A model generated the notes under the pieces. That model saw only the letters and a program-made list of their open reading frames with translations, was not told where the DNA came from and ran no database searches. The position numbers and the translations under genes were made by a program. Shown one piece after another: positions 1-64,000 of a stretch of DNA of 64,000 nucleotides. Positions within the stretch are counted from its first letter, which is position 1, and each line of letters opens with the position of its first letter. The stretch covers positions 2,358,501 to 2,422,500 of the forward strand of contig CM038911.1 in the NCBI GenBank assembly GCA_021904315.1. Reading direction: 5' to 3'. The DNA is from Sphagnum magellanicum (Eukaryota > Streptophyta > Sphagnopsida > Sphagnales > Sphagnaceae).

Positions 1-59
1 AAGGCATGGAATATTCAGCCACTTCATATATTAATTCCATGTGGCAAAAAAACATACTT

Positions 60-125
60 GTAATATTCCATGATGTGGCATGGAATATTCATTAAGATTT
101 TATGATGTGGCATGGAATATTCCTT
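60..125. repeat. Short palindromic repeat
   Basis: Two 11-base arms, AATATTCCATG at 62-72 and its exact reverse complement at 79-89, enclose a 6-base loop. A second direct copy of the gatgtggcatggaatattc word follows at about 104-122. The palindrome is seen directly. No function is assigned; it is probably a remnant of a minisatellite or foldback element. Confidence 0.6.
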
Positions 126-559
126 AGGATTCTTTTTTTGCTCATGTGAGCTTATTCATCCATTCACTCGTTCACTTACTATCATCGTTCATGGTCGCCA
201 TGTGATTGACAGACAGATAATCGCTTGGTAACCACTTGATGATTGAAGGACAAGTAGTTGCTTAGTGGCCACCAAGTGATAGATGGACAAAAAATCGCCT
301 AACGATTGTTAAGTGATCAACACACAAACACACACTTGAAGGCCTCAAGGCAATTTTCAAATTAACCGCACTAAAAAAAATATAAACAAAGATATCCTAA
401 AATAAAACTAAACATTTTCAATATAATTGTCCTACAAGTTTATAAAATGATAAAATGATTAAAAGCTATTGAGTTTAATTAGTCACTTGTTTTCTCTATT
501 GGATCCTGTACTTAACATACAACACTATACGAACTCAAAGGATCTATGGGGAGGTTGGC

Positions 560-1730
560 ACGTCACAATTCCTCACCAACTTTTTTGCTATCTTCCCCAT
601 CTAAAATTGCCACATTTGGCCTAGTTGAGGAAGTTATTGATGTATTAATGACAAATGTGCTAATTGATGTGAGCACATCCTTGTCCTTTAGAGGATCTTC
701 TTGCTCATGATTAATGAATTTTTCACTAGCTTTCCATTCTTTCACAACTTGAACATCAACATTTTTTGGATTTCTCCCCCAATGCCATCATATTGCACCA
801 ATTTCCTTCAAGGTCATGAGGAATGAGTTCTAACACTTTACATTTATTTTCTTAAAGATGAAACAACTTATAAGAAAAATAATCCTACTAATGGAACAAA
901 TTTTTGTAAAAAACATTTTTTAGGAATAAAGTCAAGATCCATGTGTTGGACTTACTAAACAAACATATGTGAAAACTCCACTGAAGATACTCAAACAAAC
1001 CATCTTGCTTACCAACTAAAGGGTTTGAAAAGTAGCTTTTGGAAAAACCTCCTTTTGATATAATTATTAATCTTTTGGAAAATAAGAATATGGGCATTCC
1101 ACTAATGTTGGCAATTTCTCAAAAACAATGTGCAAGATTCCTTGTCGATAACATCCAACAAACCCACCATGTTTTTTATTATGTCATACTTGTAATGAGT
1201 GTCCAACATAATTGTTGACATGAATTCCATTTTGGATCCATTTTTCTAGAGCTTGTTTAAATCTTGTAAGTGGGGCCTCATTTGAGGGGTTGAACCTTAG
1301 CTTTTTTTAATAGAAATCATCATCCGGCTTTGAATCCAAAATTGAGAACAATATCTTGTCAAGCTTGTGCTTGCCCTTCAACACATGCAATTCATCGTTC
1401 GAATATGGCTTCTGATTATTAACGGTTGGTTTTGGATGTCCAAAATGAATCATAATTTTGTTCTGGATCATAGCCTTTTGTTTAAGTAGCCTTGTGAACT
1501 CCAACATGGATTTTAGGTTAGGCCTCCTTCCTTTCGCTAAATGTTTTCTGAGTGTTATTGCTTTTGAAAGGAGCCCCCTAGCCAACTTATTGAGTTGTTT
1601 TTCCTTGAGGTTCGCCAAGAAATTGAAAGCAAATTTTTTGATTGATTTTGGTGGACGTGCTAGCACATCTCTAAATCCATCAAAGATGTTGCACCTCTCC
1701 CATTCAAGGAGGACATTTTGCCACATCTAG
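560..1730 (-). pseudogene. Unrecognised degenerate coding relic
   Basis: Reading the minus strand from about 1726, a 139-codon open stretch rich in Lys, Leu and Arg ends at 1307. Beyond its stop, other frames give further protein-like segments (about 1097-888 and 745-563) broken by stops. I recognise no family, motif or domain. The composition looks more protein-like than the surrounding AT-rich noise, and the segments share one strand, which suggests an old gene or transposon relic. It could equally be chance. No splice structure was established. A protein search of the 1307-1726 segment would decide. Confidence 0.2.
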
Positions 1731-2094
1731 AAGACTACATCTATTAACATAAGGATATTCATGCACTCCTTTATTGATTCTACATTCAGAATAAGCTTGA
1801 ATGTTTCTTTAAATTTCTACAAAACATTTCATAACCAATACAAAGCTTAGAAATAGAATTGAAAAACATACAATAACATAGCTTTGTATGGAAATTAATC
1901 ATTCGATAATGATACCTTGTATTCTTCAGTATAACTAGCATCATTACTTACAATCTAGGTTAATTGACATGGTTTCCAAGTAGACTCAATGATTTTAAAA
2001 GACATCATAGTGCTTTTAATTGACCTTAATTGCATAACCACCATTTTAACACATTTGACTAAAATAGTCAGTGGTTACCCAACACATTTTGGGT

Positions 2095-2690
2095 AGTCAA
2101 AACAAGGACTCCCAAGTGTATATCCACTACCCACATGTACTTCACAGGGACTGGACTACCTGCAAATGATTCCAAGTGGTTATCCATTAATCTCACGTAG
2201 TTGACAAAGGAATCTTCCTACTGATTAATGAGTACTATGTGGTTTGACAAGGACTCCCATAGGTTCATCCATTACTCCCATGTACTTGACAAGGACTAGA
2301 TTGCTAACTAATTTGAATCCTACGTGGTTTAACAAGGACTCTTCCCTCTAACTTGTTGACCAATGATTCTAATGTGGTTTGAAAAGGACCCCCACATGTT
2401 CATCCACTACTGGCATGAAGTTGACAAGGACTTTTCTTGCTAACCAATGAGTCTTAGATGGTTTAGCCCAAGGACTCCTCCTTCCAACTTGTTGACTAAT
2501 GACTTTAATGTGGTTTGAAAGGACCCCCACATGTTCATCCAATACTAGCATGAAGTTGACAACGACTCCTCTTGCTGACCAATGATTGTGTTGAAAGGAC
2601 TCCCACATGTTCATACATTACTAGCATGACTCTTCTTGCTAATTAATGAACCCTAGGTGGTTTAACAAGGATTGGATTCCTTTTAATCAA
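2095..2690. repeat. Diverged tandem repeat, about 136 bp unit
   Basis: The phrases caaggactccc, acatgttcatcca and tggtttgaaaggac recur through the segment. The two clearest copies are 136 bp apart (gtggtttga at about 2374 and 2510). Flanking copies are more diverged and partly deleted, with at least four to five recognisable units. No coding potential was seen in the repeat unit. Confidence 0.6.
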
Positions 2691-5600
2691 TGATTCCTTA
2701 GTGGTTTGAAAGGATTCTGAACTACCTCCTCCCTTTTCCTTGGATTTTTTTTGGGGGGTTTTTTGTTCCCAATGTGTTCTCCAAAATGTTCTCCGTAACA
2801 CCACATTTTTATCCCATATGTTTTGCCCAAAAACTTTTCATTTTCTTGCCTATATAGGCGAGCCAAAAGGAAGGCATTCCATTTGCCAATAAAAACTATT
2901 TTGAAGAGCTTCCAAGGTTCCCAAAAAAAAATCATGATGGGTCAATCAAAATATTTCATTGCCCCAAAAAAAGTTGAACTTGGGAGGCATTTAATCTAAT
3001 TAATACAAAGATGAATAAAGTACCCTAGAAAAATCAAAGATTTTAAGGATATTTTAGGTTTAAATTAAAATTTGGACTCTAAAGGGATAATTTATGTTTA
3101 TGAATTTTTTAGCATCAATAAAAGTTGAAATGCCCAAAAAGATTTGAATCTTTTGTTGAATAACAATTTTGACAAACAACTCACATTGAATAAGGACTTT
3201 GCCCCTTATGGAAAGTTTATTAAAAAACATAGTTGACAATAAAACTTCATCAACATTCTCAAAATGTGGGACCAAATGAAAATTAAGTTATTATGTTATC
3301 TCTTATTCTCTTACATACATGTAAAATTGATAAGCCTTTCAAATTTTCATAACATCACAAAAGTGAGATTATTTCATTTCGAAAACATCATGATTTTAAA
3401 ATTTAAAATTACAATTTAGTCAAAATGGTTCTCCACCAATTCATTTAAAAATGAAAACTAGGTTTTGGTTAGTGTTATACAACCATAATAATCATCATTA
3501 TTTGGTAGCTAATTACTATCCAATAAACTCAAAAAACATGAAAAGACCAACCAACACTTGTGTGTAAACCCCTACTTTTGAATCCATGAACTAATTGTTA
3601 CTATTATCAAAAATATTGAAGTTGTTACAAGTTAGTTGTTCCACAATCATGTCATATCCTTTCCATTTGTTCTTTTGGTTGTGCGAAATATTTTTGTGCT
3701 CTTGCTATTTAAAATTGAAAAAGTTACAAAATTATTGATGATGGTATATATTAGTGGCATAAGCATCTTTTGATCTACTACATCTTAATGGACCTAGAAT
3801 CTTGACAAACGTTAATCAAAACAAAGTTTGGAACTAACTAATTGTAAATAGAAATAATTACCTACATTACTTGTATGAAGAATTGCATTGGTGCATGGTT
3901 ACATAATATTGCATGTGATGAGATTTTTGTTTTTAATTCCAAGTGTAAGAAAGTGGTCATGGAGAAAGACTTTGGGTTGTGACGAATTTGTGCATTGACC
4001 TCCCATAGAACTTCTTCAATTATGGTTGTGTTTTCTTGTTATTTGGTTCTAGCTATGAGTCTTTTGTCATCATCCACAACTTTGTGTTTGATTTTATTTT
4101 ATTTAGTTATTTGAAAATGTTCATGTTTTGCCTATAAGGATTTGTTTAACAATGACAACAATTGTTGTTGCAAGGCCATGTTGTTACAGTTCGGTTACAA
4201 AAAACTACCTTGGGGATTTCATAACCTCAAGCAAAATTCAAAGAAATTGATGAGATTTTCATGAGCAAGATTTTTTCCATAGTTGACCCTTAGGTTTCCT
4301 TACAACTCCAAGTTTTTTTATTTTTCCACCTTCATTAGTTAAATGGTTATATAATTAAATTGATAACTAGTGAAGGCTTGTAGCCAATTTTCATAACCAC
4401 CCAACATTAGTTTTAACTCCTTGTGTTGCCAATGGATGGATTTTGATGGAAGACATCACAAAGTTGCCTTGCATTACAAACTTTTCATACAACAAATTTG
4501 TAATGGAAATTGTGTGAAATTCGTTTTTCATAGTTCTATAGTTTTGCATGTAAATGTTGTGTGTTTAAAACACATATGAAACACTTATAAGTAAGATGAA
4601 AATCATTTGAAACACATATGAAACACATATTTATATTACCATCACAAAAACTTCCATTACTAAATCATCAAATGAACAAGTTGTGATGTGGGTGAAAGAT
4701 GTGGTCATTAAAACCAAACAAATTATTAATTTTATGAGCAAAAAGATTAAAGTATTGTTGACTATATAAAAACACTCAAGAATGTGAAACTTTTGAAATT
4801 TCCAAAATTAGATATGTTTATATGTTTTAAAACTTTTGAAATTTTATTATTCTTTTGATAAAATGGTTCATGATGCATGACAAGCATGTAAAATTATGAG
4901 ATTCAAGATTCTTGAAGCAAGAGAAATTAAAAGCATTATTTTGGTTCATTCATTTTGGAGAAATGGTGAAAATAAGTGCAACATGTTTTTTCTTTTTCTT
5001 TAACTAATAGAGAAAACCTTTTTATTATGGGGCTACCTTATGAGTTCATGTTGAAGGTGGGAAATATATTCTTAAAGTAGATGTGCCACATAATGAAGTC
5101 AAGTGTTTTGAAATCAAGGTTAAAAAAACCTTTGAAAGAACATTTTATGTAAATGTATTGTAGTTATTAGTTTTATCTATTTTTTAATTTATCAATTGAA
5201 ATTAATAGATTCATAATCGTAATTGACAAAGAAAGGGATATCATGACAATATATTGATTCAAAATTTTTTTTGACAAAAGGAATATCATATTCTAACATT
5301 AATCAAACAATTATAATGTTCTCCTTTTCAAAACCCAATGTAATAATGTTTTATTACTATTTATTTGATTTGAAAGGGTCATTGATGATAATGTTTATTT
5401 CCATTACTTGTTCATTATAATATCATATGTCAAATTACTAATTCTCAAAAATATCCCACTTCAATATCAAAACCATTAAATCATTTATTTGACCCCTTCA
5501 ACATCTAACATGTTGACCCTTATATGGCTTAATCATGTTAAAACCTTTAATCAATTTCCTTGCAACATAATCTTGCCACCTTGAATTTATATTCCCATGT

Positions 5601-7340
5601 CATCATGTAGAAATTTTTTTAATTTGAAATTTTGTTGGGTTATATTTATTCCCCCCACTAAATAATGACCACCAATTGATTATTTATTGAATAAAAATTT
5701 TCTTTAATTTTATACATTTACATTCATTAATGATTTACAAACCACAAGGTCATCATGTGCACAAAACCAATATTTATCAAGTTAAATTTTAGTATATTTT
5801 TCTTTAATCACACAAAAATGAAAAGTCTAATAATAGATTAGGTCAAAAGTTATTGACCTCAAACCAATTGGTTTTTGACCCATAGTTGGTTTTTAGCACA
5901 TCTACTTTAATGGTTAATAAATTGTTAGCATGTCAACTATTCTAAGTTGGTCAAAGGTGGACATCACAATGGGAGAGGTCCAATACACGTTATAACACAC
6001 ATTTTACATTCATTGTGATGACATCCTTTGGGTTGTAATTGTCTTGAATTACAAAATTGAAGGACATTTTATTTGACCATTTATTGTATAATCCCATTAA
6101 TCAAAATGCTTTGGATAATGAGTTTCTAAAGTTTTTGTGCAACAAAGGGTCATTTGCATGAGAAGTTACTAATTTACAAAGACCTCATGTTGGGTCGTTT
6201 TATTTTTATGAAAGAAGTTTGGAAATCATGTTGCCCAACTTTGAGCTTTGGCACTTAGGGCATTAGCACAAGAGTACAATTCCTATTTTGGAAGTGTAGT
6301 CAGACTTGTTTTACCCATGTCCAAACAAAGAAATGCAAAAAGATGATTTTTTGGCATGTTTTGGGTATTTTGTTTGTGTTGTTGTTTATAAACATCCAAA
6401 TTTTCAAGTTTGAAGAATGATTGAAGGGTAGTGCTTAAGATTGTCACATGTTTTATTTTCGTACTTATAATTCTTATTTTTTGCAACATGTGAATCTTTG
6501 AAAAAATTGAACTTCAACTCGATTGATGTTTCAAAGATTTCCACTATGCATGATAATAACAAACTTTCACAAATTTGATGACTTTCAATTCTATTGCAAA
6601 GTGCTCATCCAAAGGTTCAAGACATTCAAGAGGTATTGCAATGAGCTGACTCAACAAGGTAGGAAGTGATTTAGAAATCCCAATAAGGTGATGACATGGA
6701 GAATCAAACAAGTTCTAGAAAATGCTTCAAAATCTTTAGAAATCCTATCACAAGATTGACCATGATTTGAGGATAGAGGATCTATATCATAACAAACTTT
6801 GTCAATGTGGACGTGCTCAAAAGATGCACAAAACCTCTTCTTATCATGAGCACATCAAGATCAAAATGAATAATAAAAATTTCATTTGATGATTTTTTTT
6901 TTTGCTTTTATTTTTATAAGTTTCTAAAATCTAAAATTCTGAAATTGACAAGTGAAAATTGAAATCAATTTAAATAATTAAAAAACCTCGTTATTAAGTC
7001 CTCCCCTTGCAACTATTGTCATTATAATAATAGCCAAAAAGTGGTCAAATTATAAGGCCCATTCTCACCTTGCAACCAAGTCATGGTATGCTACAACTTT
7101 GAGACACTCCAAATTTATACCCTTCTTTGGCAACAATCCTGTATGGGTGTGTAATAACCTAATTTTATAAACTTCTTGAATGAAATCCCATTCCGTAGTG
7201 GAATGTGCAGGATCTTGCCCTCTTGGACCTTGCATTCCATAGTTCCATGATATGCAATTCTAGACTTTTGTAGGTCTTGGACGGTGTTCCCCATATCATA
7301 ATTCCGTAACGGGTTTTGGATCTTATTCCAGTGCTTTTGT
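2691..7340. other. AT-rich intergenic DNA, no gene recognised
   Basis: About 4.6 kb of AT-rich sequence with only short open stretches that lack recognisable motifs. A segment near 3180-3290 shares the phrase 'ccccttatgg' and the word aaatgtgggaccaaatga with the tandem units at 61.7-62.0 kb, so it holds one old copy of that dispersed repeat. Nothing else could be supported. Confidence 0.5.
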
Positions 7341-7349
7341 AGCTCTTGG

Positions 7350-7955
7350 AGGCATTTTCCGGTGTGAAATTGGTGGGTAGTCTGGTTTTCCAAATGGGGA
7401 GATTATTTTCGTAACTTTGGTACCTCTTTGGTGAGATTAGTGGTCATGTGTCATTTTGAATCAATGTATAATTGTAGTTTTGTGTGCATTTTCCGAGGTG
7501 GAATTGGTAGTGGTCTACTAGTTGGAGAGATTATTCTGGTACTTTTACAGGTATTTTCCAAAGTGGAATTGGTGGCTGATCTGCCATTTTTTCACTTTTT
7601 ATAGGTTCCCGGAGGCGCCAGATTAGACTATCGAAATTTTCCAGCCCTGGAGTACCTACGATGGTGGGATCCGGTGGTGGAGATTAGAGTGCAGATACTG
7701 GTTAAACTCTGGAATAGTCAGTCCCTGGTGGAACCGTCACCCTGTTACATAATTCTGCCGTACCTTCCTGGCGGAATTGGGGGCTGATCTGCCATTTTTT
7801 ACTTTTTATAGGTTCCTGGAGGTGCACTATGCGGCCCTGGAGTACGTAGGACGATGGGATCCGATGGTCGAGGCTCGTGTTCAGACACCGGTTACACTCT
7901 GGAATAGTCAGTCCCTGGTGGAACCGTCGCCACGTTACATAATGCTGTCTCAATC
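7350..7955. repeat. Tandem repeats upstream of the SR gene
   Basis: Two near-copies of about 208 bp start at gaattgg 7566 and 7774. They share a block around 'ctgatctgccatttttt', a tttttataggttcc block, a gggatccg block and a 'ctctggaatagtcagtccc' block. Shorter diverged starts (ttttccggtgtgaaattgg, ttttccgaggtggaattgg) lie near 7352 and 7489, so the array had at least four units. It ends about 400 bp before the SR start codon, so it may lie in or near the promoter. Whether it affects transcription is unknown. Confidence 0.65.
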
Positions 7956-8291
7956 TGCTGGACACCTTGCATTCCTAGATGGAATGGGCTCTGTAACGTG
8001 CTGATTCCGTCCCCTGCCTGACGCACGAACGTCGGCGCTCACAGATGGATAGGGGCGATGGTGCTGCTATCTTCCTTCTCTCTTCTCGCTCACGCGTGCC
8101 TCCGCTTGTCCACCAGGCGGAGTTTTTGTGCTCGGCGTTCGGTTATCCTTGTCTCCAACACAAGGGTAAGGCTTAAGCTCCAGTTCTACATCTTTTTTCG
8201 GTCGTTTTTTTAATGCTTTTCTTTTGACGGTTAATCGCGGGAGGAAAGAGTAGACACAGATCCAGACAGAGAAGACACAGATCCACAAAGA

Positions 8292-8325
8292 GAGAAGAAG
8301 AAGAAGAAGAAGAAGAAGAAGAAGA
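8292..8325 (+). repeat. (GAA)n purine microsatellite in probable 5' UTR
   Basis: About ten consecutive GAA/AGA triplets lie about 50 bp before the RS2Z start codon. The position suggests 5' untranslated sequence. GA-rich stretches can act as splicing or translation modulators, but here this is only a possibility. Confidence 0.7.
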
Positions 8326-8371
8326 GGGCGGTAAAAAGGAAGAGGAGTTTTGTTCATACGGAGCGGGAAGG

Positions 8372-11300
8372 ATGCGAGGAGACAGAGAGATCCGTGGTGG
8401 AGGAGGCCGCTACGAAGAGCGAGAGCGTGGTGGTGGACGAGGAGGGCCTACCCGCCTCTATGTCGGTAGGTTAACCAGCCGCATACGTAGCCGCGATCTG
8501 GAGGATCTCTTCAGCAAATATGGACGGTAAGACCGTCACGTTTTTGTATTTTTTGTGTTTTGACATATTGAACGTTGGAGTCTTTTGAAGGTTTAGGAAA
8601 GTCACGGCAGTGGCGAAATCTTAGGGTATGTAAGTCCATCAGGTTGGAAAGTTTTGTGCGCTTTCTGATGGACATCGTCTCGTATTCAAATCACCGATTT
8701 GCACCACATGATGGAGACCATGTTGAAACATCTGTCCTCCGACGAGGATGTTGATGTGAGCCATGCTCTCAAAACATCTACCTGACGAGTTGATGCAGAT
8801 ATTGTGCTATCATCTTTTATCATGTGTTACGGATATTGACTTAGTAAGGTTAGGCTAATAGCATCCGTGGCATGTACTTTGAGTGAACACTTTGGGATTT
8901 TTGTATGTTATGAATGTATCTTTTCACTTTCTTATTGATATCTTTTTTGGAAGCGTTGTAGTACAGCTTGTGAAAAGACACAGCATAGTCTCTTAGTCTG
9001 CTTCTTCACCTACCATGTTGGGGGGCGGAAGGTCTGCTTACATGCTGCTGATTACTTTTGGAAAGTTTGAGCTGCTGCCTAGGCAGCCTGTGATATCATC
9101 AGGGCTTGAGCTGTGCAGCCACACAGGATGGGATGTGTCGGCCATGGTGGAAATGTAGGTGTTTTTAGTCTTGGCCAGAAAGTTGTTTTATTTTAGCTAA
9201 GACAGCTCACACTTTTATGCTTCTATGAGCTGTTTTTCTTTTCATGTGGTCTTTGCCATTCTGGGCAAGGCCCAATGCATTCATTGATGCACTGACAATG
9301 CTGTCATAGAGCCCATATCTGAATGGGCCAGTAATGGTGTAGGGAAGAGCAGCTCAGCCATGCCAGCTCTGGCTACCCCTCAAAACTCTTTTCGTGTTTT
9401 TCCTTCATAAACAGGGTCCATGCTGGTTATGTGTTGCTCCTGCCTTTCTGTCTAGAAGGATTCAGATTGCCTACTAATGACTTGTTTTGCTGATTTTTTG
9501 TTCGTAGAACAATGTTGTTGGTCTGGTAGGGTTCCATGTGGGGTATGCATTTCTACTGACCTTCAATCTACAATGGCTTTCTCTGGTCTTTGAAGCTTTT
9601 TCATTTAGTGTCAAGCAGTGCTGTATAGTCGCTTAGCAGTCACATCAACATAGGTGTTGGTGTTGAAGGTCTCTGAACATGGATACAAGTGTTGCTGTTG
9701 TTCAAATGACTCCTTGTCGTGTTGTTTTCTCTGTTCTTTAGGGTTGGGTTTTCTCTTTTTCTTGTTGGTTGACATGTTTTCAGATCTGAAGTCTCTATTG
9801 CCTTATTATTTGCTCTCCTTTGATTCTTCTCAGGCTGTTTTGATTGTCAAGTATGGATTAGTTTTCAGTACTACTGAAGACATTGTTTAGCAGTCATACC
9901 TTGAATCCTGAAAGCCACCTGACAAGGCCAGATACTTGCATTGAGGTCAGGTGTTGCAGCCCAGCACCAATTCATTCTCCTCTCTGTCCTTCTACATGAC
10001 ATAGTTTACATGACATTCGAATTGGGAACGGATCTCCCCATGGTCTCCTTTGTAATCCTCACTCTCCCCGCTTGCCTCTGATACTTCGTTGAGTCCTTGG
10101 GACTCAATGAAGCTTGTGTACATTTCCCTTCCTTTTCCTACATCTTGCTGGATGCTCCACACATTGTTGGCTGCACCTTCAAGCAAGTGTTTTTCACCTT
10201 CAGAACAACACAAGCAGTGTCTCACTCACATAACATGTGGATGAAGGTTGGTGGGTCCTTTCCGTCTGGCCGGGGAGGGCTTTGGTGAGAGGGATGACTA
10301 TGGTGGCAAATTGGTGACCCCTGCCCACAGGAGGGAGGGCAGTTCCTGGCGCATCTAGGCGCGATTCTGTATGTAGTGATGTGCATACTTCAGTCATACA
10401 AATTATTCATGCATATGGGGTGGCATGGCTTGACATGGCGAATGGTCGATAAAGGGTGTGGGTGGCCTCTGACACGCGGTGATCTGTGGTGCGCTGCTTT
10501 CTGTCTGTCTTGTCTGTCTCTTTCTGTGTTGGTGGCGCTCGCATTTCTGCAGAGTTCGAGATGTGGATATGAAGCACGACTTTGCATTTGTTGTGAGTAC
10601 TCTGCCCCCCTGCACTTTTCATGTTTCACTATTGTACACAATGCCCTGGGCCAGGAAAAGAGTTTATTACTTATTTTACTCCTGTTCATGGAGTAGATAC
10701 CTGTGTGTATAGGTTTGTTTTGATGTGAAATTTACCAGCCGACGTGTGAATGAATGTCTCTTCACCCATGGTTCTACTACCTCCTTTTCAAATGTAGTGT
10801 GTGTAGTCTAAAGCTTTCATTGACCGTTTCCACATGAGGCTGGAGTAGTTGATGATCTCTTTGCATGTACGCTTCATGAATTCAGAAGCAGGCAGATGCT
10901 GTTGCAAATGTTGATGTCATGTAATTGTTTGACTTTAGATCTGTACCATCCTCTGGTCTTATCATGGTCTTGACCATTGAGAAGGAAGAGGAAGCAGTTA
11001 TTGGCTGGAAGATGCTGGTGTCTGAGTGTTATTATGACGGAGGGCATGTAGGAGTTCAGCGATCCACGAGATGCAGATGAGGCTTGTCATTATCTGAATG
11101 GAAAGGAGTTTGAAGGCACTCGTCTGGTAGTTGAGTTTGCCCGACGGGTATGTTACCAGTTTTGCAACATTTTCATGCTTTTCTGCAATTTATTTGACAC
11201 TCTGCCAATTATCAATGGTTGTTGCTCTGCATGTTAGATGGTGAATTATCAGTGGCATTAACTGCACTCTGGTAAACGGTGTCCTTGGGCAGAGACAATG

Positions 11301-13528
11301 TAAGGGATGTTGGTCATTTGGTGGCTGCCCAAATTGGCTTTGAGGGTGACAAAAATGGAGGTGTTATTTCAGGGACCCAGGGGACCAGGAGGTGCAAGGG
11401 AGCCTGGAGCTGGACATGAGATGGTAATATTTTACTCCAATGCTGTACAGTGCTGTTTTTTCCTTTAGAGATCTGTACTACTCATTGGTAGTATGATCTT
11501 GCATTTGCAACCTTAAAATCAGATCATCTCTCAATTCTATCCAGAATGACTTGTAAGTATATTCTCAATACTGGCGAAGATATTCTGCATAAAATTGTTG
11601 AAAGTAGTCTTGTTTTCGTGGCAACCCTGATTTGGAAGGTTAAATTCATCACAAAAGTGTTCAACTGGTGACTTGCTTCCTGAATTGATCTTACAATCCA
11701 CATGACTGTTAAATAATTTGTCCATGTACACAACTCTTACCAGATGGTTAGCTAGGCATCTACCATGGTCTAGCTTTCAATTTATGTTTGATGTGTACTC
11801 ACCCAAAGGTGGGATTGATCACTTGCAAATTATTTAGAATGGTTTCTCACTGGGCTGGTCATCTTACAACAGCCTTTGAAGCTTGGGTTTCCTTTGATAT
11901 GCTAGCTGAGGGTGTGCAATAACTTTGACAATACTTACATAGTTTGATATGATTGCACATTAGCAATGATTTTTATTTGTAGTCAGATTGGGAGTTGCTT
12001 GCATCCAAATGAAGGTAGATTCCACTGGAGTGCATTGATCAGGGATCTATATGTCCACAGTTTATTCCAATATTGTTAAGTATTGCAGGAGTAAACAGCA
12101 TTTCTGCTCACTTTTTAATATGTTGACCAGAGTTTCCATGGAGCTGGTTGTCAATTTGTGTGGAGTGGACTTACACTATATCTATGAATCCAGGGATTGC
12201 GTGGTATGAGCCGTGGAGATCGTGGTGACAGAGGTGCCCCTCTTGGAACTGGACGATGTTACAATTGTGGGAATGATGGCCATTGGGCTCGGGACTGCAA
12301 GGCTGGAGACTGGAGGGACAAGTGCTATCGATGTGGTCAGCGGGGTCACATTGAGCGCAATTGCCACAATAGTCCCCAGCCTACAAGCAGGTTTGAACAG
12401 TAGCTTTAGCTTTACAGTTCTCCCACAGTGTCACTCTGTCATTTTAGCACACCTTCTCTCCTGCTTTGGCATTACAGTCTGCTCCAAAAGCATGTCTATA
12501 TTCAGTGTTGCAAACTCCACAAATGTATTCTATTTGCTATTTCATAGACAAGGCCAACAGTGAAGCAGCTTTCTTCATCTGGATGAAACGGTGAACCTTC
12601 AACGTCAATCCATGCATGTTATGACTCTGACTTCTGAGGTCTTACCTTTTACGCTAGTTTTGGGTCACGTAGACACAACAGTCTCACTTCAATCCTAACT
12701 GATGTTCCTGCTCACATATGTACAGGGGCAGGTATGACCGTGAGAAGGATGTGTCCCATTCACGTTCTCGATCTTACACACCACGGGGGTCACCACCACG
12801 TGGTTCTAGGCGTGACAGGAGTCGCAGCAGAAGCTACAACAGCAGGAGTCTCAGGTGACTTCTCCTGATGTATAAACTGAAGTGTAACTGAAACATGCTT
12901 TTTCCATGTACTCCCTGGTTCAAAGTCAGCCATGTAGCAAAAAGCCATTTCTCTAAAAGTTATTTTACTTTATCACCTGTGATAGCCTGGCAGTTTTTTC
13001 AGTCAGTTCAAATTGATTGTGATCATGTATTGTTGGACAAACAAGGTTCTAGATAATTGCTTGTTGGGAGTGTGGGAGGGGTGTCTGTATACCTTATTGT
13101 TATGAACTGTGATGCAAGCTCATTACTAAAATGTTAAAACCACTATGTGCTGTTGCTGCAGTCCACCATTGAGGAATGACCGACATAAGCCAACTACCAC
13201 TGCTCGAAGCCGCAGCCCAGCTCTTAGCAGCAGTCCACCCCGTAAAGCTGGAAGGGAGGTCAATTCTCTCAGCCCTAGGGGAAATGGCCGGAGTCGCAGC
13301 CCCACCCCTCCACGTCGTCGCAATGCTCGAGTGAGCCACAGTCTTAGCCCTAGAGAACGCAGCTTGAGCCCTGCCCGTGAAACTCGGAATGGCACCTTGG
13401 GACCCAACAGTCGTAGCCCTGCTGTGGATGCAGGTCCAGATAGCCCCAGGGTGGAGCATGAGGTCTCTCACCTTCATGACAATGACCGCAGTCGTAGTCC
13501 CTCTCCTGAACATGCAATGTTAGAGTGA
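8372..13528 (+). CDS. RS2Z-type SR splicing factor (RRM, two zinc knuckles, RS/SP tail)
   Basis: Seven coding exons: 8372-8526, 10553-10592, 11052-11147, 11373-11423, 12194-12390, 12726-12854, 13162-13528. They give 344 codons, and every intron is GT-AG. The protein starts with a Gly/Arg-rich stretch. It then has an RRM at about residues 28-97, with RNP2 as LYVGRL and RNP1 as the DFAFVEF type, split by intron 2. A Gly-rich linker follows, then two CCHC knuckles, C136-C139-H144-C149 and C158-C161-H166-C171. The tail is rich in SR, RS and SP dipeptides. This order defines the plant RS2Z subfamily (Arabidopsis RS2Z32/RS2Z33). These nuclear proteins bind pre-mRNA and steer spliceosome assembly and splice-site choice. 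The first intron is about 2 kb. Arabidopsis RS2Z33 is known to influence splicing of its own transcript, and retention of intron 5 here would add a stop at about 12403. The start fits the family's N-terminus. Family assignment is confident; exon edges are predicted by eye. Confidence 0.93.
8527..10552 (+). other. Long first intron of the RS2Z gene
   Basis: The donor is gtaaga after CG of an Arg codon and the acceptor is tgcag before A. The 2,026-bp intron interrupts the RRM after the motif ending KYGR. It contains short open stretches on both strands (for example around 9654-9890 and 10376-10696) without recognisable motifs. Unusually long introns with conserved alternative splicing inside the RRM-coding part are known for plant SR genes. 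No poison exon could be picked out by eye. Confidence 0.7.
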
Positions 13529-16388
13529 GGGGATTCTGCTACCAGTTACATATACTCTTAATTGCAAAAGTCAGCCCAGCTGGTGGTTGTCTGTTGAATG
13601 TGTTCTGAGAGTTTTAGCGGATATATGATCAATGAGTGGGTGTGAAAGAGCAGGATTAGAGTAATGCTTGTTTGTAGCAGGGGCAAGCTTGTTTTGCATA
13701 AGATTATTCTGTTCTCTGTGTTTTTAGTGAAGGCAAAAGGAGAAACTGAGGAAGTATTTTGAAGTAGCCTGATGTTTACACTGAACTATGTGGTGTGGAT
13801 GTTGAACTTCCAAGCAGTTTGCCTTAACTTTTTCCTCACTGCCAGAACCTGCAATCATTTTCTCACAATCTGTACTCTCAGGGATTTTCTGCTGGAAATG
13901 GCTTATGGGTGTGCCCAGAGGGGATGTAGGGAGGAAGATTTTGTGTGCGGGGTCTTTGTGCTCTTTGGGGAGTAGTTGAAGGCATGATATCGTGACATGG
14001 TTGTGATTTAGAACCATTTTCCAAGAGTGTGAACACCCAGCAGGTTACTGTTGTAACTTGGAATAACCCTTGTCTAGTCCAATAATTGAGCATTCTATTT
14101 GAAATTGTGCATGACACTATAACTGAGTAATGTAATGAAACCCTGGCAAACATCATTAAACAAAGCACCCAGCAAGGGGGGAGGGAAGAACAAAGAGAAA
14201 GGACTCAAGTCTGAGCCAGATGTCCAAAAACCTGAAGTGATCACAAATGGGCAAATCCATTATTGTATTTGAACTTCTGTGCTGTGCTGTGGTGCACTAC
14301 TAGTGACAATCGACTAATTTTATTTTTTCTTATGTTTTCAGATGGTTTCCAAGAATTCGTCCTTCTTTATGTCAATGTCAAATTTAATTTGAATTAATAT
14401 AAATTTTATGGACATGAAAAGACACATGTTAATTTGGGAATGCCCCACCCTCTTGGGGCTTTACCATATTAGTAAAACACTTGGAGAAATTCCATAGTGT
14501 ATTTGGAGGGCACCTTATGTGCATTCATATCACCTCCTCAATGAGATGCACCTTATAGGCTACAAGACATGAGGCTCTTATTGCCTCAAGAGCTGTGTCT
14601 ATTTTTGTGATAACATTCACCTCATGCTTTACAATTTGGGTAAGGCTCAAGGGTGGGGGGGGGGGCACTCACCCTAACAAAAGACCTATAATGAGGTGAC
14701 AACTACTTTCAATCTAGCACCTAGTGCCTTTGCATTACATTTTCTATTATGCCTTAATCAAGGCATGGAATCCACCTAGAAAGCTTGTAATTCATTTTGA
14801 CTAATCAACTAACAATCTCAAAGAAAATTTTATAACAATTTTGGACAAACTAAGAACATCTTTCAATCAGGTTGTCTTGCTCACAATCATTTCATAGCTT
14901 TTACCAATCAAACATCAACCAAATGCACACAATCATCTGATTTCTCTAACAAATGCAAGAGTTGTTGTCAAATTGTGAATCATCATAAAGTGATATATGT
15001 ATCATGGGAAGATTTTTTCTTTTAAAAATTCTAAAATTTTCCTTACATATGAAATATTCCTAGATTTCCTACCATTGATTACTTACATATTTTCAACCCA
15101 GTTGTAATTTTCCAATGGAAGATGTCTATTTATGACAAGGTCCCATTTTAGTGGCTTTCCATTAAGTTGTGATAATCACAATATAACATATGTATTGTGT
15201 GTAACTATGAAAATAACAACACAATGGAAATAGACCCTAGCCCTAATGGACACTTAGGATGACTTTCAACTATTTACATCCTTTCTACTAATGGACAAAC
15301 AAATGAAAAGAATAGTTACAATCTTTCTTTTGATTGACACATGAATGGGAATAATGGATTTTGTAATCGAGTGCCCTTAGAACATCTCTAGTATGGGTCT
15401 CCAAAGCCCATTGCAACAATACCTTGCCATTGGCAACCAAAAATGACATTGATGTACACACTCATCCCACATTTTGGTTGATAAAAGAAACCTTGGTCTT
15501 GGCATAATATCTGTTTCACTCACTTTTCTACCACACCATACCAAGTTCTTAAATAATTTTGCAACCCTTTTTCAGAATCCAATGTGCCACAATCAAATAC
15601 AAATGTTGCAATGATGAAAATCAAGAAAGGAAAGAATTTTGTTTCAAAAGAAAATAAATAGGTCTACCACAATTTTCTTCATATTTTGTAGGAACCTAAA
15701 ACAAGTATTGAATAAAGGACAATTTCATTTTGGCATTGGATTTAGGAACATCTTAATCAAAATCAACCTACAAGATCCTTTTGAAACAAAATGGGAATGA
15801 TTGAACATAATGTCAAATTCATTAAGCAATATGGAACAATGAAAGCACTTTATGTCAAAGATTTTAATTGATGATGTTTTACAAAATGCATTGGAGTTAT
15901 TCAAATCAAAATGCCCCACAAATGTGAGTTTTTTCTTCACATATTGTTGACTAATTTTGAAAAATGTTCCTAGATGAACAAATTTTAGGGAGGATACAAA
16001 GAATAATAAGATTTTGAAGCAATCTACTCCTAATGAACAATATGCATTTATTGATTTTGACTATCAAAGTGAACTAAATAATTTAGAACTACCTATCAAC
16101 ATTGGTAGTTCAAGTTTAAAAAGGCAAGAAGGTTCAAGAACCACAAAAAAGGAGCAAAAAAACTTAAAGTTTAGTGATTTTATAATGTGAGTTCATGCAC
16201 AAACCACTATTGACATGGTTATTACAACATTAAAAAAGGCAATAATCATGGAAGAACAAAACATAATGCCCCTATTCATAGTATTGAATTTGTTAAAGTT
16301 AAGGAATATTTCATGCTTCAAAGAAGAAAAGAACTTCAAAAGCTCCAAATGAGACTTCAAGCCACCATTGTGATTCAAGCAAAGACAA
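13529..16388. other. SR gene 3' flank and intergenic DNA
   Basis: The first several hundred bases after the TGA stop are probably 3' UTR; no unambiguous polyadenylation site was chosen. A run of G interrupted only slightly lies at about 14655-14667. A word at 14434-14475 (tttgggaatgcccc, then ggggctttacc) recurs at 37209-37250, so a dispersed repeat is present. No gene was recognised. Confidence 0.4.
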
Positions 16389-17295
16389 TGTTGCAACTCT
16401 AGCCTTTGGCTCGTGACCAAGGCAAGGATTTGCAAAGGTGCGAGCCAGGATGAAGCTCGAGAGTCACATTTCATGTTTTCAAGAGTGCAAAAGAATATGA
16501 TGGAATGAACCCTCACACTCCCAAGTAAACTCCCATTTGAGAATTGGAGTCCCAATGGATTCCCGAATCTTCAGAGGGTGATTGCAGGGGTCAAAACTCA
16601 TTGGATTGACAAGCTCTTTATATCATTGAAAAGCTCTTGGAACGTAGATGTCTGAAATGGGCTCGCATGACCCATTTGGACACTAAATCACAAGTTATGG
16701 CCAAAAGAAAGGTCGGGAATCAAATTGGAATTTGACTCCTGACCACTAAAAGTCCGGAATCACCCCGATTTCCTTGCGTGTAAATAGCGTGCGACATACC
16801 ATTGGAAATATTTGATGAGGGCTACAACTTTGCTTCAAACCTCATCTCGATCGGTTTGCAAACAAAGTTATGGGCCCCCAAATTCGTGAAAGTCCCAACT
16901 TAGGGAATTTTGGGACTCCCACTTGGGAATCTTAGGACAAAATGCCATTTGGATGTTAGTCCCGTGGCTAGCCATAAAGTATACTAAAAGGGGGAAAATG
17001 GTGGCTTGCCCCAAGTTCGGCCCATGGTGAATCTTGTGAGCCTGAGTTTGCTCGTGGGTCGTCCTAACACCAAAAGTGTTTTAGCTATGCACTAACCAAC
17101 TTGTTATTTGGTTTTTGCAGGTCCGTGTGAATGATTGATCACTTGTCATTCTTCCTAGTCCCATCTCGGAGCTCCAACACACCCCTCTACCCCCAAAATG
17201 CTATGAGCTAGGGAGTGTGCCCCAACTCCTTACTCTTCCCTTATTTTCACTGTAAACTCACATTTGAATCTATCAAGGAATTTGGGAACGCGTCA
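16389..17295 (+). repeat. LTR-like dispersed repeat, copy 1
   Basis: This 907-bp segment is matched in reverse orientation by 50730-51716. Shared blocks include one around 'cctagtcccatctcggagc', the phrase gggtcaaaactcattgg versus its complement, and gtgaaccctcac-like words. In the shared orientation both copies can be trimmed to start TGTT and end GCGTCA, as an LTR would. Four of five flanking bases agree (gacaa and aacaa). No internal retrotransposon domain adjoins, so a solo LTR or other non-coding element is likely. Confidence 0.6.
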
Positions 17296-17901
17296 AACAA
17301 GCCCTTCCAAGGAGATTCCAAAACCAACAACTTCATTTTGTGAAAATTCACATGAAGATTCAATTACATTTGACAACTCACCACATTTGCATAGACATGA
17401 ACTTGAAACATACATTAATCCACAAATTTCATCACAATTAAAAAGGTTTTTGGAAATGTTTGATATTGAAAAAATAAAATATTTATTTCAATAGATATTG
17501 TTGCCCTTTCAAGCCCAAAGATGTTCCACAAGGTCATTTTTAAGATTATAATGAATAGTTGCATTTTCAATCTCAATGGTTTTTTGGCAATAATTTTCAA
17601 AAAAAACCCCCACTTCAAATGTGAACCATTAGTTCCAATGTCAAACAAAGGCTATATATTGCAAATTGGATTCATCTTATATGATCATATTGTGCAAAAT
17701 CACACACCCTATGATAATGTTTTTGATCGTGACCATGTCCCATTGTGTACTTGGATTTTGAATGATTACAAAATGTGTTTGAAACACCCCAAAATATCAC
17801 TCCACATTTTTTCTAATTTTTTTTTGCATTTAAAAAAAAAACTACTATTTCTTTTTCCTTGTGGTTCATTGCGATGAATGCAAAAATCAAACACCATCTT
17901 C
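17296..17901. other. Intergenic, no gene recognised
   Basis: AT-rich sequence with overlapping short open stretches on both strands and no recognisable domains. Nothing else can be supported between the LTR-like repeat and the 72-bp tandem array. Confidence 0.35.
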
Positions 17902-18160
17902 TAATGGATGGAATTCATCCATAATGTTCTTTCATGATTGATGTGATAGATGCGAATATTAGACACCATTTTTTAATGGATGGAATTCATCCATTATGTT
18001 CGTTCATAACTAATGTGACAGATGTGAACATTAGATGCCATTTTTTAATGGATGGAATTCATCCATAATGTTCATTCATAACTAATGTGACAGATGTGAA
18101 CATTAGATGCCATTCTTTAATGGATGGAATTCATCCATAATGTTCATTCATAACTCCCAA
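17902..18160. repeat. 72-bp tandem repeat, about 3.6 copies
   Basis: The word taatggatggaattcatcca starts at 17902, 17974, 18046 and 18118, exactly 72 bp apart each time. Each unit holds an EcoRI-type palindrome centred on GAATTC, with TGGATG/CATCCA arms, followed by an attcat...gtgacagatg block. Copies differ by only a few bases and the last is truncated. There are no unique spacers, so it is not a CRISPR-like array. Confidence 0.9.
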
Positions 18161-18599
18161 TTAAATCTTAAATAATTTTTAATTAATTATTAGTTAAATC
18201 TTAGGTAACTCTAGTTAACTCCTCATTAAATCTTAGTTGTTTTGAATTAAATTTTAATTAACTCATAATTAACTTTCAATTAAAAAGGTTATCAAAAAGT
18301 TTATTTACTCAATGCACACATAGAAGCTTCCTTGGAAGCTTCTTTGACCTAGGTCCCCAAAGAGATATAAATAAAAATAGGACTTTTCATTTCCTTCAAT
18401 ATGCTCAACACCAATTTTAGGCACAATTTTGCACCATAGCCTTGTCATGTTCTTTTCATGTTCATGTCTACATATGTTGACATAATAAAGATTTGTTTTC
18501 ACGTTTGTTTTACACATTTCATGTTTTTGTTCTTAGTTCTTGTGTTCTTGTTTTTGAATCACATAATTTTATTTTGTTCTTTCTTTGAAAGTTAGATTT

Positions 18600-19130
18600 A
18601 GACCTTTGCTTTAACCTTTGTTTTTGTGGTTATTTGTGTCCTTAACATTTATGAATTGTTTGAACAAATATTCTCCATTGAAGGTAAATCATTGACAAAG
18701 ATATAATAATTTGGATATGTTTTACCATTGCCAACAAATTCCATGTCGACAACTAACCCTTGAAATAAGTTAGTAACAAGTGGCAACCAATCTAACACAT
18801 TGATGTCATTGTTACCATTGGGAAGGCCAAAAAAGACATGCCAAATCCATAGTGATTGGTCAACAATAGTTTCAAGAATGATTAACCTATTACCATTTTT
18901 TAATCTTGAAATTGCCATTACCAAGCAATTGGACAATTTTTCTAACAATAATGCGTTCAATCTAAACTTGTAAACATATTTGGAAAACCTCAATCCTCAT
19001 TAATAATTCATTGCCTCTCAATATCCTCTTTTCTAGGTTGCTTAAAATATTGGGTTTCAAAAATTTCTTTGACAAACTTCACTTGCTTTCATTATTGTGT
19101 TTTCTTGCATACAATAATATTCATCAACTA
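18600..19130 (-). pseudogene. PIF/Harbinger-type transposase relic
   Basis: On the minus strand the segment decodes, with several stops and at least one frameshift, into the conserved core of a plant DDE_Tnp_4 (PIF/Harbinger) transposase. An EDRGFPNMF-like motif comes first. Next are a SLD motif at the usual first catalytic Asp and a KNCPIAW motif. LWIWHVFFGLPN and NDINVL follow, the latter carrying the second catalytic Asp. A shifted frame continues with an IYLQW-FVQTI-like stretch. These transposases cut and paste elements with TWA target duplications. Only the middle of the protein is recognisable, so this is an inactive fragment. No terminal inverted repeats were found around it. The assignment rests on recalled family motifs and is fairly secure. 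Confidence 0.75.
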
Positions 19131-22100
19131 CATTAAATTTTATTCAATAAATAAAAATGTGCAAAACAATTGTGAATTTTGGATGGAATTTGAGCCTAGA
19201 TTCTCAACTACATCTCATTTTTGCAAAAATAAATAAATTACATGCATGTACACCATCAAGAATGGAAAAAAACAATGTTTTCCTCATTCTAAACCTCTTA
19301 AACGTTGGTGATGCACAAAAATAATCCCTTTAGATTCTATCTTGTCTTCCTTGCCTTTCTCTCTCTCTCTCAAATTAGGTTTTCATCTTAGATATAAACC
19401 TTCATGTTCTCTTTTCTTTTAAATTTCAAAATGAATCTATATTTGATTCATGAATGTGCTTGCAAATAGATGTTCACTATCATCATCTTCAAGCGTGACT
19501 TGAAAGTTATCTTGTAATTGTTTTCCCCAACATTCCATTGGAGGTAGAAAATGTAGAATCTTCTATTTACTTTACAATAAAACATTTTATCAATGCCTTG
19601 TGAAAGTTTTTTGGCACATGTGTGATGAAGTGTTGAATATTGGAACCAAGTTAGGTTCTTGAAGTGGGGTAGTTTTTCACCATATACCAACCCCTACACA
19701 ATAGAATTTGCACACACACCATTCAAGCAAGTTTATGGTGTTGGATGTAAAGAAGTAGTGAAAATGTTCTCAATACTTAAAATGTGAAAAATGGTTATAA
19801 GATACACAAAGTTCATGCCATGATGATTATATTAACTTTACTTAGTTTTAAACATATGTGCACTTTAAATTACCTCATTTATTAAATACATAAAATTGTG
19901 TTCCTTCACAAAGAAAATTAAAAAATAATTAAACAAAAAATGCATAGGAATCAAAATAAAATGTGATACATAACAAATGGAATAAATATTAAAAAGAAAT
20001 GAAATCTCTTGTCATTTGCCTCCCCATACCTGCTACTTCTAGTCTCTAAAACTTTAAATCCAAAATAGTTAAATCTTTAAACACATTTTTACAATGCAAG
20101 ATATATTATATAGGCGTGTTTGAAGCAATAGTGTGTGGTTATTTGAATTTATAAATATTTATTTATTTATATTTTTAGTTATTTCAATATCACATAATTG
20201 TGGGTTCTAGTTCTTTGAAAAATTAGAACAAATAACTATCAATCACTATTATTACACTTAAATAATTAATGATTTTCATGAAATAAATAACAATGAATGA
20301 ACAATATTATGTCCATTCATTTGAGTTTTCCAAAATTTTGAGAATTGGAATTATATATGAGGACCAAATCTTTGATGTTTTGAAAATCACAATCATGAAT
20401 CCTAAGAATTAACCTAATAACCTTGGAGTCTATTATTGTTTTTAAAAAACTACCCAACATTGGTTAAAAAATCTTCCTTTTTTTCCATATGGTGCAAGTT
20501 ATTTCTAACATTAAGATGTTATTTAAATGAATGCATAATTGTTTGGCTAAAGGCTTGGCCCAACAAAATAATAAAAGATACAAGAAATTGATAAACTAAT
20601 TAAACATTCAAAGTAATTTTTAGTGTTGTATTGATTTTGAGATTTTTTTTCCCTTGTTGGTTAGCTAATTCATGGATTCTACATTTTTGATTGGATGTTT
20701 TCTTTTATTTTGTCACATCAGATATGCATGCAAGTATGAGTTTTGAAACTTTGAATTATTTGATTTTACCATTCGTGATAAATTTGAATTTTTTCTTTTC
20801 TATCTATTATAGTTCAACTATCAATTATATATATATATATAGTTTACTATATCTACTATAGATCAACTTGAAAATTCAATTGTTGTTTTGGCTTATCAAG
20901 TTTATTTTGTCTATAGGTTAATTGTTTATTATATATATTTTATTTAATATAAGTGAGTTGTTAATTTTGTTTGTTCAATCTATTACAAGTTAGCTCAAAA
21001 ATTCAATCTCTATTTTGGGTATTTGTGGGTCTTGAATTTGTGTATTCTTAAGTATTTGTTGTTTTTGTGAGTCTTGAGTAATTTTGTTTTATATCTTTAT
21101 TTTTTTTAATGAGTATGTCCTTTGAATTTGTTATTTGTTCATGGTCCATTATGTCCAAAAGCCCTTATTGAAGAAATATTTTGAACAATGAACATGGATT
21201 CAACTACAACCTTCATTATAGAATCAACTTTAGGGATGACCATAGGATGTTAAGATTTTAAATTTATAAATGACAATTTTTATATCATTGTATGGGTACA
21301 AACATATTATGCACATAAGTATTTTAATAGTGTTTTTTTTTTTTGGTTGTCTTTCTATAAGTTTTGGGACAATGTGACACATAAGAAAACTAGATTATAG
21401 AATCTATGTCAATTTGAATCTAAATAACCTTTTCTGGAATTATAACCTTAAATTCTATTCATATGCGGAACTGCATCCACTTCAACAACCCTATACCCAA
21501 TAATTGTTGTGAGTTTAGGAAAGTAAATTGAATTGTATCCAAAGGTTTTGGAACATTTTTAAAAAATTTTAAACCTTACCTAGAAGGTTAATCAAAATTT
21601 ATAAAATATGTAATACTCGAGACTATATGTTCTCTTAAAAACTAATACCTAGTAACCAGTGGTAGTAACTAGAGTTGTGTGTATAAGAATCAACAATTGT
21701 ATATATGGTGTGTAAATCTCAGGTAAATCATTTACACTTACATGTCCAAACTTTTTACATTTACACTTATCATGTAGCTATGTATATAAATATTTTTTCA
21801 CACTTACACAAGACCAGTGCAAATATTTGTCAAATACATTTTACATGGGCCTGTGTACATGTTTTGAGGAGTGTAAATGTAAGTACTAAAATGATTTTGT
21901 AAATTCACCCTTTCTTTGGGCCTCCTTTCACCTTCAAACCCCTCTTTTAGTGGCGTCCATAAAATAAGAAAAATTGATTAAATATGGGTATGAAATGCTG
22001 AAACTCAGCATTTAATTCACAAGGTTAAAAAATAATTGTAACATTTGGTAGGGTTTAGGGTTTTTTACACTTATGCTTATATTGTTTTACATGACATACA

Positions 22101-24645
22101 ATAAATTTACATGGTTTTACACTTACACAAAGTGTAAGTCCCAAACCATTTACACCCACAACAATAGTACTAACCAATGTTGCCTGGATCTTGGATTTTA
22201 CAATAACCATCAGTTCCATATTTTCAAACTTAAAAAAAAATGAAATACTTGCCAAATCTGAATCTATGGAATATTTTTAAAAGTTACGACAAGTGACAAA
22301 TCCAATTTTAAGGAATATTTGTAAAAGTTAAATCATGTGCCAAATTTGGGTTTGGATCAAAACTTTTGGACTACCAATTTTTTGATCTAATGGATCTTAC
22401 ATGGATAACCCTCGCCAAATCTATGTCTAATTTGGTTTTGATTCTAAGTGTATTCTCGAGTTTTTGGAGGGAGCCACTTTGATTGGTTGGTTTGCAAATT
22501 GTTTTCTCGATATGGAAACACTAAGTTGTTGTTATTGTGTACTATCAGGTCAACAGCTACAACTATCATTGTTTACACACATATCACAAATGACAAAAGC
22601 CTCCTTAATGATAAACTAATCTTGATACTCTTGAAACGTAAAATATGATTCATTTGTAAACAAACAAAATTTAAGCCTCAAACAAAAAATGAAAAACAAC
22701 ACCAAATCATGTGCAAAAAAACACCTTGTGTCCCAAAATTTCAAATCTTCAAAAGTGAGTTGAAAACTCATAACTTGAAATTACATCCTAAATATTAAAT
22801 AATTCAAAGCCTATTCACACATAAGCCAATTATAAACTAAAATACAATTACCTAAGGAATTAGTGAACAAACATTTAAACGCTCAAGTGAATCCAAGGGA
22901 GAGCTCCATTGTTTATGGTCTCCAAAACACTAAAGTTTTTCAAAAACAAATTAGAAATGAGTAAGTTACATCCTCCAAAAGTAGAGGGAGTCAAGAACTA
23001 AAGAAAACAAACCACAGAACATTACAAAGCCGATTCTTGAACACCCCAAATTTTTTTTGTATGTTGCTCTGTTGCTATTATAGTCCAAAGATGATCTTTA
23101 AAACTAAAGATGACACTCCTATAACACTTTAAATCATTTAAAATGAACAAGAAATCAGAAAGTTAAAAGTTTCAAAAGGAAGAGGGGTCCAAAGAGAAAA
23201 AAAAAAAAGTTTTGTAAGTTGAAAAGCTTATTTTTCTTTTGGTTATTTTTCCATTACTCCTTTTCCTTTGCACTTCAAAGATGATTTCTAAAGCTTGAGG
23301 TAGCACTTTCATAACATGTTAAATCACTCAAAATAAAGCATAGATGATAAAAATTTAGAGAAGTGTTCAATCATAGGGTAGTGATTGATGATGGGCAGTT
23401 CCACCCTATGTTAACCCAACTTGGCACTAAAATAATTGAAATTTTAATTGAGTACTAAATTAACACACTTGACATTGCCCCCAAGATAAATGTGAAGTAA
23501 CATTCAATCTTGCCTTGGGACACCATCGAGTTGCCCCAAAAGATTTTGCTGGACAACCTTAGGTTACCTAAGGAACAAACTAAATTTGCCTCAAGACAAG
23601 TCTCAATCCTCAAACCCCATGGCTTGATCCATATAACAAACTGGGGAATTGACATGGCTTAGACTTCCCGTGCCACCATGGTGCCCCTAACACAAGTCAT
23701 ATTTCATGCAAGCTAAACAGACATGAAGGGGCATGTCACCTAGACTTGACCACCTTTTGTCTAACCACAACCCATAACATTACATATGCCCATAGTTGTT
23801 AATGTAGTGAAGTACAACAATACTGCTGCAACTTTTTCCTTTCAATCCACCCTTTGCCCTGTTTTTTTATCATGTTTTGTATTCGCAACCTCCCATGTTA
23901 TGAGTACCAAGGAACACATAACATGCCAGGTAGCATGTGCTAAGGGTCTTGTAACATGTTACATACCCTAGCACCCATAGCATGCCCAATGTGAAATCCA
24001 AAAAAAGTTAATTTAAAAAAAACCCAATCAATGAATTGGCCAATTTTAGCATATTACACAAGCTTGTACACAATATTATGTAACTTCTTGTGCCAAGAGC
24101 CACCTTCAAGTCCCTTTATGCACCTAATAACTTACTCCTTTGTTACTATTCTAAAGGCTTAGTACTATCTAGACCTCATAGTGATGATCATGCTACAGGA
24201 AATGGTGTTTAGTGATTTTTGGCCATACCCGCTGGAGTCGCTGCCATGTAGCACCAATGTTGAGCGGGTATGTCAATGGACCTTCGATCTAATGTTGGTC
24301 TGCTATGAAGAAATTGCCCAAAGCCATATCACCTTGATGTAATATTCTTATAATGCCCTTATAACTCCATATGGTGGTCTATTGATATCCCTATCAACAC
24401 CGGACATGCATAACTAATAACTTTTGAAGATACAAGTTCAGACTGCTACTGACCATTTTCAGCAACAAATCATACGCAGTATCAATAGAGAAATTTAAGG
24501 TTTGAGAATTTAAATATTCATTTTTCCTTATGGTTCTCAGCTATTTAATAGGCAAACTGATGGGGAAGCCTGGAGAGGATTTTATTTTTTTTGGGTTGTT
24601 TCTAGCTAAAAAGCTTGTTGAAGGACACTTGATATTTGTGTTCAT
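19131..24645. other. AT-rich intergenic DNA with short foldback words
   Basis: No gene is recognised in about 5.5 kb. It contains a (TA)n tract at about 20826-20841. A cluster at about 21690-22200 has the word tttacacttac in both orientations, including the hairpin CTTACAC-aaa-GTGTAAG near 22123-22139. Near 24184-24270 lies a segment whose 'gttgagcgggtatgtcaatgg' resembles gttgggcgggtatcaaaatgg at about 37391, another dispersed repeat. Confidence 0.4.
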
Positions 24646-24817
24646 TGTCGTGACGTGTAGTGTCGTGACATACAGTGTCATAAAGGTGTGAATCCGCAGG
24701 AAACTCTACTAAACAAACAACCTAAAACCAATTAAAGGTAGAAACTAATCAAAGAAATGCATGCACACACATATATACACAATGCACAAGGGAGGCTGAG
24801 ATGAAATTCTCATGTAT
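24646..24817 (-). repeat. Outer LTR fragment A (5' part of U3)
   Basis: This 172-bp block begins TGTCGTGACG and ends catgtat on the plus strand. It is a near-copy of 25131-25302 (4 differences). It lies outside the full 3' LTR, joined to it with no intervening base at 24817/24818, and is bordered by TCAT. In element orientation it is the first part of an LTR following directly on the last base of another, as in a two-LTR circle junction. Confidence 0.9.
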
Positions 24818-25302
24818 ATTGAAATAAATTGCAAAGAAGCAGTGAAGGTGTATGTAGATGGTGGCCGTGCAGTAACCACCATGAGCATCTAGAAAATCCA
24901 AGTAAACTATGGAGGCAACTCTCATACAAAGGAATTCTAGAAAAACTAAAGGATAAGGGAAGGGCTTGGCCCTTTTATACAGCCACCAAAAGCTGAAACC
25001 CTAAACCTAATGGCGCACAGTCACTTAAGAACGTTCATAACCTTACAACCATACAATAACCCTAAAAGATATGACGGGCATGCCCGTAATCGGCCATCAT
25101 GCATGAGGCCGTGCATATGGGCATGACAGCTGTCGTGACGTGTAGTGTCGTGACATACAGTGTCATAAAGGTGTGAATCCGCAGGAAACTCTACTAAACA
25201 AACAACCTAAAACCAATTAAAGGTAGAAACTAATCAAAGAGATGCATGCACACGCATATATACACAATGCACAAGGGAGGTTGAAATGAAATTCTCATGT
25301 AT
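24818..25302 (-). repeat. Full 3' LTR (A-GC-B)
   Basis: This is a 485-bp LTR when defined by the polypurine tract at one edge and by the sequence that abuts the primer site in the 5' copy at the other. In element orientation it consists of block A (25302-25131), the dinucleotide GC (25130-25129) and block B (25128-24818). Block B holds a TATA box and the predicted RNA start. The A/B boundary is the near-palindrome CATGACAGCTGTCGTG at 25121-25136. Trimming to TG...CA (TGAG...TTTCA) is possible within a few bases of each end. Confidence 0.85.
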
Positions 25303-25310
25303 CCCCCCCC
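25303..25310 (-). other. Polypurine tract (G8)
   Basis: Eight consecutive C on the plus strand read as GGGGGGGG in element orientation. They stand between the end of the integrase/PHD coding part and the first base of the full LTR. The polypurine tract primes plus-strand DNA synthesis and so fixes the U3 start. Its position supports block A as the beginning of the LTR. Confidence 0.8.
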
Positions 25311-25351
25311 AGACCTGAGCCGGGAAAAGCGTGGCATGGTCTGAGTAGGAA

Positions 25352-26700
25352 TCAAGGTGTTGTAGAAGAACATGATGAATAGTACCAATTGCCGACGGGA
25401 ACTTGAGTGAGCTCCGACTTGAGGCAGAAGAGATGGTATCCACCATTACAGTTGTCACAAAGTAGCATCTGATCAGCATCGTCCATCCTCTGACATACTT
25501 GACATGGATAATCAAGTGGAGGAATCCAAGTCGACGTGATGATGGTAGGATCCAAGTTCGGCAAGTGGCAGGGCGCACAATTTTTGGAATGATCACGAAT
25601 TGTGCGTCCGTCAGCTCCTTGTAACTCCAACACACCTGAAGGCCTGATTGCCTTAATCCTCAAAATAGTGCGACCGGAAGAAGTGTCTAAAGTATCATTG
25701 GGTTGTCGCTGAAGATACACAAAATCACCAACATCAAATTGTCTCACCTTAGGTTTGTAACTGCCACCTCGTGTGTGTGCATACCGTAAGGTGTCTCGAT
25801 GTTGTGCAATGGACAAGTTTTCCATGGCCATGGGCATAACCCTCCTGAATAGAGCAGCCCTTTCTGCAATGACCCTAGCCCAAGTGGCCGGGGAATCCAA
25901 GTCCACAACCTGGTCCATTTGAGCAGTAATGGAAGAGGGTGGAATGGGGTGTCTCCCAAAAAGTAAAAAGTAAGGAGAGAAATGAGATAAAGAGGCGTGT
26001 TTAGACATCCTGTAACCCATGGCGATGTAAGGGAAGGCCAGGTCCCAATCCTCTTTGTTCTTAGTGAGGCAAATCTTCCGAAGTCCTTTCTTGCACGTTT
26101 GAACCATTCTTTCTACAAGGCCATCAGCTTGGGGATGATATCTTGAAGTCCGACGATGGTCAATGAGAGCATGGTCAAGTAGGTCTTGGAATTCTCCCCT
26201 GAATTATGATCCTTAATCAGTAAGGCACTCAGCACAAGCCCCAAATCTACTTAAAACCTGTTGTAAGAAAGCCTGACTGGTGCTGTGTGATGACTTGTCT
26301 GGTAGCGCAACAAGCTCAACCCACTTTGAAAAATGCTCAATCATAATCATGATGTAAACATTACCCCTAAAGGTTTGTGGTAACTCTCCAGCTAAATCAC
26401 ATGACCAACAATAGAACATGCCCTGAATAGGGAGTGGAGAAAGCGTGAGCTGTTGAGAGGAGAAAGAAGTTCTCACTTTATTACATTGTTCACACCTAGC
26501 AATGATGTCTCAGACTTGAACATACATACCTCTCCAATGGTAATGAGGAGCGAGAAGGCTATAAGTACACTTAACTCCAAAGTGTCCAAGCTCCGAGTGT
26601 ACCTTTTGAATAAGACCATGCCGTTCATGTGGTGGTGGAACCACTATGTCGCCTTGTGGTAAGCATTGGACAAGGTGATTGTCCCTCCATGAATAGCGTT
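25352..26700 (-). pseudogene. Integrase with C-terminal PHD finger
   Basis: Downstream of RNase H, the same frame contains an HHCC zinc finger (HSELGHFG, then CEQC at about 26482-26493). A DDE core follows: CDLAGE, then LTD before a stop, then GLVERMVQ just upstream of 26107. The C-terminal module is GDFVYLQRQ...LRIKAIRPSG. The last part, 25370-25504, is a C4HC3 PHD-type finger: C-x2-C-x11-C-x2-C-x4-H-x2-C-x14-[C]-x2-C. The seventh ligand is now Tyr (WYYSSC where WYC is expected). Integrase joins retroviral-type DNA to chromosomes, and PHD fingers commonly read histone tails. In-frame stops at 26783-26785, 26510-26512, 26213-26215 and 26204-26206 break it. Domain calls are confident; a targeting role for the PHD is inferred. 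Confidence 0.88.
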
Positions 26701-26782
26701 TGGACCACTGTTGTATGCGATTTTGCTGATTTGACGTAACTTGGGGAGGGTATTCCCCATGTTGAAGAAACCTCAGAGTGTC

Positions 26783-28594
26783 TTAGTCCTCCCATATATC
26801 GAGAATGGGCTGCTCAACCAATTTGCATTGCAGTAATGCAAGATAATTAGATGCCTCAGATACATGTACTGCTTGAATCTGGTCAAAATCTTGCTTGGCT
26901 TTTGAAAAATCTTCAGAGGTAGTGAGGGGTCTTCGTGACATGGTATCCGCATTCTGATGTGTAATACCAGGTCGGTGAATAACCTTGAACTCATACTCTT
27001 GAAGTATAAGCGCCCAATGAGCTAACTTACCAGTAAACTTATCATTGGTCATTAACCACTTGATAGGCTGGTGGTCGGTATACAAAGTGAAATTGGTGCC
27101 ATAAAGATAAGGCCTGAAATGTATGACGGCCCATACAACAACAAGGCATTCCCCCTCGTATGAGGAGTAGTTACTCTCAGCCTTGTTGTTGCTTCGAGAT
27201 GCATAGGCGATAACATATTCTTTGCCTTCCTCATCAAGTTGGCCAAGAATAGCTCCAATACCAAGAGCACTCCAGTCAGTGTGTAGAATAAAAACCTTGT
27301 TGAAATCAGGTCTTCTCAGAATGGGGAACTCTGAAAGCTTTTCCTTGAGTGAGTTGAAAGCTTCCTGAGCTTCATCACTCCATGTCCAAGCAACATCCTT
27401 TTTTAACAATGCATAGAGAGGATGAGCAATAGTACTAAAATCTTGGACATAAATTCTGTAGTAATTGCATAATCCGATGAAGCTCTTCAACATGTGAACA
27501 TCAGTAGGATTGGGCATCTCCAAAATGGCTACTACTTTGGCCCAATGAGCCATGGTACCATTTGGCAAAATTCTATGTCCAAGGTAGATTACTGAGGTGA
27601 CAGCAAACTCACACTTTTTAGGATGGATCTTCATATTGACTTCGTGGAGCCTCTTGAATAACTCCTCAAGATGAGCCAAATGCTGCAGGAGTCCCTTGCT
27701 ATGTACTAGGACGTCATCTATGTAACACTTCAGGAAATCTACCCCTTCGAGAACCTGGTCCATGACTTGTTGAAAGAAGACAGGTGCATTCTTCAATCCA
27801 AAAGGCATCACAAGCCATTCCCATAACTTGTTGTTTCCATGGAATGTTGTTTTCTTGCGATCCTTCTTAGCGAGCACAATCTGGTTGAAACCTTGCCTCA
27901 TATCCACAATTGTGAAGATGTTTGAATCTCTAATGCTATCAAACAATTCTTCAGGGATGGGCATGGGGTACCTATCCTGCGGTGTAACTAGGTTCAAAGG
28001 CCTATAATCCCCGCACATCCTTTTCTCAGTCCATAATCCAGCTGAATCTTTCTTTGTTGGCATTACTATAGCGGCTACGAAATCAAAACTTGATGGCTGA
28101 ATGAGACCTACTTCATGGAGCTCTTTGCATCTTTCATCTACTAGTTCCCATTCATGTTTGCTCAACCTATGCCTCCTTTGATAGATAGGTGTCTCATCTG
28201 TAAGGTCTACAGAAAACTGCATGGTCTTACACCTACCTAAGTCTTTCATTGAGAATGCAAACACATTCTCATACTTAATTAGCAAGTTTGTGATTTGGTT
28301 TCTTTCCTTCTTGGTGAGCTGGTTCCCCATAATGAAAGGGTAGTTGGAAACACTTGGAATGGAGTTAGAAAGTGTGTTTGAAGAACCTGATGTATTGGGT
28401 TCTCCACTATCCAACTGTGTAGATTCGTAGAAGGTTGTGATTGTTTCTCCAAAAGCTGATGCACCTCCAGGTGTATTAGACACAACTTGAGTCAAATTAC
28501 ATGGTACCTCCTCCCCCCCCGACACTGAGAGTGAAATGTAGAGTGTTGAAGATAGGCAAGTGTACTTGGTCGGGGTGCCATGTGGTTGCATCAC
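26783..28594 (-). pseudogene. Reverse transcriptase and RNase H
   Basis: A 603-codon open stretch covers the RT and RNase H of the Gypsy polyprotein. RT spans about residues 165-345, with FTIVDMRQGF (catalytic D231), WLVMPFGLKNAP and CYIDDVLVHS (D293, D294). RNase H spans about 435-555, with FILHTDWSALGIG (D440), SSYEGECL, LYTDHQPIKWL (D507) and HQNADTMSR (D550). All catalytic acidic residues appear intact. These copy element RNA into DNA and remove RNA strands. The stretch opens in a different frame from the methyltransferase tail, with a G8 run at the junction. It ends at an in-frame TAA before the integrase zinc finger. This is the best-preserved part of the element. Confidence 0.95.
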
Positions 28595-28658
28595 TAGAAT
28601 TGCAAGTTGATCGAACTAGTGTTGGTGTTGTGTACATTTGAAAGAGTACACAAGTTAC

Positions 28659-29603
28659 CAATAACCATGTAAGAGAGTTCAGGTCCATGCCTCTCCCTAG
28701 TAGAGCATTACGCTCCAATCTAGTCACCTTAATGTGACTAGTAGTGCCAGCTTGGAACCCCATAGCCCTTTCTCTTTCTTCTGGGCTTGGTTCATCCCAA
28801 GTGGCTGAAGCATGATGATACACCAGGCCTGGCCCATCTCCTTGAAAGGCGTGTGCTCCTGGGAAGGAAACAAAGGTGGGCCAAACACCTCTTGGTTTTC
28901 CTATTGTGTTCGTAGGAAACCAAGGAGGTTTTTCTTGCCTTGTAATTGGTTGGCAAGAACTTTGATCATCCAATATGTGAAAAATTTGCAGGTTGGGTCT
29001 TTGATAGTGTATTTCAAAGCTAACTGCAGAACTGAGAGTGGTGCCAAGTTGGTCCACCAATTGCGCAGCTGGTGCGCATAGGAACCGCATTGTGTCGCAT
29101 CAAGTAAGAGCGGCTCTCCAAAATAATGCTTGACCAGTGTGTAGTGCTCCTGGACTTTCTCCCTCTGATCAAGCTGAGAAGGAGTGTTCTCAATTACATA
29201 CCTAAGTGTAGGAGAAATGGATTGAGCCCAGGTGATCAATCGTACCATGTTCGTGAAAAGACCAGATCTTGTGTCATTCAAGCCTTCTCCAAATCCAGCC
29301 GTTGAAAATCCTTGACACTCCTAACCTGAAATGATGAGGTCGACAGGGCAAGTAATTCCATATGCTTCTTCTGAATTAGTTGTATGTCAGAGGGCAAAAA
29401 TGTGAAACTAGCCTTCCATGCGGTGGTTGCAAATTGTTGGGGTAAAATCTTGTTGTGAACTCTTTCATTTTTGATGCCGCCACTTGCCTTGCAATAGGAT
29501 CAATGTCTACGTAGAAATACCTCCGAACCACCATCCCCGACTGTAGTAGGGCTTCGAGACCTGTACTAATACCACCAAAGAGCTCTAGTAATGTAATCCC
29601 TTC
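28659..29603 (-). pseudogene. C5 cytosine-DNA methyltransferase domain in the polyprotein
   Basis: Between protease and RT lies a methyltransferase of about 315 residues with motifs in canonical order. Motif I is LELFGGISTG (29588-29559) and motif II is FYVDIDPIAR. Motif IV is ECQGFS, with the catalytic Cys codon at 29315-29317. Motif VI is YVIENTP (about 29200-29180) and motif VIII is GSYAHQLRNWWTNL. Motif IX is EERERAMGF and motif X is LLGRGMDLNSL. The enzyme class transfers methyl groups from S-adenosylmethionine to cytosine C5 in DNA. Frameshifts near 29425, 29350 and 28930 (an A5 run on the coding strand) and a TAG at 29321-29323, where Trp is expected just before ECQ, inactivate it. Motif IV has Glu where Pro is usual. 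Capture of DNMTs by retrotransposons has been reported in charophyte algae and dinoflagellates. The domain identity is strong; its function in the element's life cycle is inferred. Confidence 0.9.
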
Positions 29604-29978
29604 CTTAGGTGGTGTCCAGGTGATGAGTTGACGAAGTAATGGCTTAATCGGTTCGCCATGGCTTTCCATGCTTTCAAAACTAGACAAAGCTTTGACCAAG
29701 GGCTTGTGGGCTACTTTGAACCTTTGTAAAACCTTTGGTCCATGTTGGATGTCAGTAGGAACCACCTTCAAGCTTTTAGTAGCTTGAACATAAGCTATCT
29801 CTTCCTCATCTCCCTCTATCCATTCGTGGCTAGCTTGTTGGATGTAGGAAATGGTGTGTGCTTCCTTGAACATGCAATGGTGAGCCATAGGACTATGGTT
29901 CCCATGTAAATCAAGGGGTATGTATCCCAAGTGGTGGCCATCAGTTTCCCAATCCACTCTGTAGTACGCATGTTCGAA

Positions 29979-30872
29979 CTAATTGTCAATTGTGAAACTT
30001 GGTGGAAACAGGGCCTCTTGCCCAATGAGCACATCATAACTTGTGGCATTGGTGACTAAACATCTGACCTGTAAGCAAAGCTCCTGATCTGTACCTTCAT
30101 TGAATTTAAGTGTAATCAAATCTGAGCTTTCCCCAAGTACCTCCTCTACGCTCCCACTAGCGGTGCGAATCTGCCACATAGATTTTCGTAGTTTGGAGTC
30201 AAGCATGCCCATCTTCTTGGTGAATTGAATTCCAAGAATCACTGGTTGGGCACCTATGTCAAGAAGTACGACTCTAGGTGTATGTCCTCCCACTTGGATT
30301 GTTGACCCAGTATTGTTGACAATGGCAACTCCGGTGGTGATGGAAGTTCTTTCACTAGGCACCACCTTCGAAAATGAGTGAGAGACTTTGTGGAGAGCAT
30401 GGCTATCCACAACACCTTTGTTGAATAACAAATCCACAAGTGAGGTGCTCTGAACTCTCTTCTGATATGTGAATGTAGAATCAGAGGTAGGAAAGCCTAC
30501 TAGTTTAGCCATGCTAGAACTAGTGACCAGATTACGAACGCCATCTACAACATGTGAACCAATCAAATGTCTCTCCAAGGTGTTGGATGGGACCTCTGTA
30601 GCATGTGGATCAGGGATTGGTAGAGGACCTGATGTAATGTTCAAGGTATCCTCTAAGATTGCAATTATGTCCTTGGTGCTTAGCTTCAAATCTTGAAAAC
30701 TAAACAATGGTGTACTCACAAGCTTTTGTGCCACATCATGCATTTGAAGTTGGCATTCCATAAGTTGATTAGTGGAAAATTGTGTGTTTTCCTGATGTAC
30801 ATGTACTCCTGGGACACGAGAATTTGATGCCCTAACAGCTTGTGGTGTAGTAGTCTCTCCCCCCCTCGCCAA
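29979..30872 (-). pseudogene. Retroviral-type aspartic protease region
   Basis: A 297-codon open stretch in frame with the nucleocapsid part. It contains VVLLDIGAQPVIL, matching the active site of retropepsin-like proteases but with Ile in place of the usual Thr/Ser after Asp. A downstream YDVLIGQEAL matches the flap-to-C-terminal part of Gypsy proteases. The enzyme would cleave the polyprotein into its mature parts. A TAG at 30873-30875 separates it from the zinc-knuckle part and a TAG at 29979-29981 from the methyltransferase part. Both can arise from Gln or Trp codons by one transition. Confidence 0.8.
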
Positions 30873-30875
30873 CTA

Positions 30876-31670
30876 GGTGCGTTCCTCTTCCATGTTGAAA
30901 GGATGAAAAGATTGTGGCATGACTGTTCGAGCTCCTTTAGCCCTGGTAATAGGACTTGAACCAGATGCGAGTCCATCGGTTTGAATTACCTGCCTAGTGG
31001 CAGAAACTTTGGGTGCCACACTAGCTTCTTGTGTCGTGACATAGGAAGGGCAAAAAGAAGTAGCAACTTCTGGTGTGAAACTAGAATTGCATGGAGTGGA
31101 AAGAACATACTCCCCAACCATGGCATCATGTGGAAGGCCATAGAATGACCTAGGAGGTCCCTCTCGTGATCCTAAACTTTGTACAGGTTGGGCATGACTA
31201 GCTAGTTGGGAGGACTTACCTTTTAGATTAGCAAGTTGAGCCTTCAATGATTTGAGTTCATTTTGTAAAGTCTGAACTTGAATTGCATGGGCTTGAAGCA
31301 CCTCCCTCTTGTCAGCATTGTGCTCCTTCTTCTTAGCATTCTTGTTGGAATTACCCTTGGTGGGCAAAGCCTGAGTGGAAGGTTGAGGTGCCTTGGCTTT
31401 TGGTTGAAGGATAGCGGAAGATGCTGGCGGATTTTGCTGTTGTAATCGAAATTGCTTCCGCTCTGGGAACTTGGCAAAACAGACAGATTCCTGATGTCCC
31501 TCTTTTCCACAATAATCACAAAAGAGATCTTCAGAAGGAATGTTGCACTCACTAGCTTTGTGGGTAGGATTGCCACAATAGTTGCAAGAAGGTAGGATGG
31601 GTGTAGCCGTGTGCACTGCTTTAGTCCTTGAAGAAGAATGTGATGATCTAGTTGGCGGAGTTGGTGTAGG
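30876..31670 (-). pseudogene. Gag nucleocapsid with two CCHC knuckles
   Basis: An open stretch in the Gag frame has CNYCGNPTHKASEC and CDYCGKEGHQESVC, two C-x2-C-x4-H-x4-C knuckles that bind RNA in retroelement nucleocapsids. A Lys/Gln-rich, probably coiled segment follows (about 31340-31200) and then a Ser/Thr/Pro-rich linker to the protease. It is separated from the capsid part by TAA codons at 31671-31673 and 31800-31802, each one transition from CAA. Confidence 0.88.
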
Positions 31671-32749
31671 TTAAGGCCTTGAATGTGATGGAGGCCTCAT
31701 AGTACTCGCCTCATAGTGTGCATGAGCCAGTTCCAACTTTTCGGAAATGTTGTACACATCCAGCAAAGTGTACGAGTCTCCAAATTCTGCAAAGACTCGT
31801 TACAAAACCTGTGCGTGGAGTGTTGGAGTACCTTCCAAAGAATGAAGATACCGGTGAGCAGCTTCCAAACCGGTGATGCTCTGGGTATCCTCTTTGAGTT
31901 TAAGAAGCCTCCTGTAAAGCATCTTGAGGGTTTCATCCTTCTGCCGAGAGAAGGTGGCGAGCTGCAGAATTTTTTCGGAACTTTTGACTGGAAATTCCAG
32001 CTTAAGAATTTGGAAGAATTCCCCCACTGGATCAACAAAAGCTGGCGCATCGGTGGTGGGGGGAATGTTTGTAGTCGTAGTAATGAGTTGTTGAGGAGAA
32101 AGGTTTACTGAGGTAGGTATCGGGTTTGGATTATTCGGCATAGTCCCGTGATGTGCAATTGCAGCTTGAGAGGCGGTGGCGATGGCTATGGCGTAAGCTG
32201 GATTGGGAATCTGGGTGACATCCAAAATCCTTGCAGAATGTTGCTCGTAGACATCCAATGCTTCATAATGCACATAACGAGCTAATTGTTTGAATGCAAA
32301 CGCCTCGGTGTAATTAGCGCCGTACTTGAGCTCCAATTCACAAACCAGAGTTGAGAAGGTTGCCTTGAATTCCTTCAAAGAAATGTACTTAGCCTTCCGC
32401 TGAACTTCTCAATTCTCCCAAAGGAACTTCTAACCTCCATGGTGTATATGGGTGTTGAAGTCACAGCTTGCAACGGAGTATACGGTGATGGTGTGAAAGT
32501 AGGTGCAACAATAGGCGTACCCCACTGATTAACCCCTCCAAATGGACTTTGATGTACTGTTGATGTGGTGTAACCTGAACCTGAATTCCTCGTAGGAGTT
32601 GTACTAGATGACGGTGGTGTTGTGGATGCTTGATGGTACCGTTGTGAAGATCGTGAGCTTAAAGAAATTGGCTCAAAGGATTATGTGTTACTTCATAGCT
32701 GATACCTGGGCTCTGGCCTAGCGGTAATGCTTTCATCATCCGAGGACAT
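31671..32749 (-). pseudogene. Gag matrix/capsid region
   Basis: Two possible start codons lie at 32749 (ATG TCC TCG) and 32739 (ATG ATG AAA), in different frames. A Ser/Thr/Pro-rich N-terminal part leads through at least two frameshifts (near 32660 and 32400) to the main Gag frame from 32378. That frame carries a capsid-like helical region, including EFFQILKLEFP and LYRRLLKLKEDTQ. The capsid part continues after a TAA at 31800-31802 with a VFAEFGDSY-type stretch. Gag would assemble the particle in which reverse transcription occurs. Confidence 0.75.
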
Positions 32750-32904
32750 GGTGTTGTCCCATACCCTAAAATGTTGTGATAATATACAACACTAACTACA
32801 AAATCCTAACACAACGTACAATGTGAAGAATAAAGTGCGTTGTTGGGAATGACCCGTGACACACAAATATTGCACGGAAGTCAAATAGATGTTGGATGAA
32901 AAGG

Positions 32905-33250
32905 CAGGACGTAGATGGTAGGACGTAGGATGGCAGGACGTAGGGTGGTAGGACGTAGGGGTGGTAGGACGCAGGACGATAAGCACGTAAGACGAAGGAC
33001 GTAGGACGTAAGGCAGTAGGATGCAGGGCGACAGGACGCAAGACGGCAGGCTCGCAAGACGAAGGGCGATAGGACGCAGGACGGCAGCCGAACGAACGGA
33101 AGTCGGACGGACGGAAGTCGGAAGAACGGAAGTCCATGGACAGAAGTCGGACGGACGGAAGTCGGAAGAACGGAAGTCCATGGATAGAAGTCGGACGGAC
33201 GGAAGTCCGTGGACGAAAGTCGGACGGACGGAAGTCCGACGGACGAACCA
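32905..33250. repeat. GGACG-rich minisatellite in the leader
   Basis: The left half is built from words such as 'ggtaggacgtagg'. The right half has a 44-bp unit repeated about 2.6 times without indels (33102, 33146, 33190), then a shorter 29-bp version. It is CpG-rich compared with the surrounding DNA. Confidence 0.85.
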
Positions 33251-33269
33251 AGGTCTAACGATGGCAACG

Positions 33270-33790
33270 TTTTCGCTTGCAACGCTGCAACAACGATGCT
33301 GTTGCAACGTTGTTGTTGCTGCGGCACTACGACACTACTGTTGCTATTACTAGAGCTCGCAGCGATGGCGTTGTTACAGCTTTAGCTGTGGCGTTACTGG
33401 AGCTCATAGCGACGTTGTGCAACGTGGCTGGAGCTCGTAGCGGCGCTGTGCAACGCGGCTGGAGCTTGCAGCGATGGCACTATTGGAGTTCGTAGCGGCG
33501 CTATGCAGCTCGTTGCGGCGCTGTGTAACAGCGCGTTGGAGCTCGTTGCGACGTTGTGTAACAGCGCGTTGGAGCTCGTTGTGGCGCTGTGCAAGGTTAT
33601 TAGAGCTCGCTACGACGCTGTGCAGCAGCGTGCTGGAGCTCGTTGCGGCATTGTGTAGCGTTGCTAGAGCTCGTTGCAACGCTGTGCAGCGTTGCTAGAG
33701 CTCGCTGCGGCGTTGTGCAGCAGCGTTAGAGCTCGCTATACAGCGCTGCTAAAGCTCGCTGTGCAACGCTGCTGGAGCTGGCAACACGAT
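33270..33790. repeat. CpG-rich minisatellite in the leader
   Basis: Repeated gagctcgt-gcg-cgctgtgcaacg units, about 29-36 bp long, recur some fifteen times with base changes and small indels. One interval is 31 bp (33431 to 33462). CpG is frequent in almost every unit, unlike the rest of the window. Confidence 0.85.
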
Positions 33791-34159
33791 GTATGTTGCA
33801 GTTCACGTCGCGACAGCAGGCGGTGCTTAGTTGCTCTGCAACGATGGCAGCCGCCGCCGCCACCTTAATTTTGTTCTTTTTTTTTTTTTTTTTACTTCTA
33901 AGCCGCCACAGGAGAAAGATGGAAAGAAATAGGGAGGGGGAGCTTTGAAACCTGTTCAAAGATCTCAACTTTGTTGGTTGGCTTTAATGTAACACGAAAG
34001 CTCCTTCCCATAGCAATAGTAGTAGCAACTTGCGCTCCCTCCTTGCGCTCCCTCCTTGCGCTCCCTCCGGCAGCAACAACACCACACCAGTAATAACAAC
34101 TCTAGAACTTCAAAAGTGCAAAAAATCTGTTCCTTTCAACATGAAGCAACAAGAAATAG

Positions 34160-34171
34160 AGTTTTTCTAGA
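34160..34171 (-). promoter_or_regulatory. Self-primer binding site
   Basis: The 12 bases next to the last LTR base read TCTAGAAAAACT in element orientation. With three LTR bases this forms AATTCTAGAAAAACT, the exact complement of AGTTTTTCTAGAATT, which starts at the predicted RNA start (34301-34287). No tRNA-type primer site (such as TGGTATCAG) adjoins the LTR. The arrangement matches the Tf1/sushi mechanism, in which the mRNA 5' end folds back and primes minus-strand synthesis. It is inferred from sequence complementarity. Confidence 0.8.
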
Positions 34172-34482
34172 ATTGAAATAAATTGCAAAGAAGTAGTGAA
34201 GGTGTATGTAGATGGTGGCCGTGTAGTAACCACCGTGAGCATCTAGAAAATCCAAGTGAACTATGGAGGCAACTCTCATACAAAGGAATTCTAGAAAAAC
34301 TAAAGGACAAGGGAGGGGCTTGGCCCTTTTATACAGCCACCAAAAGCTAAAACCCTAAACCTAATAGCGCACAATCACTTCAGAACGTTCATAACCTTAC
34401 AACCATACAATAACCCTAAAAGATATGACGGGCATGCCTGTAATCGGCCATCATGCATGAGGCCGTGCATACGGGCATGACA
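34172..34482 (-). repeat. Truncated 5' LTR (block B only)
   Basis: This 311-bp copy of block B shows 12 substitutions and no indels against 24818-25128. It lacks block A, so the U3 start is missing. The outer edge ends ...GACA (plus strand) and is followed by TCAT. It keeps the TATA box, predicted RNA start and U5 end, so transcription could in principle still start here. Confidence 0.9.
34287..34333 (-). promoter_or_regulatory. LTR core promoter and predicted RNA start
   Basis: TATAAAA reads from 34333 to 34327 in element orientation. AGTTTTTC begins 32 bases further on, at 34301, a normal plant TATA-to-start spacing. This start is chosen because the bases that follow complement the primer site exactly. 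The same elements occur in the 3' LTR. Confidence 0.7.
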
Positions 34483-34739
34483 TCATGTCCTTAGATGTTG
34501 AATTATGGTAAATACTGTTGGAAAAGTGAAAGTGAAACTCAAAAGACATGTTATTGTATGTCTTTTTTTGCATTTTTTTTCATCCCAAACGTGTAAAAAT
34601 AAAATTCCAATGCAATTTGCCATCGTAATAATGAAGGTGAAATGTCATTATGAAATACTAGACTAGTGTTAGCTTTCGCTGATATCAAACTTCAAAAATC
34701 ACAACTACTGCTACAGAAACAACTGTTATGCAAATAGTT

Positions 34740-35030
34740 AAGGCTGTGGGGGGTTTTTGAAAGCTTTCAGAATCAAAGAACCTCCAGTTCTTGGCTTTTG
34801 AAAATTTTCAGAATCAAACAAATCTTGGGTTGTGGGTTTCTGTAAAAAATTTCAGAATCCAACAACCTCTAAATTCTGTGTTTCTTGAAAAGTTGCAATA
34901 ACCTCCAGTTCCAGGTCTTTGAAACTTTTCAAAGAACTGACAGGTGTTATGAAAGAACCGATGCTCCAGTGTAGGTTCTTTGACAGATTCTTCAGTTGTT
35001 CCAAGAATCATAGTTATGGGTCAAAACCAA
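34740..35030. repeat. Dispersed 'agaacctccagttc' repeat, copy 1
   Basis: Internal near-copies of ttttgaaaattttcagaatc and agaacctccagttc follow one another, then caaagaactgacaggtgttatgaaagaaccg-type and gggtcaaaacc blocks. The same order occurs at 60690-61050, with a fragment at 46140-46290. The family looks non-coding. Confidence 0.65.
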
Positions 35031-35483
35031 TCCTTTGATTTGTTGAGGATCTCTCTGACCAAGGGTCCACATGCCTGACCCTTAATCATGGGTGCTGCTT
35101 TCTTTGAAAAAAAAAAAAAAAAAAACAAGAGAGAACAACCCAACACTGGTAACAACCTCAGTGTTGCAACTATCTGTTTGCCTGAATACAAGCTGTAGCA
35201 AAGCAGGCCATCAAGCTAAAAAGCTTAAGCTATTCCTTCACCTTGACTAAGCAGATTGCCAGCTACTTTCTTAATCCAAGGTACTACTACTTACTTACAC
35301 CTGACTTCTAAACAAACCCCAAGAGTAGATTGATAGCCTGCTGCAACCAGGCTCAAGGTACTGAAACCTAGTCCATTGTACTACTACTTCAAGTACTGGC
35401 CTTTTTCAAGAGGAGGTAACTAAACCCATAGTACTCTTTTACTAGGGCCACTTATTATTTATTACACCTTGTGTGAACCAGAA

Positions 35484-35504
35484 CCCTAAACCCTAAACCC
35501 TAAA
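35484..35504 (+). repeat. Interstitial telomere-type repeat
   Basis: Three perfect tandem copies of CCCTAAA, the plant telomere heptamer. The array is too short to be a telomere; it may be repair-inserted telomeric DNA or a telo-box-like motif. A related ttagggtttaggg word lies near 63725. Confidence 0.85.
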
Positions 35505-38013
35505 TTTATTTGGGTTGCTTTTTAAATAGTCATCATAGATATATTTTCTTAAGAGTAAATCAATGTCTATGAGTCCAGTTTCAACATCTTCTAAGTTAAA
35601 TTAGCCCCACTAAGAAGCCTCACTCAATAAAAAGATGGTAGCGGTGTAGGTGCCGTTTCACCGGCCAAGGTGAATTGCACCCCACACACACACACACACA
35701 CACACACACTCATGATACCTTCACCTTGTTGAGCCCAACAATTATTAAATTTTGTTTGAAAGGCTCTGATTTAATCTGAGGATAGGATACTTAGGGCCCC
35801 ATTCAGACCTAAAGTTTGAGTCTGTTGATAAAGTGCGGCCAATAGGGCAATGATAGGGTTTACTTTAGCAACAATGATAGGTTTAACCTCTGAGTAGGTT
35901 TTTTTATAAAAAAAATGGGGTACCACATATTAAAAAATTGATGTTTGGTAAATTATCAAGATTGATAACCTACTTGGATGATAATCAAGTCATCCACATA
36001 GGTTATTAGATTTTGAAATTTCAATTATCAATTCAACCAATTATTAAAAAAATTAAGAATTGGCTAGTAAGTTATTTAATAACCAACTTGATAACTGGGT
36101 CAAAACTCAATAACTGGCCAACATTGGGGCCAAGGTGAACCAACACCCACTGATGCACCATGAAGGATGGATGAGAAATGGTTAAGAAACAATTTCCTAT
36201 TGGGTTCTAGTTTTTTTAAGCTGTAAAACCCTAAATAGCCAGATTTGGCTTTGTTTGAAATTTTTAATGTCTTTAGACAACTCATATCTACATTTTTTTT
36301 TCATTTTTTTTTTTTTTTGGGTTGGGTGCAAAACAAGAATATCTGTCCAATAATGTGCTTCTAATAGAAGAATCTTTTGATTTTGCTACCCATTTAAAAA
36401 GGATTCTCATATTTTCATTCTCATTCCAAAACTTGCAAGCCTTGAATCTTACTTGTAACACTGCATTTTGGCTTCGAATTTTTTTTTTTCATGGGTAGTT
36501 AATCTTGGGCAACATTTACTTGAAATGAGCTCAATCTATAGCTTCAATATCTCATCATCCTTGGCTTGAATCTGGCTGAAATTGTTGTCAAAGAGCTATG
36601 AATGTGCAAACCTTCAATCTAATTGTTACATTTGTAATTTGATTCATGGATGAGTACATTGCAAGAATTTTTTTTAACTAAGACCTCAAATAGAGGTAAA
36701 AAATGGTTGTAAAATAAGCTTAGGCTTTTAAGGGTTAATTCACCAAACCTTGGGTGAACCAGCACCCATATTGGTACCATTATAAAAATCTCCAAACCCA
36801 TTTAAATTATTTCTAAATATTACAAATATCCCATGCATAGACTAAAATCAGGTTCTTAAAGTATACACAGCTAACATTTTAAAGGCTTCATATGGCCACT
36901 AAGAGGTCTTACTAATGAAGGTACCTAAGGTACCGCCGGTTCACCCTAACCAAATTCACCATGGTGATTAGCTCAATTACTCGTTTCAATTACCTACCTC
37001 CCTATCTCCTAGTCGGTAATCAAAACAGCCCATACCTATGTATAAACTAGGTACTTACTTAGTTATCACCTATTTTTCTACCTACCTTCTTCAGTAAAGG
37101 GCCTCCTAGAGATGATAATTAACAAAGGAAATGTTAAATTTGGAGTCAGAGACCCTTGGGCAAGGGCATTCCCAAAATTACCAGCCCTTGCTTGGCCTTT
37201 GGGCTGCTTAGTTTGGGAATGCCCCTGCCCTGGGGCTTTACCCTACACTAACTCTTTCTACTCACTTCCAAATGGAGTGCAGCAAAAAAAAAAAAAAAAT
37301 TCTTCATGGCAGTGCTCTTCTGATTCTGCACTACACTGGCGGTTATTGGCAAACTCAAATACCCACCCAACAGGGGAACATACCAGTGTTGGGCGGGTAT
37401 CAAAATGGCCTTTGAGTAGCACCTGGTCACAGTGATCCAGTTATTCCCTATTTGAAACGTTCAGGGTATCATTTTCGAAGATACCCGGATTGAACCCCTG
37501 ATCACCGGCTCTAACTTGTATGAGAAAAACCAGATGAATGAAAAAAATTGGATCCAAAAAAACAAATTTAAATACTGAGACCCAAAAGAGATAAAACCCC
37601 TTACTTGGGTCAAGATACAGTGTACAAGGTTTAATGCATAATCGTTCAACAAGGTTCGAATTAATTACAGTAGTTGTACTGATAGGAGCAGTGAAAACAC
37701 ATGTAGCAATAGTGGAGGCGCTCAGGAAAAGGGAAAGACAGCATGAAACTTAGTTTTGTGAGTTTCAACTCACCTTAATGTACAATTTTTTGCAAAAATC
37801 TTTTTGAAATTCACCCCATGTAAACTCAGGCTTCATTCGGGTGCTGTATTTTCCTTATTTTATAGATAACTATGATTTTTTTATTTTAAAAAATTGAAAA
37901 TAATAATTTGTTTGAATTTTGGTTTTATTTGAAAAAAAGTAATAATCGGTTAGTGACAACCGCCAAATGATAATCGGCTGTTCTCAAATTCATGAGAACT
38001 GACAACTTGAGAA
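35505..38013. other. Intergenic DNA with dispersed repeats
   Basis: No gene is recognised. It holds a (CA)n tract at about 35684-35709. The word ggtgaaccaacacccactgatgcaccat appears in variants near 36133 and 36750, and again at 47.1, 47.9, 50.0 and 59.8 kb. A hairpin at 37157-37230 has arms gggcaagggcattcccaaa and tttgggaatgcccctgccc with one mismatch. Confidence 0.45.
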
Positions 38014-38149
38014 TTGCTTTTTTTTAAAAATAAAAATATTGATACCCTGACCTTTTTCTCTCTTTTTTTAACCGTGGCGAGCAAAGAGAGCAAAGAGTGT
38101 TTTTTGTTTTTGTTTTTTTTTTTGGCCTTTTTGATATTTTATATTTTTA

Positions 38150-39304
38150 CCGTGGCGGCGCAGGCGGCAACGCCCACGTCGCTGGCCGACGCCTGCAGCG
38201 TCGCACCCCCAAATTCCTCGCTATGCCTCGCCGCCACAGATTTGCCTTAGATTCGCCTACTCTCTCTCTCTCGCAACAGAACACTGTTGCAGCAGGAGCA
38301 AGATGATCATCACAATCATCGTCGTCTTCCTCTTTTTCTTCTTGCGTCGTCGTCGTCGACGTCGCAGTTCGTGGTACTTACTCCTTCTTGGATGTAGCAG
38401 CAGCAGCAGCGGCAGCTCCCTGCCGTGACAGCTGGTTGCAGGAGATGAAGAACAAGAAAAAGAAGATTGGAGCATATTACCGGCCATCAGGCTGCCGCAG
38501 TCGCCACGCAGTTTCGCGCTTTTCTATTTTTGCTCACGGACCAGCTGCCAACAGTAGCAGCAGCAAAGCCGGGAGTGGGTGGGGAGAGAGAGAAGAGAGA
38601 AGACGCCGGCGCGCTCCGCGGGGGCCACCAGCTACACTCGTTAGTACTACTACTACCAGTGTGTCGTAGCTGCAACTGTTGTGTGTCTGTCTGTGATTGA
38701 TCTGTCAGCTTCCTTAAAACTATTCCTTACTGCTCATCTAGGCTTGCTGCTGCATGTGGGTGAGTAAAAAATTCTTAACAGCGTGCAGCTCCAGCAACTG
38801 CTTGGGTGGCCGTTTTGTTGGATTCCACTTTCGTGGTTCTCCGAGAGAGAGAGAGAAAGAGAGAGAGAGGCGCTCTCCTGCACGGAAGCCGCAGCTGGCT
38901 GGAGTAGTAGCTGGTACTCTAGTGGCGTTATCTACTCGTAAAAAGTCCGCGACTTGGAAACTGGGGTCGACTAAGGCGGTTTGTTTTTTATGTCGGGTTT
39001 TGCTGCAGCTGGTTGCAGAATTTTTGCTGTGCATGTACCCGCATCTGAACAACTCTCTCACTGTCGAAGCTCGACTTTTTATCTTCGTGTCCTTTTTTCA
39101 GGCTACTACTTTGTTGTTGAAGACTGGAGTTTTTTGGAAGAAGAAGAAGAATATTATTATTATATTGTTGGTGAGTCTTTGCGGTTGTTTTAATTGTCGT
39201 GGAAGTGCTCCTCATCAGCTGCTGCAAAGGCGGCTCATGAGTCTCTCTAGTAGCTGCTGCTGGGGAAGCTAGCTGCCATTGTATGAGCTGCTCTCAAGGT
39301 TAGT
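38150..39304 (+). other. GC-rich leader or promoter region of the protease gene
   Basis: Base composition rises sharply compared with the AT-rich DNA upstream. The region contains (GA)n at about 38845-38872 and several short overlapping open stretches on both strands, probably upstream ORFs or noise. Potential splice signals exist (gtgagt at about 39170), so a 5' UTR intron is possible. No separate gene is supported. Confidence 0.45.
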
Positions 39305-41269
39305 ATGGAAACGTCGTCGCTGAGCATGAGCTGCAGGAGCTCTCGTGGTAATGGTGTTGGAGGTGGAGTTTCATGCAGAGCGGTCTTGTATTCTCGTGTC
39401 AAATGGACAGTACTAGCAGTGTGTCTCTTAGTCTGTTTCCTGTGTGTAGCGGTCCTTCTTTTGGTTCCAAAAGATGTCTGCGGAACATTTGTGAAATCGT
39501 CGCGCCGGGCTGATTTCGTGGACTTCCGGCGGTGGTCGAGAAGTTTTAGCTGGCGGCCGAAATCGGAGAGGCCGAAACCATGGCGAGAAAACAAGCTGCT
39601 GCAGGTGCAGGTTAGAGATCATCATCATGCGGAGTCGAGCTCAGAAGAGTACATATGGGGTATGCGCGGGCGGCATTCTGCAGGACGAAGCAGCAGCAAT
39701 GGACGTGCAAGAGCGGCAGCGGCTGCGACTGGAGGAGCTGCAATTCGTATCAAACTCGTGCACAGGAACTCACCGGAATCGCCATTTAGGAAGGAGTATA
39801 GTACGCGTGGGAAAGCTTGGGAAGATGCCAGGGAGATGGATGTTGTCAGACTCGCAGGGTTCAGGAAACGGATACTTGCGCAAGCAGACGACAACAATTG
39901 GAGGAAAGTTGCAGCAACTGCTGCTGCTTCTTCCGGATCAAATGCTGCAGCAACTGGAGCTGGAAGCGTTGCTGAGGCGCCAGCGATCATGGCAACAATA
40001 CAAAACCCGAGCGCTGGCGGCTCGACCGTGCCTGCAGCAATGAATTCCTTTCAGACCTCTGTGGTATCAGGCTCAACACTCGGATCAGGACAATACTTCG
40101 TGAGCTTCAGCATCGGAACTCCGGCGCAGAGCTTCTTCCTGGTCGCAGACACAGGCTCCGATCTCATTTGGGTGCAATGCGCGCCTTGCACGCAGTGTTA
40201 TCCGCAAAATGATCCTCTGTACTCACCCTCCAACTCCTCGAGCTTCGTCCCCGTGCCATGCTTCTCCAGCGAGTGCAACCTCGTCCCCGCAACTCCTGGC
40301 TTCCCGTGCGATGCGGAAACGTATCCGGGTGCATGTGCATACGTTTACCAGTATGCGGATTCCTCGACCACCAAAGGAGTGTTCGCATTCGAGACCGCGA
40401 CACTGCAGAAGTCTTCTTCTTCCAGCAGCTCCTCCCCGAGCTCTTCTAGCTCCATAGTACACATCCAGAACGTCGCATTTGGATGCGGGACTGACAATCA
40501 AGTGAGCTTCCAAGGAGCAGACGGAGTGCTAGGATTAGGTCAAGGACCGCTCTCCTTCACATCGCAGATTGGGTACGCCTATGGCGATGTCTTCTCTTAC
40601 TGTCTCGTGAGCTACCTAGAACCTGTTTCTGTCTCTTCCTCATTGCTCTTCGGCGGCGATGGCGGCGGCGGCGGCGGACTGTTCGCCAACCACAGCAGCT
40701 CGCAACTGCAATACACACCCATTCTTAGCAATCCTCGGTCCGGGACTTTGTACTACGTGGGTATTCAGGAAGTGAGTGTCGCAGGCTCAGTTCTTGACAT
40801 TCCTTCCTCTGCATGGAGCTTCGATCTGTTGGGCGACGGCGGGACGACGATAGACTCCGGCTCCACACTCACGTACTTCGTTCCTGCTGCTTACAGTGTG
40901 ATTCTCACTGCTTTCAAGCAAGTTTTGCTGCAGGAGTTTCCAGAGGTAACACTACAAACAACAACGGCGCAGACATTTGATCTGTGCGTCAATGTTTCTG
41001 CTGCTGCCGCCTACAGTAGTTCTGTGCAGCCGTATCCGGAGTTCCGAATCCGGTTCCAGAACGATGCGGATTTCTCGCCGCCTCCCGAGAACTACCTTGT
41101 GGATGTTGCTCCCGATGTCAAGTGCGTGGCCCTTCAAGGACTTCAATCCGATAGCTTCGGTTTCAACACAATTGGAAACCTGTTGCAACAAAATTTTCTG
41201 GTGGTTTATGATCGCCATAGCTCGCGTATCGGGTTTGCTCGCTCGCACTGTGCAGCAGTCGCGGACTAG
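39305..41269 (+). CDS. A1B (nepenthesin-like) aspartic protease
   Basis: A single exon of 654 codons. Residues about 33-55 are a hydrophobic segment, likely a signal anchor, after a short basic N-terminus. A prosegment follows with IKLVHRNSPESPF, the motif typical of plant CDR1/nepenthesin-like proteases. The catalytic part begins about residue 262 (GQYFVSFSIGTP), with active sites DTGSD (282-286) and DSGST (517-521). The conserved C-terminal IGNLLQQNFLVVYD lies at 623-636 and GFARSHC near the end. The Cys-rich nepenthesin insert (CAPCTQCYP and later Cys) is present. The enzyme would cleave peptides at acidic pH in the secretory pathway, vacuole, wall or outside. Unusual points are the long Arg/Ser/Ala-rich region before the catalytic domain, a run of about 15 Ser around 370-383 and a Gly run near 451-458. 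The start is the first ATG giving the membrane segment. Family and catalytic sites are certain; substrate and location are not. Confidence 0.95.
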   Translation: METSSLSMSCRSSRGNGVGGGVSCRAVLYSRVKWTVLAVCLLVCFLCVAVLLLVPKDVCGTFVKSSRRADFVDFRRWSRSFSWRPKSERPKPWRENKLLQVQVRDHHHAESSSEEYIWGMRGRHSAGRSSSNGRARAAAAATGGAAIRIKLVHRNSPESPFRKEYSTRGKAWEDAREMDVVRLAGFRKRILAQADDNNWRKVAATAAASSGSNAAATGAGSVAEAPAIMATIQNPSAGGSTVPAAMNSFQTSVVSGSTLGSGQYFVSFSIGTPAQSFFLVADTGSDLIWVQCAPCTQCYPQNDPLYSPSNSSSFVPVPCFSSECNLVPATPGFPCDAETYPGACAYVYQYADSSTTKGVFAFETATLQKSSSSSSSSPSSSSSIVHIQNVAFGCGTDNQVSFQGADGVLGLGQGPLSFTSQIGYAYGDVFSYCLVSYLEPVSVSSSLLFGGDGGGGGGLFANHSSSQLQYTPILSNPRSGTLYYVGIQEVSVAGSVLDIPSSAWSFDLLGDGGTTIDSGSTLTYFVPAAYSVILTAFKQVLLQEFPEVTLQTTTAQTFDLCVNVSAAAAYSSSVQPYPEFRIRFQNDADFSPPPENYLVDVAPDVKCVALQGLQSDSFGFNTIGNLLQQNFLVVYDRHSSRIGFARSHCAAVAD

Positions 41270-41293
41270 AGCGAGCAAGTGCGCGGGGCTTTG

Positions 41294-41296
<3 letters not shown>

Positions 41297-41338
<42 letters not shown>

Positions 41339-41340
41339 CC
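41297..41340 (+). repeat. (CT)n microsatellite in probable 3' UTR
   Basis: About 18 CT dinucleotides, then CCCT units, begin about 28 bp after the protease stop codon. Probably transcribed as part of the 3' UTR. Confidence 0.85.
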
Positions 41341-44010
41341 TCCCTCGCCTCGCGCTTCTCCTTCTTCCTGTCCTGGACCCGGAATGTACGTAGAAAATGA
41401 TACATACATACGCTTTTCAATACGTACTCTTCTCCATACGGTGAGTTCCAATTCCTTCCTTAAACTAGTTTTCTCTTTTTACAGATTGCAAATTTCATCA
41501 AAGCCACTTTAAAACAATTTAATCTTCCTACTCTCTGGAAATTCCATCAATGCTAAAACAAGTTTGTCATCTTACAATCATTTTATTTTATTTTAAATTT
41601 AAAATATTGCAATTTTGTGACGTAGCCACATTGGTGATCATCCATCCACAAGGGGAATTAGCCAAATTTGGCTACAGGTCAAAGAGGAAAGTAGGAAAAA
41701 AAATTAAATGATCCTGCTATATTTTGGTGACCTATTGGAAGTTGGAACCTATTGTCTAAATAGGGTGATTACAGAAAAGTTTCCTCAAAAGTCTAGCATT
41801 TGTTCTAAAAAAAATTCCTTTATATGAGTTGCACTAGATTTTATTTTTTTTGGGCCACCTAGTGGCAAAAATGTGCCCTCAAATGCTAAATTTGTAAATT
41901 TCATCAAAGCCAGTGTGGTTTTGCACTTGGCTTTTGTTGTGGACTAGGCTTAACAAATTTGGCTTGTTTTCTTTGGCATTTAGACAGGTGTGGTGGAGGA
42001 GGGAGGATGATCTTGTTGTACAAAAGCTAAAGACACATTCAAGGGGACAACCTGCAATAGAAAAAAAAAATGGGTGGGTCACTCCAGAAAGACTTTAGCA
42101 TGAAGATTCATTTTTTATTTTCAGTTTCTTAGTGTAAACCATTTATCAGATTGCAGAGGTTTAGAGAGAACAGGGATTTCACATTTGAGACCAGTTTGGT
42201 AGAATTGAAATGAGAAGAAACATTGGAATGGAATGACCAGAAAAATGTCTTTCACATTTTCTACAATTAGAAAATCCTTCCAAATCAAAAATAATTTCAT
42301 CTCGTTTTCAGTTAGGTATTTGTGATCAAGGAAAACCTTGGAGACTGAAGCAGGTAGATAGATAGATAGATAGTCAGGGCAGTTAGTAGTCATCCTTGGT
42401 GGATGAATAACATGCAAGCTGTAGAGTGGGGTCATTCCATGCATGGATCCAAATAAGGAGTGTTTAAGATCACAAGGATGTTTTCTGGTGAGTGATATAT
42501 ATATATATATATGGACTGCTTTTGCATATGGAGATTGTTATTTGGTGAAATTGGGTCCTGGTCTTTTCTCGTTTTTTAATCTGTTAAAGCCACATTGTTC
42601 CTTTATTACAGGAACGTATCCTACTTGGCTTTTTCTACTAAGTCTTTTGAAAGTTTGGATGGTACCCAAAACAGAGAGGAAAACTTATGAATTTATAATT
42701 TATTTATATGATTATGAATTTTCAATATGAATTGTTTCTGCCAAACAGTGTATATAGTGTTAAGTGTCAACATATGAAGTTTCTGGCTTTGCAGAAACAA
42801 ATCAAAGCTTATTGCAGAAAGGTTTTTGTGTTGAGTGCATGAAGAAGATTATTCTTGCATTAAAAATAATTAACCGGCGGTCTGACAACTGGGTGTCCTA
42901 TGTATGTATTATTGGAGATGCAGTGTCTCTTGTGGCTAATAGTAAAACTTTGCCTATTTTGCACAAAAATAATCTACATGATATTCCTTGTTTGAGCTGC
43001 AAGAAATCATTCCATTTGAAAGTAAGGCCAAAATCTAGTGGATTTGCACTGAACCTAATTTTCAAACTTGAGGAGACAACATCTTGCACTACTAGATCAA
43101 AACAACAATTTTAGATCAAGACAACAAATGTTTCCTATTACACGAACAATGCCCAAGAGACAAGTGTTTTGTATTACTAGATCAATGCCCAACAGTATCA
43201 AAACTAACAAAATCACACACATAAAAACATGCACACAACATTCCATCAAAGTCAAAATTAATGAAGAGTCACAGGTAAACCCGATTCTCCAGCTTCAAAA
43301 GACACCAATGTCATGCACTACTAGATCTATGCGTTACTAGATAGATCTGTGCGTGGTTAACACTATCTCAAATTTTAACAGAGTCAACGCCGCAATTGAA
43401 ACTATCAAAGTCACATGCATAAAAGCATGCAGACAACTTGTGAGGGGAGTCATAATTCTCATTGCAAGTTGGTGCAAGATGACTTTTGCAAATGTTGAAA
43501 GTCAAGGAGGCAACAACCTACAAGCAAGGCAGACAAAAACATACACGAGTCCAAACCTTTGTATGCAGCAAAGTAGAAAAGAATACTAAAGGACATTTTT
43601 GTTAGTTTTTGCTTTGAACAATAAATCATTGTTTGTAGTAGGAGTAGTGAGTAGGCTAGACAGCTTCTTTTTTTTTTTTCCCCCCATCCACAATAAATAA
43701 ATAAATGAATAACTAAATGAAAGTTGTAACTCAAAATTCTCTTACAAGTTTTTTCTAACAAAGTTTGTTTGTTGTTGTTGATGTGCAGATTCACTGCCTG
43801 ACCTCTGTGGACTACCAAACAGCTTTTCTATCCAACAATAAAGATGGCCATCAGAATTCTCTTACATGTTGCTATAATTGTGCCATGTGTAGTTATTAGA
43901 GATATTACTGACCTGATAAGACTTTCTGAGAGCATTTTGAGGCAAATCTGGATCAAATCCAACACCATATGTGTCCTATGTGCCAATAGGTTGTCAATAG
44001 GGTTATCCCT
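41341..44010. other. Intergenic, no gene recognised
   Basis: Holds (GATA)n at about 42355-42374 and (TA)n at about 42497-42512. A segment near 41635-41690 (agccaaatttggctac) resembles 62575-62593, so it is a dispersed repeat. The open stretch at 42764-43114 has no recognisable domain. Confidence 0.4.
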
Positions 44011-44013
44011 TAA

Positions 44014-44335
44014 AGTACCCCAAACTGGGAGTACCAGGCCCTAGTTTTGCCAAAACTGGGGATGAATTTTTTTAATCCGGATGAAAATAGCACACAGGAA
44101 ACCAAAGCAAGAAAAAGAAGAGAGGTGACCAAACTGGTTTTGTCATCTAAATTGGTTCTCACAAGAGTTTCAGCCCCAGTGTTGGATTTAAGAAGCACCC
44201 CAAAAGTGAGGGTATTACACCCCAGTTTTGTCAAATTTGGGGATAAAAGATGGGACCAAACCAGTTTTCTCACCTGAATTGGTGCTCACATGAGTTTGAC
44301 CCCCAGTTTTGGATTTGCATTACCTGCTGCTGCTT
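44014..44335. repeat. Imperfect tandem duplication
   Basis: Two units, roughly 44014-44192 and 44195-44330, share 'ccccaaaa', ttttgccaaaactgggga versus ttttgtcaaatttgggga, gaccaaac(c)agttttctcacct-like and gagtttgaccccc-like blocks in the same order. The first has an extra internal stretch. Non-coding. Confidence 0.6.
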
Positions 44336-45810
44336 CACCCTCATATTCTTCATTGAATCTAGTCTTGTCAGTATAAAAATCCTGCAAACTTCTGAACCGA
44401 TACTCAGTTTCATTAAATGGCACCCAACCTCGCTCACTTTACTACACTTGAATTGGCGATGAAACAGGGATTATAGTATTGAACTAGGACCCAAAGACAG
44501 GGTGACTTTTAAGGCAAATTCTAGCATACGCTAGTCATTTTTACTTTAACATGCCGTGGTGAACTTTTTCTTCTCCTAGGTCCACAATTCATGTCCCTGC
44601 CATTAGCCTAGGCCAAAAATGGTGACCAACAAAACTAGAAATGAAAATCCCTCGTAGCCAATGAGACGAGGCAACAGCCACTTGAGAGGCCCAGTTTTCT
44701 TTCCTTTTGGGGGAAGGGAGGGGGAGAGGGAGGGAGAGATGGGAATCTTTTGGAATTTGATGTTCCCAAATCTATTGCGTATGGTTCCTTCATGTTCCCA
44801 CCAAGTGCAAATGTTTATGTATTACAATTTTGTGTAAAATACTCCAAGGGTATGGAATTGCTTATTAGGGGTTCAAAACAGGTCAAAATGATTAAATGAA
44901 TGTTAAATTACTTAATTAATTTGTATTGAATGCTATAATCATAATCAAAAAATTTAAAAATTTTACAAGTGCTAAAAGAATAGCTGGTCCTAAATGTGAT
45001 TCTTAATGAAAATTTTGAAATAAGCAACCAAAAAATTATTACTAACACGGAGACAATGACAAAATGAAAAAGATACCAGAAACACACTGGACTGGGTATG
45101 ACTTCAAGGAAAACTCTATCATGTTCCCAATAACAGCAGACTCTATGTATCCCATTTGTCTCGCTCAATGCCTTTTACATATAGTAAAGGACGTCGTGAA
45201 GCATCATTTCATTCATCTGTCTTGTCATCCATCTGTCCATCCGTCCACTCATCCATATGTCCTGTCATGGTCTGTTTACTCCGACGGGGCGAAGAAAGAG
45301 TGGAATACAGACGCAGCATGGCGAAGAAAGCAATAGGAAGAGATGGCACACATGCTATCTCACGGGTCACAAGCAGTGCAAACATCAAGATTTTCAGCAG
45401 CCAAGGTCCTGATCGATACATGCGAAATGTCATATATAAAGAGGTTTTGGAAATGTAGTTTGTAATTGTAATTTTGTAATGTGTACAGTCAAATACACAC
45501 ACCTGTGCATTAGGCACGAGATTCAAACTAGTTCCTTTGTAAAGTACATTGTAACCTTGTTGCAATTTTTCAACCTTTTTGGCATGTAATGGACTGGGCC
45601 TAACTCATGCCAGTTTGCATGTATGGATTCCTGGATTGTGAGGATCCTGGGCATCTCCAACTGGTCAAGGCTGTGCTATGCTGTGCTGTGCTCCCCGTTC
45701 CCAGTACCTGGACTGGTTCTGGTTAGGACTCTGGTTTGGGTTACAGGGAGCAGCACTGACACCCCCAAAGCTTGTAAGTGGGTTTTCTTTTTTTTGGTGA
45801 CAAATTTCGT

Positions 45811-45903
45811 GTACTTTTTGCACCCTGTCAAATCTGGAATTTGGCCATCAGTTTCAGAAATAAACAATTTTTTTCGGTTTTTGACCCGGTGCAAAAAAAG
45901 TAC
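45811..45903. repeat. Foldback element, about 93 bp
   Basis: The arm gtactttttgcaccctgtcaaa at 45811-45832 pairs with the complement of tttgacccggtgcaaaaaaagtac at 45880-45903, with two extra bases and few mismatches, around a loop of about 47 bases. Probably a small MITE remnant; flanking duplications were not clear. Confidence 0.65.
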
Positions 45904-46439
45904 GCCATACCCATAACGGCCAAAATGAACCAGTTGCCAACCGCAACGAGCACACCGTGAGGGATGGATGGTGGATGAACAGAAACCAATCTTTCATTGA
46001 GTTCCAGTTCCCTGGTTAACTCAGTTTCTCTATTTACTGCCTAGACTACTAACGACTCACTAGTCCTTATCTTTGTACTAACCGGAGTAGGGTGGGTATT
46101 TGATTTTGTTAATAACCATTTGGTCTTGCCAGGTCATTTAAATATGCCATAATTGGAGAACTGCTGGTTCCATTTATGGGGAAATCATAAACAAAAGAAC
46201 CATTGGTTCTGGTCACTTCAAAAACCTCAAAGAATCAATAGTTCTCAATGAAAGAACCAGTGGTTTGCTGCCACCCATATTCTTATGGACCCATCCTTTA
46301 CTCTTAGGTTACCACGGTCGGTGAACCCAGATATCAACCCAATTAGGGTTCATCCAAAACTGAGTCATAACATGCTTCCAGTGGATGGTACACTAGTGGC
46401 TACTAGCTCTGACAACCCAATTACATAGTTGTAAGTAAC

Positions 46440-47150
46440 ATCCACTGGATGACCATTATTACTCAGTTGTGGATGAGCCTCAACTGAGTTAGTTAATATT
46501 TGGTCTCACCTTGGTAACCAATTCTGTAAGAAATAGGTCTCAAATATAAGTAGATAGGTAAGAAACCACTAGGTAAGTAGATGGTTTATACATAGGTATG
46601 GGGCTGTTTTTACTACCTACCTACTAATTGTGAGTTGTTAGTAGGTAGGTAGTAAAAAGAAGGCACTGAGCTAACCACTGAGCTCGGGAACTTGAACCCA
46701 ACAGAAAACTGCATCCTGACTACTTACCATCCATCCATCCTTCACAGTGTGCTGGTGGGCTGGTTCACTGTGACCATATGATGCTAAGTGGTCAGGAAAC
46801 AGTTTTCTATTGGGTTCCAGCTCCCTAGCTAACCATGGTGGTTAGCTCACTTGCTTTTTTTTTACTACCTACCCACAAACAACCCACAAGCAGGTTGTTA
46901 GTAGGTACGTAGGTAGTAAAAACAGCCCCCCACAAGCAGGTTGTTAGTAGGTACGCAGGTAGTAAAAACAGCCCTTACCTATGTGTAAAACCATCGACTC
47001 ACATTACCTAGTAGTTACCTATTTTCCTACCTATCTACTTATATATGAGACCTATTTCTTACAGAAGTAGTAACCAAGGTGAAACCAAATATTAACTCCA
47101 GTTGAGGTTCATCCACAAGTGAGTAATAACGGACATCCAGTGGATGGTGT
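46440..47150. repeat. Large inverted repeat (foldback element)
   Basis: The left arm (about 46441-46635) reads through ccactggatg, ggatgagcctcaactg, aatatttggtctcaccttgg, tctgtaagaaataggtctc and agtagataggtaagaaa. The right arm (about 46950-47150) carries the same blocks in reverse complement and reverse order. The centre includes two tandem copies of an approximately 50-bp unit (agcaggttgttagtaggtac...aaaacagccc) at about 46875-46975. The left flank near 46335-46400 repeats part of the arm again inverted. This structure is typical of foldback or MITE-type DNA elements. Confidence 0.75.
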
Positions 47151-47268
47151 GCTGGTGGGTGCTGGTTCACCGTGCCTATGCTTTACCAGTCTTATCATCG
47201 TTGTAGGTTTTTCATGGCTGGGATGGGCGGTGGTCTGCCAGTCCTAGTTTTGAAGGTTCCTTAGTACA

Positions 47269-47462
47269 GTGAAGAACAATGTGCCAACAGGTCCCAGTAG
47301 AACCCCTTACAATCTTAGAGACTATTGTGCTCTGAGACTATTGTGACAGAGCGCCCACACCAAGGCACTATCCGTGAAGAACAATGTGCCAACAGGTCCC
47401 AGTAGAACCCCCTTACTATCTTACAGACAATGTGACAGAGCGCCCACACCAAGGCACCATCC
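47269..47462. repeat. Tandem duplication, 105 and 89 bp
   Basis: gtgaagaacaatgtgccaac starts at 47269 and again at 47374, and both units end caaggcac(t/c)atcc. The second lacks 16 bp in the middle. Non-coding as far as can be seen. Confidence 0.85.
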
Positions 47463-48106
47463 ATTGCAAACGCCTTACAGCTCAATTGTCGATGAACTGC
47501 ACCTTGAGTTACCAAGTTTCCAACATGGTAACCTATCCCGGTTAACTCTCATATTTCCCCCCTCACATTACCTAGATAACTAACTACTTAAGTAAGTATC
47601 ATACGGAACTATGTAGGATTGTTTAAGTTTAGGTTATTATGTACATACATAAGTAGTCGGTAAGGCGCTTGGTGACTAGCTAATAGGTAAGTAGATGCAT
47701 TTGGATGGTTAGTAGTTAGTACATAGCTAACCAGTGTGGTTAACTATGGGACAAGAATACAAGGGAAAAAAGGTTTCCTAGGCCCCTATTCACACACACA
47801 CCAACCAAACTGGATGGAGTGTTGTTGGTGATGGTTCACCAAACCCATCTAATGGAGTGCCACCCCTGGAGCACGCACATGCACTCTCACCATGTTCCTA
47901 GGTGGAAAGGGACGAGGTCCAGTGGGATTTATGTGACCCAGCACCCACCAATAGATCATCCATTGAAATCTCAATCCATTATGACTGGGTTGTGGCTGAG
48001 TTACCATGGTTCCACCTTGGTGACCTTTCATCCTGTAAACCCTCCTACTTCCACCTAAAGGTACCTAGTTTAACTACTTAGGTAAGTGGGTAAGTACTAT
48101 AAGTAA

Positions 48107-48315
48107 TGGTGCATTCACACTTGATGTTAAGTCAGTGTTAAATGAAAATCTACATGGCATCCTAGGTGGCACCCAATGTTAAATGGGTGATAGCTTTAAG
48201 TGAATGGTTACCTTAACATAAAATGTTCATGGTAAGTAGGTGTAAGGTCTAAATGACTAGCATGGTGTTAGTGAACTCAATACTAGAGTCCCTAACACCA
48301 AGTGTGAATGCACAT
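48107..48315. mobile_element. Tourist/Harbinger-type MITE
   Basis: A 209-bp segment has terminal inverted repeats: left TGGTGCATTCACACTTGATG, right reading ATGTGCATTCACACTTGGTG in reverse complement. It is flanked on both sides by TAA (48104-48106 and 48316-48318), the 3-bp target duplication typical of PIF/Harbinger elements. It has no coding capacity. Such elements are moved by transposases like the relic at 18.6-19.1 kb, but no direct link is shown. Confidence 0.8.
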
Positions 48316-50729
48316 TAAGTAGGTCAAGAATGGTTACTATATAGGTAGGTAATGCGCTTTTGGTAGCTACTAGGTAAGTAGTAGTCACATGTGGATGGTT
48401 GTTACATATTCACTGTGGTTATGTGTTGAGTGGGTACCAAACCCCCTGAGGCAGGTATCAGACCGGTTATATATATATATATATATCTTACAGTTGGAGG
48501 TCAGGTTTTCGAAGACCTGCACTTACCTCATACCTGCCCAAAACTGGTTTTCAAATAATTCAGACCTGAGTTGCTCTTGAACTACAAAGACCCGCAACGG
48601 GTAGCTCTTTCTTTTTTTTAAATGGGGGCAGATGCCCAGACTGGATTTTTTTTTTTCCTTCAAAAGTCCAGAACCCGGCTGTTGTCTCAAAAATCAAATA
48701 CCCATCCAACAATGGTAAGTTTGTGTGCAACGTTATATATATATATATAGGAAGAAAATTGAAATGAAAAGTAGGCCTGTCTGGAATGTTATATATATGG
48801 AAAGAAAATGATGAAACCCTTGCAAGCTTCATTAAAAAAGCACCCAGCAAAGTGGTGAAAATTGGTTGTAGAAAATCTCCAGGCTGAAGGGAGTGATGGA
48901 TCATTTGGCCAGAGTAAACCAGTGTGATGTGGAATTAGGGCTGAAGCAAGTTGTGGAATGTCCACATATGTAGTGCCAGAAGTGCTTGGTTGGCATAATT
49001 CAAAGTTAAGGGAAAAGGCGGCTGTTTGTGTACACTACCATTGATGATGAGCTGGGGTGTTTTGTTTCTTTCTTTTTTGGGGGGTTGGTTTTGTTTGTTG
49101 TTGTTTATGCATGAGTGATAGGTTGATGAATTTGCGTCACTTGGTGTTGGTGTTTTGGACGAACTTTTTTCAATCATTGGCGAAAATGGATGCAATGCAA
49201 TTGGTTCTTGAGGCGCACTACAAGGATTTTCTCTAGGATATGAACCAACTACTAATGGTGTGCGGGGCAAAACTAAGTACCATGTTTTCTTTCAGAGTTA
49301 AAAAAGATGCTTATGTTTGGGTGAAGTTTTTGTCTTACATATTTAAGTGTCAAGGTTGAACCAAGGAGATGATGACATGCTCAAGTGGTGTCATGAACAG
49401 TCTTTGTAGCCATGTCTAATGGGTGAGCATGTCTAGTTGTGCAAAGCTCAGTAAGTGGTCATTCTATTGTGAGGAGTGTTAGAGTACCCATGTAATTGGG
49501 AGCTTTGGGGTTGAATTGGTTATGGGATTCTACACTGGGAAAGTATTTGGGTTTTAAGGTATTGTTTCATCCCTGTAGTGTTCTTCACCAAGGTTGTTGG
49601 AAGAAGTTTTGTATGAAGTTGTGGGAATTCTATCTACTAATGAGTGAGAAAAAGAAATCAAACAACAAATTTTGGCATTATTCTGTGTTGGTTTGTATTA
49701 TGTGATGGGCATCAGTTCTACATATTTGTGTGGGATTGGGAATGTCCAAAATTGGTGTCTATTTTCAAAGGATTTGGCCATGAAGAAACCAGTTGTGCTC
49801 AAGAGAGTGATGTTGAAATGCATTGATCCTTAGCAACCCATAGTTTTCATTGATTAGAGATTATGTAATTTAATCATGTTATTGTTTTGTGACCACATTG
49901 TAATGTGGATGGAACTTGTTGATTGTCTATTCATCTAATTAGGTGTGATTTATTCCATGCTTTCTTTTTTGTTACACTAACACCCACTAATGCACCAATG
50001 TGGATGGATGGTGCACTAATGGGTGTACCTTTTTCGTCCCTCCCTATCCATGGGCTAACCAAGGTGGCAAACTTAGGTTGACCTTTTTTTTCATTCTTTA
50101 GCTCATTTTGGTTTACCTTTTTTTCCTCACCCCCCATGCTTGCTTAGGTTTCACCTACCTACCTACCCACCTACTCACCCATTTACCTACTTATGTACCT
50201 ACACAATTAATTTCTACCAAAGCAATGATGATATAAGTCGATGAAAGAATTGCAATATACTAGGTAGGGTGTTCCACCACCCTACCTCCTACCAAACTAG
50301 CAAAAACCATGTTGTAATGACCCAACTAAAGGTATTACAACTAAACTGGATTTCTTCTTATAGGCTTATAAAACTCAACAATTAAATTATTTGGTAACAC
50401 CTATATGAAGGTTATGCAAATGAACTAGATATCTTTACTCAAGTCACATCAATCTAATGATGTAACCCTTCTCGTAATACCCTCATTAAATGTCTTCACA
50501 ATTATTAGAGTTCAAACTTGTGCCATACCCATAGCATAACTTGCAAAAAACATATATAAGTTAACTAGTCATTACATTGCCCTCATAAAAGTAATGCACA
50601 CTCACTTGATGATTTTATTGAAATGCAATAATCCCAAAGCATAATATCATATTGTAGTTGATTTCTTTTTACCATACCCTCATTAAACTAATGCATGGGC
50701 ACAACAAATTTATTGTAATACAATACAAA
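48316..50729. other. Intergenic with dispersed repeats
   Basis: Holds (AT)n tracts at about 48469-48487 and 48734-48750. Near 49979-50028 there is another copy of the cacccactaatgcaccaa word with its inverted partner (ggtgcactaatgggtg). Tandem-like 'taataccctcat' words begin at about 50280. No gene recognised. Confidence 0.4.
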
Positions 50730-51716
50730 TGACGCACTCCCAAGTCCTGGAAGGACTCAAATGTGAGTCCAAGTAGAAGATAGTGGAAGAGGGAGGAATC
50801 GAAGCACAATCCCTAGCTCACAACACTTTGAGGGGTAGAGGGGCGTGTTGGAGCTCCGGGATGGGACTAGGAAGAGTTGACAAGCTTCACTCACTCACAC
50901 GGGCCTGCACATAACCCACATAAAATGGTTAATGCATAATTGGAGCACCTTTGGTGCTAGGACAAGCCACGGGCAACACGGACACACTAGACTCACCATG
51001 GCCCGGACTTGGGGGAAGCCATGACCTTCCCCCTTATAGTATACTATGTGACTGGCCACGAAGCCCACATCCAAATGGCTTTTCTCTCCCGGGATTCCTG
51101 AATGGGAGTCCTGAAATCGCACCAGTTAGGACTCCCGCGACTTTGGAGCCCCATAACTTTGCGATTAGACCTCGGATCGAGATATGGTTTGAAGCAAAGT
51201 TGTAGCTCTCGTCGAGAGCTTTTCAACGGTATATCTCACGCCCTCTGTAGCCAAGTAAATCGGGTCGATTCCCGACTTTTTCTAGTCGGAAATCAAACTA
51301 ACAATTTGACTCTTGACCCTTCTTCTGGCCATGACTTGTGTTTCAAATGTCCAAATGAGCAATGTGATCCCATTTTAGACATCTACATTCCAAGAGCTTT
51401 CCAATGATATAAAGAACACCATAATCCATTGAGTTTTGACCCCCTGAAATCGCTCTTTGAAGTTTTGGGAGTCCACCAAAACTCCATCTCCCAAATTGGG
51501 AGTTGCCTTGGGAATGTGAGGGTTCACTCCCTCATACTCCCTCACACTTTCTTACACTCCCGGGAGTATATGATGTGACTCCCAGGCTTTTTCTTGGCTC
51601 ACACCCTTGCGACCTCTTCGCCTTGACTCCCAAGCTTCCTCTTGCTTCGCAACCTTGTAACCCCTTTGCCTTGGTTGCAAGCCCAAAGCTAGGGTTGCTT
51701 TGGGGTTGCGATAACA
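50730..51716 (-). repeat. LTR-like dispersed repeat, copy 2 (inverted)
   Basis: A 987-bp segment homologous to 16389-17295 in reverse orientation. In that orientation it starts TGTTATCGC and ends GGGAGTGCGTCA. Shared blocks run through the whole length with small indels. No clear flanking duplication was found. Confidence 0.6.
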
Positions 51717-51719
51717 AAC

Positions 51720-52960
51720 TATTTTAATCTCGTATAATTAAACAATGCAATAGCCCAAGGACACATTGGAAATAACATATCCAACTAATTTTCATATGCA
51801 TTATTGTCATCAAAGTAATGCAAATGCATTTAATTATTTTATTTCATTTACTTCATCCATGTAATACCCTATGGACACATTAACAATATAATGTCCAACC
51901 CAATTCACACATGCATTACTCCCATCAAAGTGATGCAAATGCAATGGATTATTTTGTTGTTATGCAATACCTTCGTGCCCAAAATAACATATTTCACCTC
52001 ATTTGATTCAAAAATGCAATCACTAGATTATTTAGGTCTTATGCAATACCATCATGCTTAGGTTATATTTCATTTCATCTAATTGAACAATGTTATACCC
52101 TAAGAATGTATTGGAAATAACTTATTATTTTGCAATATCTTTAGGCCTAATTATAACTATTTTATCTCATACACTTCATTCATGCAATATCCTATGGACA
52201 CGTTGACAAAATCATATCCAACCCAAATCATACATGCATTACCTTCATCAAGGTCATACAAATGCACTAAATATATTTTTTTATATGCAATACCCTCATA
52301 CATAGTGTAATATATTTCATCTCATCTAATACAACAATGCAATACTAGGACATAACACAAATATCATATCCACCCATATTCACATGTGCATTACCATCAT
52401 CAAGGTAATGCAAATCCTTTAGATGATTTTGGTGTTTTGCAATACCCTTAGGTTAATTGAAATTATTTCATCCTATATAATTCAACAATGCAATAGTTTA
52501 AAGATATATTGGAAATAACTTATGTTGACCTTATATTCAATACCCTAATATGGGTGTTAACTAATATTTAATTGTGGCCTTGCGTAAGACTAAAATTTTA
52601 AAAATCCAATCCAAATGCAATACTTTCATTTGGTCTACCCTATTCCTATTGGAGTTATGCAATATTATCATGGGTGTCTTAGGGTATTGCATGGACCCAA
52701 AAAAAATTAGAGCCTATGCAATATCCTTATGGATATATATAGTTTAGGGATAGGGTTGATGGAATATGTTTTGTGTTGTCTCGAAGGTATTACATAACAA
52801 AAGTGTAAATGCAATACCCTTCTCGTGCATACATAAACTATTTCAAAGTTCTAACTATGAAATAAAAGATTATTTTTATGATGAAGGTATTGCACAAAAA
52901 CATGCCTTTAGGCTTTAATGGAATTTGCATAAACATTTGGACTACAATTGCAATACCCTC
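51720..52960. repeat. Diverged array of 'atgcaatacc' units
   Basis: The words atgcaataccctcat, acacattggaaataacatatccaac and catcaaggtaatgcaaatgca recur at intervals of roughly 100-200 bp with much divergence. Related words in the opposite orientation (gaaggtattgcata) occur at 56750-56960. Non-coding satellite-like DNA. Confidence 0.55.
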
Positions 52961-54279
52961 ATGTATTAGCAATACATCCAATCAATTTTTTGCTCAATGC
53001 AAGATGCACACACATCACATATGGATCTTAGTAACCTTGTTTCTATACAAATAAAATTCAAACTTTTACAAGTAAATATGTTTGCATACATTCATTTTCA
53101 ATGCCAATGGGTTATATCCATGGAGGCTAAATTATTCTACAAAAATGTGACATGGAAAATTCATGGATGCCATACACATGGTACAAAATGTGTATTAGTC
53201 CAAAAATGGAATGGCAAGCTAACTACTCTCACCTTCACTCTCATTAGAACTCTTGTTAGAACTATCACTAAAAGATATCATGATAATCCATTCGCACTCT
53301 AATAGTGTGCCACTACATTCCATGCATATTGAGCATATTATTGGGCATATAATTATTGGTTTGCCAAAATTGTCTTCACCGAATCACCTATGAAGGCCTC
53401 CTTGGTGGTACCTTCAAATTCTAAAATGGACATACACACAAACCAATCAGTATAATTTGGAAATCACATGTTTGAAACACAATGAAAACTTGAAATGAAA
53501 ATTGAATGTGATGGAACTTATCGACCATGAATCATCTCCAATTCATGGTAATTCACAAACACTATGAAAAATTATGTCCATGACAATTGGACTACCCTAC
53601 AACTAGAGCTCCAAAACAACTAATATACAACTACATTACAACTATCCCATGAAAATACAATAAATTAATAAATAAAATGCCATGTTAGAAAATCAAGGAG
53701 TTGTATTATATTTGCAAATTAGTTGCAAGATGTTTATTTATACTATATAATGTATGGACTATATATACAATTGTAGTCAACTATGTTTGACTTTGTTGAC
53801 AAGTTGCATTTTAGTCGCATGTAACAATTACATCACAGCTATAATAAATTTAATTATTAATTAACAACTATTTTGCAATAAATGTACAGCCTTGAATAAC
53901 ACATATGATCACACCATGTGTATACATTTCCACTAACCAATATATATGACATTTCAACTTGTTTGCAACTATATTTCAACTTAAAATTTGAAAGTTAAAG
54001 ATTGAAATTTGGGCAGGAAACCTTTAAGTAAATGACACATGGTAGTATATCAACATATCTGCCCTTATGCATTAACAACCTTCATGCGTTTATGTTTATT
54101 ATCAAGAAATTCAATATGAACTTTTTAAAAAAAACTTTCTATTCAAACATTTTATGTATTTCCCAATCTTTTTGTGATGCAATTTTCATATCATGTGTTA
54201 TAACTAAAATTATTTTTGTTTATTTAGTTTAGAACTAAAGCTAAAAGGTTGTTATAAGTTATATTATTTATTTAAATAA
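52961..54279. other. AT-rich intergenic, no gene recognised
   Basis: Short open stretches only, such as 52997-53302, without recognisable domains. Words of the type agttgcaa and acaactat recur loosely. Confidence 0.35.
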
Positions 54280-54950
54280 CTTAAAGATTGAAGGCTTTTG
54301 TTTTTTATTTTGGAGGTTGAAGGTTCTTATTCTTGTTCTTTGAAAAGTTGAAGGTATTTTATTTTTTTCTTGAAGGTTGAAGGTTTTTTTTTAATTTTTA
54401 GAAAAATTGAAGGCTTTTATTTTTTATCTTGAGGTTGAAGGTTTTTATTCTTGCTTTTAAATAAGTTGAAAGCTTTTGTTTTTTATCTAGAGGTCGAAGG
54501 TTCTTATTCTTGTTTTTAAAGAAGTTGAAAGCTTTTGTTTTTTCTTTTGGAGGTTAAAAGTTTTTGTTCTTGCTTTTAAAGAGGTTGAAGGTTTCTATTT
54601 TTGCTTTTGAAGGTTGAAGCTTTTTGTTCTTGCTCTTAAAGAAGTTGATTTTTTTTGTTTTTGCTCTTGAAGTTTAAAGGTTCTTGCTTTAAGAAAGGTT
54701 GAAGATTTTTGCTTTTACTTTTGAATGTTGAAAGCTTTTGTTGATTCTTTTGAATATTGAAGGTTCTTGTTCATACTTTTGGATGTTGAAGGTTCTTAGT
54801 TTTACTTTTTGATGGTAAAGGTTATTACTCTTAGTCTTGAATGTTCAAAGTTCTTACTTTTGGTTTTAAATGTTGAAAATTCTTGCTCTTATTCTTGAAG
54901 ATTGAAGGTTCTTACTTTTGTTGTTTTTATGTTATAAGGCCAAACTTTCA
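54280..54950. repeat. Degenerate 'gttgaaggtt' tandem array
   Basis: More than twenty copies of a word like ttgaaggtttttgttcttgctttt, with a basic period of about 30 bp and a higher-order period near 60 bp (alternating 'aaagaagttgaag' and 'ttttgaaggttgaag'), run for about 670 bp. The plus strand is rich in T and G and very poor in C. Confidence 0.8.
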
Positions 54951-55799
54951 TTATGTTTCAATCCATCAACATCAAAATTATGTATACAAGGTAAGGTTTT
55001 TTCAAAAGTACCTAAAATTGAATTCAATTTACTTAATTATAAGCACATTATTTGATTTTATTTGCAAGTGTACAAATTATAGTTTTGTTTGTATCAATGT
55101 TCTATACATTGCATTTTAGTGACAAATAAGTTGCATGTTAATGGTAGTATAGTTGTAAACCAATTTTATTCAAGTTGAAAGGATCATTCACATATTTTTG
55201 ACATTACAATGTTATGACATGCTATTGATTTCATTTCACATGTGGAATCAAATATCATAACATGGCATGTTTCAAGCAAATAAGGTGCATTGAAAAAATT
55301 GCATGGTTCAAATTCCATTTCAACAAAAATTAAATAAAACATTCATTTATGAAACATAGTGTTTTAAATGACAATATTTGATTGTTGTGGGTCATCATTT
55401 TTATGATCTAACCTTTTGTTTAAATAAAAAAAATGTTTGTTATATATAGTTTGGGCATTATATTTAGATTTATAGTTAAATTATCTTTTGATAAAACATT
55501 TTTTAATTTTTTTGTAATGTATCCTTCAACATGGAATGTAAATGTATTTAAAATTTCAAATCCATTTCATGTTTATAAATAATGATGTCCAATGCAATAC
55601 AACATCATCTATTATAATTAAGACAACATGATAATGGTTGTGTGAAGTCTAGATAATTGCATTGTAAGTTGCAATTTAGTTGTTTAATATTATTAAAATC
55701 CACTACCATACAATTGCTTTGAAACCCAAATTTAAACACCTAATTGCAAATTAGTCACTAAATCCTTTATTTTCATTTCATCTTTAATTGTAAGCTAGT

Positions 55800-56045
55800 T
55801 GCAAAGGATAGGAACAAAATTCATTGTTCAAATGGATGAATGAAATAATAAAGGAATATATTCATCGAGTTGGTTGTTAAATAGTTGTAAATAAGTTATA
55901 AAATATATGAATATAATTCATTCATTAAATGGATGAATGAAATAATTAAAGATTATATTTGTCAAACTAATTGTAAAATAGTTATAAATAAATTGTAAAA
56001 GATATTAACATACATCATTCATTGACAAATGGATGAAATGCCATG
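55800..56045. repeat. Tandem repeat, about 98 bp unit
   Basis: aaatggatga occurs at 55831, 55927 and 56027 with similar flanks (attcattcattaaatggatg and aatagttgtaaataag-type words), giving about 2.3 copies. Confidence 0.65.
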
Positions 56046-56749
56046 TTGGCATTTTGTTCGCCATGTTGGAATGTTTGTGGAATTTGACGTGGAGATTAGT
56101 TGCAAAGAAGTTGCATATAGTTGCATGTGAGTTGCACCATACATACAATATTGTATATGACATAAAATTTCTACTGCAACTACTACAACTCATCCGATAA
56201 CACTCAAGGCTATATAAATACCATGAATTGCAAGTGTCCATTGTAATTGGAAAACCCAATTGCAACTTAGTTGTAAAACCCTATATTTTTTCATAGTGAA
56301 ATAGAATGATCTCTTTAATAAATGTAATTTGGAAGAAGTGATTCTTACCAATGTGGGCTTTGGTGTCGATTTTATTCATAATGCAATATCATTCCACAAG
56401 TGATCCCACTCACATGTAGCATGGGTCTTTACTTGAGCAATTGTTTCTTACTCATTGCATTGAAGCATAGAAAAGGGATTGCTTAAGACCTGTGCATTCA
56501 TTAATGTATGGGCGCTTAGGCTTCCCTAGTTTTGTGGAAAGACCATGCTCTTAGTGCAAACACCAAATAAAATTCATTTCAAGTTTCAACTTTGCAAATA
56601 AACCTATGCCATCTTTCTCCCAAGTCATGCCCTCTTGGCAACCCCATGTGACATGTTTGCCTTTAAACTAATAAAACAAAATTGAACAAGGGAAAAAATC
56701 AAGATATTTAGATAAATTATAAAAGAGGAAGATATTGCACTTGATGATG

Positions 56750-56960
56750 AAATATTGTATAAAGGAAATGAGGGTATTGCATGCACATCAGTGATTACTC
56801 TTAAGGTTATTACATAGGCAATGAAGGTATTGCATACATAACAATGATTAATAATAATGTTGTCATATAGATAATGATGATATTGCATATGTAATAGTGA
56901 CTACTAATAAAGTTTTTACATATGCACTAAGGGTATTACATACCAACCAATGATTATTAA
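56750..56960. repeat. Short tandem array of 'ggtattgcat' units
   Basis: agggtattgcat, aaggtattgcat, atgatattgcat and agggtattacat occur about 55-60 bp apart with tgattactaata-type spacers, about four diverged units. The orientation is opposite to the related array at 51.7-53 kb. Confidence 0.55.
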
Positions 56961-58239
56961 TAAGATTAAATGTTTGGCCACTGGGGTATTACCAAAAAAC
57001 ATTGGCCAAAAAAATCCCTGCCCACTTTCTCAATGTGAAAAAGTGAGCATGGCAATTAATTAACATAAGTTAAAAAATAATGTTAACATATGGAAAGATT
57101 GAAGACTACAAGTGCTTGCTACTCTTGCTCTTCCATTGTATGAACTTGTTGGTGTTCCTCGACTATGACAAAATCTAATTGCACTTATTCATTTGCACGA
57201 ACAAGTTTGTGTGAACCAACACCTTCATTTGTTGCACCTATTCCAACCATAGATGTCTCTATTTTAACTAGTGTTACATCTTCCATCATAAATCATGTTT
57301 AGTCATTGCTTACATGAAAATCACCTTTAACACATTGCTTGAACTTCTTGCAAATTTACATCCTATTTTTAAAATTTTAAAAAATAAGCTTCATAAAAAA
57401 ATAAGAAACTCAATCAAATCAAAATGAGGAAATCAATGAGACAAGTGTTATTAAAAATATGATATGGAAAAAAAAGAAGACAACCAACAAGAGCACCAAA
57501 ATCAAACCCATTAAAATCATCAAGATGACTAGCAAAAACTAGGATAAAACAAGTATACCTTTCGAGAGGTTACCTTTTCCCACACACACAAAAAACAAAA
57601 GCTAGTTGTATTTTGCCCCATACATGTACGTCTACTATTTTAAGGCAATAATAAATATTTTTAGTATAATAGGCAACAACAATAATAGAAACAAATTCCT
57701 CAATTAAAAACTATTTTCATTATGATTTTCATTATTAAATCTTCATCAAAGCCTTATTGAAGATTTTTAAATAATATCGAATTAATTAAAAACATTTATA
57801 TCTCAAAAATGAATTTTATATAAAAAACTCAATTTATTTAAAAATTGATTTGTTCTATTCTAATCAATTATTGCATAATCTTTCAAATCAATTTTTTAAG
57901 AATCTCATTTTAATAAGATTTGAAGGAATTGATTCTAATTATATGTATATTTATCAAACAAATTTTATTTTTAAAAAAATTCATATGAATTGTTTTTTAC
58001 ATTTTATAGTGGTATGAAACCTTGCGATACAAAAAGGCAAGTGACAACCCAAAAAAATAAAATGATATAGAAGCATGATTGAATTAATTACCCAACATTC
58101 ATATTTTAAGAAGAAACCCAACAAGTAAATGGGTAGACTTCAAAACAACCCATTAATTGAATTGAATAGGTGCACCCAAAATCTACACATTTGCATCCAT
58201 TAGTTTGGGGCAATAACAAAAGGAACAATTAAACTTAAA

Positions 58240-59140
58240 AACCAAAAAAATAATATTGAAAAAACTAGAAAAAGGGAAACCAGAAAACCAACAAGAAACA
58301 ACAAAGGTAAATACAAATTTCAAAAAATATAGAAAAAAAATCACAAAAACGAGAGAAACAACAAATTCAAAAGAAAAGAAAAAAAGAACCAGGGAAAAGA
58401 AAATTAAACCCCCAAAAAATTTATTAAAAACTCAATTAAAATAACAAGGAAAAAAGCTTGAAAAAGAACAAGAAGAAAGAAGCAAGAGAGATTTTTCTAT
58501 AAAAAAATACAGAAAAGGAAAATCAGAAATAAAACTAGAATTTTCGAGAAGTACCGAAAGCAAAACATAGAAAATATGAAATATGAAAAAAAAACTAGAA
58601 ACGCAAGGGAAAAAAATCCAGAAAAAATCCAGGGAAACAGAAATTTTTAAACCCCAGAAAAACTAGTATTAAAAAAACCAACAAACAACAAGGGGAAAAA
58701 TAATAATAATAATAATAAATGTTAAAAAGCACAGAAATTGAAAACCAGAAATATAAAAAGAAATATAAAACCAGAATTTTAAAGAAGTACGAAAAGCTAA
58801 AAACAGAAGAAAAAATAAGGGAAAAAAAACAACAAAAACAAGGGGGAAATCCCCAAAAAAAAGGAAAACAGAAATTAAAAAACCCCAGAAAACTAGTATT
58901 AAGAAAACCAACAAAAAAACAGGAATTTTTTTTTAAAAAAATGATAGAGTAAAAATTTTAAAAGGTAAAAAAAAATCAGAAATTAAAGAAAAATATATAA
59001 AACCAGAAATTTTTAAAATACACAAAAAAGGGGGAAAAAGAGGGAAAAGAAAGAAAATTCAAAATTTTAAAAATGAAAGAAAAAAAAAGAAAAAAGAAAA
59101 AAAAGAAAAAAACATAAAAGTAATTTTTTAATTTAAAAAA
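58240..59140. repeat. Strand-asymmetric A-rich array
   Basis: About 900 bp in which the plus strand is mostly A with C/G and very little T. A unit containing accccagaaaactagtatta and accaacaaacaacaaggg recurs near 58655, 58885 and, more diverged, 58410, so the period is about 230 bp. Open stretches on either strand are low-complexity products of the composition. Confidence 0.7.
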
Positions 59141-59399
59141 ACCAAATCAAAAACTCCATGCCAAGGCAGCAAACCTTTGCTGCAATTGAGAGCTCTTGAC
59201 AATAGCAACAAACCTCTACTACCATCAAATGTTTGTAAGGGTTAGGCTGCAAAAGATTGCCTTCCTCTAGTTGCTCCTCCTCTTCATCTTTCTTCTCCCC
59301 TTTTTTGTTGCTCCTGTCCTCCTCTCTCCCATGGCTCCACACACACAACTCTCAAGTTACACACACAAAGACCAAAAACAAAAAAACCAAAACACAACA

Positions 59400-59760
59400 A
59401 AACCAAAAATAAATAAATAAATAAATAAATAAAGAGATCACAAAAACCTAAAATAAAGACACAAAATAGCAAAAACAAACAAAAACAAAGAAACAAAGAA
59501 ACAAAGAGGAAGAGAAAAAACAAAGAGGTCACAAAGACCTGAAACAAAGCCACACAAAACAGAAAATAGAAATAAAAAAACAAAAATAAAAGGAAAACCA
59601 AAGAATGAAGGGAAAAATAAAAGAAAAGGTCACAAAGAAAAATAAAAATTACAAGCAAGAAAGAAAGTGGGAGGGGAAAGAGGAGGGAAGAGGCAAGTAG
59701 GAGGTAACAGGTAGGTAGGTAGGTAGGTAGGTAGGTAGGTAGGTAGGGGTTAAGTAGGAG
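59400..59760. repeat. Microsatellite cluster
   Basis: (AAAT)n at about 59407-59432, (ACAAAG)-type repeats at about 59470-59505 and about eleven GGTA units at 59710-59756. The surrounding DNA is A-rich. Confidence 0.8.
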
Positions 59761-60689
59761 GGTTTTCTGTTAGACCCTGTCCTGGGGTTAGGGTTTCACA
59801 TCATCCAAAAAAATCCCAAAACAAGATTTTTTGGATGGTGCACTGGTGGGTGCTGCTGGGTCACTGAAGCCAGAGTAATTTATCAAATCAAAATTCCAGT
59901 GGAAACAATCACAAGTCTCAGGAACAAGTTGTTGTTAGTTTCTGACACCCTTTTCATGTTGCAAGCTCATCAGATGACAGAAGACACATGGCTGAAAGTA
60001 GGGCTAATTTAGTAGTTAGCCAGGAGTCAGAGGTTATGCATTTGGTGTGTAGTGCAAGCAGCAGCAACAACATCATGATCATGATCATCATCATCATCAC
60101 AAGGATTGAAAATTGAGCACAACAATGAAATGAAAAATCAACATGACTACAGTGGTTTTTCAAAAATTTGAGCTCATGAGTCATCATAAAAGGGAACTCA
60201 ACAACATGACTAGTAGTAGTAACTAACTCTAGATATAATAATAAGTTCTCTGCTTGAAAAAGTGAACAAATCATGAAATGGAATCAATCTGACTCATTGA
60301 CTTCCAACCAGTGTTGTGTGGTTCTTTTGATTTGTTGGCCTTTGCCTACCAAGGCCAGGATATTGTGTTTAGATTCGTTATAGAGTTTAGTAGTTTACGG
60401 GATTTAATTGGCCCCTAGGTAGTAGGTCTATTTTCATATGAGGATTTTTGAAAGGTGATGTTTTGGCTTTTGTTGAAACTTGAGATTAGTTCTAGAGTTA
60501 TGATCTCTTGAAGGATTTTGGTTCCTTTTAGAGGATTTTTTTTTGAAGATTGTATTTTTGCATGGTGAAATATTTTGAATTTTCATAATTCTTCTTTTGC
60601 CTTAAGATACTTTTTAATGTAAATGGCAACGCCATGGTGTGACACACCCCTTGTTAATAAAGTTCTTTTTTTTTTAATTTTCTAAATTA

Positions 60690-61050
60690 AAAAAACCTCT
60701 GGTTCTGGTCTTTTGAAAAATTTCAGAACCTCAGCTTTGAATCTTTTTTGAATTAAAATTTCAGAATCAAAAGAACCTCAGGTTCCAGATTTTTGAAACT
60801 TTTCTAAGAACTGGCAGGTTTCATGAAAGAACCAGCAAAGAACCAGGAGTGAAAGCGTAGGTCCTTTAACTCACTTCTTTGAATCATTTTTTGAGAACCC
60901 CTGGTTAAGGGTCAAAACTGGTTCTATGGTTTTTGAGAACCATTGGTTAAGACTCAAGACCAGTGTTGGGCAGTTCTTTACGTTCATGAAGAACCTCCGG
61001 TTCCAGTTTTTAAAATTAATTTAGAATGATTTGGGTTTTTGGTTCTACAC
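60690..61050. repeat. Dispersed 'agaacctcaggttc' repeat, copy 2
   Basis: Matches 34740-35030 in order of blocks: aacctctggttc, tttgaaaaatttcagaa, agaacctcaggttccag, ctaagaactggcaggtttcatgaaagaacc, gggtcaaaact. It continues with an extra accagtgttgggcagttcttt block. Confidence 0.65.
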
Positions 61051-61303
61051 ATAAATGGAAGCGGGAATCTGATACTGTTTCCATTTCTTAAAAGAAAATA
61101 TACAGTTCTGGGTGAGTAAATCAGACCCAGTTTCAATCCAGTGTCACAACACTACACGTCACGACACCACACTGGCCAACAACACTGGTGCCCACACTAA
61201 CTTCATTTTGAAAGCTCATCTCTTGACAAGAGGTTTACACTCATGGCTGAAAGTAGCCACCAGTCGTAGGTCAGCATTTTATGCTGTTGTAAAATATCAT
61301 GAA

Positions 61304-61530
61304 CCTGATGTTGAAATGGAATGCATTATTAGGCTACTACAAAATGAATTAATTGTACAGTGCCACCAACCCAGTGTTGAAATTGAATACATGATGCATC
61401 AAATTGGTGTCTACTTTCAACATGATCACAACCCGGTGTTGAAATTGAATATATGATGCATCAAATTGGTGTCAACTTTCAACATGATCACAACCCAGTG
61501 TTGAAATTGAATGCATTACAAAGCAAATTT
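61304..61530. repeat. 62-bp tandem repeat
   Basis: cc(a/g)gtgttgaaattgaat starts at 61371, 61433 and 61495, exactly 62 bp apart, preceded by a diverged copy at 61304. Each full unit contains atgatgcatcaaattggtgt and tttcaacatgatcacaac. Confidence 0.85.
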
Positions 61531-61689
61531 GTTTCAATATGATCAACAGTCTAAACCAACTTCATTTCACAAGCTCCAACGTCAACAGTAAACAGATGGC
61601 TGAAAGTAGCCAAAGTCAGCATTTGGAAGGCTGGAATGTGAACATCTCCATCTCCGTGATCTCCGTGTTGAAAAGCATGCAGCTCATCA

Positions 61690-61995
61690 CCATGTAATGG
61701 CTCTTCCCCTCATGGCAAGTTCAAACCTGCAACAGATAAAAATAGGAAAAATATTCTGTGAAGTTGTTCCCCCAAAAAACCAAACTTATATAGTTTATAC
61801 TACCCGCTAGCTAGTGAAGATTCTTCAAAATGTGGGACCAAATGAACTCAGTAAGGGCTCTGCCCCTTAAGGCAAGTTTCAACTGGCAACAGTTCAAAAA
61901 GGAAACGATCCATGGAATTCCTCAAAAAATGAAACTCACAGTTCATATTAGCACCTAGTGAACATTCCTCCAAATGTGGGACCAAATGAACTCCA
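61690..61995. repeat. Tandem duplication, about 144 bp
   Basis: Two units end in caaaatgtgggaccaaatgaactc (61829 region) and ccaaatgtgggaccaaatgaactcc (61972 region). Each starts with ctgccccttaaggcaagttt-like or cttcccctcatggcaagttc sequence. A further old copy lies near 3180-3290. Confidence 0.75.
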
Positions 61996-64000
61996 TATTG
62001 TTCCAGGGCCCAGGCACAGCCAATACAAAACAACATTATAATATAGTAAACTCTCTCATATGACACTCCATTGCACACACTTCCTCAAAATGATTCTTCC
62101 ATTAACTTATCATAGTGATACATAAGTACTCCATGCATCATCAAAGTTTATGTACCATGGAACGTGTCTGGTAGGGAAGTTGCCATTCCGTTAGGTGGTA
62201 GCAGGTTCTTCAAGGGCCCGTTCCAAAGTGTAATGGGTTTTTCACTGTTGATTCTCATTTCAAGTGCGATTCGTAGAGCTTGATTCAATGGTTGCATGCT
62301 AAGAAAACAACTATAAAAAGGGGCTTTAATAGGACATAGAACCACATTACAATGTCATAAAAAATGCACTCAAATATAATGCCTAACCATCTTGCTTTTC
62401 ATGTATTCTTCAAAATGTATTCAACACAATTGGAATACACAATCCAACTTTAAACACTTCAAAGAAAAAAGTATTCAACATGATAGTGTTCTTTAAAGCT
62501 ATAGTGTGGGTTGGGTTTAGGTTTTGTCAATTTTGGGATGCGATGATCAAAGTGGTGATGAACAATAGGAAGATTTAGCCAAATTTGGTTACAAATAAGA
62601 TATGAAAGTTTTTAAAAATTGAATATCCTTTTTAATTTTGGCTACCTACTTGAACTAAGTATAGAAATTTGGCAATTTTTTTTTTCTATCTTTTTATTTA
62701 ATTCTGAGAATTGAAAATCCCAAGATCGCTTCAGTTTTGAATTTTGAATCTCTTTTTTTGCAAAATTTCACCAATGGAAATGAAAGGCTGGTTGGGCATG
62801 AGTGGGAAGCAAAGGAAAAGAAAAAAGATATTGGACAATTCATCTTGACTCAATTCCCCTAATTTCCCCATAGTAGGTTGACAAAATATGTTTCCTGCTT
62901 TTATTGGAGGTGCCCTAACCCATGCTGAATTGCCCAACCTTCTCAAGACCAATAGAATTAAAACCCCACAAAGCAAGTATGGAATCAAAGAAAACCTTTA
63001 TTTTATACTCTTACTAGGGCATTCACTTCCCAAAAAAATCTCCAAAATTTTATAATCCTTTTCTTTGATTTTTACATTCAATTTTCTCAAAATTTCTTGC
63101 TCAATTTCAAAGAAAAAATAAAACATGATTTTGTACCAAGAAAAAAAATTTGAAGTTGGAAACCTAAAAATGAAGATAGTGAAAAAAAATTATACACACA
63201 CACAACAAATTATCAGTCAAAATAATTGAGAGTTTCAAGGCATAAGTTTTAATTCAATCTAAAACTAGCAATTGAAATCATCATGGGCACTACATTATTT
63301 CAAAATTTAGAATATTTGAGATTTTTTTTAAAAAATCTTTGCTTTGAATGTGTTTAGAAATGAAAGGTTAGGCAAGGCCCCCATGATGGGTTAGTGATAT
63401 AACCCTAGTTTGATCTTGCAAAGGTCTTTGGGTTCAAACTCACTAGTGAATAAGTGAAAGCTTTGTCATATCCTCTACATATGCACTTGACTTGAGGTAT
63501 TGCCTACAGCTTGTCGGTTGCGTGTGTTTATATGTTCCAAAAAACAAAACAAAAACAAAAGACTACCAAGCTCACCATGGAGGCCATTGACTAGGGACCA
63601 TGGGCAACATAGGATAAAGTAAAACCTCTATATAATCACAAAGATTTGAATTATAGTTCATTTAAGTACTACAAGTAGGTCCTTAAATCATTATCATAAT
63701 CTCTACCATCAAGGGCTTTGGATTAGGGTTTAGGGTTTAATGCCAAACTTTTATTAAGAGATGTAGACTACGGTAAGCATGCCGGTCACCAAACACCCAC
63801 CTATATCAAGACAAATCTTAAAGTTATGATCCATGAACATTGGGGCACGGATAGCCGATAAGGTAGTTGGGGGAAGCAAGTGAATAGTGATAATAGCAAT
63901 GGTAGCATTGGTTATATTAGGCAAGGGGACAAGGTACCCAATGGTGAGATGAGATGAGACCTAGGTAGAGGTTAGTTGTTTGAAGGATAGTACAAAATTG
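61996..64000. other. AT-rich intergenic, no gene recognised
   Basis: Short open stretches only, on the minus strand (62148-62345 and 62731-62988), with no recognisable domain. A ttagggtttaggg word lies near 63725. Confidence 0.35.

Follow-up and report, generated by a model that had tools for sequence, protein, structure and literature searches.

An unrearranged, Dnmt3-type cytosine-C5 DNA methyltransferase lies between the protease (PR) and the reverse transcriptase (RT) of a Ty3/Gypsy retrotransposon, on the minus strand (28659-29603) of the window, that is, the 64,000-nucleotide stretch of Sphagnum magellanicum DNA analyzed here. In the reading that we favor, with a probability of roughly 0.62, the window element is a decayed copy of a Sphagnum Ty3/Gypsy family that carries a captured Dnmt3-type domain within Pol and, following the integrase (IN), a PHD finger, and the domain serves to methylate the element itself. 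That the element captured a Dnmt3-type domain and keeps it under selection is very nearly certain; that the domain would methylate the element's own cDNA, a proposal drawn from sequence, is given slightly less than an even chance.

The preliminary description of this DNA had reported C5-methyltransferase motifs in canonical order, placed between PR and RT on the same strand. Both statements hold: motifs I, II, IV, VI, VIII, IX, and X were all found, following one another on the minus strand from 29597 down to 28671, with the PR frame upstream and RT/RNase H downstream (Table 1). Canonical C5-methyltransferases have Pro before Cys in motif IV and ENV in motif VI; the window copy has ENT, not ENV, in motif VI. 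Profile searches likewise place the region in the C5-methyltransferase family. Within the window domain only the middle piece matches PF00145 (24.1 bits versus a Pfam cut-off of 22), and the outer two pieces, taken singly, match no Pfam family; open-frame relatives reach PF00145 scores of up to 36.9 bits, above the curated cut-off, and the NCBIfam dcm model is matched below its cut-off. When a profile made from 23 natural relatives was compared with the PDB, DNMT3A, 3B, and 3C came first (DNMT3A, E = 2.2e-8), followed lower down by 4onj (1.1e-4), which we take to be a plant DRM structure, and by HhaI (2.6e-3). Chance resemblance is excluded, because there are 607 homologous proteins and because a DNA pattern for motif IV (GWECQGF) has 165 exact sites in the genome and 0 in the reversed control.

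Table 1. Features of the retrotransposon in the window (window positions; a dot marks features given without strand)
Feature	Position	Strand	Evidence or remark
4-bp target-site duplication TCAT, beside element 3' end	24642..24645	.	sequence
Element, Ty3/Gypsy	24646-34482	-	
Repeat unit A (172 nt), element 3' end, ends CACGACA	24646..24817	-	
Repeat unit B (311 nt)	24818..25128	-	
GC spacer inside palindrome GACAGCTGTC, A'/B junction	25129..25130	-	same spacer in second family
Repeat unit A'	25131..25302	-	168/172 identical to 24646-24817
G8 run just before A', polypurine-tract-like	25303..25310	-	sequence
PHD finger, integrase C-terminus	25370..25504	-	PF00628 1.6e-9; present in 20/20 copies
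Integrase catalytic core, two pieces	26096..26509	-	PF00665 4.2e-7 (30.6 bits, cut-off 32.6)
Integrase H2C2 zinc-binding domain	26513..26782	-	PF17921 3.6e-9
Reverse transcriptase and RNase H, Ty3/Gypsy type	26783..28615	-	PF00078 4.2e-29, PF17917 3.7e-37
Dnmt3-type cytosine-C5 methyltransferase domain, pseudogenized	28620..29610 (outer limits approximate)	-	three frames, stop before catalytic Cys
Motif X NALLGRGMDLNSL	28671-28709	-	sequence
Motif IX PSPEERERAMGF	28755-28790	-	sequence
Motif VIII GSYAHQLRNWWTNLAP	29039-29086	-	sequence
Motif VI YVIENTP	within 29174-29200	-	sequence
Motif IV ECQGFS, with catalytic Cys, Glu replacing usual Pro	29303-29320	-	sequence
Motif II YFYVDIDPIARQVA	29478-29519	-	sequence
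Motif I ITLLELFGGISTGLEALLQSG	29535-29597	-	sequence
Aspartic protease frame	29979..30872	-	PF13975 1.9e-4, 22.4 bits, below cut-off 28.2
Two CCHC zinc knuckles	31479..31586	-	Cys/His spacing; Pfam matches below cut-off; present in 20/20 copies
Gag-like reading frames, broken	31697..32680	-	putative, from position
Tandem-repeat arrays between B' and gag	32903..33735	.	periods ~15, 31, 44 nt
Repeat unit B', element 5' end, begins TGTCATG	34172..34482	-	299/311 identical to 24818-25128
4-bp target-site duplication TCAT, beside element 5' end	34483..34486	.	matches 24642-24645

The window holds a single copy of the element, and it is broken. Its methyltransferase domain is spread over three frames, with frame changes near 29445, 29347, and ~29000; another at ~28530, behind the domain, makes four in all between PR and RT. 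An in-frame TAG stop directly precedes ECQGFS, and the protease active-site motif (30231-30272) reads DIGA; the liverwort relative P0127 has DTGA. With its frames broken, a stop beside the catalytic Cys, and a DIG protease triad, this copy is a pseudogene. For the window copy, the three frames and the TAG correct the earlier statement that the domain runs largely in the polyprotein frames.

The element is otherwise a Ty3/Gypsy retrotransposon, having the order PR-RT-RNase H-IN, a DDE integrase, and a short target-site duplication (TSD), and the best PDB match of its RT is the Ty3 polyprotein (9.7e-65). Assignment to DIRS is contradicted by the presence of the integrase core PF00665, and no recombinase family was found in the frames of the element that were scanned. 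The two gag-like frames scanned gave no Pfam gag match. Elsewhere in the window, a long frame without stops extends over 39287-41269 on the plus strand; we presume that it resembles a plant aspartic protease of the pepsin type.

Read 5' to 3' on the minus strand, the window element consists of B', the coding part, the G8 run, A', GC, B, and A, with the termini TGTCATG...CACGACA and TCAT flanking both sides. A plain LTR element is therefore rejected: B' at the 5' end versus A'-GC-B-A at the 3' end constitutes split direct repeats. The complete split-repeat layout, with both ends in view, is present in 6 of the 20 copies that were fetched first from the genome, all with a 4-bp TSD (for L027, provided that the altered final two bases are counted), so 4-bp TSDs accompany 7/7 complete copies when the window copy is included. 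Such duplications fit insertion by a DDE integrase. A seventh fetched copy also shows the layout (7/20) but with its 5' edge cut off. Five others of the 20 (L011, L013, L019, L024, and L028), again with both ends in view, have a B'-coding-A' form without the terminal repeat; matching 4-bp flanks are seen in four of these and not in the fifth. This form could be either the primary insert or a product of A'/A recombination, and LTR-finding programs would likely miss such copies. The remaining fetched copies have one end outside the stretch or an incomplete repeat unit. Across the nine copies with a comparable pair, the repeats differ by a K2P distance of 0.00-0.05, mostly transitions; the value for the unit B pair of the window is 0.04.

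The preliminary description had also held that the domain belongs to the element rather than to a neighboring gene, and had proposed that other copies be inspected for a methyltransferase between PR and RT. The genome that was searched, that of S. magellanicum (439 Mb in 31 contigs), contains at least 124 PF00145 matches, a lower bound for the element family in which host genes are also counted; among the matches listed, eight lie in open frames of more than 1,200 codons. The first 20 copies were chosen because long open frames surround their domain. In all 20, the same order was found: zinc knuckle, PR, the methyltransferase (DNMT), RT/RNase H, IN, and PHD. The DNMT queries spanned motif II to X; L026 has an insertion in the C-terminal part of the domain, and L027 has a shortened end. 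Among the proteins, P0192 has DNMT, RT, and RNase H in one open frame, and P0191 joins DNMT and a protease match (below cut-off) in one open frame. When viral contigs and genome contigs were scanned with P0001, pattern matches but no relatives were obtained.

A family-specific RT pattern has 321 sites in the genome (control, 0), outnumbering the 165 motif IV sites. Among the sites listed (C1-C3), an exact motif IV site lies no more than 2.6 kb from 27 of the 80 RT sites; conversely, 27 of the 35 motif IV sites are paired with an RT site. The surplus of RT sites could represent copies without the domain. Six unpaired RT sites, the first on C1, were opened, chosen because no exact motif IV lay beside the RT, and methyltransferase sequence was present in all six. 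Four have nearly the whole tested length of the domain before RT; PR was seen in three of them, and in the fourth, PR lies outside the stretch and RT contains an insertion. The other two show only the C-terminal end of the domain, most of the remainder having been displaced beyond the stretch by an insertion of ~3 kb. Insertions of ~2-3 kb, inside or beside RT, were observed in the older copies L037, L040, and L041. Altogether, the domain is carried by 26/26 further copies examined, on several contigs, two of them as C-terminal ends only, and the earlier assignment of the domain to the element is thus upheld. The ratio of observed to expected CpG is 0.35-0.65 in the copies, which is no depletion versus the window flanks (0.32 and 0.42).

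A test for purifying selection among copies, likewise proposed earlier, gave a positive answer for the main part of the domain. The analysis used pooled Nei-Gojobori dN/dS with 95% confidence intervals and an out-of-frame control over the 20 copies; their choice for long open frames could bias dN/dS downward, although it does not directly select against missense changes. For the N-terminal 238 codons of the DNMT, dN/dS is 0.241 (0.170-0.367; control, 0.744). The C-terminal 89 codons give a weaker signal with a wide interval (0.435, 0.240-0.860; control, 0.662). Values of 0.331 (0.239-0.459; control, 0.561) and 0.173 (0.106-0.291; control, 0.745) were obtained for the 390 codons of RT/RNase H and for the linker, respectively. 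PR showed no selection signal in the 20 copies (0.502, 0.352-0.711, versus an out-of-frame control of 0.440). Comparison of the broken window copy with the 20 copies yielded 0.383 for the DNMT N-terminal part. The main part of the domain thus seems to be under purifying selection in the family, across many copies.

In the main family (family 1), motif IV reads WECQGFS, with Glu in place of Pro, in both moss and liverwort. Among proteins that cover the site, 109 of 113 retain the Cys and 100 of 111 the preceding Glu; the catalytic Cys is present in 20/20 genomic copies and the full GWECQGFS in 18/20. The two proteins of the liverwort Calypogeia, P0127 and P0160, have an identical WECQGFS. To our knowledge, Pro-Cys in motif IV is nearly universal among C5 methyltransferases, and every comparison enzyme has it: family 2 (below), three host DRMs, a DNMT1-type host exon, and DNMT3A. 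Family 1 therefore departs from the Pro-Cys that marks C5 cytosine methyltransferases, and family 2 retains it. Besides the Cys, the ENT(P), AHRxR, and FGG motifs are conserved in both proteins and copies. Judged from its sequence, the Glu variant brings a real chance that the domain may no longer methylate.

A second, divergent Gypsy-DNMT family (family 2: L001, L003, L004, L031, and L034-L035) is present in the same genome. L001, L003, and L004 are among the best PF00145 matches and have the motifs WPCQGHS and ENVP; a WPCQGH pattern has 18 genome sites (control, 0), which were checked in part. Identity of the family 2 copy on C18 to family 1 is 39% and 45% in the N- and C-terminal parts of the DNMT, 49% over most of RT, and 70% over 33 residues of IN. 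The PHD match of the C18 copy (0.0023) is below the Pfam cut-off. In the C14 copy the repeats are split in the same way, B containing an insert; the palindrome GACAGCTGTC with its GC spacer recurs, and 4-bp repeats flank the copy. The C18 copy is without the terminal B-A but has matching 4-bp flanks. The family 2 repeats were found by comparing two copies; self-comparison of one copy showed none.

In the liverwort relative P0127, PR and DNMT share one frame, both above Pfam cut-offs, and identity to Sphagnum-type proteins is 62-69% in the DNMT region (five proteins), 69-71% in PR (three), and, in the linker, 57-59% (three) or 44-46% (two, with partial cover). P0127 and P0160, both from Calypogeia fissa, share just 60% identity across 224 columns, and P0160 is nearer to P0016 (69%); given this, more than one lineage may have existed before the hosts diverged or may have been transferred between hosts.

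Host enzymes are set apart from these families. Three host genes (L002, L005, and L030) have a rearranged order, in that a motif VI-type stretch precedes I-IV where the frames were read, and on that motif order we take them to be of DRM type; L029 is presumably a host exon of DNMT1 type. The host DRMs have SPC(N/Q) in motif IV and are 21-27% identical to family 1 (two compared), and no RT was seen in the listed frames of the DRM-type loci. Host DRMs share a Dnmt3-related catalytic core with the element but differ in motif order, since the DRM arrangement, with motifs VI-X before I-V, is absent from the element's domain. Motif order and identity thus reject a DRM or DNMT1 origin. No canonical host Dnmt3 was recognized among the places opened, which are a minority of the at least 124 PF00145 matches. 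A tree with host enzymes and algal retrotransposon methyltransferases had been suggested. The one obtained, an unrooted IQ-TREE analysis of 26 sequences and 196 columns in a set without a host Dnmt3 or the algal element, answers this in part: the domain is of Dnmt3 type and stands apart from the three host DRMs, families 1 and 2 together being split from DRM plus DNMT3A with a support of 99. Identities are 41-43% between families 1 and 2; for DNMT3A the figure is 30-31%, and for the two DRMs it is 21-30%. As far as these sequences go, one capture before families 1 and 2 split would fit.

The closest known system is KnitGypsy-Dnmt3 of the charophyte alga Klebsormidium nitens, which is of the same class and has the same position and repeat layout. 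The preliminary description had stated that DNMT capture has been reported for charophyte algae and dinoflagellates, and KnitGypsy-Dnmt3 and SymbioDIRS-Dnmt3 are indeed on record (de Mendoza et al. 2018, PMC5890265, here and below as excerpted). The algal element carries an unrearranged Dnmt3 in its Gypsy Pol ORF, combines Gypsy domains with DIRS-like repeats (A-coding-B-A-B), and has a domain under purifying selection, with Ka/Ks <0.2 (PMC5890265). It shares with the Sphagnum element the Dnmt3 class, the unrearranged motifs, the location in the Gypsy Pol ORF (compare the P0192 frame), the split-repeat layout, which is also found in the C14 copy of family 2, and the purifying selection. The two differ in host, moss and liverwort versus alga; in the WEC motif IV and PHD finger of the Sphagnum main family, the algal element being known here by description rather than by sequence; and in number, at least 165 motif sites in Sphagnum versus an element in K. 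nitens with fewer copies than in Symbiodinium (PMC5890265). SymbioDIRS-Dnmt3 of Symbiodinium likewise has a Dnmt3 that shares an ORF with RT, together with split repeats, but it is a DIRS element with a tyrosine recombinase rather than a DDE integrase, and it is active on CG in yeast (PMC5890265). In yeast, Dnmt3s from dinoflagellate retrotransposons methylate CG de novo; no activity was seen there for the Klebsormidium Dnmt3, a result that the authors judged inconclusive, and methylation of cDNA is their proposal for DIRS elements (PMC5890265). In the accessible text of that report, mosses are not mentioned, and bryophytes appear for host Dnmt3. A 2019 paper argued that land plants such as tracheophytes lack transposons of this kind. 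The genome paper on Sphagnum (PMC9946827) reports Ty3 content, with the words "gypsy" and "methyltransferase" absent from the portion of its main text available. Among the listed titles and abstract openings of openly licensed papers, we found no description of a bryophyte retrotransposon that carries a DNMT; the tables of a 2025 survey of DNMTs (PMC12344493) may list such copies. The split direct repeats, the PHD finger, the Pro-to-Glu change, the pseudogene state, the second family, and the liverwort relatives all go beyond the preliminary description.

Taken together, these results have led to the following model. The domain would be made together with RT inside the particle, and if so, its first substrate would be the element's own cDNA. 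Methylation of new copies may mark them as resident DNA or may protect them until integration, and the PHD finger may steer the integrase to a histone state; the chromodomains of chromoviruses play the part proposed here for the PHD finger. Several observations weigh against the favored reading: the Glu beside the catalytic Cys, the wide dN/dS interval of the C-terminal codons, the lack of a selection signal in PR, the choice of open copies, the surplus of RT sites over motif IV sites, the limited set in the unrooted tree, CpG ratios without depletion, and the negative, if inconclusive, yeast assay of the Klebsormidium enzyme. A different and unlikely reading keeps the Dnmt3 fold but not the chemistry: with its altered WEC site, the domain would be retained to hold DNA, RNA, or RT, and no methylation would occur. 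The prevalence of the Pro-to-Glu change beside the catalytic Cys in both moss-type and liverwort copies speaks for such a role, as does the failure of the Klebsormidium enzyme in yeast, inconclusive as its authors judged that to be (PMC5890265). However, the catalytic Cys, ENT(P), AHRxR, and FGG are conserved and would not be needed for pure binding. Family 2 can be cited on either side, because it retains WPC in the same genome and because it has the canonical motif in the same position.

It is also conceivable, if rather improbable, that a PHD-guided enzyme acts on host chromatin near the insertion or on competitors, silencing rivals or damping its own family. The ADD domain is PHD-like, and retrotransposon proteases usually cut Pol. 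Animal DNMT3 combines catalysis with an ADD domain (PMC12344493, in part), and the Sphagnum PHD finger is present in 20/20 copies, that of the window having the PHD fingers of WSTF, KMT2D, Lid, and ATXR5 as its closest PDB matches. Nevertheless, the usual protease cuts would part the DNMT, at one end of Pol, from the PHD finger at the other, and the location of the DNMT beside RT favors a cDNA substrate. Finally, the single, broken copy in the window might by itself suggest that a host gene or fragment was inserted by chance into one Gypsy copy, as a passenger or neighbor. That idea retains practically no credence, being refuted by the methyltransferase sequence before RT in 26/26 further copies on several contigs, by one open frame that spans DNMT, RT, and RNase H, and by the selection on the domain. 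A bolder extension of the favored model is speculative and probably wrong in some part: family 1 would be a natural active-site variant, with Glu for the motif IV Pro, selected and common to moss and liverwort, that serves a substrate unused by cellular Dnmt3s, for example, single-stranded or RNA-paired minus-strand cDNA in the particle, and there would have been one capture before land plants, now seen in Klebsormidium, liverworts, and mosses, with a split-repeat Gypsy element as the vehicle throughout.

Plants silence transposons by methylation, so an element that has long kept a methyltransferase must benefit from it. The evidence of 2018 came from one alga plus dinoflagellates. With no fewer than 165 motif sites and two divergent families in a Sphagnum genome, together with the liverwort relatives, the question moves into land plants, in which methylomes and mutants make it testable. 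The Glu variant constitutes a natural experiment on the active site of C5 methyltransferases.
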